Made by a program: the position numbers and the translations under genes. This document shows positions 1 through 64,000 of a stretch of 64,000 bases of DNA, piece after piece. The DNA lies in contig JAQQWL010000006.1 of the NCBI GenBank assembly GCA_038363925.1, forward strand, positions 3,514,501 through 3,578,500, written 5' to 3'. Below the pieces are notes generated by a model. That model was not told the origin of the DNA. It made no database searches and saw only the letters and a list, made by a program, of their open reading frames with translations. The first letter of the stretch is position 1, and each line of letters starts with the position of its first letter. The stretch comes from Apiospora phragmitis (Eukaryota > Ascomycota > Sordariomycetes > Amphisphaeriales > Apiosporaceae).

Positions 1-471
1 GGGGTAGAGTTGTGAGTGAATATCCACTCCATAACTGATCCCAGACCTGGTATTAAAAGGCTCGAATATTCCACTAACCCTACTTAAACACTGAAACCCT
101 TAGAATACACTGCAGTTGTCCGTATGGAAGGCCTGCGAGTAGTTGTCGGTGACGCATCAAGCCGTAATAAGTGTGAAGTCTCGCCGTTAAGAAAAACAGT
201 ACTTCGATAGGAGAGAGCATGCCACCTAACTCATGATTGCGCCGCGCAAACCTGCGCAACTTGTAAGCATGTATGGAGTTTAGTAGCCAGGAGTCCCAGG
301 AGTCCCCATGCATCAAACTGGATCTCATTAACGTATCATGTCAACTATCTATGTGGCGCAGAACACCTACTCTCCAACTCCCACCGAGGTGCCCATATTA
401 CATAGAACGTGATAGACAGTGTGCTTGCTCGATCATGGTTGGCGCCTTTCACACGATAATCCATCTCCCTT
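1..471. other. 3' flank of the TRAPPC11-like gene
   Basis: No coding region that I can support. Short ORFs on both strands have no recognisable protein character. It probably carries the 3' UTR of the minus-strand gene that ends at 472. Confidence 0.5.
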
Positions 472-3400
472 CTATTCTTCACTAGTCTCCTCACCCTTTT
501 CATCGTCTGCATCCTGTCCCGGGACCCAGATCATTATACTGTCGCCCTGCCGTTTCATGCCTTCTGTCGGGATGATTTTGAGGACCTTCTGGAAGTACTT
601 ATCGCGAACCACAATCTGTGGCTTGATCCAACTACCGCCCTCGACGACCGGCAGCAGCCGGTACGTCACGGTGCGGCGCGCCACTGGGAGCACGTTGAGC
701 GAAGTCGTCTTGGCACCGCTGAAGGCGAACTCGTCCGACGGTTCCATGGTGAGGCCGAAGGTGAGGAAGTGCGACGATGGGTTCTCAATCGTGATATCGA
801 GGATGATGATCTGCGGGGACGTCGACGAGAGGGACGGCGTGGAGGGCGTGGTGGATTTGGACGACGAGGGGGACGAGGCCACCGAGTAATATACCGAGGC
901 TAAGACTCGTGGCTCGGCCACGGTGACGTAAAAGGGGTCGAGGAGGAAGGTGGTGGCGTTTGGCGTCGAGGCCGGGTCGGCCGATGTGCGCCGCCATCGG
1001 ACCATGAACTCCAGGTCTGCCGTTGACGGGTTACGGTCATCTAAGCTCAGCTTCTGGGCTACGAGGTCGAAGCGTGCTTCATCCATAATTTTCGGTGCCA
1101 TCAAAATGCCATCCTCCGGTAGAGTTTGGTTTTTAGACGCGGAACATACGACATCTCCTTGAGTGCCTTTCACTTGTAGGTCAAGGTCGACGACACGAAG
1201 ATCTTCTGTTGCAAAGGAGCCGAAGCGCGTGATAAGACACCACTTTTGTGCCAGACCACGGGGGCGGCTGAAGCTGCCATCGTTATCATCCAACTCCTTG
1301 ATAGCTTCATAGTCAAAAACGCTAGGCCATGGATCGCTGTGCAGTCGAGGCACCAGGTCATAACTTGCTTCAAACGGGTTGACTATGTTCAGTTGGAAAG
1401 CCACAATCTGGACAATATGGGTGCCGGGATCAGTGACAAGTGTATACCATGCCTTGATGGTAAGATCGTAAGCGGTGGGCCGATTGATAGGATCGATGAT
1501 CACGGTGGCTTTTGCGGACTTGGAAGCCTCGATCGTTCCGATGGCTGGACCGTCAAGTTTAGCCTCTTCACCTTCGCCCGCACTGCTCAAGTCTTCTGAC
1601 CCGTCTTCAGCGTGAGCCTTGAAGTGCGGTACATCCTGTCCATAGAGGTGCACATCGAGCTTGGTGTTGGCATCCACATCTTCCTCGTTGATAAGTTGAA
1701 CTTCGACGTGGATGGGCTCACCAGCGTAATATTGCTTCAGAACGTTCACAAATTTAACTTCCATCTTGGGCGGTCGCGGCAAGACCTTGATGCTAAGTGG
1801 ATTCGGCCTTGTGACTCGCCGCTTCGCAGGCGCAACATACCACACACCGGTTGAATTGTCCTCCCGAAGTTTCATAGTATAGTTGAGCGTGAACGCTTCA
1901 GGGGCCAACGTGACACGCACAGACGTAGCTTTCCCCTCTCCAGCTTCGCGTAGAGGTACGTCTACCTCAAACACTCGTGTCTGACCTGGTGCTATGGTGA
2001 GATCATCATGACCCTGGAGCACCATGATATGAGGGGGATGATGAATCTTCTTCCACATCGTCACCGGGCAAGGTAGCAACATCCAGCTTCGTTTCCGTCA
2101 AGGGGGGGGAAGTCACAACCATTCCTCTAGGCTCCGAACTCGTCTGTTTTGGACTTGATGATTCATGTTCCAGATGCAGCGCTCGCAGGCTGCCTTCGAA
2201 TTCGACACGGATCTCATCAAGGACAACCGGTGTGCTACCAGAAAATGCTTTGGAGGTGATAGCAAGCTGGGCTGGGCATGTTTGGCCAGCTCTCCCTTCG
2301 CCGTGCTTGAAGACAAATGAAGATTCGAGAAACGAGGTGATAGCATCATCGTTTAATGAGAGTTCTGGAGCTTCCTCGACTTCCACACCTTCAAGTGATT
2401 TGTTTATATCATATTGCCATTGGGGCCGCCGGTTGTATCCTGAAGATGCCGTTAGCAACTCAACTTCGTATGCAAGAAGACGAAGGAGGAGACATACGTG
2501 AATTCATTAGTTCCCAATCAATAGCGAGTACCAAATCCGCTTGGCCGGCACGAGCGGCCGCATTCCGTAATATCCAGCTGAGCGCCTCGGTGAGGTTCCA
2601 CCAGCTCTCTGACCGAAAGGAAATGGTCCGCCACAGTGGTGTGAGGAATTCCAGCAATTGTTTCCAGGCTCCAATACGCTCTAGTTCTACTGAACTTTCG
2701 AGTGCAACTTCTACAGCGAGACGCTTTTGCTTTCTTTTTTGAAATTCTCCAATAGCGAGATAGAGGTGAGTTAGTACTTTCTGGGCGTGAACTGTCCCCT
2801 GCCCCTCGAGGGGATATTCTTCATATGGTTCTGGGCACATGTATGTATCATAAGAGGTGTAAGTGTTCACCGACATTCTTGACGCAGCGGACGGGTCTGG
2901 TGGCTTCCGGGCATCTTCAGGATAGAGTATGCCAATTTCCGGCGGTCAAGTGTATGCCGAGCGGAAATACGGTACCAATATCCTGGATGGTGTAACATCT
3001 CCCAAGGCTGGAGTCTCTCGGCGGATAGAGCCTTCTCAGGAGGCCGGAAAAGATTAAGGCTGGATGGTTCGAGTTCTGGAAACTTGGCCTTCTCAACCAG
3101 TTGGGCCATGACTTCTGCCCATCGCGATTCCCAGGCTTGCCAGCCATAGTTTTGCGTACCGCGACCCCTTTGGTCTAAGAAATCCGACAACTTATACCGA
3201 TGGGCTTGCCATCTCCGGACTCCAGCAGTGCTTTGTCCGGTCCAAAAGAGACACCGCAAGATGCGAACAGCAATAACATCGGCCAGTAAGCGACCGTCAT
3301 TGAACCTCGGACTCCAGCTAGGCACGGTTTCAAGCACGTCGGTTCCAAAGAGGGACTCGTAAGCTTGCTCATATGAGCGAAGAGCGGCTTCCATATCCTG

Positions 3401-4376
3401 ACGAAACTCAGCAAACACGGCTGCTTTGAAATCATATCGGACGTTCCAGCCTTGGAGCGATAAAGTGTGTGAAGTGCCACTGGTGGGAGGTATGGTGGGC
3501 TGGGGTGCAACGCCTCGTCCCCTCTTCTTCCTCGTACGACGACTAAGATCGCGGTAATATTCGGTTGCTTGCATAAAGACAGAACTCAGGACACTGTCTG
3601 CAGCCACTTCCAGCTCAGCCTCGGATCGTTTCGTAGGAAGCACGAACAGAGATGTTTTCGGGTCCAAGCCAGTACTTCGTCTAATGTTCTCGAGTCTTTC
3701 CTGGAAGGGCTCCATGGCGCCTGGCGCCTGGTCGCTGAGGATGACCACAGCCAGGCGGGTCTTGTGGCCTGACTGGCTAAGGGCATGCTTGACAGCGTTG
3801 ATGTCGGTCTTCAACTGATTATCGTTGAGAGTGGCCAACGAAGGATCCGATGTCAGACTGTAGAAGGACAAGCATATGCTTGGGATAAACTCCTGGTGCT
3901 TCGCTAGCCACCTAGCATCTATAAGACCGTCCGGGTACAACGTCGAGCCTGGGCTGAGCGGAGAGAAGGGCGAATGCAAGACAGGGGGCGATAGAGGGGC
4001 CTCGTAGTCTTCCGGTAGACGTGCGCGTCGCGGCGGGAGAAGGAATTCCTAATACCTAGTTAGGTTTCCGAGCTCTGAGGCTGGGTGGAAGGCTTCATAT
4101 ATGACATACCCTGCCGATCGTCTTGATCTTGAACCTGTACTTCTTGGTGGTCTCGGTCGGGTTCCATGGCCAGCTGGTCGCATCCGCCTCCTGAATGCAA
4201 TGCAATATCGCCTTGGCCTCGCGACCGTCTATTAAAGGTAACTCTGATCGTATCAGGGTGCCTCGCTCCTTCAAGTCTGGGTCAGCGAGCAAGGGTTTCG
4301 TTGCACCAGTGCCCAGCCCCGATACAACCAGCAACGGGGCATTATGGTCGAGACTCCCGGCGGGATAGTCATCCAT
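472..4376 (-). CDS. TRAPPC11-like (foie gras/Gryzun) trafficking protein, frame-disrupted
   Basis: Large TRAPP-complex subunit of the TRAPPC11 family, expected to act in ER-Golgi and Golgi membrane trafficking. Exons run 4376-4110, 4048-2498 and 2439-472, with introns at 4109-4049 (GTATGT donor, CTAAC branch) and 2497-2440 (GTATGT donor, CTAAC branch). The product would be about 1260 residues, normal for the family. The middle holds the foie-gras region (RYDFKAAVFAEFRQDMEAAL, YRISARHTLDRRKLAYSI). The C-terminal third is the beta-rich Gryzun region, ending in an acidic tail. Two frame breaks are needed: a lost base near 2920-2921, and an extra base in the run at 2033-2037. Both lie in short homopolymers and the protein reads well on each side, so I favour sequence error over a dead gene. 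It is divergent from the Rxt2 gene at 5516. Confidence 0.85.
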
Positions 4377-5515
4377 TGCTTCACTCTTTTCTTGTCGCGC
4401 TTCGCATGGAAGACTTGCCGGTCATGGTGGAATGGGAGGGTTTGGGAACGTCGAGGATAGGTGGTCACTGAGGCGGTTCAGCAACAATCAGCTTGCATCT
4501 CGAATTGGTGTTTTTGGGTACCTAGCACCCCAAGACTTTAATTTTCAGTGATCTGCCCACTATACCAACATACAAACATATGTAAATGCAGTCACCCATG
4601 AACACAACGTACAGTCAATATATATGTCAAGTACGGCTCCAAATCTACTTTTCCGGCATACAGGAAGTCGTTATTGATCGATGCATTATCAACAACTTGA
4701 GATACCTACCTTCATGCAGCAAGTGACCTCACAAGTCGCAGGGAGTTAGTTGGCCGGCGTCTCGGCGGATGCAGCGACCGAGATCCAGGGCAGCTACAGG
4801 TGTGCCCCTCTTATCTCTGGGTTTGGGGTGCCCAGTGCCTCTTTTAGCACTGTACCTAAGGTTATCATGTCAGCATGTCGAATTGAAGGCGCGAAGTCGG
4901 GAGCGTTTTCACAATTATGGGGCGGCTCACCCTTATCTTTTATCGGTTGTTTGACAGTGGTCTGGCGCTGGTCTGGCGCTGCAGCTCCCATGCGCTTACC
5001 TCCCAGGTACCTTTTTCCGGGAAAGGCACATTAAACCCATTTGATCATCTGTATTAGCAGCACCGGCGCAGCGCAGCCTTGTTCCCAGCCTATTACGAAA
5101 GTCTGCCACCCTCTCTCCCGCCTCGGATCGCCTCTCGTTCACCCTCCAAATGCCTTTCAATCCGCTCTTGTTGACTTCGAAAGAAATGGTGCCTCTTATA
5201 CATTCATGCCTATTCTCACCCTGTTAGACTTACCTAGTTCAAATAAACAGCATCTCCGATCCTGTTTCCTCGTAGAAGCTCCGAAAACCTGTTGCTTCTT
5301 ATTCCTTCCTTAGCCGACGAGAAAATCAGGTGTTGCAGCGACCGATCGTTTCTTCACCACCCCCCCCCCCGACGAACTACGATTCCGTCGAGCCTCTATT
5401 GTTACCGCGACTCTAGCTTTTCGACGGCTATTACACAGATTGGCCCCAGCGTAGCCGTCTTGTCCAAGTAGCGATCCGATTGTGTATCGCGGTATCGGCC
5501 GCATCGCTGCTTACC
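4377..5515. promoter_or_regulatory. Divergent intergenic region (TRAPPC11-like / Rxt2)
   Basis: This 1.1-kb spacer lies between two head-to-head genes and should hold both promoters and 5' leaders. The Rxt2 side (about 5050-5400) is pyrimidine-rich, with an 11-base C run at 5360-5370. A short direct repeat (TGGTCTGGCGC) lies at about 4960-4980. I see no convincing ORF or RNA gene. Confidence 0.45.
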
Positions 5516-7149
5516 ATGGCCTCCTCCCAGCAGGTTCTCTTCGCCGAGACTGTTATAGCGATGAAGAAGGCGATCAAGCGGAAAGCATATGGTAAATAAT
5601 GCACCGATCAACACCTTCGGAAGCCAGTGGCTAATGCGCTCCGGTACGCCCTGCAGAATCCGACTCAGACGAAGAAATTGACCACCATGGCAACCGAGGC
5701 CAGAAGTTAAAGAAGCGTGCTAGATTTGTTCACGAAGGCCAGCTCGCGCCCCCATCCGGCCCTGAAGTCTACAGAGAGGTAAGTCCCTGTCAGGAGTGCC
5801 TCATCACCGCATGCCTCTAATCACCTGCCTTTAGATTGTCAACCATGGCGGCTACGAAAGGGCCATCATTAACCGAAACCCACCCTTGGTCGACGAAGAA
5901 GGCTACGAGCCTGAAAGCGACGACGAAGATTACGAAGAGCGAATGCAAGAAATAATGGCCTCGGCATTTCAATTCAATCCTTATGCTAGCGTAAGGCTAG
6001 AAAGTTCGTCGACCTAAGTCCTCGCGTGTAACCAGCGTGTCACTAATGTCGACCCTCACAGCTATACTCGCACCTCTTACCTCAGTGACCGATCTCTCCT
6101 CACACCCGACGCTTTCTCGCCCTTATACCTCCAAGACATTAACCGATCTCACAACACAAGCTTGCAACATAATGCATAAGGAAAATGCAGCGCTATGGAA
6201 AGTGAAACATCTCCTTACCAAACTCACGGGCGACCATGTGTGGGTTCCCTGTGAGCTCATGATTGGGCCCAACGATCTCGATATGTATCGCGACGACTAC
6301 CTCACCAACGGCACGTCTAAAGCTTCGGTATCTTCCGAGACCGCGCAGCTGATGCTGGAAAGAGCACTAGGCGGGGCAAGCACAAATGGACAGCCCTCAG
6401 TAGATGGAGAGACACCGTCCGCGAACAAAGACGGCATGGGCTCGCGTAACGAGGAGAGCGATGCAGATGCGGATACCTCGATGGTCGATGGGGATGGTCC
6501 TCCCACTCCCAAAACCAACGGTAACAAGGCCGCTGACGAAGTTGGCGATAATGCGAAAAGGCCACCAGAAACCGACGAAGACTCTCGGCCGCCTACGGGA
6601 ATTCCGCACCAAGGAGAGGATGGTGGCTCACGGCCAGACTCGAAGATGTCAGATACTCGGGGCGGACCTGTGACGAATGGCGATTCCAGTAACGGCAACC
6701 TTCTCCAAAAAGCTCTGCTCAATGGGAAGGATGTAAATCGTATGGCTGAAAGTACGACTTCGACGACCTCGGACGGGCTTGATGAGATGTTTATTCATCC
6801 TATATTCATTGCGCCACGCTCGGCTCACCCTGATCGAGACCTGGGTATACCAGAAGCTGAGGCGGACGATGTGCGGCGGCTTCTGCAGCTTTGGGTGCAG
6901 AAGCAGGAAGAAGTATGCCGCGGCGCAAAGCGGTTGTATGAAGGCCTACTCCGGGCCGACAGACTTAGGAAAACTGTTTTCCAGTGGTCAAAGTATGAAG
7001 CACATTCAGGGCCCAACCGCGACATGTCGGACGGCGAGGATTGGTACGATAAAGAGGAGTGGGGTCTCGACGAAGACCTTAAGAAGGGCCAAGACGAGGA
7101 GGAAGAGGACACAACACAAACAACCAAGAAGACGAGAACACGAAGGTAA
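5516..7149 (+). CDS. RXT2: Rxt2-like subunit of the Rpd3L histone deacetylase complex
   Basis: Homologue of Rxt2, a subunit of the Sin3/Rpd3L histone deacetylase complex acting in the nucleus on transcription. Four exons join in phase: 5516-5591, 5657-5778, 5835-6003 and 6062-7149. The conserved N-terminal Rxt2 domain covers the first ~150 residues. It includes the acidic patch after KRKAYESDSDEEIDHHGNRG, the RARFVHEGQLAPPSGPEVY block, the LAPLTSVTDL block and HKENAALWKVKHLL. A low-complexity Pro/Ser/Asp/Gly-rich middle follows, then a conserved C-terminal helix (residues about 390-450, VRRLLQLWVQKQEEVCRGAK) and an acidic/basic tail. The ATG at 5516 begins the conserved MASSQQVLFAET start. 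No frame break is seen. Confidence 0.9.
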
Positions 7150-7769
7150 CCTTGGTGGCTGTGCGATGCTAGGTATTGATTAGGGTGCATGATGGATACG
7201 TACTTTGCTCTTTTTTTGTTTGACAGGGCATGGCGAATTGGCGAGCAAAATACCCGGGATTTCCCTTTTTCAGAAATCCCATCAACGTACTACCTATATA
7301 AATCGATGAATTCTGAGATGATATTTTGAAGACTCCTTCCCAACCAGCGATGAGGACCATTGGCCTTATTCGTTGATAAGTTGTCCAGCACTCTGTATGC
7401 GGGCTTTGTTTCTCGTGCGATATATATGCGACACTGCAAGCCGAATGGGCGTTGGATGCCGAAGCCACCGGTTAACCGCCATGTTTCGGGCAACTTAACC
7501 GACGGAAGCCTGGGTAGCGAGGGGTTTTTAGAGGCTATTGGAGGGGAGGGGTGGTAAATGCGGAATGACGCTATGGAGCTCCTACCGGGGAACAAAGGAC
7601 AAGCTCGGCTTTCCACACTCACATGAGAGAACAAACAAAAGCCACCAGTCCGGTTCCCTTGAAAAACGTACCTACTTGTACTTCACTCGGTCGTTTTTAA
7701 GTTGTGGTCAACTGTATCGTGCCAGATATTACTGAAGACCAATTTTTCAATCGACAACACTTTGCTACC
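7150..7769. other. Spacer between the Rxt2 and phospholipid methyltransferase genes
   Basis: This 620-bp spacer between two same-strand genes should hold the Rxt2 3' UTR and the promoter of the methyltransferase. I see no gene here. Confidence 0.5.
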
Positions 7770-8580
7770 ATGGCGCCTTTCGCGATTGAGCCAGCCCAGT
7801 TGGTGGACTTCGGCCAGCAGAGTCTCCTTAGTACGTCATAAGCCCCGGAGCCCGTTGGTTCAATGTAGCTCCCAGCTTGCTGGGTCTGGCAATGTAATAT
7901 ACTAACACGCGCCTTCTCAGTCTCGGCCTGTGCTATCGCCTTCAACCCTTTATTTTGGAAGTAAGTGTAGATAGATGCCCTCTTTTACATTTACGACTGG
8001 TGAAAATGTTGTGAATACTAACGCGGCTGCCCTGTCTTTCAGCATCGTGGCCCGGAGAGAATACCACACCCGCTTCATGACCAAAGCGTTTGGCGGCAAC
8101 GCCCAGGCCGCGTGCTATGCCCTCGCCGCCACCATCTTTTCGCTGGGCCTGTTCCGCGACTTCCTGTACGAGCGCGCCCTGCGGGCGCAGCCATCGCACC
8201 CGCTGCTGGAGGAGCCCGCGGTCAAGTGGTTCGCCTACGGCTTGATAGCGACGGGCAACGTGCTCGTGCTCAGCTCGACCTGGGCGCTGGGCATCACGGG
8301 CACCTTCCTGGGCGACTACTTCGGCATCCTCATGGACGCCATGGTCACGGGCTTCCCCTTCAACGTCACCGATGCGCCCATGTACTGGGGGTCCACCTGC
8401 AGCTTCCTCGGCACCGCGCTGCTCTTCGGTAAGCCCGCCGGCCTGCTCCTCACCGCTTGGGTCTACGTCGTCTACAAGGTCGCCCTCGCCTACGAGAACC
8501 CCTTCACCGCCGAGATCTACGCCAAGCGGGAGCGGCAGCGGGCCGCCGGCGGCAAGGGCGAGGTCAAGAAGACGCGCTAA
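7770..8580 (+). CDS. OPI3: Phosphatidyl-N-methylethanolamine N-methyltransferase (phospholipid methyltransferase)
   Basis: Integral ER-membrane enzyme that uses S-adenosylmethionine for the last methylations from phosphatidylethanolamine to phosphatidylcholine (Opi3/PEMT class). Exons 7770-7830, 7921-7960 and 8043-8580 join in phase to give about 212 residues, the usual size for the small PEMT class. Several hydrophobic helices are visible, including NVLVLSSTWALGITG. The AdoMet-binding glycine segment GITGTFLGDYFGILMD is present, as is the C-terminal YENPFTAEIYAKRERQR block typical of the family. The basic C-terminus (GKGEVKKTR) would face the cytosol. The short first two exons were placed by clear GTACGT/GTAAGT donors and pyrimidine-AG acceptors. 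No frame problem. Confidence 0.92.
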
Positions 8581-9918
8581 GCGGAGCCAGCTCTGCAAAA
8601 AGTACCTTCGGTCTTTTACAAACCGCTATGATGATCATTGCGCTCGTTGGCCCGGTTTTCCAATCACGGGCTCGGGCGCGGGCGCGGGCGTGGGTGAGCG
8701 CTCCTGGTGATGCAAGGCAAGGCAAGGCAAAAGTGGCCATGGAGAGAGAGAAGAAGAAAAAAGGATGGTGTGCAACAGTGGCTCGGGGCACGGCACACAA
8801 GGTTGTCGGTGAGTCGTGGAGAGAGAACGAATACATACTTTCGCACGGCGTTTTGTGGGGGACAATCGTGATCGTATAGTTGCACTTGGGGAGCTTAACT
8901 AAGTAGTAGTTACTTGCTCCAACGACTTACAGTGATGAGTAGTGTTGTGGTTAGACAGAAAATAATCCAGAATCGTAGTTCAACACTCGCAAGTTGCTTT
9001 AGATACCGAACTAAGACTGACAGGTTCTATTCTAAGATTCCGATATCGCTGAGATATGTGCTGGGAAAGGGGCGTGGCTTGGTGAAAGAGCCATGTCTGA
9101 TTGCTTGACTTCGCCCGAGTGCCTACCGGTCTTAGATCTTTGGCTTTCTCAATCATGCTCCCATTCGATGTGCCGATGCACCCTAAAGACTAACACGTAC
9201 TTGGTGTAGGTATATATTGGTCATATAAAATAGACACCTTTGCAGCTTCAACAATACATCGAGATTTGTTGATTTTTCTTCTCTCTCTTTCTGTAACCAG
9301 AAATGATATAGGCAATAAGCAACCTCGGTCTGGAGATTGTTCGTTGCTTGTTATCGTCGCGTGATGGGAAACGACGGCGGACGCCCAGTCATACGCGGCC
9401 GTATGTATATGAACTTACGGGAGAAACCGTAGCCAGGGCTGCAAACTCCGGGGTAGTGGGGGTTCCTTAGTTCCTTAGCGGCTGAAAGGCCTGGAATTCG
9501 TGTGAGTCTCTAGAGCCAAGCCGACCCCGGGCCCTGTCAAAAGATACAGCGACGAATCACTCGAATGACACCCAGATTCCTTGGTAAAGCTTAAGTGTTG
9601 TTATACATATATAATATCTCATTGCAATTGAGAGTTCTCTGTTTATCTTCTTTGCTTCACTTTGGTCCGTATACCGGTTTTTTATTACAGATTACGGCGT
9701 CGTTGTGGATTCAATTAGAAAGGAAGAGAGTCCTGAAGAACCACGCCAATGCGACACTGAGAGACAAATTTCTCTCGAGCTAGAGGCCGATTCGCCCAGC
9801 AACCAGAAAGGAGTCGGCTTTGGCACTGCCTATACCCACACAGAAGTCGCAAGCCGCATGTATATATCGAACCACCACCTGACCCTTGCTCTTCTCAGGC
9901 GTCGCCCCGGTGCACACC
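8581..9918. other. Spacer with GC-rich and pentamer repeats
   Basis: This 1.3-kb spacer holds no supported gene. Just after the methyltransferase stop there is a GGGCGC-type tract (about 8669-8695) and a (GCAAG)n tract at about 8712-8730. The rest is ordinary AT/GC-mixed sequence, with 5' leader sequence of the NRAMP gene expected at the right end. Confidence 0.45.
8712..8730. repeat. Short tandem GCAAG repeat
   Basis: Nearly four copies of GCAAG in tandem, in the 3' flank of the phospholipid methyltransferase gene. It is a simple-sequence tract. Confidence 0.7.
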
Positions 9919-11991
9919 ATGAACAAGACTTCGCGGACAGACGAGCCTTATGAGGGCGAAGGCCACAACCAGAGCCCCAACGCCTTCTCCAATGACCTCA
10001 CGACCAACCAGGACTTCAACGGCATCGTCAACACCCGCGCACAGAGGGATTCCGACTCCAGCATGGTGAGCGACACGGGCCAATCCATTGCCCACGCCGA
10101 GCCGTCGCTCTCGGACGCCGGCGACGCCGCCAAGCAGGCCGGTGGACGCAATCTGGCCGGTGGGCATGGCGCCACTGGTCAGTCGCCTGGGACAGTTTCT
10201 TCGGATGCCCAGGTGTTGGACTCCTCTCCTCACGACAGCAACCCGCCCCCAGGGTTGCCCGTCGAGAGCGGCAGCGAGAAGAGTCCTCTAGGACGGGTCA
10301 AGCACGTACTTGTGACATTTGCCAAGTTCGTCGGACCCGGTTTCCTCGTGTCGGTCGCGTATAGTAAGTTTGATCCTTATATCCAACTCACGGGCTTGCT
10401 TGTTGTTGCAGAGCTGGCTGCACTTGTCTATACTTTCACTGCCCATCTTATACTTTCACGAAACAGCGAGGCATCTCTAAACTGTAGCTAACCAATCATC
10501 AGTCGACCCTGGAAATTATGCCACCGATATTGCTGCCGGATCTTCGTATCGTTTCCGGTTGCTTTTCGTCATTCTGATGAGCAACTTGTTTGCCATCTTC
10601 CTACAGAGTCTCTCTATCAAGCTAGGCACTGTCACGGGGTTGAATCTCGCCGAGGCATGTCGCGCACACCTCCCGCGATGGCTCAACTACTTCCTATACT
10701 TCATGGCAGAAGCGGCCATTATCGCCACGGATATCGCCGAGGTAAGTTTTCCCCTTTCGGACTTGATAGCAAGTATATTGCGGTCTGATAAACAAGTAGG
10801 TAATTGGCACAGCTATAGCCTTGAATCTGCTCATCCCGAAGCTGCCCCTTGTAGGCGGTTGCGCCATCTCAATCATAGATGTGATGATCATATTGATCTT
10901 CTATCGCCCTCAAGGTTCGATGAAGGGCTTGCGAGGCTTCGAGTTCTTCGTGATGTTACTTGTTCTGGCCGTGGTCATCTGTTTCTGTGTTCAACTGTCC
11001 CTCATCAGAGATACAACACCTGGTGAGGTTTTCAAAGGCTTCCTTCCAAACAACAGCGTTACCGACTCGGAAGGCTTGTACCAGGCGTGTGGCATTCTTG
11101 GAGCAACGGTCATGCCACATTCTCTCTACCTTGGCTCGGGGATCGTCCAAAGTCGCTTGCGAGAATACGACGACCAAAATGGCCTTCTTCCTCGGAACCG
11201 GCCTCCGCGGCTAGCAGTTTGCAGGATGGGAAGATGGGCAACAAGACGTTCTACATACCCAGTCTCCAGGCGATCCAGCACTCGCTGAAGTACTCGTACG
11301 CCGAGTGCGCCATCTCGCTCTTTACCTTTGCGTTGTTCGTCAACAGCGCGATCCTGATCGTGGCGGGCGCGAGCCTCTACCAGAACCCGGACGCGCTCGA
11401 AGCCGACATCTTCGGGATCCACCGGCTGTTGTCGGCGAGCATCAGCCCCGGGGCGGGCACCGTGTTCGCGCTCGCGCTGCTCTTCTCGGGCGTCTCGGCG
11501 GGATCGTGTGCACCATCTCGGGCCAGATGGTCAGCGAGGGCGCGCTCAAGTGGCGGATGAAGCCGTGGCTGCGGCGCCTTATCACGCGCAGCATCAGCAT
11601 CACGCCGAGCATCATCATCGCGGGCGCGGCGGGCCGCGAGAAGCTCAACGACGCCCTCACGGGCAGCCAGGTCGCGCTCAGCATCGTGCTGCCCTTCATC
11701 ACGGCCCCGCTCATCTGGTTCACCTGCTTCGACAAGTACATGACGGTGCCGACCGGCGCGGCCCGGTTCGAGCGCGAGGGCAGCGACGGCAACATGGCTG
11801 CCTATGCGTCGCGCAGCCGCCAGGGGCTGCAGCAGGCTTCGGACGAGGAGGAGCAGGCGGTGGACCAGAGGGGCGTCGGGTCGGTGGTCAAGCTGGCCAA
11901 CGACTGGTGGGTCTGCGTCCTGGCGGTCCTCATCTGGCTCATTATGGCTGTCATGAATGTAGCCAACTTGGTCTTGCTCGGTGCAAATTAA
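9919..11991 (+). CDS. NRAMP-family divalent metal transporter, frame-disrupted
   Basis: Proton-coupled manganese/iron transporter of the NRAMP (SMF) family. Exons are 9919-10363, 10503-10741 and 10800-11991, giving about 625 residues. A hydrophilic N-terminus of about 130 residues precedes the first transmembrane helix. The NRAMP metal-binding signature IDPGNYATDIAAG spans the first splice junction. The TM6 motif GATVMPHSLYLGSG follows, then SLFTFALFVNSAILIVAGAS and further helices to the C-terminus. Two one-base losses break exon 3, near 11190-11193 (CTTCCTCGG) and in the G run at 11500-11502. Reading resumes with family-typical sequence after each (IVCTISGQMVSEG after the second). I treat them as probable sequence errors. 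The family is secure; the metal and the membrane are not determined. Confidence 0.85.
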
Positions 11992-14383
11992 TCATTCAAT
12001 CATTCCATATTTCGGGGATAAAATTGAGCTTTTCAAAGTATACCATGTTTTTTTTGTATCACGGAAGATAGATATCGAAGACGTCGTACCGCGAGTTGGA
12101 TATCAGCAATCGAGCCCAAGACGGATTCGGTAAGGACTTCGGCTTGAGCGTCCTGCTATAGTAGTTTTGTTATGATTATCATCTGGAGTTAGCGCGGCCT
12201 GTATGTACGACGCAACATGCACATGTTCAACTTTCCCCTTCCCGGTATCTTTGCTAGAATAACAGAGCCGAACTAACACACGTAGGGTAGAGTGTGTCGC
12301 ACACGGCAGACGCGAGTCGCCATGGTTCAGAACCTGCAAACGGCGCTCTTGGGCTGTGATGGGAGATAGCAAACCCGGCGGGATGACAAGAAACAGGTTG
12401 AACCAGTTGATCACAATGTACACGATGAGACCTCCTAAAACGACTAGACAGGTAGATTTTCATTAGTCGCGAACATGTTCTGGCTCCATGCAATGCAGAG
12501 TAGGTGGAGATGAAGATGAATGGCCATATTTCATTTTCATTTTGAGCACTCCTTTGGGTGCGTATGCCTTCGCCCACGATGTTTGTAGGGAGGGTATCAT
12601 AGTATTAGGTAATAATACCAGCAACACTCTAAAGCCTACTTGTTGCTCCAGAAGTTCACACGCCTTGAGTGGCTGTGGTTATTACCAATTCCGGTAGTAT
12701 TCCGTCACCAGTTATTCCGTTGTCAATTATTCCGTCGCCGACGACCCCAGATCCCCCTTATGTGGTTTGCAAATCGATACTAATTATAGGGTAGTGCTAT
12801 GGGTTTTGTTTTAATGATGATTTGCCTACAAGGATATGCCGATCTATGCGCAAAGGTCCGGAATGCGCCGTGTTCTCTTCCCGGTTCTTTATTTTGGTAC
12901 TATGTAGTTGTAATCAGACGACCCCTATTCTACATGTACTACTAGGCAATATGGCAATGATCTTGGTTTGCACGTGTCCACAGGTAGACATAGTCATGGT
13001 CCCAGAGCTGCTGTAGACACGGCCGAGTATCTATGTATGTAATTCCAGAGCAAGATTCCCAATTTGCTGGTGCTTCCTATCGACCTCGCAGTTTGGTACT
13101 CACATTGTATAAGTAGGTAGTAGGTATGTAAAGATGGAAAGCGGGAGATTCTGCAGCGCATGGGCAGCCGGCGGGCCGGGCCTACACATTTTAATTGATA
13201 TGGACAACGCCAATTGTATGCATATCAGCTCAGGCATATAGCGCGATAAACATGTTTTCCGACATCACAACTACCCTACCCCTTGACGATGACCTCAACT
13301 GCTTGCAACCCCAAAGCGTCCGTTATGTAATGATGCCAAGTAACGAGCCGCGTGGCGGAGAGAGCTTGGCTAACTTCCCAGCTACAGTACGCCCAGCCCG
13401 GACTCAGGGGAAGCCTGGGGGGCCCGACAGCCGAATGAGGAAGCTCAGTGGTGGCTGAAGACACTAAGACAGTGGTTCCCGCTAGCGAAGTGTTCCTCGC
13501 AGAAAAGCTTGTCGCGGTTGTCAGCAAGGGATATGAAACTTCGGGGGGCCCCATCCATCCCTGCACCGGCAGAACTTGGGACGATGACAGGTACCTCTCT
13601 TAGTTCATACTCGCTACATAATGATGTGCATATGTACGTACGCCCAGCAGAAGCAAGAGTGCCTGAACACTGCCCGCTCACGGCATCGTGGGCCGGGAAG
13701 TCGGTGAGCTTCCTTTTTTCTTGTTCTTCCTCTTCTTTTCCTTCCCCCCTGGTTTTCTTCTGCCTTGCCTCCCTTAGGTTGCTGTCTCACTGAGAGTCTC
13801 CTTATGGTTGCTAGCATAGATGAGCGCGACTGCGTTCCAATGCAATGGTTGTTGAAATGTACTATCTCGAGTTCACTCATCGCTGGCCTAAAGTGCAAAG
13901 GAGGAAATACTTCAATATTCATAGAAGGCCCGTGAGGTGGCACAGCCCCAACGTAACACGCCAAGCTGACAAGCGAACCCCTTGTTATCCGTCATCCACG
14001 TGTAAGAGCCATATCGTTGTAACTACACATGAGCCGTGGTGTACTCCGTACAGGCAGCACATAAAAATCACAAGAGCAAAGAAGCATCGGATATGCTGTG
14101 AATTGTAGGGTATAAGAATTACATATAGTAGTAAATACAGAAGAACTGTTTTCTTTGTTCAAAGGATCGTAAACGAATGGGGTATATCCAAACCGCGCAG
14201 GCCGCCGAGGCAAGCTTATCCGTCCGATGCTAACAGAGTGAATAAGGGCCCATATGAACGCCGCGGGGGCGAACACCTTTTTCCTATCAACCTCTCTCTT
14301 CTCGAATATATACAAAGTCTCTCCAGAACTAATCAAAGTCTCCACCAACGCCCACCGTCATCTAGTCCGAATCTCTAGCCGGC
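11992..14383. other. Gene-poor spacer
   Basis: A 2.4-kb stretch between the NRAMP and tyrosinase genes. I find no ORF with protein character on either strand. It has AT-rich patches, GTAGGTA-like short repeats near 13100, a 15-bp triplet repeat at 12698-12742 and a copy of the TACTCCGTA motif at 14042-14050. Confidence 0.45.
12698..12742. repeat. Three tandem copies of a 15-bp unit
   Basis: TATTCCGT starts at 12698, 12713 and 12728, exactly 15 bp apart. The remaining seven bases of each unit are variable. It is an intergenic minisatellite-like tract with no visible role. Confidence 0.75.
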
Positions 14384-15685
14384 TTAGTACTGGTAACGGT
14401 AGCACATCGCACCGTTCAGGGTATCGAGGACATCGCGGACCGTGGCGTCAGGTCGGATACCGCCCATGACGACAGGGGTGTCCAGGGTGAGCGGGGAACC
14501 GTCAGCGATGGTTCCGCTGATGGTGGTTCGGCGCTCTGGGTCGACGTTCTGCCAGACGCGGAAGACGCGGTCGATGTAGGAGTGGTGCATCCAGAAGGCG
14601 GGGTCACCGACGGAGCCCAGGACATCACCCATAACAGAGCCAATACCGTTGTGGCCATAGCCGTGAGGGCCGTACTCCCAGCAGCTCTCGAACTCAGGGT
14701 AGGTCTTCTTAGATAGGCAGTAGTCCTCGAAGGTCTTGTCGCAGTTGGCAGTGGCAGTCTCGTCCACAGCGCGGGACAGGCAGTGCTTGCTGTTGCCCGT
14801 GCCGGGGCCGATGTGCAGGGTGGTGTTGGCAAAGGCCTGGTAGATCACTTAGTTTTCCGCGCATCCATACATGTATATATCTGGGGAAGGGTTATCGACT
14901 TACGCCATCGCGAATGCACGTGCCGGCACCGTCGGTGGGACCGGGCAGGCTGCCGAAGTAGTCGGGGGAGAACATGTCAAAATCGGCGAAGTGACCAGCA
15001 TCCTTGGTCTCGTCCCAGAAGGGGAAGGCACGGTCGAAGTTGCATTCCTCGCGGAGCACCTGCTCAAAGGTCCAGAGGAAGTAACGGTGCCAGAGAAGGA
15101 ACTTGTTGTTGTTGTGAATGTTGGGCGAAAAGTTTTGGTGAACGCGGACCAGATCCTCGTATCTGTTCTTGGCAGGCTCGAACTTGCCGGATGGGGGCTT
15201 GTCCATCAGGCACTTGATGGCCTTGACGAAGGCACGGCGGTCCGTGTCCTGGTAATTGCGCCACTCGAAGCGCATGTTGGGGTTGTTCGCGCACTGCTGG
15301 GCAGCGTCGGGGGTGGCGAACTTGGACTGGAAAGGACTGGGCTGAGCAGGCTTGTCCGACTGAGCAGGCTGGTGCGCAACCTTGGCCTGGGAGATCTGCG
15401 AAATAGCATCGGGCTGAGAAGACTGGGCCTGGCCGCCGTGGTCTCCATGGCCGGCGTGGGGGAAGGTGCCGTTCAGTTCCATCATCTTGAAGTCTGCCAG
15501 GCTGATGGTGTGAGCGCCCGGGGTCTCCGACAGCTTCAGAGGGGCGGCAAGCTCCTCGATGATATGCTGGAGTCCATCCTGATTTGGCCCTGGAGATCTG
15601 CCAGGCTGGCATCCAGGCTAAAGGTCGGGGCAGCCAGGGCGATGGAGGCGCCGTAGAGGGCATGTGCGGCTAAAGAGAAACGCAT
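14384..15685 (-). CDS. Secreted tyrosinase (type-3 copper phenol oxidase), frame-disrupted
   Basis: Copper enzyme oxidising phenols to quinones, probably exported. Exons are 15685-14904 and 14836-14384, joined in phase across a 67-bp intron. The N-terminus is signal-peptide-like (MRFSLAAHALYGASIALAAP). The CuA region holds HNNNKFLLWHRYFLW (His spaced seven residues from the HRYF His). The CuB region holds HGYGHNGIG and DPAFWMHHSYIDRVFRVWQ. A Gln/Ala/Ser-rich insert lies before the catalytic domain at about residues 75-110. The product is about 411 residues, typical of short secreted tyrosinases without a long C-terminal lid domain. One base seems lost in the GGG run near 15588-15590, shifting the reading frame after about residue 33. 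A TATA box lies 165 bp upstream of the ATG. Confidence 0.85.
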
Positions 15686-18600
15686 GGTCACCGGTGGTTA
15701 TTGATCTTCTTTCTGAAATCTAGACTTTGCGTCTAGATAAAGGAGTGACTGGAAGAAGATACTTCGACAAAAGAGTGTGAGGTGGGTGGGAGAACCGGTG
15801 ATTGACGACAGGATGGAAGCCGGCTAGAGATCATCTCTGGAGGAAGGCCTTTATAAGAAGACCATAGCAGGGTGGTCCCCATGGCCTGATAGGGGGCCGA
15901 TCGTCATGGACTGGGGTATATCATCTCTTGGCTCTGTCTTGTCCCCCACCGTCTGTGGTCCTGAATAGCAGGTGGCATATCGGAAATTGCAAGAGGATTG
16001 TACTGGGCCAAGCGGCGTCTAAACGGGCAAGGTCCATGTGGGGATGGCTGCATGGCAAGCACGAATGAGGCGACGTTAGCGAAGTAGGGACTGGGCGGAC
16101 TAGGCAGGACTAGGGTCGTTGTCTGAGATCAACAACGGGCCCGGAGGGGCACCAGCAGTAGCACCAGCAGCCAGAAGGGATAACACGAACTGCCATATCT
16201 CAAGCATATCCACTGTCGAGCTGGCAATACGGCGCAACGTCTGATCGAGTTCAGATGGCAGATGAGGGCGCAATGGACCATGGTAGGGAAATAGTCTATT
16301 GACGGATAATGATTATATCCATTGCTAGGTATGTATGCACTACACGCTACCGAACGGTGGAATAAGATTTTTGTACTTACCTCCTACATATCAATTGACT
16401 AGGTATCTACTGGTTAACCTACGAAGTAAGCTTATGTATGTAGTACAGTAAGGCACTGGGTTGACGTGCTGGACCCTTTGTTGACGGTTCGCCATGCCAT
16501 TGGCTCACGAGAGACGGCCGGGAATAAAATAAGATAGGTAATCGTTAAAGAAACAAGAAGACGATTTGGTGTATGAGCCAGTCAACACGAGAAGAAGAGG
16601 GCAGGGATGATGTACTTGGGATTGTCGCCCATTGAGTCAGTGCAAGCCGTGCAAGTTAAATTGCTACTCGAAGCACCCATGGATTCCCAATTACTTGTCC
16701 CCCATAAGTTGCTTCTTTTGGGGCTGCACAGGGTCCAATTGACTGGCACACAGCCACGAACTGCCGGAGAAAGAATGGATGCAGAAGTGAGAACACAATA
16801 AAACTGACGGTCTGCGGCCGGACTACCGCCAACGCCTGATTTCAGCGCATCAATCATCAGATCAGTCATCCAACCATGGACTTATTGATCCAAATCATTC
16901 TGCAAATCCGGCACTGGGGCCTGCACAGCGGCCTTACCACCACCAAACACGACACCATGACTGACCAACGATAAATCCGAACCGCATCTGCAAAGTTATA
17001 TAAATATGCAGGTAGCCATTCCACCATCGGCTGGCTCGCAGCGAACCGGTGCAGCGGCTTGACGGCTGTGCGATTCCTTAGGTACCTACAGTAGTTGACC
17101 GCAAGAGTCAAGGCACTTCTTCCACGTTATTAGACTGTCTGTAACGTAACCTTTCGTTTGCGATACCTACAAACAAGACTCAAGCAGAGGCTATAAATCC
17201 GAAAACAGCGATGAGCCCAGTAGCAAGACAACGCCAAACGAATTGGTCTAAATAAAACTGGCCTCGACTTTTCATCTTTGCTTTCTGCAAGCCCCCCACG
17301 ACACGGCACACGGCCTGCTGTGCCCTACTCGTAGGGCAACTGGAACGAACACTGGAAAAGGCCAAGAAATGGTTATGCTACGTTCCATTTATCACAGCCC
17401 CTTCGGAAAGCATTGGTCTCGGTCTGGCAGCATGTCTGATTCTATTTATACCTCGATATTGTAGTTGGACCTGTAGATTTCTGTCCATTTCACCACTACT
17501 TGCTGTGTAACACGGACATGCCATGTCACCACCGACTTTGAAGCTCCGTTCCTGCATAGGCCAAGAACCTTATCTTTGGGATCTGCAGGTACAGTCGAGT
17601 TGGCCGGACCCTAAAGTTCCTACTCCCGAATACTACAGTACAGCGCTTAATACTTACTGTCATTCTGCGGCGACAAAGAGCGCGGGCCAGCACATAAGAT
17701 TGCGCTGTTGGATGCGTCGTCATGCCTGCATGTCTCACTCCCGACCCTGCCTTTCTCTAATGCAATATTCGTGCACATATTGGCGGACAACTGCACTAGG
17801 GGCCAGCTTAGTGAGAGATGATCTCTATTACACTGCTGTACACATCTTCAGGCACAGCCGCACAGCAACGAGTTGATGAATACCGGGTCCCAGCTCAATG
17901 CGTTCCGCAAGGTCGGCGCATTCCCGGCACAACCCCACCCGAAGCTCGGGCGGCAGAGCTTGCCGGATCAGACATGACTTTTCTAGTTGGCATCTGGAGT
18001 CGCAACTGTGACGTATCGAAGCTGGCTAAGAACGCGGAGTTCTTGCCTTGTGAGGCAAATTAATATATGTATTAAGTCGCATTCTGGCGATGCTTCTCTT
18101 AACGGAGACACCGGGGCAACCAGCTTGTTGCGGATGTCTCCTGCCTTTCGCCTTGCTGATTCATTCTAGCTCTTCACTTAGGCGGGTGGTGTGCTATTCG
18201 TTTGTGTGCTTTTGTTGTCGCAACTTCTATCCCTGCAACAGCGGCACTACTAAACTATTTCTTAGACTTCAGAGGGATAAGAGTCTCATTTTGAACCAAG
18301 TGTGTGTGGCGCCCTTCTATCACCACAGCTGCCGATAGATGAGGCTGCGCCAAAGACTTGGCTCCCGCCGACTCAGACTCATGGTTGCACTTTTAAGCTT
18401 ACCTAGCCCAATCAGCCCGGGTTACAGGGGTGGGCCCTAGAAGCCATCGATTCGGCTGTCGGTCCTCAACGTCGGACGGCTTGTGTCGCCAGTGTATAAG
18501 GCGTATGGAGGCTGAACTCCGCCAAGGCCTTTTCTACACTTTCTCCAACCACGTACATGAGCAAAAGCCAAGGTGTTGTGACTGTTGCTCATCTCCGCTG

Positions 18601-19763
18601 GGCATTCCTCCGTATTGTTCGAAGCGTGTCACGATCTCTCGATGCATGAAGCCAAGACCAGCGACAGACAGCTAAAGGGATTGTAAGTTTTACTTGTTGG
18701 ATCTTTTGGCCAACATCGAGATCGGTTCGTTTAGCAACCAAAGCTTGTCCGGCAACCGTCATGACGAGCCAAATGAGCTGGTCACAACAGTGGTCTGGTC
18801 GATTCAAGCTCTCCGAGGGTTTGGATCAGCAACAAGAGGCAAGGCAGTGAGTGCACTTCATCTCTCACTCTGTTTTCCGAGAAATACCATAAGAAAGGAT
18901 CAAATATCAATATTTCATCTCTTACCAAGCAGCTGTCAAGGCAGCACACGCTTCGGTTCCATTTTTGGTGCCATACCCATAAGAAAGGTGCTCTTACGTC
19001 CTCCGTAGAACGGAAGAGCTATGAATCTACGAGTACATTCACAGGATACAAAGCGAGGGCAAGAGATATATACTGGAACGGCTCTGGCTCTTGGTACAAT
19101 TTAGGCATCGCATTATCATGTCAAGCCGGGTTGATGTGTTACTCAAGAAGGGGAGCACCGAGGCGGTTCGAGTGTAACGACCATGCCAGATCTGCTAGGA
19201 TCAAGCCGCCCAGAGCCAGTGATGTCACCAGTCTGCTATCCGTTTCTAAACATCTTTAAGGGAATGTATAACCACCCAATATACCAGCTGTTTTATATTC
19301 ATTGTCCGTGCGTCTTGAAATGCGAGCCTCGAAACATTCACACCCCTACATTTTGGTCAAACGAATCTTGTCAGCTTAGGTAGCCAACAGACCGGGATAC
19401 CAACAGTAATGCATTGCTATAAAACACGGATACACATGAGTGTAGGCCTGGGAGAGATAGATCAGCGCGTTGTGAGCAGTTCCAAGGTAGGTACTTTGCC
19501 TAAGGCCTATAGCTGGTGAGAGGTAGGTCTGGTACAGGTAGCTCCTAAGGTGGGGAATCATTAATCCGACCCCGCGGAAATCTTGGGCGGGCCGCTAGAA
19601 TTTGGAGATTTTGGCGGGCAAGTCGTAAGGCAGAGAGGACCTCGTTCAAACAGCTTCGATTCACGACTTGTAGCAGTTTAAATTCCCTGCTACGTTCCTG
19701 ACGTGTCCCTTAATCCTACAGTCAGCTGTTTGAGCTCTTGCGAGCCCCCCGGGATTCTTCAAG
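15686..19763. other. Long gene-poor region upstream of tyrosinase and CCT5
   Basis: A 4.1-kb stretch. It should contain the tyrosinase promoter at the left and the CCT5 promoter at the right. I find no supported gene. The best ORF (16582-16869, minus, 95 codons) has several cysteines but no signal peptide or recognised domain. Short direct repeats occur (CATAAGAAAGG near 18888 and 18978). I see no transposon ends or terminal repeats. Confidence 0.45.
15850..15855 (-). promoter_or_regulatory. TATA box of the tyrosinase gene
   Basis: TATAAA on the minus strand, about 165 bp upstream of the tyrosinase ATG at 15685, in a position compatible with a core promoter. Its role is inferred from position and sequence only. 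Confidence 0.5.
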
Positions 19764-21658
19764 ATGGCGATGAGTACGTTCTCCCTGACTGTTTACCCCA
19801 CCATAGGAGGACCCTTTGCTAATATGAAGCTTCAGATCTGGATTTGTCAAATGGTACGAGCTCTTGTGTGAACACCACTACGCCGCTCTGGAATACTGAT
19901 GGAGGTCATTTGCAGCTTCGGTGATGAAAGATGAGCAGGGTAGACCTTTCATCGTGGTTCGAGAGTAAGTAACCCCCCGCTACCCATGGAAGGAGGACAT
20001 CTCTAATGAAATCCTGTGCACAGTCAGGGCAAGAAGAAGCGCCAATACGGAAACGAGGCCGTCAAGTCCCACATTCTCGCCGCACGAACCGTCGCAAATG
20101 TCGTGAAGACATCCCTGGGTCCCCGAGGCCTGGACAAGATTCTCATTTCCCCGGACGGCGATATCACAGTCACAAACGATGGAGCCACCATCTTGCAGCA
20201 GATGGAGATCTCCAACCATATAGCCAAGCTCTTGGTCGAGCTCTCGAAATCCCAAGACGACGAAATCGGTGACGGTACGACCGGTGTCGTTGTGCTTGCG
20301 GGTGCGCTGTTGGAACAGGCTGCCGAGCTCATCGACAAGGGAATCCACCCCATCCGAATCGCCGATGGATACGACCAGGCCTGCGACATAGCAGTTGCTG
20401 AGTTGGACCGGATAGCAGACACTATCGAGTTTAGCCGGACGGACACAGAGAACCTCGTCAAGGTGGCACGAACAAGTTTAGGAAGCAAAATTGTGTCCAA
20501 GGCACATGACCAGTTCTCCAACATCGCTGTCGACGCTGTTCTGTCCGTTGCCGATTTCGAGCGAAAGGACGTGGACTTCGAGCTGATCAAGGTCGACGGT
20601 AAAGTTGGTGGTGCTCTGGAGGATACTCTTCTTGTCAAGGGTGTGATTGTGGACAAGGATTTCTCCCACCCCCAGATGCCTTCCGAAGTCAGAGACGCAA
20701 AGATCGCAATTCTGACATGCGCCTTCGAGCCGCCCAAGCCTAAGACCAAGCACAGACTCGATATCGGTACGGTGGAAGAGTTCAAGAAGCTCCAGAGCTA
20801 CGAGCGTGAAAAGTTTATCGAGATGATTCAGCAGATCAAGGATGCTGGTGCAAACTTGGCCATCTGCCAGTGGGGTTTCGATGACGAGGCGAACCATTTG
20901 TTGCTGCAGAATGAACTTCCTGCAGTGAGATGGGTTGGTGGCCCTGAGATCGAGCTTATCGCTATCGCCACAAACGGAAGGATAGTGCCGCGATTCGAGG
21001 ACTTGAAGCCGGAGAAGCTGGGAACCGCTGGTGTTGTCCGCGAGATGACCTTTGGTACAACAAGAGAGAAAATGCTGGTAATCGAGGAGTGTGCCAACAC
21101 CCGCGCTGTCACCATCTTCGTCAGGGGCAGCAACAAGATGGTATGTTGCTTCCAGTTGCCCGATTTTACTTAGGTCGACTGCTAACTCCCAAACAGATAA
21201 TCGACGAGGCTAAGCGATCTCTGCACGACGCCCTCTGTGTTGTGCGTAACTTGGTTAGAGATAACAGAGTCGTATACGGTGGGGGCGCCGCTGAAATTGC
21301 CTGCTCACTAGCAGTCGAGGACGCGGCGGTCAAGACCCCCGGCCTGGAGCAATACTCGATGCGCGCTTTCGCTGAAGCCCTGGATACTGTGCCCATGACT
21401 TTGGCCGAGAACAGCGGAATGAACCCCATTGCAACTCTGGCCGAGGTTAAGTCTCAGCAGGTTAAGGGTGGCGACGAAGTCCGAGGCAAGCTGGGTGTTG
21501 ACTGCATGAACAAGGGTAGCAACGACATGAAGAAGTCTTTTGTTATCGACCCTCTCATTGGCAAGAAGCAGCAACTCCAGCTGGCTACACAGCTATGCCG
21601 CATGGTCCTTAAGGTTAACAACGTCATTGTTAGCGGGTCTGGCGAAGAGGATTTCTAA
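19764..21658 (+). CDS. CCT5: T-complex protein 1 subunit epsilon (chaperonin CCT5)
   Basis: Subunit of the cytosolic CCT/TRiC chaperonin that folds actin, tubulin and other proteins using ATP. Five exons join in phase: 19764-19773, 19836-19853, 19916-19964, 20024-21140 and 21197-21658. The product is 551 residues, the normal size for CCT5. Group II chaperonin signatures are present: [23 protein letters not shown], the catalytic [15 protein letters not shown] and the C-terminal [13 protein letters not shown]. Residues 1-25 ([20 protein letters not shown]) come from three very small exons, a common fungal pattern for this gene. No frame break. It was distinguished from other CCT subunits by the epsilon-type N-terminal block [20 protein letters not shown]. 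Confidence 0.95.
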
Positions 21659-22398
21659 GCCATATCACGACCAAGGACGACATAGAAAATAGTAATGAAG
21701 CCTTCGGGGGCAGGTCATATCAACGCGGCGCAGCTTTAAAGGCACGGCGAGGGGGCTTGTGTACCACTCATAGACTACCACTGTACATGTACAGTCATGA
21801 TACCTGAAGAGAGCTTAGACAAAAGCAAATGATGTCCCTGGTATAACTAGATCCAATGCGCTATGTTGCTGAATCCTTGCGTGAAAAGATGCCGACACAG
21901 TATGACGAGTAGAGACTGGTAGAGACTGGCCATAAGCTTACTACGTGAAGATGCCAGATGCAGAGGACCCAGGAAAGACAGTATAATATGGAAAGAGTAT
22001 ATTTCTCTGAGACGCATTTATCAAAAGCACTGCCTGCTTTAAGCAATACATATACATATCAGAAAGAGCAGCAGTCCGCATTTAACTGTATTTGTATAGC
22101 AAATACGCTGAGAAGCAAGTCCATATATGAGTAAAGGAAAACGAAATTTCCCCACGACACTTATTTTACCTGGAAACTAAACGCTCTTTCCCCGCTGTGT
22201 ACGCCCATCCACCCCTTGTTCCACCTTCGATTCTACTCGGACAGTTCGTCTGGCCATATCGCCACCGCTCTCCAAAGCTGTTCCCTCTATGTATCTTATC
22301 ACGCGACCAAGTTCCAGTTCCTCCCTCCAGCTGACCCTCCATACTACCACGTACAACGTACCAATCAAGCCTCTCCGGCCCTTCCCCGTCAACTCTCT
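21659..22398. other. Convergent 3' spacer (CCT5 / HECT ligase)
   Basis: A 740-bp spacer between two convergent genes, holding their 3' UTRs. It has a direct duplication of the AGAGACTGG type near 21911-21930. No gene seen. Confidence 0.5.
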
Positions 22399-25300
22399 TT
22401 ACGCGAAACCGAACCCCTGCGCGTTCTCCAGCGCCATCCGCAGCCTCTCGGCCAGGGCCTCTTTGTCGCGGTACTCGGGCAGCAAGAGAGTGCCGTAGCA
22501 GGTGTAAGCCGTAGGCAAGTGTCCGCCGTCGCCCTCCTCCTCGCCGTTGCGCTGGACGACGAACTGGATGTTGCGCATGCCGCCGACGGGGACGCGGTCC
22601 GAGGCGGTGACGAACTCGAGCAGCTTGCGGCGCATGCCGTCGTCGTAACGGCGGACGACGCTCCAGAAGTCGCGCACGGTGCGGTGCGAGGCGTCCCAGC
22701 CGACGTATCGGGCCGCGCGCTTGAGCTCGCCGATGTCGATTTCTTGTTGGCCCTCGACGAGCGACTGCAGCAGCGGCGCGTTCAGCAGGCGCAGCGACTT
22801 GGGGTGCGGGCACGTGCGGAACCCGCGCGCAAAGGCCGCGAACTGCGGCGCCACGCTCACGTCCGTCAGGTAGCGGATGTAGTCGCTCACGTACGCCTCG
22901 CGGTTGTCGCCCGTGACCAGGGGCGCGTCCTCGGGGTTCGCGCTCGCGGGCACGCTGCTGGAGAACTGTGGCCACTCGGCGGTGCTGGATGCGTCCATTT
23001 CCCGGGAGACGGGCTGGCCGAACATGGAGATGGAGAATTCATAGGTGCGTGCGAAGACGTCTTCGACGGCACCGTCCTTCTCGTCCCACTCGAGTAGTGT
23101 AGTAAGACCATTGGCGAGGTCTGGCCAGCCATCGGCAATGTGATGGAGTTCCGTGACAGGCTCGCCAAGCAGTCGTCTGTACAAGGCCTTGGGAAAGGTG
23201 ATCGGCAGCGTTAAGCCGTTGTGCAAGGCGAGAGAGATCAGGAGACCAACTAGCTCGAACTTCCAATCAGGCTGGAGAGAACCTGGTTGGAACCAGGTCA
23301 TGCGGGTTCTGTCATCAATAGCGAAGGCGCCGAAATCCGGATTCAACGCCTCGGCCATCGCTAGACGGAAAAACTCCTGCTGGACGCCACCCGAGTCGAA
23401 GCCTTCCTCTCCGGCATCCTCGCCAATATGTACTTTGAGAGGTCTCATGAGCTCGCGCTCTTTCCCTCCGCCACAACTGGTCAAACGCATCTCTGATGAC
23501 GGTTTGCCTGCCAATGTCCAAGATAAGGAACTTGGCGGACGGGACTCTGAGAAGGTCTTGAAGAACATTCCGCTGATGCGGCTCGGTAACTAAGCTGTCC
23601 GGCTCTACAATCGCGCGAATCCGACTTTGTAAGGAGTGTGATTCCTCATAAGCCCGACTCATACGGGAGAAGTTTATGCCACGAAAGTAGGACACCAGAG
23701 ATGACGGGTGGAATATGTAGGGGTAGTCTAGTAAATGGACCTTTTGGCGGGTAGAGTTGCAGGTCAGCCACGAGACTGGCATGTTGATGGCATCCAGCCG
23801 ATCACCGAAGTATTCCGTGCGGAAAGCAGCGTCAGCTAGCATGAGAGACCTCCGCTTCGAATCTGTATCTTGTCAGTCTAGGTGCATGTTGCGATGGGAG
23901 GCATCAAATAACTTACACATGGCCTCGAACAGTGAGAGCGCGCCGCCAAAGGGGCCATTGCCAGCAACCTCGGGTCTGCCTTCCCACTCGCTCATCATAA
24001 TGGTTCTCGCCCAGTCAAGCAACAACACGGGAACTCGCTTCTCGTGCATTTGTCTTTCGGTATCAGAAAACTCCAGAAGAGTTTGAGGGAAGCTGTTAGA
24101 TATTTCGATGTGAGAAAGGAGCGTGTCAAGTATGTCCGGCTCGCCATCAGTCTCTTCCTCGTCTTGATCGAATTGCAACAGTTCATCGAAGTACCTCCGC
24201 GCAGGTATAGCAGTTAGTAGCCGCCTCGCTAATCGCAGTGCCAAGTCATCTGAAAACGCATCCTCATACTGAAGACATAACGCGGTTGGCTGAGACGCAA
24301 TAGCTCCCGAACCTGACCTTGTTAGACCGTGAGATCTGATGCGTGACATGTCCATGAGCTGCTTTGGATCTTCCAAGAGTGGCGCAAGGGCCACCAAAGC
24401 ATGGAAACACACGGATAAGACCGCACCGGCTTGGTCGTTCGTAAGCGGTCGGGGGTGCCTTGGGAAGACTTGGGCGGTTGGAGATTGAGGCGACTGTAGG
24501 GCCCTAGGAGGAGCGAATAGACTTGATGAAGCAATCCAAAGGCTATCCAATACCAAGCTGGGAGCAACTCGAGTCATTCGCAGCATGTAGTACCAGAGGC
24601 TTTGTGAGTCCAGTAAGGTATCGCGCTCGCCGAACGACTCGAGTATGGCGTAAGGATCACTCAAAGTATTGAAGATGCTCTGTTCAATGAACAGTTTCCA
24701 CTCGAGTCGAAGGTTAGAGTGATATGCACCGTCAGCTCCCCTTTTGCGCCTCAAAGGTTTAAATCTCCGTCTGAGGGAATTCTCTATGGAAGGAGGCTCA
24801 AGAAGGTGCGTCTCCGTGGTCCCATCCTCCTGAAGCACATCACAAATGAAGTCTATCGTATCGTTGCGCAGGATCGGTAGTGACTGTGGTAGGGTTTCAT
24901 CAATGCTAGGCTCGCCCTCAATGACACCATTACTCGCATCGGAAGACTCCGAATCCATCAAAGCACCACGAGTAGGTTTCGATTCACTGACAGCATCGCC
25001 CCCTGCTGGATGCACGTCGTTAACCTCCCTATCATGGTGATCCGAATTACCCCACTTGGTATCGGTGGCTTTCGGGCTATCGGGTTCCTGTTCCAACTTT
25101 TCCGAAGATGCTTGACGAGAGAGAACAGGACCCGAGACCGAGAACCCGTTGGGTAGATGATCCAGTTGTCCTGTAGTGGCCCGAGGTGATTTCAGTCCAG
25201 ATAAGGGCTGATCGGGATGCGGCTCGGAATAGTGGTCAGACGTGACCTTGATCTGAGGTCGGGCTGATGTGGAGGTTCGAAGTCTGGCACTTGATCTCTT

Positions 25301-26459
25301 CTTGGAATGTCCTGGCCGAGTCGACTGGTTACTAGCCGCTCCGTTTGGTAGATGTTTCCGGTCTAAATCCTTGTCTCCATCATCGAGCGAATTTCCGGGA
25401 GCCTGGCGAACATCAGGCGGCAACGGCCTCTGTGGAGGAATGCGAGGAGAGCCTGACTTATCGTAACGGGGCTCTTCGAAATCTACCGAAGTTGATCCTG
25501 ACGGCACGAACTGCCCTTCCAACATGTCCACGCGGCTGGGGGAGTTCTCTTTGGGGATCAGCTGCCGTCGATCTTCTGGTTACTTGAGCTGCATTTTCTG
25601 ATATAGCCCCGAGATTCTGAGGCGTGAGCCACTCCAACATCTTAAAGGCCACAGTGCCAAAGACATTTGCAGCAAATGACCTATAATCCTTACGTATAGG
25701 TCGTTCGCTGATAGTCACTCGGGACACGACATTGTTTGGGGACCGCGTTCCGCTATAGGATTTGCGGGGTACTGCATCGCCGTCTGCCTGGTTGCCTTCC
25801 ACTGCAGACCCCGAACACGCCGCTGTTTTGGGGCTAGAAGGAGATGAGGGCGCTTTCGGCCTCTCTTCATCTTCCACGGTATTTGTACGATGATAACTGC
25901 TGTGGTGCTTGAATGGTTTGGGCTGCCCACGCTCCGGCGAACGAACGCCTGGCTTAGGCCCAAAGATCAAGGATTTTATCGCATCGCCTGGTCCCTTTGA
26001 ACCCTGTAGGTTAGGACAAAGTCGAGACTCTGGGTTGTCCTGGCTGGCAAGGTAAATGGCCAACGTCCTGGCACTGGTCGGACTATAGCGCCGTATGGGG
26101 GCTCTGCCAGCTAGGCGTGTGCGGCAGCTGAAGCAGGTGGAAGTCGGGCAATCGTCGGAATCGCAGCCGTATCGGAGTTGGTATATGAACTTCTCGACCA
26201 GCAGCTGGATGTTGTGCCGACGACTGGCGCGGTATATGGCATACACTCGCTTGGGATTCTCGATATCGATGACCAGCTCCTTCAGCTCTGCAGGGGCATC
26301 TACGGGCAGTCGCGAAAAGGGAATCTCCTCCCACAAGGCGGCAAGAATGTCTGCTTCGAGGCTGCCATGGCCGTGAGCACAGTCGGGCATCCTTGTCGTG
26401 TCGTGTGTCATGACATGGAGGTCGAGTCGCACGGAAATCCGGCTGCCAATGCGCGGCAA
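22399..26459 (-). CDS. HECT-type E3 ubiquitin ligase with N-terminal AZUL zinc finger, frame-disrupted
   Basis: Ubiquitin ligase of the E6AP/UBE3A-like HECT class. It accepts ubiquitin on a cysteine and passes it to substrates. Exons are 26459-23917 and 23862-22399, about 1335 residues. Near residues 40-130 is an AZUL-type zinc module (YGCDSDDCPTSTCFSCRTR ... RLCPNL) that binds proteasome components in E6AP. A long low-complexity Ser/Pro region follows, then a helical region and the HECT domain over the last ~370 residues. The catalytic Cys lies in TAYTCYGTLLLPEY, close to the C-terminus. Two frame breaks occur: an extra base in the run at 25538-25542, and an extra base at about 23461-23463. 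Both are in homopolymers and good HECT sequence continues beyond. The start at 26459 is a choice; an in-frame ATG at about 26390 is also possible. Confidence 0.85.
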
Positions 26460-28297
26460 ATGCCTCGCCTTCGTTTGCGCGGAGAAGAAAAGGCGAGGGG
26501 GTTGTTGATGCGGTCGAGGACACCAAATCGCATATGTGTCGGTGGTCGTGTTGATCGTGTTGAAAGATGTACGGAATGCCGGCCGATCTGAAGAAAGTCG
26601 ATGGGTTCCTGGGAGTTGATGGCCCTAGGTTAGCAGTAGGGGCGGGCTGACTCGAGCTAGCGGAACAGGTGTTTCTGTTGCAAGCTCTAGACGGCGTCTC
26701 ATCAACCAGGTCTCGGGTCTCGATGGTATCTAGTTGGAGAAGGACAAAAGGCCCGAGTCCATCATTCAAAAGGATACGCTCGGTATGTCAGCCTCGTCAC
26801 AGGATAGATGCATGAATGGTAGGAGGTGAGTGCTGGGTGCTACGCAATGATGGGCAATGGTTCCCAGTCCCTAACGACGGATGGTCCACTAGGTCTAGGT
26901 TTCGGCCGGGACCTGCGGCATACGCCAACATACGCCAAATGTAGCAGTGTCGCCGTTAGGGGGCCACTACCTCCAGTATGTATGAAGCGTGCCCCCATTC
27001 CTCCATCAATCAACATTCGACAAAAAGCCCATCGCATCGGGTCAGCTTTTGCAAGAGTATCTACATGGTAGTGACCATGCACATGTTCACAAGTCAGTCT
27101 GATCGGGAGCCTGCCATGTCATGTCGTTTCATGCTGCTTGTTCATATTTTCCATTTCGATGTAATACAATAGCGACATGGTTGGCGATGCAGTGAGCTGA
27201 CGGGAACAAGCCAGTACTCGTGTTCGTCTACTTACTACCTACTTTACGAAGCAGTTGAAAGTGCTAGGTTAGTAGATCCCGAGCGTTGAACTGCATGTCA
27301 TGAGTTGCTTTGTCTTTGTGGGGGAGACCGTGGGGCCTCGACCTCTCCAACTGCTGTGAATACAAAGGGGTGGCGCTTCATGGAGGACATTGGACATATT
27401 TCCAGGATGAGTAATACATGATGTGTAAAAGAACCGTTAGCAGGAGTCATAGGCCGACAACGCTTAGTCAATGGTGCATGCATGTGTTCTCCGTATATGT
27501 ACCTCCTATGCATCTCTATGTGTAAATGTATACTACCGGGCTGCTACTATTACTATTCAATGGACTGCCGACCTTCTCCATCTTTCCCCTATGTTTTTCT
27601 TCTTGGCGCTCAGCCCTGGACTTTGCATGCCCTGACGTACCTGCTGAAATTTTGCCTGATGACTGGAGATTCGATCAAAACCCCCACCACATTAGATAAC
27701 GCCACCCACACGATTAACCCCTCCATCAGAGGCCCTGGAGATTTGCTCTGAGGAACTTTTCTTCAGCCCTTTCCCCGTCCAGTCAGGAAGTTCACGAACT
27801 TCATTATTTCTAGGAAACGATTATAAGAGAAGCATCAAAAGAAAGGTAAGAGAAAATATCCAGATTGGCTCTCCTAGCCCGTGGCTCCTCCCAGTCACTA
27901 ACATCGGAAATTGTGCAGCAAGTACTCCGTACGACAGAAGCCAGAAGGAGCGCATTGCGAAGTCCACTATCATCATCACTTTAACGGTGGCGGACTTTCA
28001 CCTTCTGCATACCTTTCAACTTCCTCCACCACAATCGTACACAACGCGATTGCTGTCGCGTGCGCCAGAATAAAAGAACACTTAACTTCAAATTCTTCAC
28101 TGCGACCTTGGCACCTGATAACCCCTCCTCAGCGCTTGTCCGCCCGGTCCGGTTGTCTCCAGAGTCTACATACATAGAGTACCTCCATCTCGATTGTCGG
28201 GTCGATTCTCCGTTCGCCTACACCTACACCATTATCCATTACAATCGCGTTAAAATTAGTTACGACCCTTTGTTGGTTGTACCATCCTCGCGCAGTC
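26460..28297. promoter_or_regulatory. Divergent intergenic region (HECT ligase / REI1-like)
   Basis: A 1.8-kb spacer between head-to-head genes. It must hold both promoters and leaders. One TACTCCGTA motif copy lies at 27923-27931. Pyrimidine-rich sequence precedes the REI1-like start. No supported ORF or RNA gene. Confidence 0.45.
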
Positions 28298-30098
28298 ATG
28301 GCCACAATCTCTTCGAGCAGGCCTTCAAACGGTCTTGCTGAGAAGCCCGATACATCCTCCTCTCACCAATACACCTGCAACACTTGTCAGGTGGCTTTCA
28401 GGTTTGCTGACACTCAGAAGAGTCATATGAAGAGTGATTGGCAGTAAGTATAACTGCACCCCTCTCCCTGTCTTTCTTTGGTTTGATCACATCGACTGAC
28501 CAGTCTTCTCATAGCCGGTATAACCTAAAGCGTCGTGTTGCTTCTCTGCCTCCCATCTCCTCTGAAGTATTTACCGAGAAGGTACTGCAAGCCAGGGCTG
28601 CCACTACCGCCGAAGCTGACAAGGCCGGTTTCCAACAACTGTGTGAGGTTTGCCAGAAGAACTTCTTCAGTGAGAACTCCTACCGGAACCATCTGGGAAG
28701 TCAAAAACACAAAGCAAGAGAGATGGCTATGCAGCGAAAGGGGCCGAGCGTCAATGGCGACGATGCTAGCTCCGTCATGAGCTCAACCTTCTCCCTTGGG
28801 GAGCCGCTACCTGTGGAGAAAGATGATGTCGACTCCGACGCCGAGGATGAGTTCAGCGAGGTTGTCGAGAACTTGAAGAAGACCAAGCTCAATGAGCGTT
28901 CTGTCGACGAGAGGCCATCACCCGTCAAGCGGCCTTCTAACCCGCAGCCCTCCGACCAAGCACAACGTGAGAGACATCGCGTATCAGAAAATGCCGACGA
29001 TGCTGCTTCTACTGCAGCGACCCCCGTCCCTACTGTCACACTCAAGTCGTGCTTGTTCTGCAACTATGAGTCACCATCCGTCCCTTTGAACGTAACTCAC
29101 ATGGAGAGGATTCACGGCTGCTTCATACCCGAGAAGGAGTACCTAGTGAACCTTGAGGGCTTGATCGAGAACTTGCAGGAACGCATCCACGAGCTCTGCG
29201 AATGCTTATATTGCGGAAAGATGAGAAGCAATGCCTTTGCGGTCCAGACGCATATGAGAGACAAAGGGCATTGCAAAATCCCCTACACCACTGAAGACGA
29301 GCAGCTCGAGATTGGAGAGTTTTACGATTTCCGAAGCACCTACTCCGACGATGAAGCGTCTGATGATGAATCCGTTGATGGCGATAAGCAGCCTGGCGGT
29401 GTTAAGCTTGGAGCCAGACGATCAGCCAAAGCAGTTGGAGAGGACGGCGATGAGATCACAGAAACTGAGGAAGGTTGGGAGACGGACAGTTCGGAATCTT
29501 CATGCGATTCCGATGAAATCACCTCTGTTCCGATTGAGGGTCATCTGCAGCAATATGCGCGACTTGATAAGCACCCCCATCACTCCTCTACCGACCCTCG
29601 CGCTCACCACCAACCAGATGGCTGGCATTCACATGCTCACAAACATCGCGCCATCTTTCATGACGATACATCCTTGCATCTGCCTTCTGGGCGTGCCGTA
29701 GGCCACCGGTCTTTGCAGAAATACTACCGCCAGAACTTGCACAGCTATCCCACCCCCGAGGAGAGAGCCGAGCGACTGGCGCTTGAAGGCAGCACTGTGG
29801 AGCCCGGTGAGCCCAGTGGCGACAACCAGGTCGCTCATCAAGAACGTGGCCGAAGCAGCGCAGTCATCCCCCGAGATCAGGGTGGTATTGGCATGGTTGG
29901 TGTGACGGACGAGAAGAGGAAGGAAGTCAAGCGTGCAGAGAAGCGCGCCCGTAAGGTGGAGCACAACGCCGCGAGACGACAGGAATGGAATGTCAACAAG
30001 AAGGGCAACCAGCAGAAGTACTACAACTACCAGAGTAAGTCTTCCCCTATCATGAAAGTATTTCACCACCTCTTGCTAACTCCATTACAGTCTTGTAG
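28298..30098 (+). CDS. REI1: REI1/ZNF622-type C2H2 zinc-finger protein, pre-60S ribosome maturation factor
   Basis: Cytosolic factor for late 60S ribosomal subunit maturation (recycling of the Arx1/Alb1 export factors in yeast). Exons 28298-28443, 28515-30034 and 30091-30098 join in phase; the last exon encodes only two residues plus the stop. The product is about 557 residues. Four C2H2 fingers are visible: YTCNTCQVAFRFADTQKSH with the family-typical SDWHRYNLKRR extension, LCEVCQKNFFSENSYRNH, CLFCNYESPSVPLNVTHME and CLYCGKMRSNAFAVQTHM. An acidic Ser/Asp/Glu region follows, then the conserved C-terminal helix rich in Lys/Arg (KRKEVKRAEKRARKVEHN) and the NQQKYYNYQ end. REI1 and its paralogue REH1 cannot be separated with certainty by eye. 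Confidence 0.9.
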
Positions 30099-31073
30099 AT
30101 ACAGCTCGAGTGTCACAGCGGCACAACTACCCTTGTCTGTCACCGTGTGACGATGGCCATTCGGAGAGGACAGCGCTAGATTTGCATTTTTGTCATTGCC
30201 CTAAGCCGCTGCATTGAATTGCTATAGGCGGCTAAAAGTTCCTCGTATATAGAGAGCATCATCAATCATCTTTCGGCGTTTGTCTATTCTCTTGAGTCCT
30301 CGAGAGCAAGTGTTAATTGTGATATGGAAGTGGGTCAATATGTCAGGCCGCCCATAGATATTGCTCTGAAGAACCCCTATCCCTCATAACTCGAACAGAA
30401 GAAGGCCTAGTCGCCTCAACATGTGCCTATTATGTCCCATCTTACGCTGTACCTTGCCATATACTTCCTACACTTCCTGAGACTCTGTAAAGCGTAGATT
30501 AGACCTTGTAAGTATGTAGGTAAGGGGCTGTATTGGGAGATGTCATATCACTTGGCAGAGAATGATTGGTATAGGCCCCTATAAGACAACTCGATAATGA
30601 GTTGCATCTGTCTGCAACCCAGCCAGCCGGGTCGAAGACAAGACAAGAGTTCGCTCGATCGGGAGGATCCGAGGCTCGGGGTGGGGTTTTGCCGTTGCAT
30701 GTGTTATGGGGGACCCGCACCCAATTTATATCAAACGACAGCAGGGGCTGCAAGGGTCGGCGTCGACCCAGACGATCCCTTCATCATTCCATCCTCGCCC
30801 ACGCTGTCAACCGACTGGGTTGTATCTGAAACTGCCAAATTGCACTGCTCGTGGGGCACAACGTCCAAAGCCATGATACGTCTGCCATATAAAAGAACGG
30901 CGAGGACTTCGTTGCAGTCGAGTTCTTGTGATTCTGCTTCCATGTCGCACTCTCGCACTTCTCCCTTCTTACCATACACTCGTTTCTATCTCGGCGGCTG
31001 AGTCGCTTGTTGTCATTCATTTTACAGAGCAAGTCTCTCTCCCACTTCCACTCTTTTCAACCTTTTTACAACC
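30099..31073. other. Spacer upstream of the PL20 gene
   Basis: A 975-bp spacer holding the REI1-like 3' UTR and the promoter and leader of the PL20 gene, with a clear TATA box at 30888. No gene seen. Confidence 0.5.
30888..30895 (+). promoter_or_regulatory. TATA box of the PL20 polysaccharide-lyase gene
   Basis: TATAAAAG lies about 180 bp upstream of the ATG at 31074, and a pyrimidine-rich leader (about 30950-31070) follows. This fits a strongly inducible secreted-enzyme promoter. The assignment is from sequence and position only. Confidence 0.55.
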
Positions 31074-32198
31074 ATGTTGTTCACTTCCCAGATTTCGGGC
31101 ACCGTCTTGCTCGCTGCCAGTGCCGTCTCGGCTGGCACTGTGCTCTGGGATGGCCGTTTCAACGACTATGCCTCCTCGGCCGACCTCGACAAGTGGTCCT
31201 TCTCGAACCCAGTCGGCGAGTACCAGTACTACATCCACGGTAAGGGGGAGGTAGCCGAGTACGTCAACCTGTCGGCGGACTTCAAGAACCCGGCCGACGG
31301 CGCGTCCAAGCAGGGCGTCAAGATCTCGCTGACTGACACGGCATTCTGGAACGGCGACGCCATGCGCCGGACCGAGCTGATCCCGCAGACCAAGGCGGCC
31401 ATCAACAAGGGCAAGGTCTACTACCACTTCAGCATGAAGCGCGCCGAGACCAACGCGCCCTCGGTCAACCGGGAGCACCAGATCGCCTTCTTCGAGAGCC
31501 ACTTCACCGAGATGAAGGCCGGCTGGATCAGCGGCGCGCAGGGCGACGCGGACCCCGCCCTGCGCTGGTTCGTCGACAGCAAGTCGCAGTGGGACACCCC
31601 TGGGAGGCCGGCGTCTGGCACAACGTGGCCTACGAGATCGACTTCGACGCCGGCACCGTCGGCTTCTGGCACTCCACGGGCTCCGACGCCCTGAAACAGA
31701 CGGTGGCGCCGGTCAAGGCGAGCACGTCTAGCAACGGTGCCGACTGGCACCTGGGTGTTCTGGAGCTGGCCAGAAGCGGTTTCACCGATTCGAACGAGGA
31801 CATGTAAGCAACAAAAGAGGCCCTAAACATATAGGGTCTTATTACTGATTCGCTTCTACAGTTTCTTCTCCGGTGTTTATATCGAGAGCGGCGAGTTGAC
31901 CACTGCCATCGGTTCGGGCAGCGCCGCTGGCTCAGCCGATGCTCCTGCTGCCGCCAAACCGGTCGCCAGCAGCACTGTTACCGTTGCCCCTGCACCAACG
32001 ACTTTGGCCACTTCGACCAAGGCCCCGTTGACCCCTGTGACGGCCCAGCCTACTCTGACAGCTACCACGACCGCGGCTCAAGCCAGCACTACCACCAAAT
32101 GTAAGTAGCATGAAAACGATGTTGAGTAATGGATGTGATCTGACCTGCTCTCGATAGGCCGAAAGCGAAAGGCCAGAAACGTCAAGCCCGCTGCTTAA
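31074..32198 (+). CDS. Secreted glucuronan lyase-like protein (polysaccharide lyase family 20), frame-disrupted
   Basis: Exported polysaccharide lyase resembling fungal glucuronan lyases (PL20), which cleave beta-1,4-glucuronan by beta-elimination. Exons are 31074-31803, 31862-32100 and 32158-32198, about 337 residues. There is a signal peptide at residues 1-20 (LLAASAVSAG). PL20-like blocks include TVLWDGRFNDYASSADLDKW, RRTELIPQTKAAINKGKVYY, HQIAFFESHFTEMKAGWISG and SSNGADWHLGVLELAR. One base is missing in the C run at 31597-31600; the frame after it resumes with WEAGVWHNVAYEIDF. The catalytic domain ends at about residue 255 and a Ser/Thr/Ala/Pro-rich tail of ~70 residues follows, ending in a basic stretch (CRKRKARNVKPAA). 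No carbohydrate-binding module is visible. Confidence 0.85.
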
Positions 32199-32649
32199 AG
32201 TAAGCGGCGTGGTTCATAGTGTCTTGTCGTCTCTCCCAGGAGACATCCTGGCTCGTCGGAGTCATGTTCCACCGCCCTGTAAACTAGCTAATTACTTGAC
32301 AAGCGTTTCGTTTGGACCGAGTAAACTACTATCCTAACCTATGCTTGCTTCTTGGGCATTTAGGCGTGAGAAGAAGTAGCCAAGTATAATACATAAGATT
32401 TGCTACAGGGCTCCGGCTGGCCTGTCAAAGACACTAGCCAGCGCTGCACTTCTCGTGAAATAATGTGCCATGTTTCGAGATGCCCCACAGTCGGCGCAAA
32501 TGGCTGCTCCAGGGGAAAGTGTCCGAACCCCATTGACCGACTCATCCACTCTATAAAGAGCCAACCGAGGTACATAGACAGCGAGGTAGAGAAGTTGTGG
32601 TCCAATCTGCAAAGGCCATACGGAATAATTGTTTCCATCAAGCAAAATC
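32199..32649. other. Spacer between the PL20 and old-yellow-enzyme genes
   Basis: A 450-bp spacer with the PL20 3' UTR and the presumed promoter of the next gene. Nothing else recognised. Confidence 0.5.
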
Positions 32650-34368
32650 ATGTCCGACCTGGCCATAGCGAAGCCCCTGACGCTCAGATGCGGACTTACA
32701 TACACTGCCAAATCGCCTGGCCAAAGTCGCCCTTGCTGAAGGACTAGCCGACAAGGATGCACTTCCCAGTAAGGCAACTAACGCCGTCTACAGCGAATGG
32801 GCGAAGGGCGGCTGGGGGTTGGTGCTGACGGGTACATATCCAATATAGCATCGCTTACCTAATCCTATAACGACAACCTATTTTGTTGAAACCAACTCTC
32901 CATTCTTCTGATCATTGGTCTGGCTGACTACTTATATATGTTTACTAATACTCACGCCGTGTATAGGCAATGTGGACGTCGACACCCAGTACGTCGGCGA
33001 CAAGGCCAACGACGCCTACAACCACACGCTGGAGCGCACCGCCCTGCTCGAGGCCTGGAAGGGCTGGGCGCGGTAGTGCAGCAACAACCCGGACGGCGCT
33101 ACCCCGACCGTCGTCCAGATCAACCACCCGGGCCGCCAGTCGCCCAGGAACGCCGGCGCGCGGGGGCTCTTCGCCCCGTCCATCGCGCCCAGCGCCGTGC
33201 CCCTCGACTTCGGCGCGGGCTTGTTGGACCGCCTCATCGGCGCCCTCGTCCTTGGTACGCCGCGCGAGATGACCGTCGAAGAGATCCGGCTTGTCGTGGG
33301 CCGCTTCGCTGAGACGGCAAAGCTGGCTGCTGAGGCGGGGTTTGCGGGGGCTGAGATCCATGCTGCGCATGGCTACCTGTGAGTAGTCATTTCTCCTTTT
33401 CCTTCTCCATCGGGTTACCTCTCTCTGTATGTGTATGCCTGTCAGTTTTAGTTTTGCCCCATGGAAGAGCAGGAGAGGGAGATCAGAAAGCATAGACCGG
33501 GCTAACAAAACCCAATCTGTCTTCCAGGCTGGCGCAGTTCCTCTCCGAGAAGTCGAACAAGCGCACTGACGCCTACGGCGGCTCGCCCGACGCGCGCGCC
33601 AAGATCGTCGTCGAGATCATCAAGGCCATGCGTGCCGCGGTGCCCCCAGAGTTCTGCATCGGAATCAAGCTAAACTGGGGGACCATCAGTCGCCCGAAGA
33701 GCTGAAGGCCTGCCTGGAGCAGCTCCGGCTCATCGCCAAGGCGGGCGTGGACTTTGTCGAGGTCAGCGGAGGCACGTACGAGAATCCCATTGTAAGTCGC
33801 TCGTGTTCTGTTTCTTGCGTGGTCGGTATGTGTGCGATACTAATATACAACTACTAGATGAGCAGAAGCAGCCCCAGAAGAAGTCGGAGCGCACCAAAGC
33901 CCGCGAGGCCTTCTTCCTCGAGTTTGCCAGCGCCGTGCGCAGCGAGATCGGCGGCGACGTGCCGCTGATGGTCACGGGCGGCTTCCGGTCGCGGGGGGGG
34001 CATGGAGGCCGCGCTGGCCGGCGGAGGTTGCGACTTGATCGGCATCGGCCGCACTGCGACGGTGAAGCCCGCATTCCCTAGGGAGATCCTGCTGGACCCC
34101 GAGGTGAAGGAGGAGGACGCCAGCTTGTTCATCGAGAAGATCCAGCTCGGGTGGTTTCTCAAGCTGACGGGCGTTCATGCGCTAGGCGCCGCGGCGGATA
34201 GTGTAAGTTCAAGTCCGTCTTGTTTACGATCCCCATGCACCACCTCATTTTATGGCCCCCTAACTTCATCCGCTTCTTGGTGATCATCATCAGCTTACTA
34301 ACGCAAAATCGCTACAGCTTCATTATAGGCGCCATCTTCAGAGCCTAGCCCACGGAGTCAAGGCCTAG
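32650..34368 (+). pseudogene. Old-yellow-enzyme-like NADH:flavin oxidoreductase, disrupted
   Basis: Remnant or badly called copy of an FMN-dependent old-yellow-enzyme family oxidoreductase. Approximate exons are 32650-32831, 32967-33378, 33528-33792, about 33858-34202 and 34318-34368. Family blocks are clear: [87 protein letters not shown] and [13 protein letters not shown]. Five disruptions are seen. A tandem TACA duplication at 32697-32704 shifts the frame. An in-frame TAG lies at 33074-33076. Single-base losses occur at about 33677-33681 and 33872-33875, and there is an extra G in the run at 33993-34000. The homopolymer events could be sequence errors, but the 4-bp duplication and the stop suggest real decay. 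It lies between two secreted hydrolase genes. Confidence 0.75.
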
Positions 34369-34591
34369 TTTTCGAGATTGGGCTTGTGTTATCGACACCG
34401 CATGTTAGCATACTTGTATGGGCAGCGCTGTAGGGCATCTTTCTTTGAAGAAAAGAAAGCGGATCGGAGGTTTTCTGAGATACCACATCTTATTTTCATA
34501 AAGCGAGCGGTATAGACCGTGGATGTTCCAATGCTGGAAATTTATCTGTGTACATTGCATCAAGCCCGGTGGTTTCGTTGTTGGGAAATGC

Positions 34592-36303
34592 TCAGGGCCT
34601 TGTATTGTATTCCACCCCAGGAATATGGCAAGCCCCTTCGACTGAGTCCCCAGTGACGAGCTCAACCGCCTTCCCGTGCGCACCGAACTGCGCCAGCGTC
34701 CCACCCCCCTCGGCGCCCGCGTGGTACTGCGGCCAACCCTTGCCCGCCAGCGACCCCGGATCCGTGACGAAGTCGAGGAAGTAGTCCTGCATCGCCTCCG
34801 AGGTCGCGACCTCGAGCGGCGGGACCTCGCCGGGCGCGATGCCGTACGACCCGAACACCATGTACAGGTCCGAGTAGTGGTACGCGCCGAGCCAGGGCAC
34901 AGGCCCGAGGTTGGCGAAGTCGCCCGCCCAGTGGTAGCGGTGCGTCGCGAGGCCCAGGCCGTCGCGCGCCACGCTCGACGCGTGGCCGGGGCACACGAAT
35001 CGTAGGGTTCCCTGGACCACCGTCGCCTCCGAGGGGCCCTCGGTGTAGCTCGCCATGGGCACGTAGGCGAGCGCCGAGCCCTCGCGCGCCGTGGTGCCGA
35101 TGATGGCGGGGATCCGGGCCACTTGGCCGTCGAGGTAGCGCTGCGTGTAGTTGGCGAACACCCACTTCTCGTCCGGCTGGCTGCTGAACGTGATGGGCGG
35201 CTGCGACGGGTCCACCAGCGTCGAGTTGTCCTGGTACTGGCCGACGAAGTTGCTGATGCGCTGGAAGGGGACGCGGCGCATACACTCGAGCTCCTTCTTC
35301 TTGTTGGCTTCAGTAACATCGCCGAAGTCGCAGCCCAGCGACTTGGCCACGAACGTGAAGTTGGCGCCCGCGTAGTCGCGGCTCCCGAAGTTCACGAGCG
35401 CAGACCCGGAGCTCGTGATGGCCGCGCGCACGAGCGGGTCCTCGGGGAACGCGAACAGGTACCCGTCGGCGGCGATGGCGCCGGCCGACTGGCCCCAGAG
35501 CGTCATCTGCGCCGGGTCGCCCCCGAAGGCCGCGATGTTCTCGGCCACCCACTCGACGGCCGCGCGCTGGTCCTGGCGGCCGAAGTTGCCGTTGCCGTCG
35601 AGCACGTGGGCGTGCGGGTTGCTGAAGATGTTGACGCGGTAGTTGGTCGTCACGACAATGTGCCGCTGCGAGCGGTGGACCCACTGGGACGGCAGCTGTG
35701 TCGGGATGTTGACGCCGCCGGTCTGGTCGCCGCCGCCCGTCAAGTAGATGACAACAGGCAGCAGCTTCTTCTTCCCGTCATCTTCGTCGCCGCCGCCGTT
35801 GCCGCTCGCATTCGCGGGCGTCCAGATGGCGAGGCTCAGGCAGTCCTCGGCCGAGTTCTGCGCCGCCCGCCCGTCGAAGAGGCTCTGCCCGTAGTTCACG
35901 ATCAGGTTGCCCGTGATGTTCAGGCCCCATACTGACGGGATCGCTGACACGTATTGTGCGCACGAGGGGCCATAGGTGGTACTATCAATCACCTCGCTGG
36001 AGGAGTCGAGGCGCTCAGGTGATGCCCACCTGAGAGAGCCGACAGGGGGCTTAAATGTATGTAAGCCAGTGCCTTGGATCGTAAGAGGAACGTGGAAACT
36101 CGTACCTTGGCATAGGGAACATACTTAAACTGTCTGACGTCCGGATAGGTGTCATTGTAGTCACCGACAAACGTGCCAGTCCTTGTCCGAACGGTCAGGT
36201 TCGGATCATGCTGGCTAAAGTCGGAGGAAGAGCCCGTAGATGCCAAGGGGACACCCACGAGGACGAGGGTTGAGAGCAACAAGCCAAGCATCGTCACAGT
36301 CAC
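34592..36303 (-). CDS. Secreted type-B carboxylesterase/lipase
   Basis: Alpha/beta-hydrolase of the carboxylesterase type-B family, likely exported and acting on esters. Exons 36303-36106 and 36049-34592 join in phase across a 56-bp intron to give about 551 residues. A signal peptide is seen at the N-terminus (MLGLLLSTLVLVGVPLAS; the second ATG, at 36291, is as likely a start). Family blocks include FKYVPYAKPPVGSLRWASPE, NSAEDCLSLAIWTP, HIVVTTNYRVNIF and DQRAAVEWVAENIAAFGGDP. The nucleophile elbow GQSAGA gives the catalytic Ser, and the probable His lies in LGAYHYSDLYMVFG. There are several N-glycosylation sequons. Coding GC is high and the long antisense ORFs are shadows. No frame break. The substrate is unknown. 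Confidence 0.9.
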
Positions 36304-37184
36304 GCACAGTATTCTCCTTCTGGCCTTCTCATGGCAAACCTATCGCGAGTTGAGTGGACTCCGAGAAGGGCCGTAGCTCATATATTCATGACATGATGCC
36401 TTATATCCCCATACCCATACCCCATTTTCCGATCATCAGACATCGGCTTCCGCATCGGGAATGGGCCGTTCCAGTACAGCTAAGTACCGAGTATACAACC
36501 AACGAATGGTGGTTTGCGGGGTTCTGAAGACCCGCGATCCACTGCTCGACTGATTCTCACGCCATCCTGCCTTGGTGATGCTGTGTTGGAGGCTGGAGCA
36601 TTAGTTTCTCGAGAACATTTATCCCCATACCCCATACTGACCCACTAATGCGGAGGTAATGCCGGTTCTTTGGCGGGCCGGTTCGCAACGTGACCGAGTT
36701 TGCCGGCAAACTCATCTTAAAACCCTCAAAGGACGAGGGTATCAGGAGGTAAGAGCTCCATGTGGAGGAGAGACGTTGAATGCGATGGCTAAGTCTAGGT
36801 ATGAAAATCACCACAATAGCTCATGTATGTAAGTTTTGAAGCGTAGGAAATTGGCAAAAGTAGACCTGAAGTTATCACAACAGATCAAGTCAAATTGAAC
36901 ATACAAGAAATTCATTGGCGCCCATATCCCCCTTCAGACCTGAATCAAGCCTCGGCTTTGAGTACGGAGTCTTGCAACAGGATTCTGACCTCGCAGTAAA
37001 CATCTACTAGTACAAACAGCATAACTGTAGTCAATAACAGCCATCAACTCTGCGTAGCCCCTGGTTCATAAGTTTGGATCGCAACGTGACTCGAAAGCAA
37101 CATTCCCTAGCGATTGCGATCATCATATAGCCAGCCCATCACTTTTCTTGGTGGGACCATCTCCAGACCATCACCCGGGACAGA
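36304..37184. other. Spacer between the carboxylesterase and PEX11 genes
   Basis: An 880-bp spacer. The left side should be the esterase promoter and the right side the PEX11 3' UTR. A near copy of the TACGGAGTA motif lies at 36963-36970. No gene seen. Confidence 0.5.
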
Positions 37185-37973
37185 TCAAGCTGTCTTCTTC
37201 CATTGTGTGTAGACGCCAATCAAACTGCTGACAGTACCGGCCAGGCCCACGAAGCCATCGTCGAAGCTAGTCCATGCCAGAGCAGAGGTGGGGATAGTCA
37301 AATCGCACAGGTCGGAGAGAAGCTGAAGCTGGCTGGTGGATCGCTCACTATTGCAGAGTCTAATCAGTACGATGTCTTTCTAACCAGAGAAACATCAAAT
37401 GGGGCAAGGGAACTGATATCAAACTTACATGGCGATGCGCTTGGCCTCTACGACACCCTCGCCCTCCTTCTTATCCACCTTGGCCTCGCGCTCGCGCAGG
37501 CGGTACAGGGTGTAGACCTGGGCGGCGACGCTGCACATGAGGCCCATGGCCCAGCAGCGGAAGGCCTCGCGCTGGGCGCGCGGGGCGCCCTGCCACTTGC
37601 GGACGCCGAGCGTGTCGAGCACGGTGACAGCGTCGAAGGTGAGGTAGCCCGCGTAGCCGAGCTGGCGGCCGACGGCGGCGTAGCGGAGCACTGGGTCCAT
37701 GGTGGCCTTGGAGTCGGCGGCGGTGGCGGCGGCCTTGAAGTGCTCGACGTTCTTGCCCACGCGCATCAGCTTGCGCGCGAGGCCGAACTGCTTCTTGATG
37801 GCGTCGAAGGGCGCGATCTCGCCCTTGGTGCCGTTGGTCCGCAGCAGGTACCACGCGTAGAAGCGCGAGAAGTACTGCAGCGTGCGCAGCAGCTTGTCGC
37901 GACCCGCCGTCGTCGCGACGAACTTGAGGTAGTGCGACACCGAGGGGTGGTAGATGAGGGCGTCGGCGACCAT
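37185..37973 (-). CDS. PEX11: Peroxisomal membrane elongation factor PEX11
   Basis: Peroxisomal membrane protein that elongates and divides peroxisomes. Exons 37973-37429 and 37347-37185 join in phase to give 235 residues, the normal size. The N-terminus carries the amphipathic region typical of PEX11 (SHYLKFVATTAGRDKLLRTL). The middle shows FDAIKKQFGLARKLMRVGK and LGYAGYLTFDAVTVLDTLGV. The second exon encodes the diagnostic C-terminus (LLSDLCDLTIPTSALAW, VGLAGTVSSLIGVYTQWKK), with the last membrane segment. No frame break. It is head to head with the uS7m gene. Confidence 0.93.
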
Positions 37974-38606
37974 CTTGACGATTTGCTGGGATGGGTCGGA
38001 TCAATGAGTCGCGAGAGGTCTACCTTGATGGGCGCTATGAGCTATTCCGGGATGGCGCTAATGACGTTTTTGATGGAAGAAGTCGAGAAGGAAAATGTCG
38101 GATTGGATTAAATAGGAATAAGTGAAGTCGGAACGTACGAGTAGATTGAATGAAGGTGGCTCTCTAGTAATTTACTTGCTTGGGATCGTCATTTTCATGA
38201 GACAACTCCAACTCCAACTCCTTTGTCTTTCAGCTATTGACTGGCTGGTCGTTAATCGACAACCCGGCCGAAAACCATCTGACGCTGGACTGATTGCAAG
38301 CACATGCCGAGGTCCACCGAGGTACAGAATCCAAGCGGCAAGTGTTAGACGGATCGTGGCTGGCTGTCTTAGGGTAAGCCCCCGCTAAGCATGATTTGCT
38401 CGTTTTAGTGCATATCACACACAGCCCGTCCTGCGTCCAGAGGTTTCAACCGCCAATTGCGGAACAACCTGCCCGATCTCCGACGGTGCCTCGAACAATT
38501 TTGTTGCATCGCGCATTCGAGAGCGGCAGTATCGCCCCAAAGCTCGGAAATCGAATATCGAGACGTTTCTCGCAGCCAATGCCATAAGACTGCATTGGGA
38601 GACGAG
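37974..38606. promoter_or_regulatory. Divergent intergenic region (PEX11 / uS7m)
   Basis: A 633-bp spacer between head-to-head genes, presumably a shared promoter region. It has a CAACTC triplet repeat at about 38203-38221. An ORF upstream of and in frame with the uS7m ATG (from 38457) is likely leader rather than coding. Confidence 0.5.
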
Positions 38607-39598
38607 ATGGCTTCCAAGCTGAGTCCCTGGGGGGTATGTCGCTCCCTCACCATCCGCACACGATCAATCCTGCAGCATGCAGAACGGAAAACCGCTGCGC
38701 CCTTCCACATCGCTCGGCGAGGATTGGCCGACGACACCACCTCGAGAGAGCCCCCGTCGGGCTCTGGCGGCGCGCTGCCTCCCTCGATGGCCGGCCAAAG
38801 CTCGGTCGAGAGATCATACACACCTCCGCCTCCCGAGCACTTCGCGCCGAATTGGCTGAACGCGGACGCCATTTCAAAGCTGGAGCAGATCGCGGCCGGA
38901 GAGGATCTGTACGACGAGGACGTAGGGCTGAAGTTTGGCAAGCTTAGTGCGCTACCTGGAAAAAAAGATCATCTGCAGAAGAGATATCCCGAGGTGATAG
39001 ATCAGGTCACCAAACTACTCATGCGGGACGGCAAGCTCAGCAAAGCCCAGAGGGTAAGAGCACTGCTATTCCAGAGCCAAGCCATTGCCGGTTGCAACAG
39101 GACGAGAATAAGAACCTGAGACAGCTGACTCTTTTTTCTTTGTAGGATATGTCCTTGATCCTCAACTTCCTCCGCACATCATCGGCACCGAAGGTATCCC
39201 CTATTCGGCCGCTCCTTCCGGGCTCACCGCCGGCCTACACACTTCCGTTGGATCCGGTACTCTACATGACTCTGGCCATCGACAGCGTGGCGCCGCTCCT
39301 GCGGATTCGGAGCATGAAGGGAATGGCCGGTGGTGGTAATGCGCTCGAGGTTCCTGAGCCCATGCCCGCCCGGCAACGAAGGCGTGTGGCAATTCAGTGG
39401 ATTCTGGACGCCGTCAACAAGAAGAAGTCAAAGGGCAGTGGACGTGCCATGTTTGCGCACAGGGTGGCCGAGGAGATCGTCTCGGTGATAGAGGGCAGGT
39501 CGACCGTCTGGGATAGGCGGCAGACCGTGCACAAGCTGGGTACCGCTGCACGAGCGAACTTGAACCACCCCGCCTTACTGGCGAAGCGGAGGAAGTAA
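38607..39598 (+). CDS. Mitochondrial small ribosomal subunit protein uS7m
   Basis: Mitochondrial ribosomal protein S7 (uS7 family), which binds the 3' domain of the small-subunit rRNA. Exons 38607-39053 and 39146-39598 join in phase to give 299 residues. The first ~60 residues are basic/Ser-rich, as in a mitochondrial import sequence. The uS7 fold follows: VIDQVTKLLMRDGKLSKAQR, then YTLPLDPVLYMTLAIDSVAP, RRRVAIQWILDAVNKKK and RAMFAHRVAEEIVSVIEG, ending with VHKLGTAARANLNHPALLAK. The ATG at 38607 was chosen because the import-like sequence starts there. An in-frame upstream ATG at 38457 is less likely. No frame break. Confidence 0.9.
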
Positions 39599-41121
39599 GC
39601 GGATCGTGTTGGTTGTATAAAAAAACACATGGAAACCCATTTTCATCCAGCGAATCCGGGATGGTGTAGGATATAGGCACGATGTACATATTCTTGTACT
39701 CATATCATCAGCATCTGGGGTTTCGGAGCATCTGGCCACCTAAGGCCAGGGCTTCGATCAAAATACACATAAAGATTACATGTATGCAATGTTACACTTC
39801 GTGGCCCGGTGGCAGCTTGGTAAAACACCGTTCTGATCAGACCTTGAGGGCTGACGAAATTCCTCCGCATTAGCCAGGCGAGGCGTGCTCATTCTTTTCG
39901 GATGTGGAAAACCACAAGACATGGAATGGAGACCAGCGGAGGCGTGGCTCGTTATTCGAACAATACTAGCCAATTTGGATGCGTCGTCTTTGAGTTGTCC
40001 ATATCGTGCTGATCTTCTCCCAAGTCCGATCTTCGAACACTGGCACGGTTACACAGCCCGAAGAGAACGTATATTTGTTGGGACCTACGAATTGGGGGTT
40101 GTACATGTGACTAAACAAGTCAGTCTAGATATTAGTATATTTATGGATGGGCCTTGGACTCTGAGCAACAAGCAACGGAACCCTGATACAACCAGTATGT
40201 GATAGTGCTTTCTAGGTAAAGGGGGAGGGTCTGCTTGCTTAGTAGCGAATATAAAGTAAACCTCAAAAATGCCGTGAGCAGGAACAAGCCACCTGACATA
40301 TGTGCGTAATCCGAAGGCTGAGCTCCAGCGCCAGCGTGTTCTCGTGAGTCCACCGCCCCCACGGTACAAGCTTTCTTCGGTATATTCAGGGGTTATGCTG
40401 GCTTGACCAGCACAGCCCCTTTCCAGCAATGTCAGACAAGTTCCGCATCCACGGGTCAAAGAAGGTATAACGCATGAGATGTCCCTGGTCGCTCATCTTG
40501 TTTATTGTCTATACTCAAAATGCCTTGTGGCATTGGATATAACATAAGTACATATGTGAGATCAAGATCGAATGGTCCCGTATTGATATCATCGCTTTGG
40601 TATAACGCTATGGCTAGCCCGTGAGGTTCTTTCGCATGCTGTATGCGGGCAAAGGGGTGTCAAAAAGCCGGGATAAGGTCAAAGTAAAACTACAAGAACT
40701 GCTACACAAGTCTGCTGTCCCATACCATCTCTATCCACGCTGTAGGATTTAGAGAAAAATATAGCTGTAACTTTGTGTGCGCATGTGACTCCGATCGCGA
40801 ATCAACGCACCTCATCCGTCCTCGGCCTTGATTATTTCCCCATAGATCAGTATCGTCTCGTTCGCTTTCCAACAAACATCTGACTTTGGTAGTTTTCGTC
40901 ATAAATTTCAGGGCTCTGCCTTTTTGGGCGGCGGGGCATTACTCTCGCGAACCAGATGCAGCTCATTGGAAGGAAACTCTCCTCCGAAACGCCAAATCAA
41001 GTTGGGACCTTCTAATCCACGCAGAAGCACGAGTTACCCATGGTGACTGCGGAATATTCTGCGGCTCGAATCGAGCGAAGCAACCGGGTATCTATCCTTG
41101 CCGTTGCTGTTGCAAGTCTTC
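39599..41121. other. Convergent 3' spacer (uS7m / NMN adenylyltransferase)
   Basis: A 1.5-kb spacer between convergent genes. Several short ORFs on both strands have no family signature. Nothing else recognised. Confidence 0.45.
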
Positions 41122-42046
41122 TCATGCCTTGTCCTTAAGATTGGCGGTGGTATTACCATCCTCATCTTGGTACAGGCCATGCTCCTTAATGTAATCGACC
41201 ACAGCAGTGGGTACGAGGTAGTCAATGTTCATGCGACGCTTAGATAGCAGTCTGATTTTTGTCGACGAGACCTCATTCGGGACAACCTGGGGTATCGAGT
41301 AGATGTTGTCCTCCCACTCCTTCGGAGTCCCCATAGCCTCTTGCATATCGGTACCAGCACGCTCGATGACGAAGGCGCCATACTTGCCCAAAATATGGGC
41401 AAGATCGTCTTGGCTCCACACGCCCGGCGTGCTCATTGTCTGAATCAAGTCTGCGCCCGCCAGAAGAGCAACGCGAACGGGCTGCTTTTCGCCATTACTA
41501 TTCTCAACGCCTCCGAGGACGTTGTTGACTTCATGCTCGAAGTGATCTAATACCTTGGCAGTGGGCCTTTTGTCCGCCAAGGTCGAGTCAGTAGCTGGCC
41601 ATCGTATGATTGGCAATAGATGGCAGATCAACTCACATGTATTCGGAGTGCATAGCCTCCCATGGGTCCACCATCAAGTAATCCGTGGTCTGTGTCCTCG
41701 TCTGGAGAGCCAATTCTGCCATGCGTAGGCGATGGTGTGCAGGAGCCAGCCCAACCTTTTTGTAGGCATCGCCGACCGGCGAAAGGTAGGTGCCGATGAC
41801 GGTGAAATTTGTGTTGCTCTTGACAAAATCGTGTGCAAGCGAAAACATGCGAAGATGTAGGAAGGTGATGGGCGAGAAGCTGCCGCAGGCGACGAGTACT
41901 AAGGGCGTCTTGCCGGGCTCGATGTGGCCCGTCTGTAGACGACTCGTGGGAAAATGGTAGTTCTCTAGCGACATGTTGGTGGTTGGTGAGGCGGGAGAGT
42001 CTGTTGATGACGAGGTTGTTGTGTGGTGGCCGGAATCAGAAGCCAT
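41122..42046 (-). CDS. Nicotinamide/nicotinate mononucleotide adenylyltransferase
   Basis: NAD-biosynthesis enzyme that joins NMN or nicotinate mononucleotide with ATP (NMNAT, yeast Nma1/Nma2). Exons 42046-41637 and 41566-41122 join in phase across a 70-bp intron (GTGAGT donor) to give about 284 residues. The nucleotidyltransferase signature GSFSPITFLHLRMF is present (a variant of the GxFxPxHxxH fold motif), followed by YLSPVGDAYKKVGLAPAHHR. The C-terminal EVSSTKIRLL motif (SSTxxR) and YLVPTAVVDYIKEHGLY complete the family pattern. The ATG at 42046 was chosen; the in-frame ORF extends upstream to 42367 without family-like sequence. No frame break. Confidence 0.93.
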
Positions 42047-44327
42047 GGCGTTCTGAAAGGATGGGTTTTGTCTACCTAGTGCGGCAGGCAGTTTGCAGCG
42101 ATTGTTAGGGCGCTGGCTAGCAGTGAAGCCAAGCCGTAGTGTGTTTGTTGTAAACCTGGACAACGAGGGGCAAGCGATGACGAATCTTTGGTTTGCTTCT
42201 GATCGGAAGGGCGGGTGGATGATAAGATAAGATCTGAGCAAAATCAATCGGGAACCCTTCGGTCGGGAAAGAGTATATGCCAACGCAAAGATAAGTATAA
42301 GGTAGGTTAGGTAAGTAAGTAGGTATGTGTTGGATTCACAGTGGTTGATGAGCAAAAGAGTCACCAAAAGTCCACTAGTTCGAGGGAAATGATGGATGGT
42401 ATTAAATGTATGGCCAAAGGGAAAGTCGTCTCTCCACTGGGTTCGGCTGTTGGGAACTGAAGGTCAGGTCTGCTGAAAGAGGGATCGAGCGAGAGACTGC
42501 GAGACTATCGTTTATCAAGCAGGGCAGCGCCTGAATCAGGATGGGAGGATGGGTCCAAACCCAGGCAGGCGAAAGTGGGCGGGCGGCGGACACGGGCGGA
42601 TTGCGGATTTGCGGATGACAGTGGGCAGTGGGCAGGTCGACGCCTTTGTTTGGCCACAGCTCACCGATCAGCAATGCACGCACTGTATGTACAATGGATA
42701 ATGGTCGATTGAGGGTTCTAGACGGGAGTCTCGCCGCTGGGGAAGTTGTTGGTCTGCGTGCCACCGTGTTACGACTCCTGCCTCACTGATCACTGCCAAG
42801 CTGCTTCGAGCCCTGGAAGCCTTCTGTGCGGCGTGTGGTGTATCTCCGTAAGTTCCAGCTCCGAACTCTTATTAGCAGCAGTCATCAGATACCTAGGTAA
42901 GCTACGGCCTAAGGTTAAGTAACTGCGCCGTAGCTACATAGAGGCTAGCTAGGTATCATGGACGTCACTGAGTTGCCATGCCTACCTTAGGTACACAACT
43001 TAGTTTGGAGATATGCTCTGGACATGCCTTGTAATAAACACGAGACATATATTATTAGTCACTCGTCTGCTCTATTACGGTAGTATCCTGTTTGCAGATC
43101 TGGTGCCCTTCAGGCGTTGCGCTTTGCCAGCGAAACCCCTCCCAAACCCCGTTGCAGTTTGGTGGCGTCCAGGCCAAAAAACCCCTGCTGGGCTAGTTAA
43201 GATACAAAACAGACAAAGAGGCGTATGACCCTAGAGAATGCGGGCGAACGGCATGCAAGACGCGGATACGGATGATCTATTCCCTTGTGTACGGAGTATC
43301 CAGGCAGGCATTGCGCCGGGACAAGACTTGAAACGGAGTGAAACTTCTGGGGACGGGACGCAATGGGTATGGGCAGCGCAGCAGAAGGGGTCGTCGACTA
43401 CAGTATGCGGTATCTTGGTTGGCTGGGTATAGCGACTGGAGCAGAACTGGAGCAGAAGCACCCGTAATCTGTTGAAGCTAGCCACTCAACTTATACCGTC
43501 CCAATGCTACCCTGGCCTTCCTTACCTGGTCCAGATTGCTCGACAGAAACGCAATCGCAACCGTTTGCCGTTCAGCGCCCATATCAACTACAACTTTGTC
43601 CTTCCCCCTTCGCTTGCCCATTCCCATCAACGTCCCCTCTCTGCCCTCCGCTCGCGAAACAAAGCCCCACGTGAACCTCTCGGCGCATTGCCTTCGTCCA
43701 GTGAGTGCTCAAGCGCTAAAACGCCATGTATCTCGGGAGGAGCACCGGAGCTTTTCAAGTGGAGTGATATCCCATGCAGGTAGCTCTCCTAAGTCGCCCC
43801 GATAGCGGGGTGTTAGTCCTCCATTTCCTGTGGCCTGTGACGAGAAATTTTTGCATTTCGCCGTGTAGAACAGCCCATTCACCGGGAAAAGCTTCCTTTT
43901 GTCGGCGGCGGCATTAGGGTGATTTCAAATTATACTATCAAGGTTCACCTTCTGCTCCACGGGATTTTTATGTCGGTGAGATAAACAGACAATTGCCGAG
44001 TTATTATGCAGAGATGCATCACCGCAGCAAAAGACGTAAAGCCAACGACTCACTTACGAATTGCGGGATTTGCATTTGCGTTTATGTCACGTGTTGTTTT
44101 AGAGATAGGTTACTGAGCTTTTTGTGTTGTTATTGTTTTGGCATCAAGGCCAAGAACACTATAGAGGTGCATACTTGTAGTAGTCCTATACTCATTATTA
44201 AGAAACCCATGTTGGTCTTAATAGAGGCATGTTGAGTAAAGGAACTTGATAAAAGGTACTCCGTACTTGCTTGTGCTTCTCTGAGGAAAGGTTAAACTGT
44301 ATAAGCATGCAAAAAGCTCAAAAAACA
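42047..44327. other. Gene-poor spacer with an inverted repeat
   Basis: A 2.3-kb spacer. The left end is the adenylyltransferase promoter. It contains short GTAGGTA/GTTAGGTAA-like repeats near 42300, a 70-bp imperfect inverted repeat at 42888-42957, and TACTCCGTA-type motifs at 43290-43298 and 44257-44265. No coding region that I can support. Confidence 0.45.
42888..42957. repeat. Imperfect 70-bp inverted repeat
   Basis: The outer arms GATACCTAG and CTAGGTATC pair exactly. Inner arms containing GCTACGGC and GCCGTAGC pair again around a central loop of about 22 bases. No terminal-repeat transposon is visible around it. It may be a relic of a small hairpin element. Confidence 0.55.
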
Positions 44328-44412
44328 TGGCGTCACCCGGAATCGAACCGGGGTCTACACGGAACAGTTGTGTTTCCACAACGTGTTGTACTGACCACTA
44401 TACTATGACACC
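44328..44412 (-). tRNA. tRNA-His (GTG) with a 13-nt intron
   Basis: The cloverleaf can be drawn on the minus strand. The acceptor stem GGTGTCA pairs with TGACGCC (one T-G wobble), with discriminator A at 44328. The anticodon stem ACACG/CGTGT encloses 20 bases, a 7-base loop TTGTGGA plus 13 extra bases after position 37/38, as expected for a nuclear tRNA intron. The T-arm is GGTTCGATTCC. The anticodon GTG reads histidine codons. CCA is not encoded. Confidence 0.92.
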
Positions 44413-44866
44413 TTGTAGTTGTCTGGTGACGAATTGACTTGAGTAACTTACTCTTAACAGAACTCTTATTACTAAAAATTAAAGCATTTCATCTGGCAAT
44501 TTTTAATCGCACTCTAACCATCATGATTTCCACTTGCCCCGTCAATTCCATTCAAGTGCTTGAAGCTTTTGTTTTCTACCCAAGGCTATAACGAGAGGGT
44601 TCGCCTACCTTCAATGTCCTTCATCATTGGTGACAAGTATCAAGTATGTCCTAATTAGGTATGCATGGTATCTGGGTGAGAGAAGCCAATCCTATAAGCA
44701 CACACATTAATAGTTATTTCCTACAACCATTATCAAACTATCTGGTGGATATATATCTTGATGGTGTGTTCTCGGCCGGACAGACGAACACCGTGTTTCA
44801 TCATCTGTCTGCGGTACAGTAGAGTCCCAGTGGTTTCAAGAGGTAGGTAGATATGCAAAGAAGAAA
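44413..44866. other. Spacer between tRNA-His and the gasdermin-like gene
   Basis: A 450-bp AT-rich spacer that carries the 3' UTR of the minus-strand gene ending at 44867. No gene seen. Confidence 0.5.
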
Positions 44867-45728
44867 CTAGTTGTCTTCCTTGAACACGATGCAGGTTTCC
44901 TGGTCATTCCCGATCGAGTGCTCGTCGAACGTAACCACAAGCTCCATATCGTTCCCCATCACGTCCGCACTGACCCCAACACACTCCATCTCCTGCGGTT
45001 CCTCATCCTCTTCGTCTTCACCCTCGCCCGTGAGAAAGGCCGTCCTGTGCGAAAACAGCTCCGTCGTCTCAGTTTCATGGCGCTTCACGCGGATCACATG
45101 GACTTGGTACGTGTACACGACACCAGGTGCCGTATTGTAGCTATCCATCCTGCTTCTCTCGCGGCTCGCAGTAGCGGCGGCTCCCACTTCGAGAGGTATG
45201 GGCTCAGCTGGAGCCGGCCGGGACATATCTGCCAGGCTGACGCGGTTGAGGTAGTCTCGGAGAGCACTTCAAAGGAGTCTCTCGCTACCCGCAGCCCAGA
45301 AACAATGTAGAAAGGACGGTTGCCGAACAAGCTCTGCTTCATGTGTTTTTTCACGGGGGCTAACTCCACAATCTTTTGAAGAGCATCCGCGGCCAAGCCC
45401 TTCTCGAAAATTCGTATTTCGAGGTCCACCTTGCCCAATGACTTGATCTGGCTATGGGACAGGTTGGCGCTCCCAGACGCTGAGGCTAGGTCGACGACCT
45501 TTGCGAAGAAACTCCCACCTATTGATCGCTTGGAGCCGCCGTTGTGGCGATGGTCGGTCTCGGTGGTGGTAGTGACTTGGGCAATGCGATATCAGGGAAT
45601 TCATCGTTTCTCAGAGCGGTGAGAATACGGGTTGGCCTGCTGGGATGTGAGATCACTGTTCCAAGTGCCAGTTCTCCGTCAGGCAAGAAGCTAAAGTGGG
45701 GTGGCAAGAACCAGGTCCTTTGCGTCAT
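44867..45728 (-). CDS. Probable fungal gasdermin-like pore-forming cell-death protein (HET-Q1/RCD-1 type), frame-disrupted
   Basis: Intronless gene for a protein of about 287 residues. I assign it to the fungal gasdermin-like family on its size, its N-terminal TWFLPPHFSFLPDG-type start, its beta-rich alternating sequence in the last third (VVYTYQVHVIRVKR) and its location beside a subtilisin-like protease gene. In known members (HET-Q1 with the HET-Q2 protease of Podospora), a protease removes a short C-terminal segment and the N-terminal part forms membrane pores, killing the cell. Here an acidic run at residues about 236-245 is followed by ~42 residues, a plausible inhibitory tail. Two single-base losses are seen at about 45571-45577 and 45240-45245; the total length fits exactly two lost bases. 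The family call rests on recognition by eye and on context, so it should be treated as probable. Confidence 0.6.
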
Positions 45729-46174
45729 GGCGATCTATCAGACGGATTAGATCCTGTGCTATGAAGGATCGGATATCTGATGATAGTAAGTCCTGTGTTA
45801 AAGATCGATGTAATATAGGAAATGCAAGTTGTGTGTCCGCGCTGGTGCCTGGGGCGAAACATCTATATACTCCCGGTGACACAGCCTTGACAGCATGACC
45901 CAATCAAGGCCGTCGTGAAGCCAGTCCGGTCAGCGTGGGGGCTAAACGGACTTTTCAACCGTCCATCTGGCATCAGTGATGCATATCGACGTTACCAGCG
46001 ACGGCATAGATATACTAAGACTTTTGCTAATATCAAAATTCAGTAGTGGTTGGCGGCTATTGATGTCTCCGAAAGAGCGCCCATCATCATCATCCAGTCC
46101 ACCGCCATACACCCTTCCGATTATCTCTGAGTACCCGTTACCGGGTCCCTGTCATGCATTCAACATTATCTCTG
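45729..46174. other. Spacer between the gasdermin-like and protease genes
   Basis: A 446-bp spacer between two same-strand genes. It should hold the protease 3' UTR and the promoter of the gasdermin-like gene. No ORF of interest. Confidence 0.5.
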
Positions 46175-48970
46175 CTATCGCAAACGGTCGAAGTCCTCCA
46201 TACATCCCAAAATTGCACGATATCTTGCATCATGGCTTCCACAATCCCTCCAGAACGAAATTGGATCAACCCATAACTGACGATTAGTGCACCTTGCTTT
46301 CATATGTTTGAACAAGGCCTCCATACCTCTCGTTTCCCACACACGCTGCAGTTTCGCGCTGTCACGTTCAGTGATTGAGAAACTACCTAGTGCAGGAAGA
46401 GCATCGACGTATGAAAGAAACGTGGCACTTATCCCCGCTGCGACTGCTGTGGCGACTGACGAGCCGGGCTCGATTGCATTGGGGTACTTTGTGCATACGC
46501 CAGAGAGAAATTCTCTAGGTAAACTGTCTCCGTAGGTACCCAGGGCTACAGGGCCGTATTCGCTATGTATGGAACTGCTCTTGAGGAAGTAACCATAGGG
46601 ATCGGTGGCGTGAATGGACATGACAGAATCGAGCCGGGCAGGGAAACATTCGACGTCGGATGCTGAGTTCCCAGCACTGGCCAACAGGATTATGGATTTT
46701 CCTCGAGTTTTGTTCGCTTCTTGAATGGCATTTTCTATGTCTATGTCCGCCCTGGGAAATCCAAAAGACATGGAGATGATATAGGCCTTCTGTTTGCCGC
46801 CCGCAGCCCATTCGATAGCCTACTCATACATCTTGGTTAGTCGAAGCCTCTGAAAACGCCAGTACTCTACAGATCATGATCTTCTCAAACCTTTGCAATT
46901 GATTGCTGCCTTCCTTCTAGCTCCTTCGAGTTCGCTGCAATCCGAGCCACAACGATTGTGGCAAAAGGAGCACACTTCATTGCCAGCCCGATCATGAACG
47001 TTCCATGGCCACAGTTGTCGACCATGCCTGACCCGTCTACGAAGTCCTTGAACTCAATTCGACTTGTTGCATCCTCGCCAAACTCTGAGTGTAGCAAGGC
47101 CGGATCCAATCCAGTGTCGAGGATTGCGATGACAGGCCGCCGGCTGCCCTTTGTCACAACACTCGTTCCAATTCTCCAAAGGTTGGAAAGCCACTGTATA
47201 GATTGTGTACTACGCCCCGCATGGAATTCCGCTAATGGCTGTGTTGGCTGATCCTGGCGATACTCATTTGATGGTCTATTCTCATGCCTTCTTCTGATGT
47301 ATAATGTCGTCCTGTCCGGGTTTCCGAATCCCTCATTCACCAACCAGGCCAGGGGCGGACGGCTTTGTTGAAGATCAGACGTTTCCGCTCAAGGATCCCG
47401 TCCTGATTGTTCCCTGTACCGTTGATGATGTTCTCTCTGTGATGGCTTGGCGACTGCTCCTCTCATGCAGGGTTGAAGGCTTGATCTCGACGCAAAAGCT
47501 CACAACTTCGTCGAAAACAGACTTGTGCTCGAAACCCTTCCATACAGTACTTTTTAGTTCTCTGAAACGGTTTCGTGCCAACCTATGGTCGCTGTTCACT
47601 CGCGACATATAGGTTACGCACGGCAACGTGGGGAAGGTTTCACCAAGTCCTATCTCGAGAAGCAATATACCCAGGTCGAAGATGCGAGGGTAGCTGTGAG
47701 TCATCAATTCGTCCCGTATAAATTCCTGCGACTCGTCGGCATCGTCTTTTCCAGATGGAAACGATAGGTATGCCCGTAAGGGCATGCTGGCTGGCGAAGA
47801 GCCTCCACCATTGTCCACTGGCATAAAATATATGTTGCTGCTTGTCCACTTCATACGCTTCAGTTTCGAATCGTAGAACATCATATAAGCTCGTGCAATG
47901 TTATATGCTAAGACAAGCTTGTCTTTGATCTTGAGGTCATAATATCTGAGCACGCTGGAGAGTGACTCCCCACGACCGGGCCTGGGGGCTAGTTCAAGAG
48001 AGCCGTATCTTCTCAACTTCGAAAGCCCTTTAGACGGTACCAAAGCAACTGGTATTCGAACGTTTGACTGAAGATCCAGAATTGAGCAGAACCTTTGGTT
48101 ACATATAGGTTCAGACTCAATGTTGGAGTTATCATCTGACCATCTTGCCCACGTTAGTTAAGGATCAGTGGTGTAGGAATCAATAAGCCGAACACACACA
48201 TTTCTAACAGAAAGTCTTGCCAGTAAGCCATATCCATCGTTGATACCAGAAAGTTGAATGTTGGGATTTTGGAATTTTCCTTTGCTAGGCATATTCTCGT
48301 TGGATGCCACTGCGATTGGTCGCTATGGCTGTCTCCCTCATCGACATGCAGAGTTGGATCGCATTTGGTGTGGTGTTCAAGTGCCCTAAAGGTTTCATTG
48401 CTGAAACTGTCTAGTCTGTCCGTTGATAATCGATTCTGGATGTTCAAAGGAAGGCTATTCCCGTCGACAAAAAGATCTTTGTGAAGCTGCGTGCAATCCT
48501 CCTCCAAAGCGCGCTTGAGGCCACTCTTCCCCGGTTGACTGAAGAAAGCTTCCAAGCGATCGGCCTTCAGCAATGAGGTTCCAGGTTCGGTATTAGCTGA
48601 AAATAAAGCATCACAGTCGCTCGTGAGGTGGACATGGTGATCATCATGTGACCGCTAGCGGTTCAATTATCAGTGAGTCTTGAAACCATTGTTGGAATAT
48701 TAGTCTTTCCCTTGTTTCACTTACACGGTAAATACCAGCCAAAGTCCCCAAAATCCTTCTGCATGATTTTTCGATTTCAGGGTCGATCTGATCAGCTGGA
48801 AGAGAGTTAAGACCTTCGTTGATCAGGTGCAGCCTTGTAGCGATATTACCAGCTTCTTTTCGAACATGTCCAGGCAAACGCGATGGAGAGAGAGTGCACA
48901 ACCTGAGAAGAGTCCCGGATATGGGCAAGGACCATTTCATCAGTACGGCCGAGCCAGATGGATGCGGCAT
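46175..48970 (-). CDS. DUF7580-like (pseudokinase-like) plus subtilisin-like S8 protease, frame-disrupted
   Basis: Two-part intracellular protein of about 866 residues. Exons are 48970-48725, 48654-48200, 48143-46891 and 46819-46175. No signal peptide or pro-domain is visible. The N-terminal ~550 residues resemble the fungal DUF7580 region: helical start, then LVLAYNIARAYMMFYDS, MKWTSSNIYFMP and YPRIFDLGILLLEIGLG, reminiscent of a degenerate kinase C-lobe. The C-terminal S8 domain keeps a full triad: Asp in AILDTGLDPALL, His in NCGHGTFMIGLA and Ser in PGSSVATAVAAGISA. Two one-base losses, at about 47459-47465 and in the run at 47353-47356, lie in the linker between the two parts. The architecture and the place next to a gasdermin-like gene match HET-Q2-type activating proteases; that role is inferred. 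Confidence 0.75.
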
Positions 48971-49320
48971 TTCTCGATTCTAGTCTGTGTGAGCAGCGTG
49001 ATAGTCTGATGTGCAACAGTATAGAAGGGAACCGATACCGTTGATGGATATAGGCTGTGGCTGACCCCGCTCTTGTTCAATGAAAGCATCCAATAGTACA
49101 GAGTCGACCTTGACGCTTATCTTGCAAGACTTGCCTATCTTATTCTCTGAAGACTTTTCGTTCGTCTACATATACCTGTACAGGTTTTGTTGACTTGAGC
49201 CGAGCAACATATGCCAGTTGGGCTATGCTCCTCCCCAAGACAAGACCACGAATGGCTCTTTGTAACTTAATGATTTGGTCCCTTAACCCTCACCTCACGC
49301 CAGAGCTATAGCCAGCCAAT
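48971..49320. promoter_or_regulatory. Divergent promoter region between the protease and NLR-like genes
   Basis: A compact 350-bp spacer between head-to-head genes, so the two promoters overlap or are shared. No clear TATA box is seen on either side. A first coding exon of the protease gene could also lie here, because the start at 48970 is uncertain. Confidence 0.5.
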
Positions 49321-52300
49321 ATGGAGCCAGCCAAGGATTTTACGGCGGAGAACCGGTTTTCGTCTTGGGTCTCCGATCTGAGTAAGATCTGCCTCGCTAA
49401 ATTTGACCAGATCATGGGTATCTGTAGCTCGGACGACGATGCGGAGCTTCTCCAATATCGCATAGCAGACTTCAAGTTGTGGGCTGACGGCGTCGGCGCT
49501 TTGGCGAAGCCTGGCCTCTCCTTGGACAAAAGATTCCAACACCGACCACATGATTTGGAGTTGATAAAAGCCGTCTTGATTATGCTTGCCAATTTCCTGG
49601 AGGACGTTGTATTTGAGATAACAAATCATGGCTCGAACAAGACGCTCAACAACGTCGATTCATCCATCAAGAATCTAGCAATGATTGGGATGGCGATCCG
49701 CCGTACTGGAAAAGCGTCACGTCGGCGAAGAGCTGACGAATCCTTTGATCCCATCGACTACCAGGACCTAAGACAGCATCTTGAGTGTATTGTCCTACTT
49801 CGCCCGAGTGCGGATCAGCCTCGATTTGAGGAACTTAATGCTTCGGAACCAGACGAGTCCTTAGCTTCAAGCTTGACAAACGAACCACACTCAAACGAGG
49901 AGATTGTATCGATCTTGGATAAACTTGCGGCTTCTAGGATGAGCAACCTTGCGAGCTCGAAACTGAGTAAGGTTCAAACTCGACTTATTGAAGCGAATTT
50001 GAGAAGAAGGCTTCGATTTTCGTTGGCCCAGAAAAGGTCGCAATATGCTAAAATGGAGCAAGAAGTACAGGCAAACGAAGCTCCGGAGGAAGAGCAGTTG
50101 GTTGACACCAGAGTGGAAACCCAGGACCCAACCGTAAAGCTGACACTTAGGTCCAAGTCGAAAGACAAGGAACGAGGCAGCCAAAATATCGGTGAACTCT
50201 CAGTTCCCTCAACAGCAACACAATCTATGAAGTTTTCACTGTCTGGAAAGAATACCCATAAGATCGCGCCATCGCAGATCTCTTCGATCGGTGCCGAAGG
50301 CGAATTCCCTAAGCCCCCAAAGGAAGCCCCAAGTCGGTTGGTCACTAGATGTCCTTGTTGTTACCAATCTTTGCCCGTCGAGGTGACTACCGACCCCAAC
50401 GCATGGAGGTAAGTCTGAACGGCTTACTGGTTGATCATAAGTGGCAAAATGTAGCTTACACATTCTAGACAACATCTTATCAAGGACCTGTGTCCATACA
50501 CTTGTATTGCACAGCACTGTCCTGCACCACACCTCACTTTCGTCACTCGAAAATAGTGGGAGGATCACTTCCAGATAGATCACCCACTTGAGTGGCAATG
50601 TCTTATGTGTGACGAAGATGTGGTGTTTACAGTGAGAGAAAGCCTGGAAAACCACGTTGGTGCCAACCATCAGGATGCATTAGCGAATCACTCGCTAGCT
50701 GATGTTGTTTCCTGGTCCGCAGTGCAGTCCATGGGTGTCCAATGTTGTCCTTTGTGTTCGCCTCATGGACCAAAGGACTCCCCGGAGCTGGTCGATCATG
50801 TTCTCCGCCACGCATGAGTTTGCCCTCCGCGCTCTCCCCTGGCCGTATCATGACCTTGACAACTTGAACAAGCCAGTAGGGACTTGGAGTCTCCCGGAAG
50901 ACGGGGAAGAAGCCAATAGACTCGAATATTGGATTCATTCGACGTCACACGACACCCAAGGGGTTTACAGCTGTCGTCCTTTGAACGCCCCAATAAAATG
51001 CTACCAGTGGTGAAAGACTCGATAGCGGATATAGATTACTTTGCTGGGAATGAATACTTTCGAAACGAGTCTCCAGAAAACTCTTTGCGCGCCTACCAAA
51101 GCCAAGCCTCCACCACCAAAGATAGCTCAACCAGCACCAAGGGTAATATACAAGCCGCGGCCAAGTTATGTTACTTATATTCAGGACTTAGGCTAATAAT
51201 TGTGTATAGGTGATGTACCTCAATACTATATACCGCTGCTCCAAAATTGCAATTTCACTGGGCAGAGTGCGATTCTCGAGGCGCTCCAGCAGAAACTGTT
51301 TATCTACCAAGACTGCCAGAAGCTTGCTATCGTAGGACTTGGCGGCGCTGGCAAGACCGAGATAGCGCTGCAGTTTGCCTATTGGGTGAAGGACTATCAG
51401 CCAGACTGTTCCATCTTCTGGGTATCCGTCGCCAGTCACACCAGTTTTGAGCAGGCATACCTAGAGATCCGAAAAAAGCTTCGTATACCTATAAATATCG
51501 ACGAGAAAGACCCGAAAGACACAGTGCGAAGGTACCTCAGCTCGGATGAGGCCGGGCGATGGCTACTCATAATCGATAATGCGGACGATATAAAGACGGT
51601 ATTCGGATCGATCGACGGCACAGCAGGCATCAACCAGTTTCTTCCAGAGAGCGAGGGCGGTCTCATCCTGTTCACTACCAGGTCCATCGAGGTGAGCTCA
51701 CGGGTAGCACAAGGTAACGTGATCCAGCTGTCTGAAATGGATATATCGGAAGCCGTGAGTTTATGAAAGAATTCGCTCCATCGGACGCGGTTAGTCGAAG
51801 ATGAGGCTCTAGTGATCGAATTGCTAAGACAAATTTCATACTTACCCTTGGCGATTGTACAAGCTGCGGCGCATTTTAATCACAACGGGCAACTTTCAAT
51901 GAGGGATTACATAGACTTATGTCGCGATACTAACCGGAACGACTTACATAAGACGATGGTGTATCAAGGAATTCCGAAAGAGCTGGCAACGGCGTACATC
52001 GCATCGTTCGAACAGATTCAGAATACGGATAGTGATGCGGCAAATCTACTGTCGTTCCTTTCGTGTATTGAGTCAAAGGCTATCCCGCGCTCGCTCCTCT
52101 TAGAACCGATGAGGGAGGAAAAGACAGGTCGTGCGATCAACATCCTGTGTAGCCATAATTTTCTCGCTGTCCGGGAAGATAACGAAATGTACGACATGCA
52201 CAGTCTAGCACATTCAGCGGTGAAGCTATGGATCACAGAAGCATCGCGCCAGAAGGAAACGACGATTCGGGCTCTCCAGCGTCGTAGGTCGGTCTTCCCC

Positions 52301-53200
52301 TGGCCCGACCGCGCGAACCGCCGGGTATGGCAATCATACCTCCCTCATGCCCTCCGGCTCTTAAATAATAGTGAGGCGTGTTACGTGGACGAGCGATTCG
52401 ATTTGTTTTATCAGGTTGGAATATACTTGAATGAAGGCCGGCATTTTAAGGATACTATACGATGCTTTGAGGAAGTTGTTCGATGGAGAAAGGCCTATTT
52501 GGCGAATGACTTCGTTCGACTAGCATCAGACCATGCTCTTGGAAGCGCATACCTTGACGATAGACGGATTCAAGAGGCGATTGAGATACTCGAACAAGTG
52601 GTGAAGATACGGGAAACGATACTCGATAAAAACGAACACACTCGACTTACGTCAGAATACGAGCTGGCGAGCGCATACCTCGCCGGTAATCGGATCCAAG
52701 AGGCTATTAAGATACTCGAGCATATAGTCGAGGTACGGAAATCGGCACTCGACGAAAAGGATCCCGATCGATTAGCTTCAGAATATATGCTCGCGCGCGC
52801 ATACCTCTCCGACAGACGGACCAGAGAAGCGGTTCAAATATTCGAGCGTATAGTTGAGATACAAAGAACAAAGCTCGACGAAACGGACCACGATCGATTA
52901 GCGTCAGAACACGAGCTCGCAAACGCATACCTTTCCTATAAACGGACCGAAAAGGCGATTGAGATATTCGAGTACGTAGTAAAAATAAGGAAAAAAACGC
53001 TTGACGAAAAGGATCACGATCGATTATCGTCAGAATATGCCCTCGCAAGCGCATACCTCGCTAACAGACGGATCCGAGAGGCAATTGACATCCTTGAATA
53101 CGTCGTGGAGGTGGAAAATCAACTTTTTGATAAAGATGACCCGAATCGATCTGTATCCTTGGATTTACTGAGAGATGCACATTGGCGTTTAGAAGGCTGA
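49321..53200 (+). CDS. NLR-like STAND protein: helical/C2H2 N-terminus, NB-ARC, TPR repeats; disrupted
   Basis: Putative signal-transducing NTPase of about 1250 residues. Exons are 49321-50408, 50469-51142 and 51210-53200. Residues 1-180 are helical. A charged linker follows, then Cys/His clusters of C2H2 type (RCPCCYQSLPVE, PYTCIAQHCPAPH, WQCLMCDEDVVF, CCPLCSPHGP). The NB-ARC domain has Walker A GLGGAGKTEIAL and Walker B RWLLIIDNADD, then LPLAIVQAAAHF and the winged-helix-like part. The C-terminus carries six TPR-like units of 42 residues. Disruptions are an in-frame TAG at 50554-50556, a lost base at about 50812, a lost G in the run at 50960-50963, and an in-frame TGA at 51764-51766. The two stops cannot be explained by homopolymer error, so the allele may be inactive. 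Such proteins act in fungal allorecognition and defence-like cell death. Confidence 0.75.
52425..53180 (+). repeat. Six tandem 126-bp TPR-coding units
   Basis: Units begin at 52425, 52551, 52677, 52803, 52929 and 53055, with an exact 126-bp period (42 codons). Units 3-5 are the most alike, sharing blocks such as GATCGATTA and the GCATACCT boundary. The outer units are more diverged. This is a kinesin-light-chain-like TPR array. Confidence 0.9.
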
Positions 53201-54696
53201 ATGGGAGACCGGAAGTCATGTATACTTGTTAGTTGTATTGTATTCATGATCCGCGACGAGAACCATTTGCTGTCGCTGGCAGTAGACTACAGTCGATGTA
53301 TGCACAATTCCAGAGTCTGGAAGTCGTGATTCAGAACAATAGTAACCAAATCAAATTCTTCTCTTGAGCCACTTCCTCTTTGGAATGGTGTACATCATTT
53401 TCCAGCGGCTTACGAACTTCGGATCCTCAGTTTCGTGTTTGCGTGGGTAGTCTTGGGAGCGAAGGCTGTCTAATGCTTCTGTACGAAGGGCGGTGAAGTC
53501 TATCTTGAATCATGTGGCTGACGTCGAGTGGGATGCTGATAGATGCCTTTGATTCACCGAGATGAACTGTTACAAGCCCTATAGTACGATATGACCCTAG
53601 ACTAATATTTCTAATATAAAGTATACACGGCGGACGCTGAACTCATAGATTTTACTGTGCCACTTAGAAATGAGTTCAAATCAGGAATACCAATAGCGCT
53701 GATAGGAATTGAGCCCATCTCCACTTATCATTCACTCTCTTTAGGTAGTCTTTGTTGGACGACTGTAAAGTTTGGAGGAACTGCCATGATTGACAAGAAT
53801 GGCCAAACCGTGACATCTGTCGCGTGCAGCAGGGAACGTCACTTTCTGCCGCCTGACCTTAAGCTGCAACCTGCCGTAGGAGAAAAGGTTGTCTCTAATC
53901 AACGCTCAGGCCAACCGTAGTACAACTACACACTGGAATAAACGCCTGCTAAAGCCTTTCACGTGTACTTGGTATGGAATGGCCGCTGGGATAGCTGTTG
54001 AAAACCTGAAGCGTTGCTTCCGATTTAGAAGTGTACTGGACCGTCCGAGCGGCGTTATTCCGTATACCAATGGCGGCAGAATCCTAAACTGCGGTTCATT
54101 GGTTTATCTAAACCAGCCTAGCCTGCTACGGTGCATTGGTGCAGTCCCTAGGTATGTGTGCGCGTACCTTAAATGTTGGTGCCTCCGTATGTAGCTCGGT
54201 CAACGAGCGACCTGCAGAACAGGCAACAGCTACCAAAGGGAATCACATTGCCTTGGAAGCGACTTGCAAAGGGAAACCACGCAACTGCCAGTTCTCCATG
54301 GAGGGGCTATATGTGCTGTGCTGGAGTTGCCGCCAAAGCATGAGCTGGGTGTGTGGGAATCTGGTGTGGACTTGTGAGCCTCAACTCCCTCATATCGCGT
54401 CAAGCCTATCAACTTACACGGTCCCAGGTGGTTGTCAAACTCTGAGCCCGGAGAAAAGCGTGTTGCTTCATATTTTATTTTTCCTCACTCGCCGAGATTC
54501 TTCTCCGTATCAATTACTGACCACTCGCCTTTTTGCAAGAAGATTCGCCTGGATGGACGTCATATCCGGCACTTTCTCTTGCTCGACTTCGCGGCAACAC
54601 TTCGGGATGGAGACCTGTCAATCGTCACAGGTTCGCGATTAGGACTCGGAACTCGATCCCCATACCAAGAACCCACTCTGTATATTGCAAACCAGC
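53201..54696. other. Spacer downstream of the NLR-like gene
   Basis: A 1.5-kb spacer. Short ORFs (53657-53920, 53889-54194, 54136-54642) have no recognisable family. The right end is the promoter and leader of the next gene. No repeat or RNA gene seen. Confidence 0.45.
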
Positions 54697-55866
54697 ATGG
54701 ATAACTTCCTGGGCCAGAGGGCCTCATCCTCGGCCAATGGTGACGATGATGCTCCCGGCCTGCTCCTGTCAGATAGTCAGATCAGTGACCTGGACCTGTC
54801 GTCAACCACGGTGACCCAAGAAAGCACTGACGAGCATGGGTTCATGAGATCACCCCTTGCGCCTCTCAATACGAATCGAAAAACACCACAAACGCAGCTC
54901 GCACCGAGCGAACACAGCAAAGTCTTCCCATCCCGGAATCGGAGGCCGTTTCATATGTCTTCCCCTTATGATTCCCCATCCAAACCCAATCACCACCGCA
55001 CATCAAGGAACCCTGCGCCGAGCAGCCGTCCACACGGCCGATCCTTGGTACCGGAAATTTACACGTCGATTTCTCTGCCCCCTGACCGGTTCGAAGATGA
55101 TGCCGTACCTATTGACTCCAGGCGTCTGCCGCTACACCCCGACGAATCGCAGCAAGACCTGGCCGAGCGTATCAATGCACTGACCCAGGCCATCCAGTCC
55201 AACACACAATTCTGTCTCGATTTGTCGGGGCAGATGCTCACTCTAGCCAGCCAGGACACGCATCTACTCCCGGCTTTATCGTCCAGGGTGTCCTCGGCTG
55301 TCACCAGCTATGTCGTAGAGCCGGCGCGGAGGCTACCGGGCGCATTGATGACATACTACCCTGCGCTGCGAGACTACGAAGGTAAACTGCGACAGGCCTT
55401 GGCAAACTGCGCCAACGGGCGGGAGATGGCGCTAGCACAGGGGGTGGGAACCGACAGCGATGTGAAAAGACTCAAGGATCGGTTAGTGGAGCAGGATGTT
55501 CTGTTGAGAGACTCTAGTTCCCACATGCAGCGACTCATACGGGAGCGGGACACCCTCCGGCAACAGCTGGGTAACCCCCAAGTGAACTCGGGAGCTTCAG
55601 AAACCGACAGTGGAACATTACTGGATGGGCAGAAGCACAGCAACCATCATGGCCGCTTGGAACGAACAACCAGTCTGGAAGGCCGCAGGGACGACTCCGC
55701 CGTACTTGCTGATCAACTTAGAGAGCTCCGAATCCTCGTAGACCAACTCGCGCTGGACACTGCATCCAACCACGACAGGAAAAGCAATGACACCAATGAA
55801 GAGGATGAACACGATGGCGCTGATAGCCAAGCCGACGAAGATGAAAGCGATTGGACGTTGTTATGA
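54697..55866 (+). CDS. Hypothetical coiled-coil protein
   Basis: Single-exon ORF of 389 residues that I do not recognise. The N-terminal ~150 residues are Ser/Pro/Asn-rich and look disordered (SSANGDDDAPGLLLSDSQIS; PSRNRRPFHMSSPYDSPSKP). Residues about 155-300 are helical with heptad-like spacing (LAERINALTQAIQ, RLKDRLVEQDVLLRD, MQRLIRERDTLRQQL). A second helix (LADQLRELRILVDQLAL) lies at about 340-356. The last ~30 residues are very acidic. No signal peptide, membrane helix or catalytic motif. Codon use and the lack of frame breaks support a real gene. The first in-frame ATG (54697) follows TTGCAAACCAGC and was taken as the start. A role in the cytoskeleton, spindle pole or septum is possible for such architecture but is not shown. 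Confidence 0.7.
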   Translation: MDNFLGQRASSSANGDDDAPGLLLSDSQISDLDLSSTTVTQESTDEHGFMRSPLAPLNTNRKTPQTQLAPSEHSKVFPSRNRRPFHMSSPYDSPSKPNHHRTSRNPAPSSRPHGRSLVPEIYTSISLPPDRFEDDAVPIDSRRLPLHPDESQQDLAERINALTQAIQSNTQFCLDLSGQMLTLASQDTHLLPALSSRVSSAVTSYVVEPARRLPGALMTYYPALRDYEGKLRQALANCANGREMALAQGVGTDSDVKRLKDRLVEQDVLLRDSSSHMQRLIRERDTLRQQLGNPQVNSGASETDSGTLLDGQKHSNHHGRLERTTSLEGRRDDSAVLADQLRELRILVDQLALDTASNHDRKSNDTNEEDEHDGADSQADEDESDWTLL

Positions 55867-56174
55867 TACTTATAAAAAGTTAGCGTCCTTCTTGTATACG
55901 CATATGGGATGGACCAGGATAGATTTGGGATCACAGCGAATGCATTCCGGAGCCAACTTGTAACTGGCGTATAGCAAGTATTGGCTCCAGTTGGACAATG
56001 TCCACACTTAGATGCAGATTCATGCCAAAACCAAAAAGACAATAGAAGTAACTAGCCAGTGCGTGCAATTTGCTTCAAAGAGAGTGATTTAACCAAATTG
56101 CAGAAGTTTGGTGGTATACTTGCCCCTTTTTCCTCTCTTCTAGTTTCGTACTACCCCCTTTCCACCCTATCATG
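55867..56174. other. Convergent 3' spacer
   Basis: A 308-bp AT-rich spacer between two convergent genes. It should hold both 3' UTRs. Nothing else seen. Confidence 0.5.
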
Positions 56175-58130
56175 TCAATACTGAAAACTCTCAAACACCA
56201 CATCTTCCCCTTCGGTCCACTCCAACAACCTCTTCATCAGCTCCGGCCCCGTACAGCAGAAGAACCGTCTCTTGTTATCCCCAGACTTGCCGCCAGCGGC
56301 GGCGCTGAGGACATCGTCCTGCTCCATGCGCTTCATCTTGACGACCACGCCCATCTCTTCTAGCCGCGCTATTTTGAGTCTATGTTCTTCATCATTGGCT
56401 TGTCCATCACTGCCACTATCGGCGGAGCCTGTCACGAAGAGCGTGGTGGTGCCGTCTCCCCCCAGCGCAGGGTCCTTCTCAGCGACCTTGACCGCAAGCG
56501 CCAAGTCCTCACGCCGTAGACTCCAGAGAACCACCACTGGCAGCAGTGTGTCGCCACCGCCGGAGTTTGACGATGATTTTATTACGCCATGAGCGGCGTG
56601 ATCCCCACGCCCCCTGCTACGAAAACACTCGTTGTCCTTTGCGCAGGCTTCTCTGTACTGTTTTCTGCTGCTTGCGCAAGGACCGGCAGCCGGAACGCCT
56701 CCTCGCCGCCAAAACCCAGGACCGGCCGCTCGAGCGGCACACGCAGGTTCCACTTGGCGAGTAGTCGTGTCGCGGGGCCGTGGCGGCGGGCCGTGATTTC
56801 GAACTCAACAGGCGCAAGTGGATCGGAAGAGGGCGGCGCACCAGTGGAACTGCTGATGGTGAAAGTCCGCACGAAGTCGTCATTCAGGCTCTGCGGGTCG
56901 TCGTCCCGCATGTGGCTCCAGCCATGGTCGAGTTCCGGGCTGAAGTCGAGCGTGACGTGCTGCCCCGGCTGCCACAAGGGCGGCGCTTGCGTTGAAGAGG
57001 AGGAGGCAGAAGAGCTGCTGGGAGACAAGGATAGCTGGAATACATAGCACGAAATCGTGGGCGTGATCTCCTCCTGCGCCACGAGCCGCGCGGTGCCGAG
57101 GCCGGCTTCGTCCGCCGTGGTTCCGGCAAGGGTCTTCTCGGTGGCGAGACGTCGGACCGGCGGGTTGTAGGGCGAGTAGTCTATCACGGAGCCGCGGAAG
57201 GGCAGGCCGCCTTTCACGAAGCGGGCTTCCAGCACGTCAATGCGGACGGCGAGCTTCGTGCGCGGCAGGTACGCGGCCACCTCGCCGCCCACGAGGATGG
57301 AGGCGCGGCCCGTGAGGTAGAGGACGTCGCCCATCGCGAAGTCCGGGACGGCGAGGCCGACGCCGGGGTCCGTCTGCAGGTTGCCGAGGGTCTGGCAGAG
57401 CCGGTTGCCGCTGTACTCCGGGTAGACCAGCGTGGTGGCGTCGTTGCGGAACACGCGCACGAGGCCCGCGGGGCCGCCGCGATGGTTCGTGTCCATGCTC
57501 TCCGCCTCGCTCCCGTTGTTTTTTTTTGGTGGCGGCGCCATGCTTGCTCGAGATGAAGAACAAATCCGCCTTGTGGACGAGCTCGATTGCCTCATCCGAT
57601 AGGGGTAAGCCCAGCCGCCCCTGACTTACGAGCTGGGGCCGTGGAACGTGTGGCAGGCACAATGCGCTTCTTGTTCAAGTACTTGGGGCAGTTTCCCAAG
57701 CTCTCCGTGACCTGGAAGGCCATCTGCAGGTCCGCGAGGGCGCCATCCTGAATCCCCCTCTTTCGTTTTCCTCGCCACCGGTCCCGCCCCCAAATAACGC
57801 ACCCAGTACCGGGTCGAATCGCGCATCCACCGCGGCCCCGCGGACGCCCAGCACGCCCTGCGCGACGGGCCGGCAGAACCCGGCCTCGCCGCCCCAGATG
57901 GTGGTCCACGGCCGACCGTCGCGGTCCAGGGCGCCGAAGGCGACGAGGGGCGAGCTCTGCACGCGGTACCCGTACGAGGGCTCCAGGCCGTGGTAGGTGG
58001 GGTTGTCACGCGGTCGCTCACGGTCGCCGAGGAGGGTCTGATGGATCGCGCGCTCGCCGGCGTGCCATCCTGCTGCTCCGGACGCCACGGCTGTGGCCAT
58101 GTCTTTCTCTGGTCCGGGCTCTTCGTCCAA
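56175..58130 (-). pseudogene. PNPOx-like flavin domain fused to ferredoxin-reductase-like FAD/NAD(P) module, multiply frame-shifted
   Basis: Fusion oxidoreductase. The N-terminal half resembles pyridoxamine-phosphate-oxidase-like split-barrel flavin domains (SYGYRVQSSPLVAFGALD, DGRPWTTIWGGEAGFCRP, SLGNCPKYLNKKRIVPA, ELVHKADLFFISSKHG, GNRLCQTLGNLQTDPGVGLA). The C-terminal half is FNR-like: an FAD-binding part (QPGQHVTLDF, RTFTISSS) and an NAD(P)-binding part (VFVAGGVGITPLMA, VVVLWSLRREDLALA, FFCCTGPELMKRLLEW). At least four frame changes are needed: about 57780, about 57630, the nine-base T run at 57519-57527, and about 56594. Sequence usual in this family also seems missing between FDPVLGALFGG and the DLQMAFQVTESL block. 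It may be a decayed gene or a poorly sequenced one. The start could be 58130 or the in-frame ATG at 58100. No intron was needed. Confidence 0.65.
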
Positions 58131-59054
58131 AGAATAAAAGGGTTAGTAACTAGAGAAAACTGGATTGTGGGCTCCGAACAGTTCTGCTTGGTTTACAGCG
58201 TGTTTGTTCTAAGCTCGAGGAGGATGTGCCGAGGTAGAAGAATGCACCCAATAGATAGACGTTTATGACGGACTTAAGAAGAGAGAGTAGGCATAGCATC
58301 TGGCATGTTTCTGCACAGTCGGGACGGAAGGTATTATAAGAATCCCATCATCCGCCGATTCTTGTCTTTACCCATCTATCTTCGATGCTGCTTTAATACA
58401 CACATGCAAGCATGATTTGTCATGCCTAGTACCGAAATACAGTTGCGCCCTTTCGTGAGATTATCGCAATTCACGGTGGGATGGATGTGGGATACATCCA
58501 AGCGTGGTAGTGCATTCGTCTAACGCCCTATGGAAAACAAGGACACCCACCCTATACCCCTATCGGCTAGCTTGCATCTAGATGATGCACGCCCTACCTA
58601 TGCGGGGGATTCTGTGCCGCATTCGCCTCCGCTAGGCCGCTGGCGGCGTTTGCTCCGCACTTTCCCGTGCAGCAAAGGCCGAGTCCAACAACTGCTTTGT
58701 TCATAATCCCGCTCATCGTATCCGAAAGGCATAGCAAGCGTCTGTACTCGGGCTTCACTCGCGCGTGTTCTTGTATACCGTCCGATCATGAACGGCTGTG
58801 AGTTGGTACTATTTATCTTCATTACGTGCCAGCCAGAGAGAATGCCCACCAGCATTGATGTAGCTTGCATGTAAAAAACTCACAGGATTGGCGAACACAA
58901 CATCAGGTGGCTATCATTTCGAACTCAACTAACTCGATGAGCATTAGCACCAGAGGCAACGACTCAAGCGACTATAATATGTAATCTGTACGGATGGATG
59001 CCACTGATCAGTGGTTTAGTCTTGCATACAGACAGGCACTGATAGCGAGATATC
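58131..59054. other. Spacer between the oxidoreductase and glycoside-hydrolase genes
   Basis: A 920-bp spacer. The left side is the oxidoreductase promoter and the right side the 3' UTR of the next minus-strand gene. Nothing recognised. Confidence 0.5.
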
Positions 59055-61580
59055 CTAATCTTGACCATATATCACATCCTTAGTCCGGCTCTCTGGCAAC
59101 ACGACCAACGACCCCATCTTATTCCCCTTCTCGATCACGCCCTCCAAAGTAGTATTCCGCGGCGCCCAGACCTTGAACCGGGCGCTCCAGCGGTCCGGCC
59201 ACGCGGCCAGGAGCCGGATATCGTCGCCGACGAAGGTCTGGACGAGCTGCTCGTGCAGGCCGAGGGCGGCGGCGCCGTAGTGGTTGAAGTCGGGGGTCCA
59301 GTCGAAGTTGGGCCCCTTGAAGGCCGGGAACTTGCAGACGTCGCTGTCGTGGAACCGGTCCTCGGTCATGGCCGTCGCGTTGGCCGTGAGTCCCAGGCGC
59401 GCCAGCCAGATGACGTCCTGGTTCCACCCTTTGTTGCCGTGGCCCGCCTGCGTCTCCGTGTCGTACCGGTACGTGTTGACGGCGTGCATCAGATCCGGCC
59501 GGCCCAGGCCGTACTCGCCCCATGGGAACACCGGGTACAGCTGCGGCGTCTCGCTGTTCTGGATGCGCGTGTAGGCCAGGGCGGGCGCGATGCAGGTGTG
59601 GCCCTGCTGCTCGCGGAGGGGCGTCGGCGGCACCGTCGCCAGGTACCGCAGGTAGTGAGTCCGGTTCTCGATCTTGTACTGGTCGACGGCCAGGAGGTCT
59701 GTGATGAGCTTGCGCAGGCCTGATGTTGTCGATGATGGGTTGTATGACTCCTTGTATGTTTCGGCTGCCGATGCCGGGTAGAGGATCAGCGTCTCGTTGC
59801 CGTAGTACCCATCCAGCTGCCAAGGAGAGCGCTTGTTGGCTTCTTTGCGATAGTATTTGTCGAACCAAGCCAGCTGATACTCAATGAACTCCAAGTACGG
59901 GGTAACGTCCAAGCCTGTGTACATGTTTGCTTGTAAAATCATGTCGGCAAACTCGCTATATTGGTGTTAGTGAAGTGTTACACAGTAGTATGACTGATAC
60001 TGCGGATTTTGATCCTTACTTGGCTGTTTCTTGAAGGTTGCTGAGCCACACGTTCCAGAGATCTCCGTCGGGGAAGAACGAAGGTCTCAGGAATGGGGTT
60101 CTCGTCATCATACCACTGAGCATGGTACTCAAAGACGTTGGAGAGCCCAGTGTTGTCGCCCTGCTCAAGAAAGTAGGCAGCATCGATGTCGTGGTAGTGC
60201 TGGCCCCTGATCAGAGCGTTGGGAGTGATCCGCTTGTAGAAGTCGAACTGGGCCTTCATCACATCAAAGTCGCCAGTCCGAAGGAGCGGCCAGTATAGCA
60301 ATCTCTGATTCTGTGCCGTGAATGTCCCCGCCCCATCGTCGGTGGTCAGGGGTCCAGGCACGCGATGGGTTCACCAGGTACGGGTCGAATGTGAACAGGC
60401 CGCCGTTGAACTTCGTGGGCCACTCTCCAAAGGCGTTGCATCCCATCATGTACCGCCACAGCTGGTAGTTCTTGCCGACTTGAAAGCCTGGGTCCTCAGG
60501 GCCTGCGTCTTCGTTGATGATGATGTAGGAACGATCCCAGTACTCGTGCCACCAAGTCATGGAGTCATCCTGGGAATTGCTCATCGCACTACCGGCTATC
60601 CCTGTCAGCTGGGCCAGCCACTCATCATGAGTCGCTGTCTGATTTTGGTAGAGTGCAATGCCGATGTTGAACGATGTCTTCGGGGCAGGGGCTACCAAGT
60701 TCCAAGCCTTGAAGGTGGTGTTAACATAATGCCCTGATGTGACGTTTCCTGGTTCCAAGTCGGGAGAATGCACCCAGAGTCCAAACTACTTCCTGGTTAG
60801 TGGTCTGAAGCAATACTGGCCCGGAGATATTAAGTTTACCTCGTTGTTACGCATTGGATTGTACAGCTTATCCTTATAATCTTCCAGCTTCTGCTGGGCT
60901 ACCTGGAAGTTCCACAGGTCAAGCTTCTCGTTACGATGGCTCATGAGAACGCCATCTTTGTGGAAGTTGACGGAATCTGCATAAATCGTGCCATTCGGAA
61001 CTTTCGAGGTATACAGACCCCATGAGCCCTGGTTGCGCTCTTCGCCCACCATCTGCCGGTCCTGAAACCGCCAATTCTCATAAGCCAGGCTAACCGAGAG
61101 TGGCTGTGGGCTATCAACCTCAAGATGGATAACAGGGTTAAACACATCGACCCATATCTTGGCGGTGGTGTTATCTTTTCCAGTGTAGGTGACGTGACCA
61201 TCGTTGATGGACAATCTTTGTTCGAAGAGGCCATCCCCAGAAAACGGGTTCGGGTCGAATGTGAGCCTCACACGTCCCAGTTTGAGGAGCGCATTGTTCT
61301 CATCGAAAGTACCACTCTTGGCAACGTAGAACAATATTGTTCCTGCTACAGTGTTAGAACCACAGCCGATAGTTCAAGTTGGCATTTTCGTCTTCTGGCA
61401 CACACCATTTTCCGACCAGGTGTTGAGACCAATGTCACCACCCCCAACGGGCATAGAATCAGCTGAATGATTCAAGCCTGGGCGGTCCCATACGACATCA
61501 TAGGTGGACGGCAACGTAATGGCGATGATGGGTGAGATAAGTAAGAAAAACAGCATAGACAAATTCATTGCCAACGCCAT
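59055..61580 (-). CDS. Secreted DUF5703-type glycoside hydrolase-like protein, frame-disrupted
   Basis: Large exported protein of about 780 residues, of the DUF5703 / six-hairpin glycosidase-like type, related in layout to GH95-like enzymes. Exons are 61580-61406, 61342-60840, 60785-60020 and 59955-59055. A signal peptide is present (LSMLFFLLISPIIAITLP). The N-terminal beta domain reads YDVVWDRPGLNHSADSMPVG, GDIGLNTWSENGTILFYVAK and LLKLGRVRLTFDPNPFSG. The central helical-barrel part holds WWHEYWDRSYIII, YQLWRYMMGCNAFGEWPTKF and NQRLLYWPLLRTGDFDVMKA. The last exon ends in a beta segment (WAPRNTTLEGVIEKG). Many N-glycosylation sequons are seen. There is one lost base in the run at 60326-60329 and one net extra base around 60080-60112. 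The substrate is unknown; a plant or fungal polysaccharide is a guess. Confidence 0.75.
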
Positions 61581-62371
61581 CCTGACTCACGGGACTCCGA
61601 CTGAAGCTTGGGATGCCTACCAGCTTCGGTGTACAGGCAAAGGAAGGAGACTGTCCACCCTATGGCTACCCGTGGTACCCATTGAACCGTAATATACATA
61701 TCGCCCAATGCAGTCCATTGCAACGACCAGCGGGGTATATGGTGCCATGGGCTTGGATCAACAATCATCACAACGGTCAAACCCGGTCCATTGCCCATAT
61801 CGTTGTATGCTAGTCAGACCCCAATCCGGTCATTTCACCGGTACTCCGTCTGGCGGAAAAGGGCACCAAGCACTTCCATAGAGCAGAATAATGATAAGAC
61901 AAGACTCACTATACCCCTTCAAGGCTGCCATGCCAATCAGCCTCCACTATTTCCCCCGCGGGGAAGGTGCAGATAGTCTATACGTATTCCGCCAATCTCC
62001 TCAGTTGACAGACTCCTTCCTTATTTTCGAACCCGTAATCTCGCGTTCTGGTCATGGTTGTATTGATTTAGGGCCGGCCTATGGCGTTTCGAATATACGA
62101 GCCATGTATGACCGTCAAGCTCGTATTATTCAAAACCGTGGTCTACATGATCTCGTAGAAGTAAACACTTTCTATCATGATCTTATAACCCTTCCCGCAG
62201 CCGCCCCATTAGAATCGCGCCAGGAAGAGGCCGTCTAACCGACTCTTTAAACGCCTTATGATGCCTGGTGTCTTTGCCGTTCCAACGTGTTTGCCGTTTT
62301 AACATCAATGTCTTCTATGCCTGTCTTCTTGCCTTCAAAAATAAAACACACAAGACGAGACCTATGCTCGA
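61581..62371. other. Spacer upstream of the glycoside-hydrolase gene
   Basis: A 790-bp spacer: promoter of the minus-strand glycoside-hydrolase gene on its left, 3' UTR of the Smr gene on its right. It holds a near copy of the TACTCCGTA motif at 61842 and a 115-codon plus-strand ORF (61891-62238) without family features. Confidence 0.45.
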
Positions 62372-64000
62372 CTAGCGCTTTCGACCAGTAACGAGAAACT
62401 GCCCCGTGAGGACTTCAACTTTCCAGCCATCGGCCAAGAGTGCCTTACACACGTTGGTCCGAAGTCTGGATTTTCCGTTACTGTTATGTCTCCCTATCCC
62501 AGTGACCACGGTAAACCCGTCCCGGGCTTTTCGGGCTCTATCTTCCCCTAGGCGCTCCCACCATTTCCGTACACACTGCAGAGCAATGCTTACGCCGTCT
62601 TGCACTGTGAGACCATGAAGGTCGATCTTATCGGCCGTACTGTTCTGTTCGACAAGGTAGCCTGCTTCGATGCTAGCTGCGCTGCGTTGAGCGCCCGCTT
62701 GTTCTCGGGCTCGTTCCGAGTAGTAACCGGCGGCCAACCTGAACAACGGATCGCTCCGGCCCTTCCTGAAAGCCGCAGCCGCAGAGCTGTACGAATGATC
62801 ACGCATTGCGGCTAAACTCTGTGAGCTTGCCGTGGCAGACTTCAAGTTGCCCGGGAAACTTCCAGTCAGAGGGGTCGTCTGGCCGGTCGGACTAACGGGC
62901 TTTATTCTCAAGTCGATCACACCGTTGCTCGAAACGAGTTCGCCATCGGCCGCCGAGGACGCAACCGAGTAAGAAATGTCATACTTGAGATACTCGGGTT
63001 TCTCAAAGTAGCTGGCCAGGATCCCGACGATATCCTCAGCGTAACCCCGTGTCGGTGTGAGCTCTATGATGGGAGGGAAATGCTCTGCGGGTATCCATGA
63101 ATACTTCTTCTTGAGTTGATCTTCAAACGCAGACAGCTGTGGCCCAAAGTTGGGCTGAATACCGAGAGCAAGATAGTTATCGATAATTTGAATGACAGAA
63201 GCTCCCATAGATTCGCCACGATGATGATAAATGGCTGAGACATCGGATTCGGGCTGAGTAAACCGTTCAGACAAGTATTCGATATTCTGGGCATGGTGCA
63301 GTTGAGTATCCAAATTGGCCACGTTCAGACTTGCGCCCTCACCCGAAGAGGTCGGCGAGCTGGGGCTCGAGCTTTTCCCTTCCGGAGCTCGAACGCCTCC
63401 CTTCTTTTTCTTGCCCTTCCGCTTGCGCTGGGGAACAGTCTCATCTGGAGTGTAGAAACCATCAACCCCCTTAACACGCTGACCAGTCTGCTCCAGCCAC
63501 TCTATGTTCAGTAAATGGTCGATGGCGAGGCTAGCGTCGCCTTTATTCTTCTTCAGGGCCAACCTCACGTCCACGGGCTTGAGCGAGGTGAACATGGACA
63601 GAAGCTGTTCCTCTTTTTCTGCGTCTTTCAACCCATCGAAAACGCCGACACGAAATGTTTCCGATGCATCAAGGGTAGATGCCTTGGAGGAAGAAGCCGA
63701 AAATAGACTTTGAGCCTGCGAGCTCTCCGTGGTAGTAGTGAGCCCGTCACTGCTCTTGACGTCGCTTCCGGTGACACCGGCCGCAGCCTCATCTGTGTCA
63801 TCCAAGTTGAGTTTGTTGATGTCAACAACCTCATCAGCACCAATGCCACTGGGGTTGAAGCCGGTGGCCTCCTCTGCTTCGACATCGCGTGATATGCTGA
63901 GGAGGATGTCCCGAGCTAGTTGGAACTGCTCTGGGTCGTTAAGATGGAAATCACTACATATTGACAAAATAGTGGACTCATCAAGAAGCGAGCATAATTC
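62372..64000 (-). CDS. CUE/Smr-domain protein (Cue2-like), 5' end outside the window
   Basis: C-terminal ~542 residues of a protein ending in an Smr nuclease-like domain. The frame stays open to the right edge, so the start lies beyond 64000. A CUE-like ubiquitin-binding helical region is visible (EEQLLSMFTSLKPVDVRLAL, KNKGDASLAIDHLLNIEWLE), then a basic linker (QRKRKGKKKKGG) and a helical middle. The Smr domain holds the signature IDLHGLTVQDGVSIAL and the loop VTGIGRHNSNGKSRLRTNV, ending with VEVLTGQFLVTGRKR. In yeast Cue2 this architecture cuts mRNA at collided ribosomes (no-go decay), and that role is a reasonable inference here. No frame break in the part seen. Confidence 0.85.
   Translation of the reverse strand, partial: ELCSLLDESTILSICSDFHLNDPEQFQLARDILLSISRDVEAEEATGFNPSGIGADEVVDINKLNLDDTDEAAAGVTGSDVKSSDGLTTTTESSQAQSLFSASSSKASTLDASETFRVGVFDGLKDAEKEEQLLSMFTSLKPVDVRLALKKNKGDASLAIDHLLNIEWLEQTGQRVKGVDGFYTPDETVPQRKRKGKKKKGGVRAPEGKSSSPSSPTSSGEGASLNVANLDTQLHHAQNIEYLSERFTQPESDVSAIYHHRGESMGASVIQIIDNYLALGIQPNFGPQLSAFEDQLKKKYSWIPAEHFPPIIELTPTRGYAEDIVGILASYFEKPEYLKYDISYSVASSAADGELVSSNGVIDLRIKPVSPTGQTTPLTGSFPGNLKSATASSQSLAAMRDHSYSSAAAAFRKGRSDPLFRLAAGYYSERAREQAGAQRSAASIEAGYLVEQNSTADKIDLHGLTVQDGVSIALQCVRKWWERLGEDRARKARDGFTVVTGIGRHNSNGKSRLRTNVCKALLADGWKVEVLTGQFLVTGRKR

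Follow-up and report, generated by a model that had tools for sequence, protein, structure and literature searches.

The window, i.e. the entire analyzed stretch of 64,000 nucleotides from Apiospora phragmitis, contains three adjoining genes: a predicted gasdermin gene and a protease gene on the minus strand and a receptor-like gene on the plus strand. Places and strands agree with those first noted in a preliminary description of this DNA. The protease and receptor-like genes, for which a shared promoter region had been proposed, are indeed arranged head to head with 350 bp between them. The features are:

44867..45728, minus strand: predicted fungal gasdermin gene, putative executioner, in three reading frames in the assembly
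45728-45573, 45597-45229 and 45235-44873, minus strand: gasdermin pieces matched by alignment to protein P0001
46175..48970, minus strand: DUF7580-Peptidase_S8 gene, candidate activating protease (the start codon is a proposal)
48724-48655, 48199-48144 and 46890-46820, minus strand: proposed introns of the protease gene
47426..47965, minus strand: DUF7580 domain match (E 3.3e-18)
46400..46828, minus strand: Peptidase_S8 match (E 4e-11)
47116-47118 and 47005-47007, minus strand: catalytic-type Asp and His, respectively, upstream of the Peptidase_S8 match
46667-46669 and 46460-46462, minus strand: Asn and Ser, respectively, within the Peptidase_S8 match
48971..49320, no strand: intergenic region between the protease gene and the receptor-like gene
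49321..53200, plus strand: receptor-like gene with a C2H2 module, then NB-ARC, then TPR repeats
50409-50468 and 51143-51209, plus strand: proposed introns of the receptor-like gene
50554-50556 (TAG) and 51764-51766 (TGA), plus strand: in-frame stops of the receptor-like gene
near 50.81 kb and 50.94-50.96 kb, plus strand: frame breaks of the receptor-like gene
49321..51142, plus strand: conserved N-terminal C2H2 module
51272..51763, plus strand: NB-ARC domain with P-loop GLGGAGKT (51335-51358) and Walker-B-like LLIIDNADD (51563-51589)
52532..53117, plus strand: TPR array

Judged from the predicted fold and the sequence profile of its relatives, the small gene belongs to the fungal gasdermins. 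It has no single open reading frame. Residues 1-52, 45-167 and 166-286 of P0001 are matched in three frames with no space for introns between them, and assembly error may account for this. P0001 (Apiospora marii, 287 residues) is the nearest intact relative, with identities of 79, 72 and 75% to the three pieces, and is itself counted among the 71 related proteins found. The 287 residues initially given for the window protein are the length of P0001 and not of any open frame in the window. Because the broken pieces alone gave no useful match in the PDB, P0001 stood in for the broken gene in fold modelling; PEA-15 matches of the pieces (best E 0.038) were taken as chance. All ten PDB chains matched by the P0001 model at E ≤ 0.001 are gasdermins, with RCD-1 on top. 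Profile A1, built from 38 of the 71 relatives, has four matches at E ≤ 1 among PDB sequences, all of them RCD-1 (best 6.2e-6); the single P0001 sequence matches weakly (E 0.29). HET-Q1 (9uv9) is matched neither by P0001 nor by profile A1. Thus, profile search and structure prediction, both by way of relatives including P0001, bear out the early assignment of the small protein as gasdermin-like. In the model, an acidic stretch at residues ~230-241 is poorly predicted and the C-terminal piece that follows is moderately confident (elements 248-283, block pLDDT 75-88). In size this piece resembles the 40-residue stretch cut from HET-Q1 by HET-Q2 (PMC10989679).

The middle gene fuses DUF7580 with Peptidase_S8 (both Pfam matches). 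Asp 47116, His 47005 and Ser 46460 sit in subtilase-like motifs. Like the S8 proteases of the Q2L type, the gene combines a Peptidase_S8 domain containing Asp, His and Ser with a position adjoining a gasdermin gene. Its coding sequence is interrupted by a frame change at about 47.38-47.48 kb, which may be assembly error. The product, a DUF7580-S8 subtilase, is a candidate gasdermin activator that is most likely acted on by the C2H2 protein.

The receptor-like gene contains NB-ARC (E 3.4e-13) and TPR_12 (E 3.1e-23) matches in Pfam, i.e. the NB-ARC domain and superstructure repeats of a fungal NLR. The NB-ARC motifs are preserved. For the N-terminal C2H2 module, 72 relatives were found, and all 31 residues that are invariant among the 35 aligned ones are kept in the window pieces. 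Pfam has no family at E ≤ 1 within 49312-50409, so no known N-terminal effector class is found there. Among 19 starting profiles given in PMC9815663 there is no zinc finger, and neither 'C2H2' nor 'zinc finger' occurs in its main text. The predicted fold of the module gives 63 matches to the PDB at E ≤ 10 and none at E ≤ 0.001. Its Cys and His residues would also be compatible with DNA binding. The tails of relatives in 20 genomes in which the C2H2 gene is linked to a gasdermin are ankyrin, ankyrin-WD40, TPR, WD40-TPR or NACHT-like-ankyrin, or none is recognized. On sequence comparison, the conserved partner is therefore the C2H2 module, and the NB-ARC-TPR half, regarded at first as essential, is exchangeable. 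The gene content described at the outset (a C2H2-type N-terminus with NB-ARC and TPR; DUF7580 and S8 domains with Asp, His and Ser) is found at the locus. The protease gene, on the other hand, is not intact owing to its frame change, and in this assembly the supposedly complete NLR contains TAG, TGA and two frame breaks.

These lesions raise the question of a decaying locus, in which the receptor gene and perhaps all three genes are pseudogenes, comparable to the pseudogenization proposed as a route to allorecognition for het-Q1/het-Q2 in PMC10197012. Both in-frame stops are at conserved positions. Two paralogues align gaplessly across the TGA and an A. marii relative aligns straight across the TAG, and the two stops may be real. 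Placing the TGA inside an intron was rejected, given the gapless paralogues and a visible GT-AG stretch that is only 40 nt long and frame-shifting. RIP-type decay was likewise rejected, as the composite of dinucleotide indices, scored in 2-kb bins, is negative throughout the window including the locus. Frame breaks were at one point considered proof of pseudogenes. This was dropped after a control with essential CCT (chaperonin) and HSP70 genes, whose frame is broken by the same assembly at least 6 times in 29,271 scored nt. Adjacent match rows were scanned by eye for such breaks and each one was verified by translation; their number is therefore a minimum. The trio has 5-6 frame breaks compared to 1.5 expected from this benchmark (P 0.018 and 0.004), which prove little, given that essential chaperonin genes are broken in this assembly as well. 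Six of the eight benchmark rows flagged with a stop were inspected, and every stop there is in an intron-like or frame-break stretch. Part of the frame damage of the trio may be sequencing error, and the receptor gene of this strain may be dead. With the two conserved-position stops and the excess of breaks on one side and the broken chaperonin genes, the 31 retained invariant residues and the retained NB-ARC motifs on the other, decay falls slightly short of an even chance.

Alternatively, the C2H2 protein could be a regulator of protease transcription acting on the shared promoter and not a receptor. The many conserved Cys and His residues and the head-to-head layout would fit this role, as would one paralogue (L037), which has classical zf-C2H2 fingers further along (residues about 521-661). 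The tails, however, are the repertoire of fungal immune receptors (ANK, WD40, TPR, NACHT-like, NB-ARC), P0072 has no Pfam family at E ≤ 0.01 and one relative, P0132, joins the C2H2 module and DUF7580 in a single protein. A regulator is thus unlikely.

The surroundings of both flanking genes were compared among 25 named genomes holding a gasdermin and a C2H2 gene. In 21 of them both are on a contig of equal size; one was dropped because its locus tags are 6,622 apart, which leaves linkage without contrary tags in 20 of 25 (nine of these judged from contig size alone, with contigs between 57 kb and 5.1 Mb long). The two genes are 2-3 genes apart in 11 of the 14 genomes with comparable tags, Trichoderma semiorbis, T. 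guizhouense and Orbilia brochopaga among them. As a control, none of 2,854 cross-species gasdermin/C2H2 pairs shares a contig size. In five genomes gasdermin and C2H2 module are not together. Family distances of gasdermin and C2H2 gene are correlated in the 20 genomes (r 0.91, with 0 of 10,000 permutations as high), for which shared ancestry alone could suffice. Misfiled fungal contigs were found neither with profiles A1 and A2 among genome contigs nor with A1 among viral contigs. The expected synteny is hence present for the gasdermin and C2H2 neighbours. An S8 gene between them is seen only in the window and in a second trio of A. phragmitis, and evidence elsewhere consists of the flanking pair; none of six locus tags of the middle gene of relatives was found in the literature.

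The second trio (C5:3.928-3.935 Mb of the same genome) comprises a C2H2 module, DUF7580, S8 and an RCD-1-type gasdermin. It is a very different copy from the window trio and its pieces also change frame. Manual reading identified the Asp, His and Ser motifs of its S8 domain. Its gasdermin matches RCD-1-1 with E 5.5e-23 over residues 4-165, and its C2H2 module reaches 168 bits, compared with 68 for the runner-up among loci outside the window. The RCD-1-type gene was first noticed by eye and then confirmed by search. It escaped a tblastn search of six pair loci that used the 71 gasdermin relatives as queries; not finding gasdermins at other loci is therefore weak evidence.

C2H2 and DUF7580 genes are head to head at ten loci in this genome, two of which have DUF7580 matches below Pfam's cut-off (C11:8.76 and C1:0.13 Mb). 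This arrangement is present at 9 of 12 loci found first by C2H2 and at 9 of 11 found first by DUF7580, including all eight above the cut-off. For the former count, rows of one place were joined and matches to the query tail only, or only to the classical fingers of L037, were omitted; for the latter, 12 match rows correspond to 11 loci. At C2:1.76 Mb the C2H2 match came to light only on inspection of the sequence beside a DUF7580 match. No DUF7580 gene is detectable at three C2H2-first loci (C5:0.07, C5:0.88 and C11:7.62 Mb) and no C2H2 module was found at two DUF7580-first loci (C11:8.64 and C16:1.32 Mb, both below the cut-off). Within reach of the queries used, gasdermins are present at both DUF7580 loci with S8 and at no other DUF7580 locus. 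A third gasdermin-like ORF (C6:2.558 Mb; RCD-1-2, E 1.4e-5) has neither partner detectable by profile within the surrounding 19.8 kb. In this genome the C2H2 module thus pairs more widely with DUF7580 genes than with gasdermins. An ordinary two-gene gasdermin/Q2L pair beside an unrelated third gene would agree with the share of fungal gasdermins clustered with a protease (about 80%) or specifically with S8 (about 63%; PMC10197012), with the frequent fusion of receptor repeats to the protease in known Q2L proteins and with the five genomes lacking linkage, but is already disfavored and highly improbable in view of the linkage in the other genomes, the second trio and the recurrent C2H2/DUF7580 pairs.

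Membership of the third gene is thus backed by the neighborhood conserved elsewhere and by the second trio, which points to a three-part circuit and not to chance neighbors. The locus probably (roughly 0.6) represents a single copy of a conserved fungal cell-death cassette of three genes, leading from receptor to subtilase to gasdermin pore. The C2H2 protein would be the receptor, with a helical, zinc-finger-like N-terminal module and an exchangeable sensing tail, here NB-ARC-TPR. Its most likely target is the DUF7580-S8 product of the divergently transcribed gene, and signalling from receptor to protease is assumed. Once triggered, the subtilase would cut the gasdermin in the acidic linker and remove the short C-terminal piece, and the freed gasdermin domain would form pores leading to cell death. 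Of the sensor-protease-executioner circuit suggested earlier, the gasdermin, the protease and the membership of the third gene are retained; an intact NLR and NB-ARC-TPR as its core are not. A wider generalization is evenly balanced: filamentous fungi may have widespread, many-copy head-to-head pairs of C2H2 receptors (with ankyrin, WD40, TPR, NB-ARC or NACHT tails) and DUF7580 transducers, with a gasdermin gene placed next to those transducers that have gained a subtilase, giving a trans-acting three-protein sensor-protease-pore circuit laid out like the animal inflammasome pathway from unrelated parts.

A 2025 review (PMC12881547) regards the nature of the stimuli that act on putative sensors in gasdermin pathways of fungi as a major open question. 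A conserved receptor-like gene with swappable tails beside a protease is a named candidate for this sensing step. The trio separates a conserved part (the C2H2 module) from a changing part (the repeats), and it suggests that C2H2/DUF7580 gene pairs form a larger family. Gasdermin-protease pairs are already known; the conserved third gene is apparently new as far as the literature covered goes. In that literature no paper combines the terms DUF7580 and fungal, and such pairs could carry other names.

HET-Q1/HET-Q2 of Podospora anserina resembles the trio in a gasdermin of ~280 residues, a subtilase partner gene and a short C-terminal inhibitory piece. HET-Q2, however, is an S8 protein of 388 residues, with het-Q1 and het-Q2 as idiomorphs, whereas in the trio S8 is joined to DUF7580 and a conserved receptor-like gene is present as third member. 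Q2L proteins share the same kinds of sensor repeats and a protease adjoining a gasdermin, but their protease is fused to NLR, ANK/TPR/WD40 repeats or predicted kinase-like domains; in the trio a separate protein, which has a conserved C2H2 module of its own, carries the repeats. Neurospora crassa RCD-1 has the same fold as the P0001 model, and the gasdermin of the second trio is RCD-1-type, but RCD-1 is described as killing when two allelic variants meet and not through proteolysis. The mammalian pathway consists of a separate NLR sensor, the protease caspase-1 and the pore protein gasdermin D. Its protease is unrelated and the C2H2 receptor module has no known relation to it, but if the proposed model is right, sensor, protease and pore protein would be separate in both, by analogy only.

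The window holds a gasdermin, a protease and a receptor-like gene side by side. The locus was read on both strands, its pieces were scanned, relatives and paralogues were searched, two intact relatives were modelled, and essential genes of the same assembly served as a control. The source genome (52.67 Mb, 19 contigs) was searched as well.

44867-45728 (-): gasdermin gene
46175-48970 (-): DUF7580-S8 protease gene
49321-53200 (+): C2H2/NB-ARC/TPR receptor-like gene (receptor); its conserved N-terminal part, the C2H2 module, spans 49321-51142

Of the small gene's frame pieces, the longer two match no Pfam family at E ≤ 1, and the pieces give no useful match in the PDB. One frame piece retrieves a single protein, P0001 of Apiospora marii, the species of the nearest named relative (72-79% identity by piece). 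The 287 residues ascribed to the small protein in the preliminary description are the length of P0001; the window gene itself is spread over three frames and leaves no space for introns. The search with P0001 yielded 71 proteins at E ≤ 0.001, P0001 itself counted. Those with an organism name are nearly all from ascomycete fungi, among them Trichoderma, Fusarium, Colletotrichum, Podospora, Xylaria, Orbilia and Aspergillus. As a single query against the PDB, P0001 finds RCD-1-1 weakly (E 0.29). A profile built from 38 of the 71 relatives gives four matches at E ≤ 1, RCD-1 every time (best 6.2e-6). The P0001 model from the gasdermin alignment has a mean pLDDT of 76, and all ten PDB chains matching it at E ≤ 0.001 are gasdermins, with the RCD-1 pore on top (7.6e-9). 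Thus, the assignment of the small protein to the gasdermins holds. The model predicts a body, then an acidic stretch (poorly predicted) and, at the C-terminus, a short piece. HET-Q1 would lead one to expect this arrangement; according to the accessible text of PMC10989679, HET-Q1 loses 40 residues after F238. HET-Q1 (9uv9) gave no sequence match to the gasdermin queries in the PDB search. P0003, a fungal-type gasdermin filed as 'Candidatus Bathyarchaeota archaeon', sits on a contig of 2 kb and is probably fungal contamination. Window positions 44330-44412 (-) resemble a tRNA gene by eye; ARAGORN in its bacterial setting gave no report.

The protease gene encodes DUF7580 (E 3.3e-18) followed by Peptidase_S8 (E 4e-11). 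Its second S8 exon matches subtilisins in the PDB (E 2.2e-5); for the DUF7580 part, which leaves a kinase-like impression, the PDB gives nothing below E 0.97. The described Asp-His-Ser triad is present (Asp in AILDTGLD, His in NCGHGT, Ser in EPGSSVAT), together with Asn in SAGNSAS. The reading frame, however, is not intact: the DUF7580 match ends before the profile does and its likely remainder lies in other frames, which indicates a frame change near 47.4 kb.

The receptor and the protease are arranged head to head with 350 bp between them. The first exon of the receptor is open over ~362 codons and matches no Pfam family; cysteine/histidine-rich pieces, NB-ARC and TPRs follow. In this assembly the gene is not the complete NLR it was taken for: it is interrupted by an in-frame TAG, an in-frame TGA and two breaks of the frame. 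Across the TGA, two NB-ARC-TPR paralogues whose N-termini are different align without interruption. The C2H2 module pieces retain 31 of the 31 residues that are invariant among 35 aligned relatives (of 72 found). The nearest named relative of the module is again from A. marii (62%). Its model (whole-protein mean pLDDT 60) shows a confident helical bundle at residues 7-175 and a zinc-finger-like part, and matches nothing in the PDB at E ≤ 0.001. Very similar transposase-looking ORFs (by eye) lie within ~2 kb of both NB-ARC-TPR paralogues, at 5353-6486 (+) of excised locus L026 and on the other strand of L027 (299-1330 by conversion). Because the repeat unit of the TPR arrays (window 52485-53160, L026, L027) keeps codon phase, long ORFs occur there in several reading frames of either strand, and the length of an ORF in these arrays is no sign of a gene.

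For the neighbourhood in other genomes, scoring covered only the 7,996 candidates with the most words in common with the C2H2 module and gave 72 relatives at E ≤ 0.001. Contig sizes and locus tags were compared wherever an organism was named (64 of 72 rows for C2H2, 45 of 71 for gasdermin). Both genes occur in 25 genomes and lie on equal-sized contigs in 21, or 20 after dropping Gaeumannomyces hyphopodioides (tags 6,622 apart); across species, 0 of 2,854 pairs do. Tags are comparable in 14 genomes. The genes are two or three apart in 11 of these and far apart in Fusarium poae, Magnaporthiopsis poae and G. hyphopodioides. The gap is two genes in nine of the 11 (seven by plain tag numbers, two with tag steps of 10 and 100 counted as one gene) and three in A. 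marii and Neonectria punicea. For the other nine of the 20 linked genomes the basis is the equal-sized contig alone (57 kb to 5.1 Mb). In Ilyonectria destructans and Dactylonectria macrodidyma, the two genes are on separate contigs. Where the gap is two, a single gene lies in the middle; in the window it is the protease, and in the other genomes, where the tags alone point to it, it may be a protease. The predicted synteny extends to the gasdermin and the C2H2 module but not to NB-ARC, found in 0 of the 20 linked C2H2 relatives. Their tails vary: ankyrin, ankyrin + WD40, TPR, WD40 + TPR, NACHT-like + ankyrin, or none recognised. For the unlinked relative P0124, NB-ARC is listed in the relatives search and absent from the domain scan at E ≤ 1e-4.

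Within the source genome, C2H2-module matches adjoin DUF7580 matches in a divergent arrangement on opposite strands. A DUF7580 partner was detected at 9 of 12 C2H2-first loci, and a C2H2 partner at 9 of 11 DUF7580-first loci (8/8 above the Pfam cut-off). Both starts combined give ten pairs. No DUF7580 partner is detectable at the C2H2-module-like loci C5:0.878 Mb (L045), C5:0.072 Mb (L047) and C11:7.62 Mb (L052). Two further loci were found, one with a gasdermin and one with a gasdermin-like ORF (C, contig; L, excised locus).

C5:3928309-3934850 (L036; 3.928-3.935 Mb): second trio of C2H2 gene, DUF7580-S8 and RCD-1-type gasdermin
C6:2558271-2558888 (L042 1772-2389), (-): third gasdermin-like ORF, RCD-1-2, E 1.4e-5

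In the second trio, S8 follows DUF7580 (above cut-off in the genome scan, just under it piecewise) with Asp/His/Ser motifs by reading, and the adjoining ORF matches RCD-1-1 residues 4-165 (E 5.5e-23). Therefore, the genome has the same three parts at two places, and the two gasdermins belong to very distant types. Both DUF7580 loci that have a subtilase yielded a gasdermin; at the remaining DUF7580 loci none was found. The RCD-1-type query hit nothing beyond the second trio; window-type queries hit the window and one weak third candidate. As window-type relatives missed the gasdermin of the second trio, an even more divergent one may have escaped detection. The C6 ORF is a different kind of gasdermin neighbourhood: a TPR-like ORF lies ~1 kb away (TPR_12 E 2e-6, under its cut-off), and neither DUF7580 nor the C2H2 module was found nearby.

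The interruptions may be genuine or assembly errors. Five control genes of this assembly are also broken: three HSP70-family genes and two that we take, from reading the sequence, to be CCT-theta and CCT-beta.

Chaperonin/HSP70-family controls, each with a frame break and no room for an intron
C15:486505-488053 (L023)
C4:139469-140901 (L024)
C13:1354177-1355966 (L028)
C13:597161-598678 (L029)
C1:2614969-2616817 (L030)

The scored sequence of the control genes (29,271 nt) contains no fewer than 6 frame breaks; the assembly has indel errors, which bears on every pseudogene call in this genome. At that rate 1.5 breaks are expected at the trio locus and 5 or 6 are observed (P 0.018 or 0.004). A stop is flagged in eight of the benchmark rows. 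Six of these were inspected, and there every stop falls in a stretch that looks like an intron or holds a frame break, so the receptor's two in-frame stops look graver than the frame breaks. We consider it slightly less likely than not that the receptor is truly dead in this strain.

In the accessible text of the literature on fungal gasdermins, gene clusters and DUF7580, no description of the C2H2 third gene was found; Clave et al. 2022 may list this neighbour. Gasdermin-protease clusters, receptors with a protease fused in and kinase-like fusions are known, and two- or three-gene clusters are mentioned in general terms (PMC10197012, PMC12881547, PMC10989679, PMC11138114, PMC9815663, as far as their accessible text goes). 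P0132 of Thelonectria olida, whose genome does not appear among those with listed gasdermin relatives, joins the C2H2 module and DUF7580 in one protein and thereby fuses two halves that are separate head-to-head genes in the source genome. In the preferred reading of the trio, the C2H2 protein would sense via its tail and control the DUF7580-S8 protein, which would cut the gasdermin, whose pores would kill the cell. The pore step follows from gasdermin family membership; receptor control of the protease and cleavage of the gasdermin are inferred from the layout, its conservation and the HET-Q2, Q2L and animal pathways.
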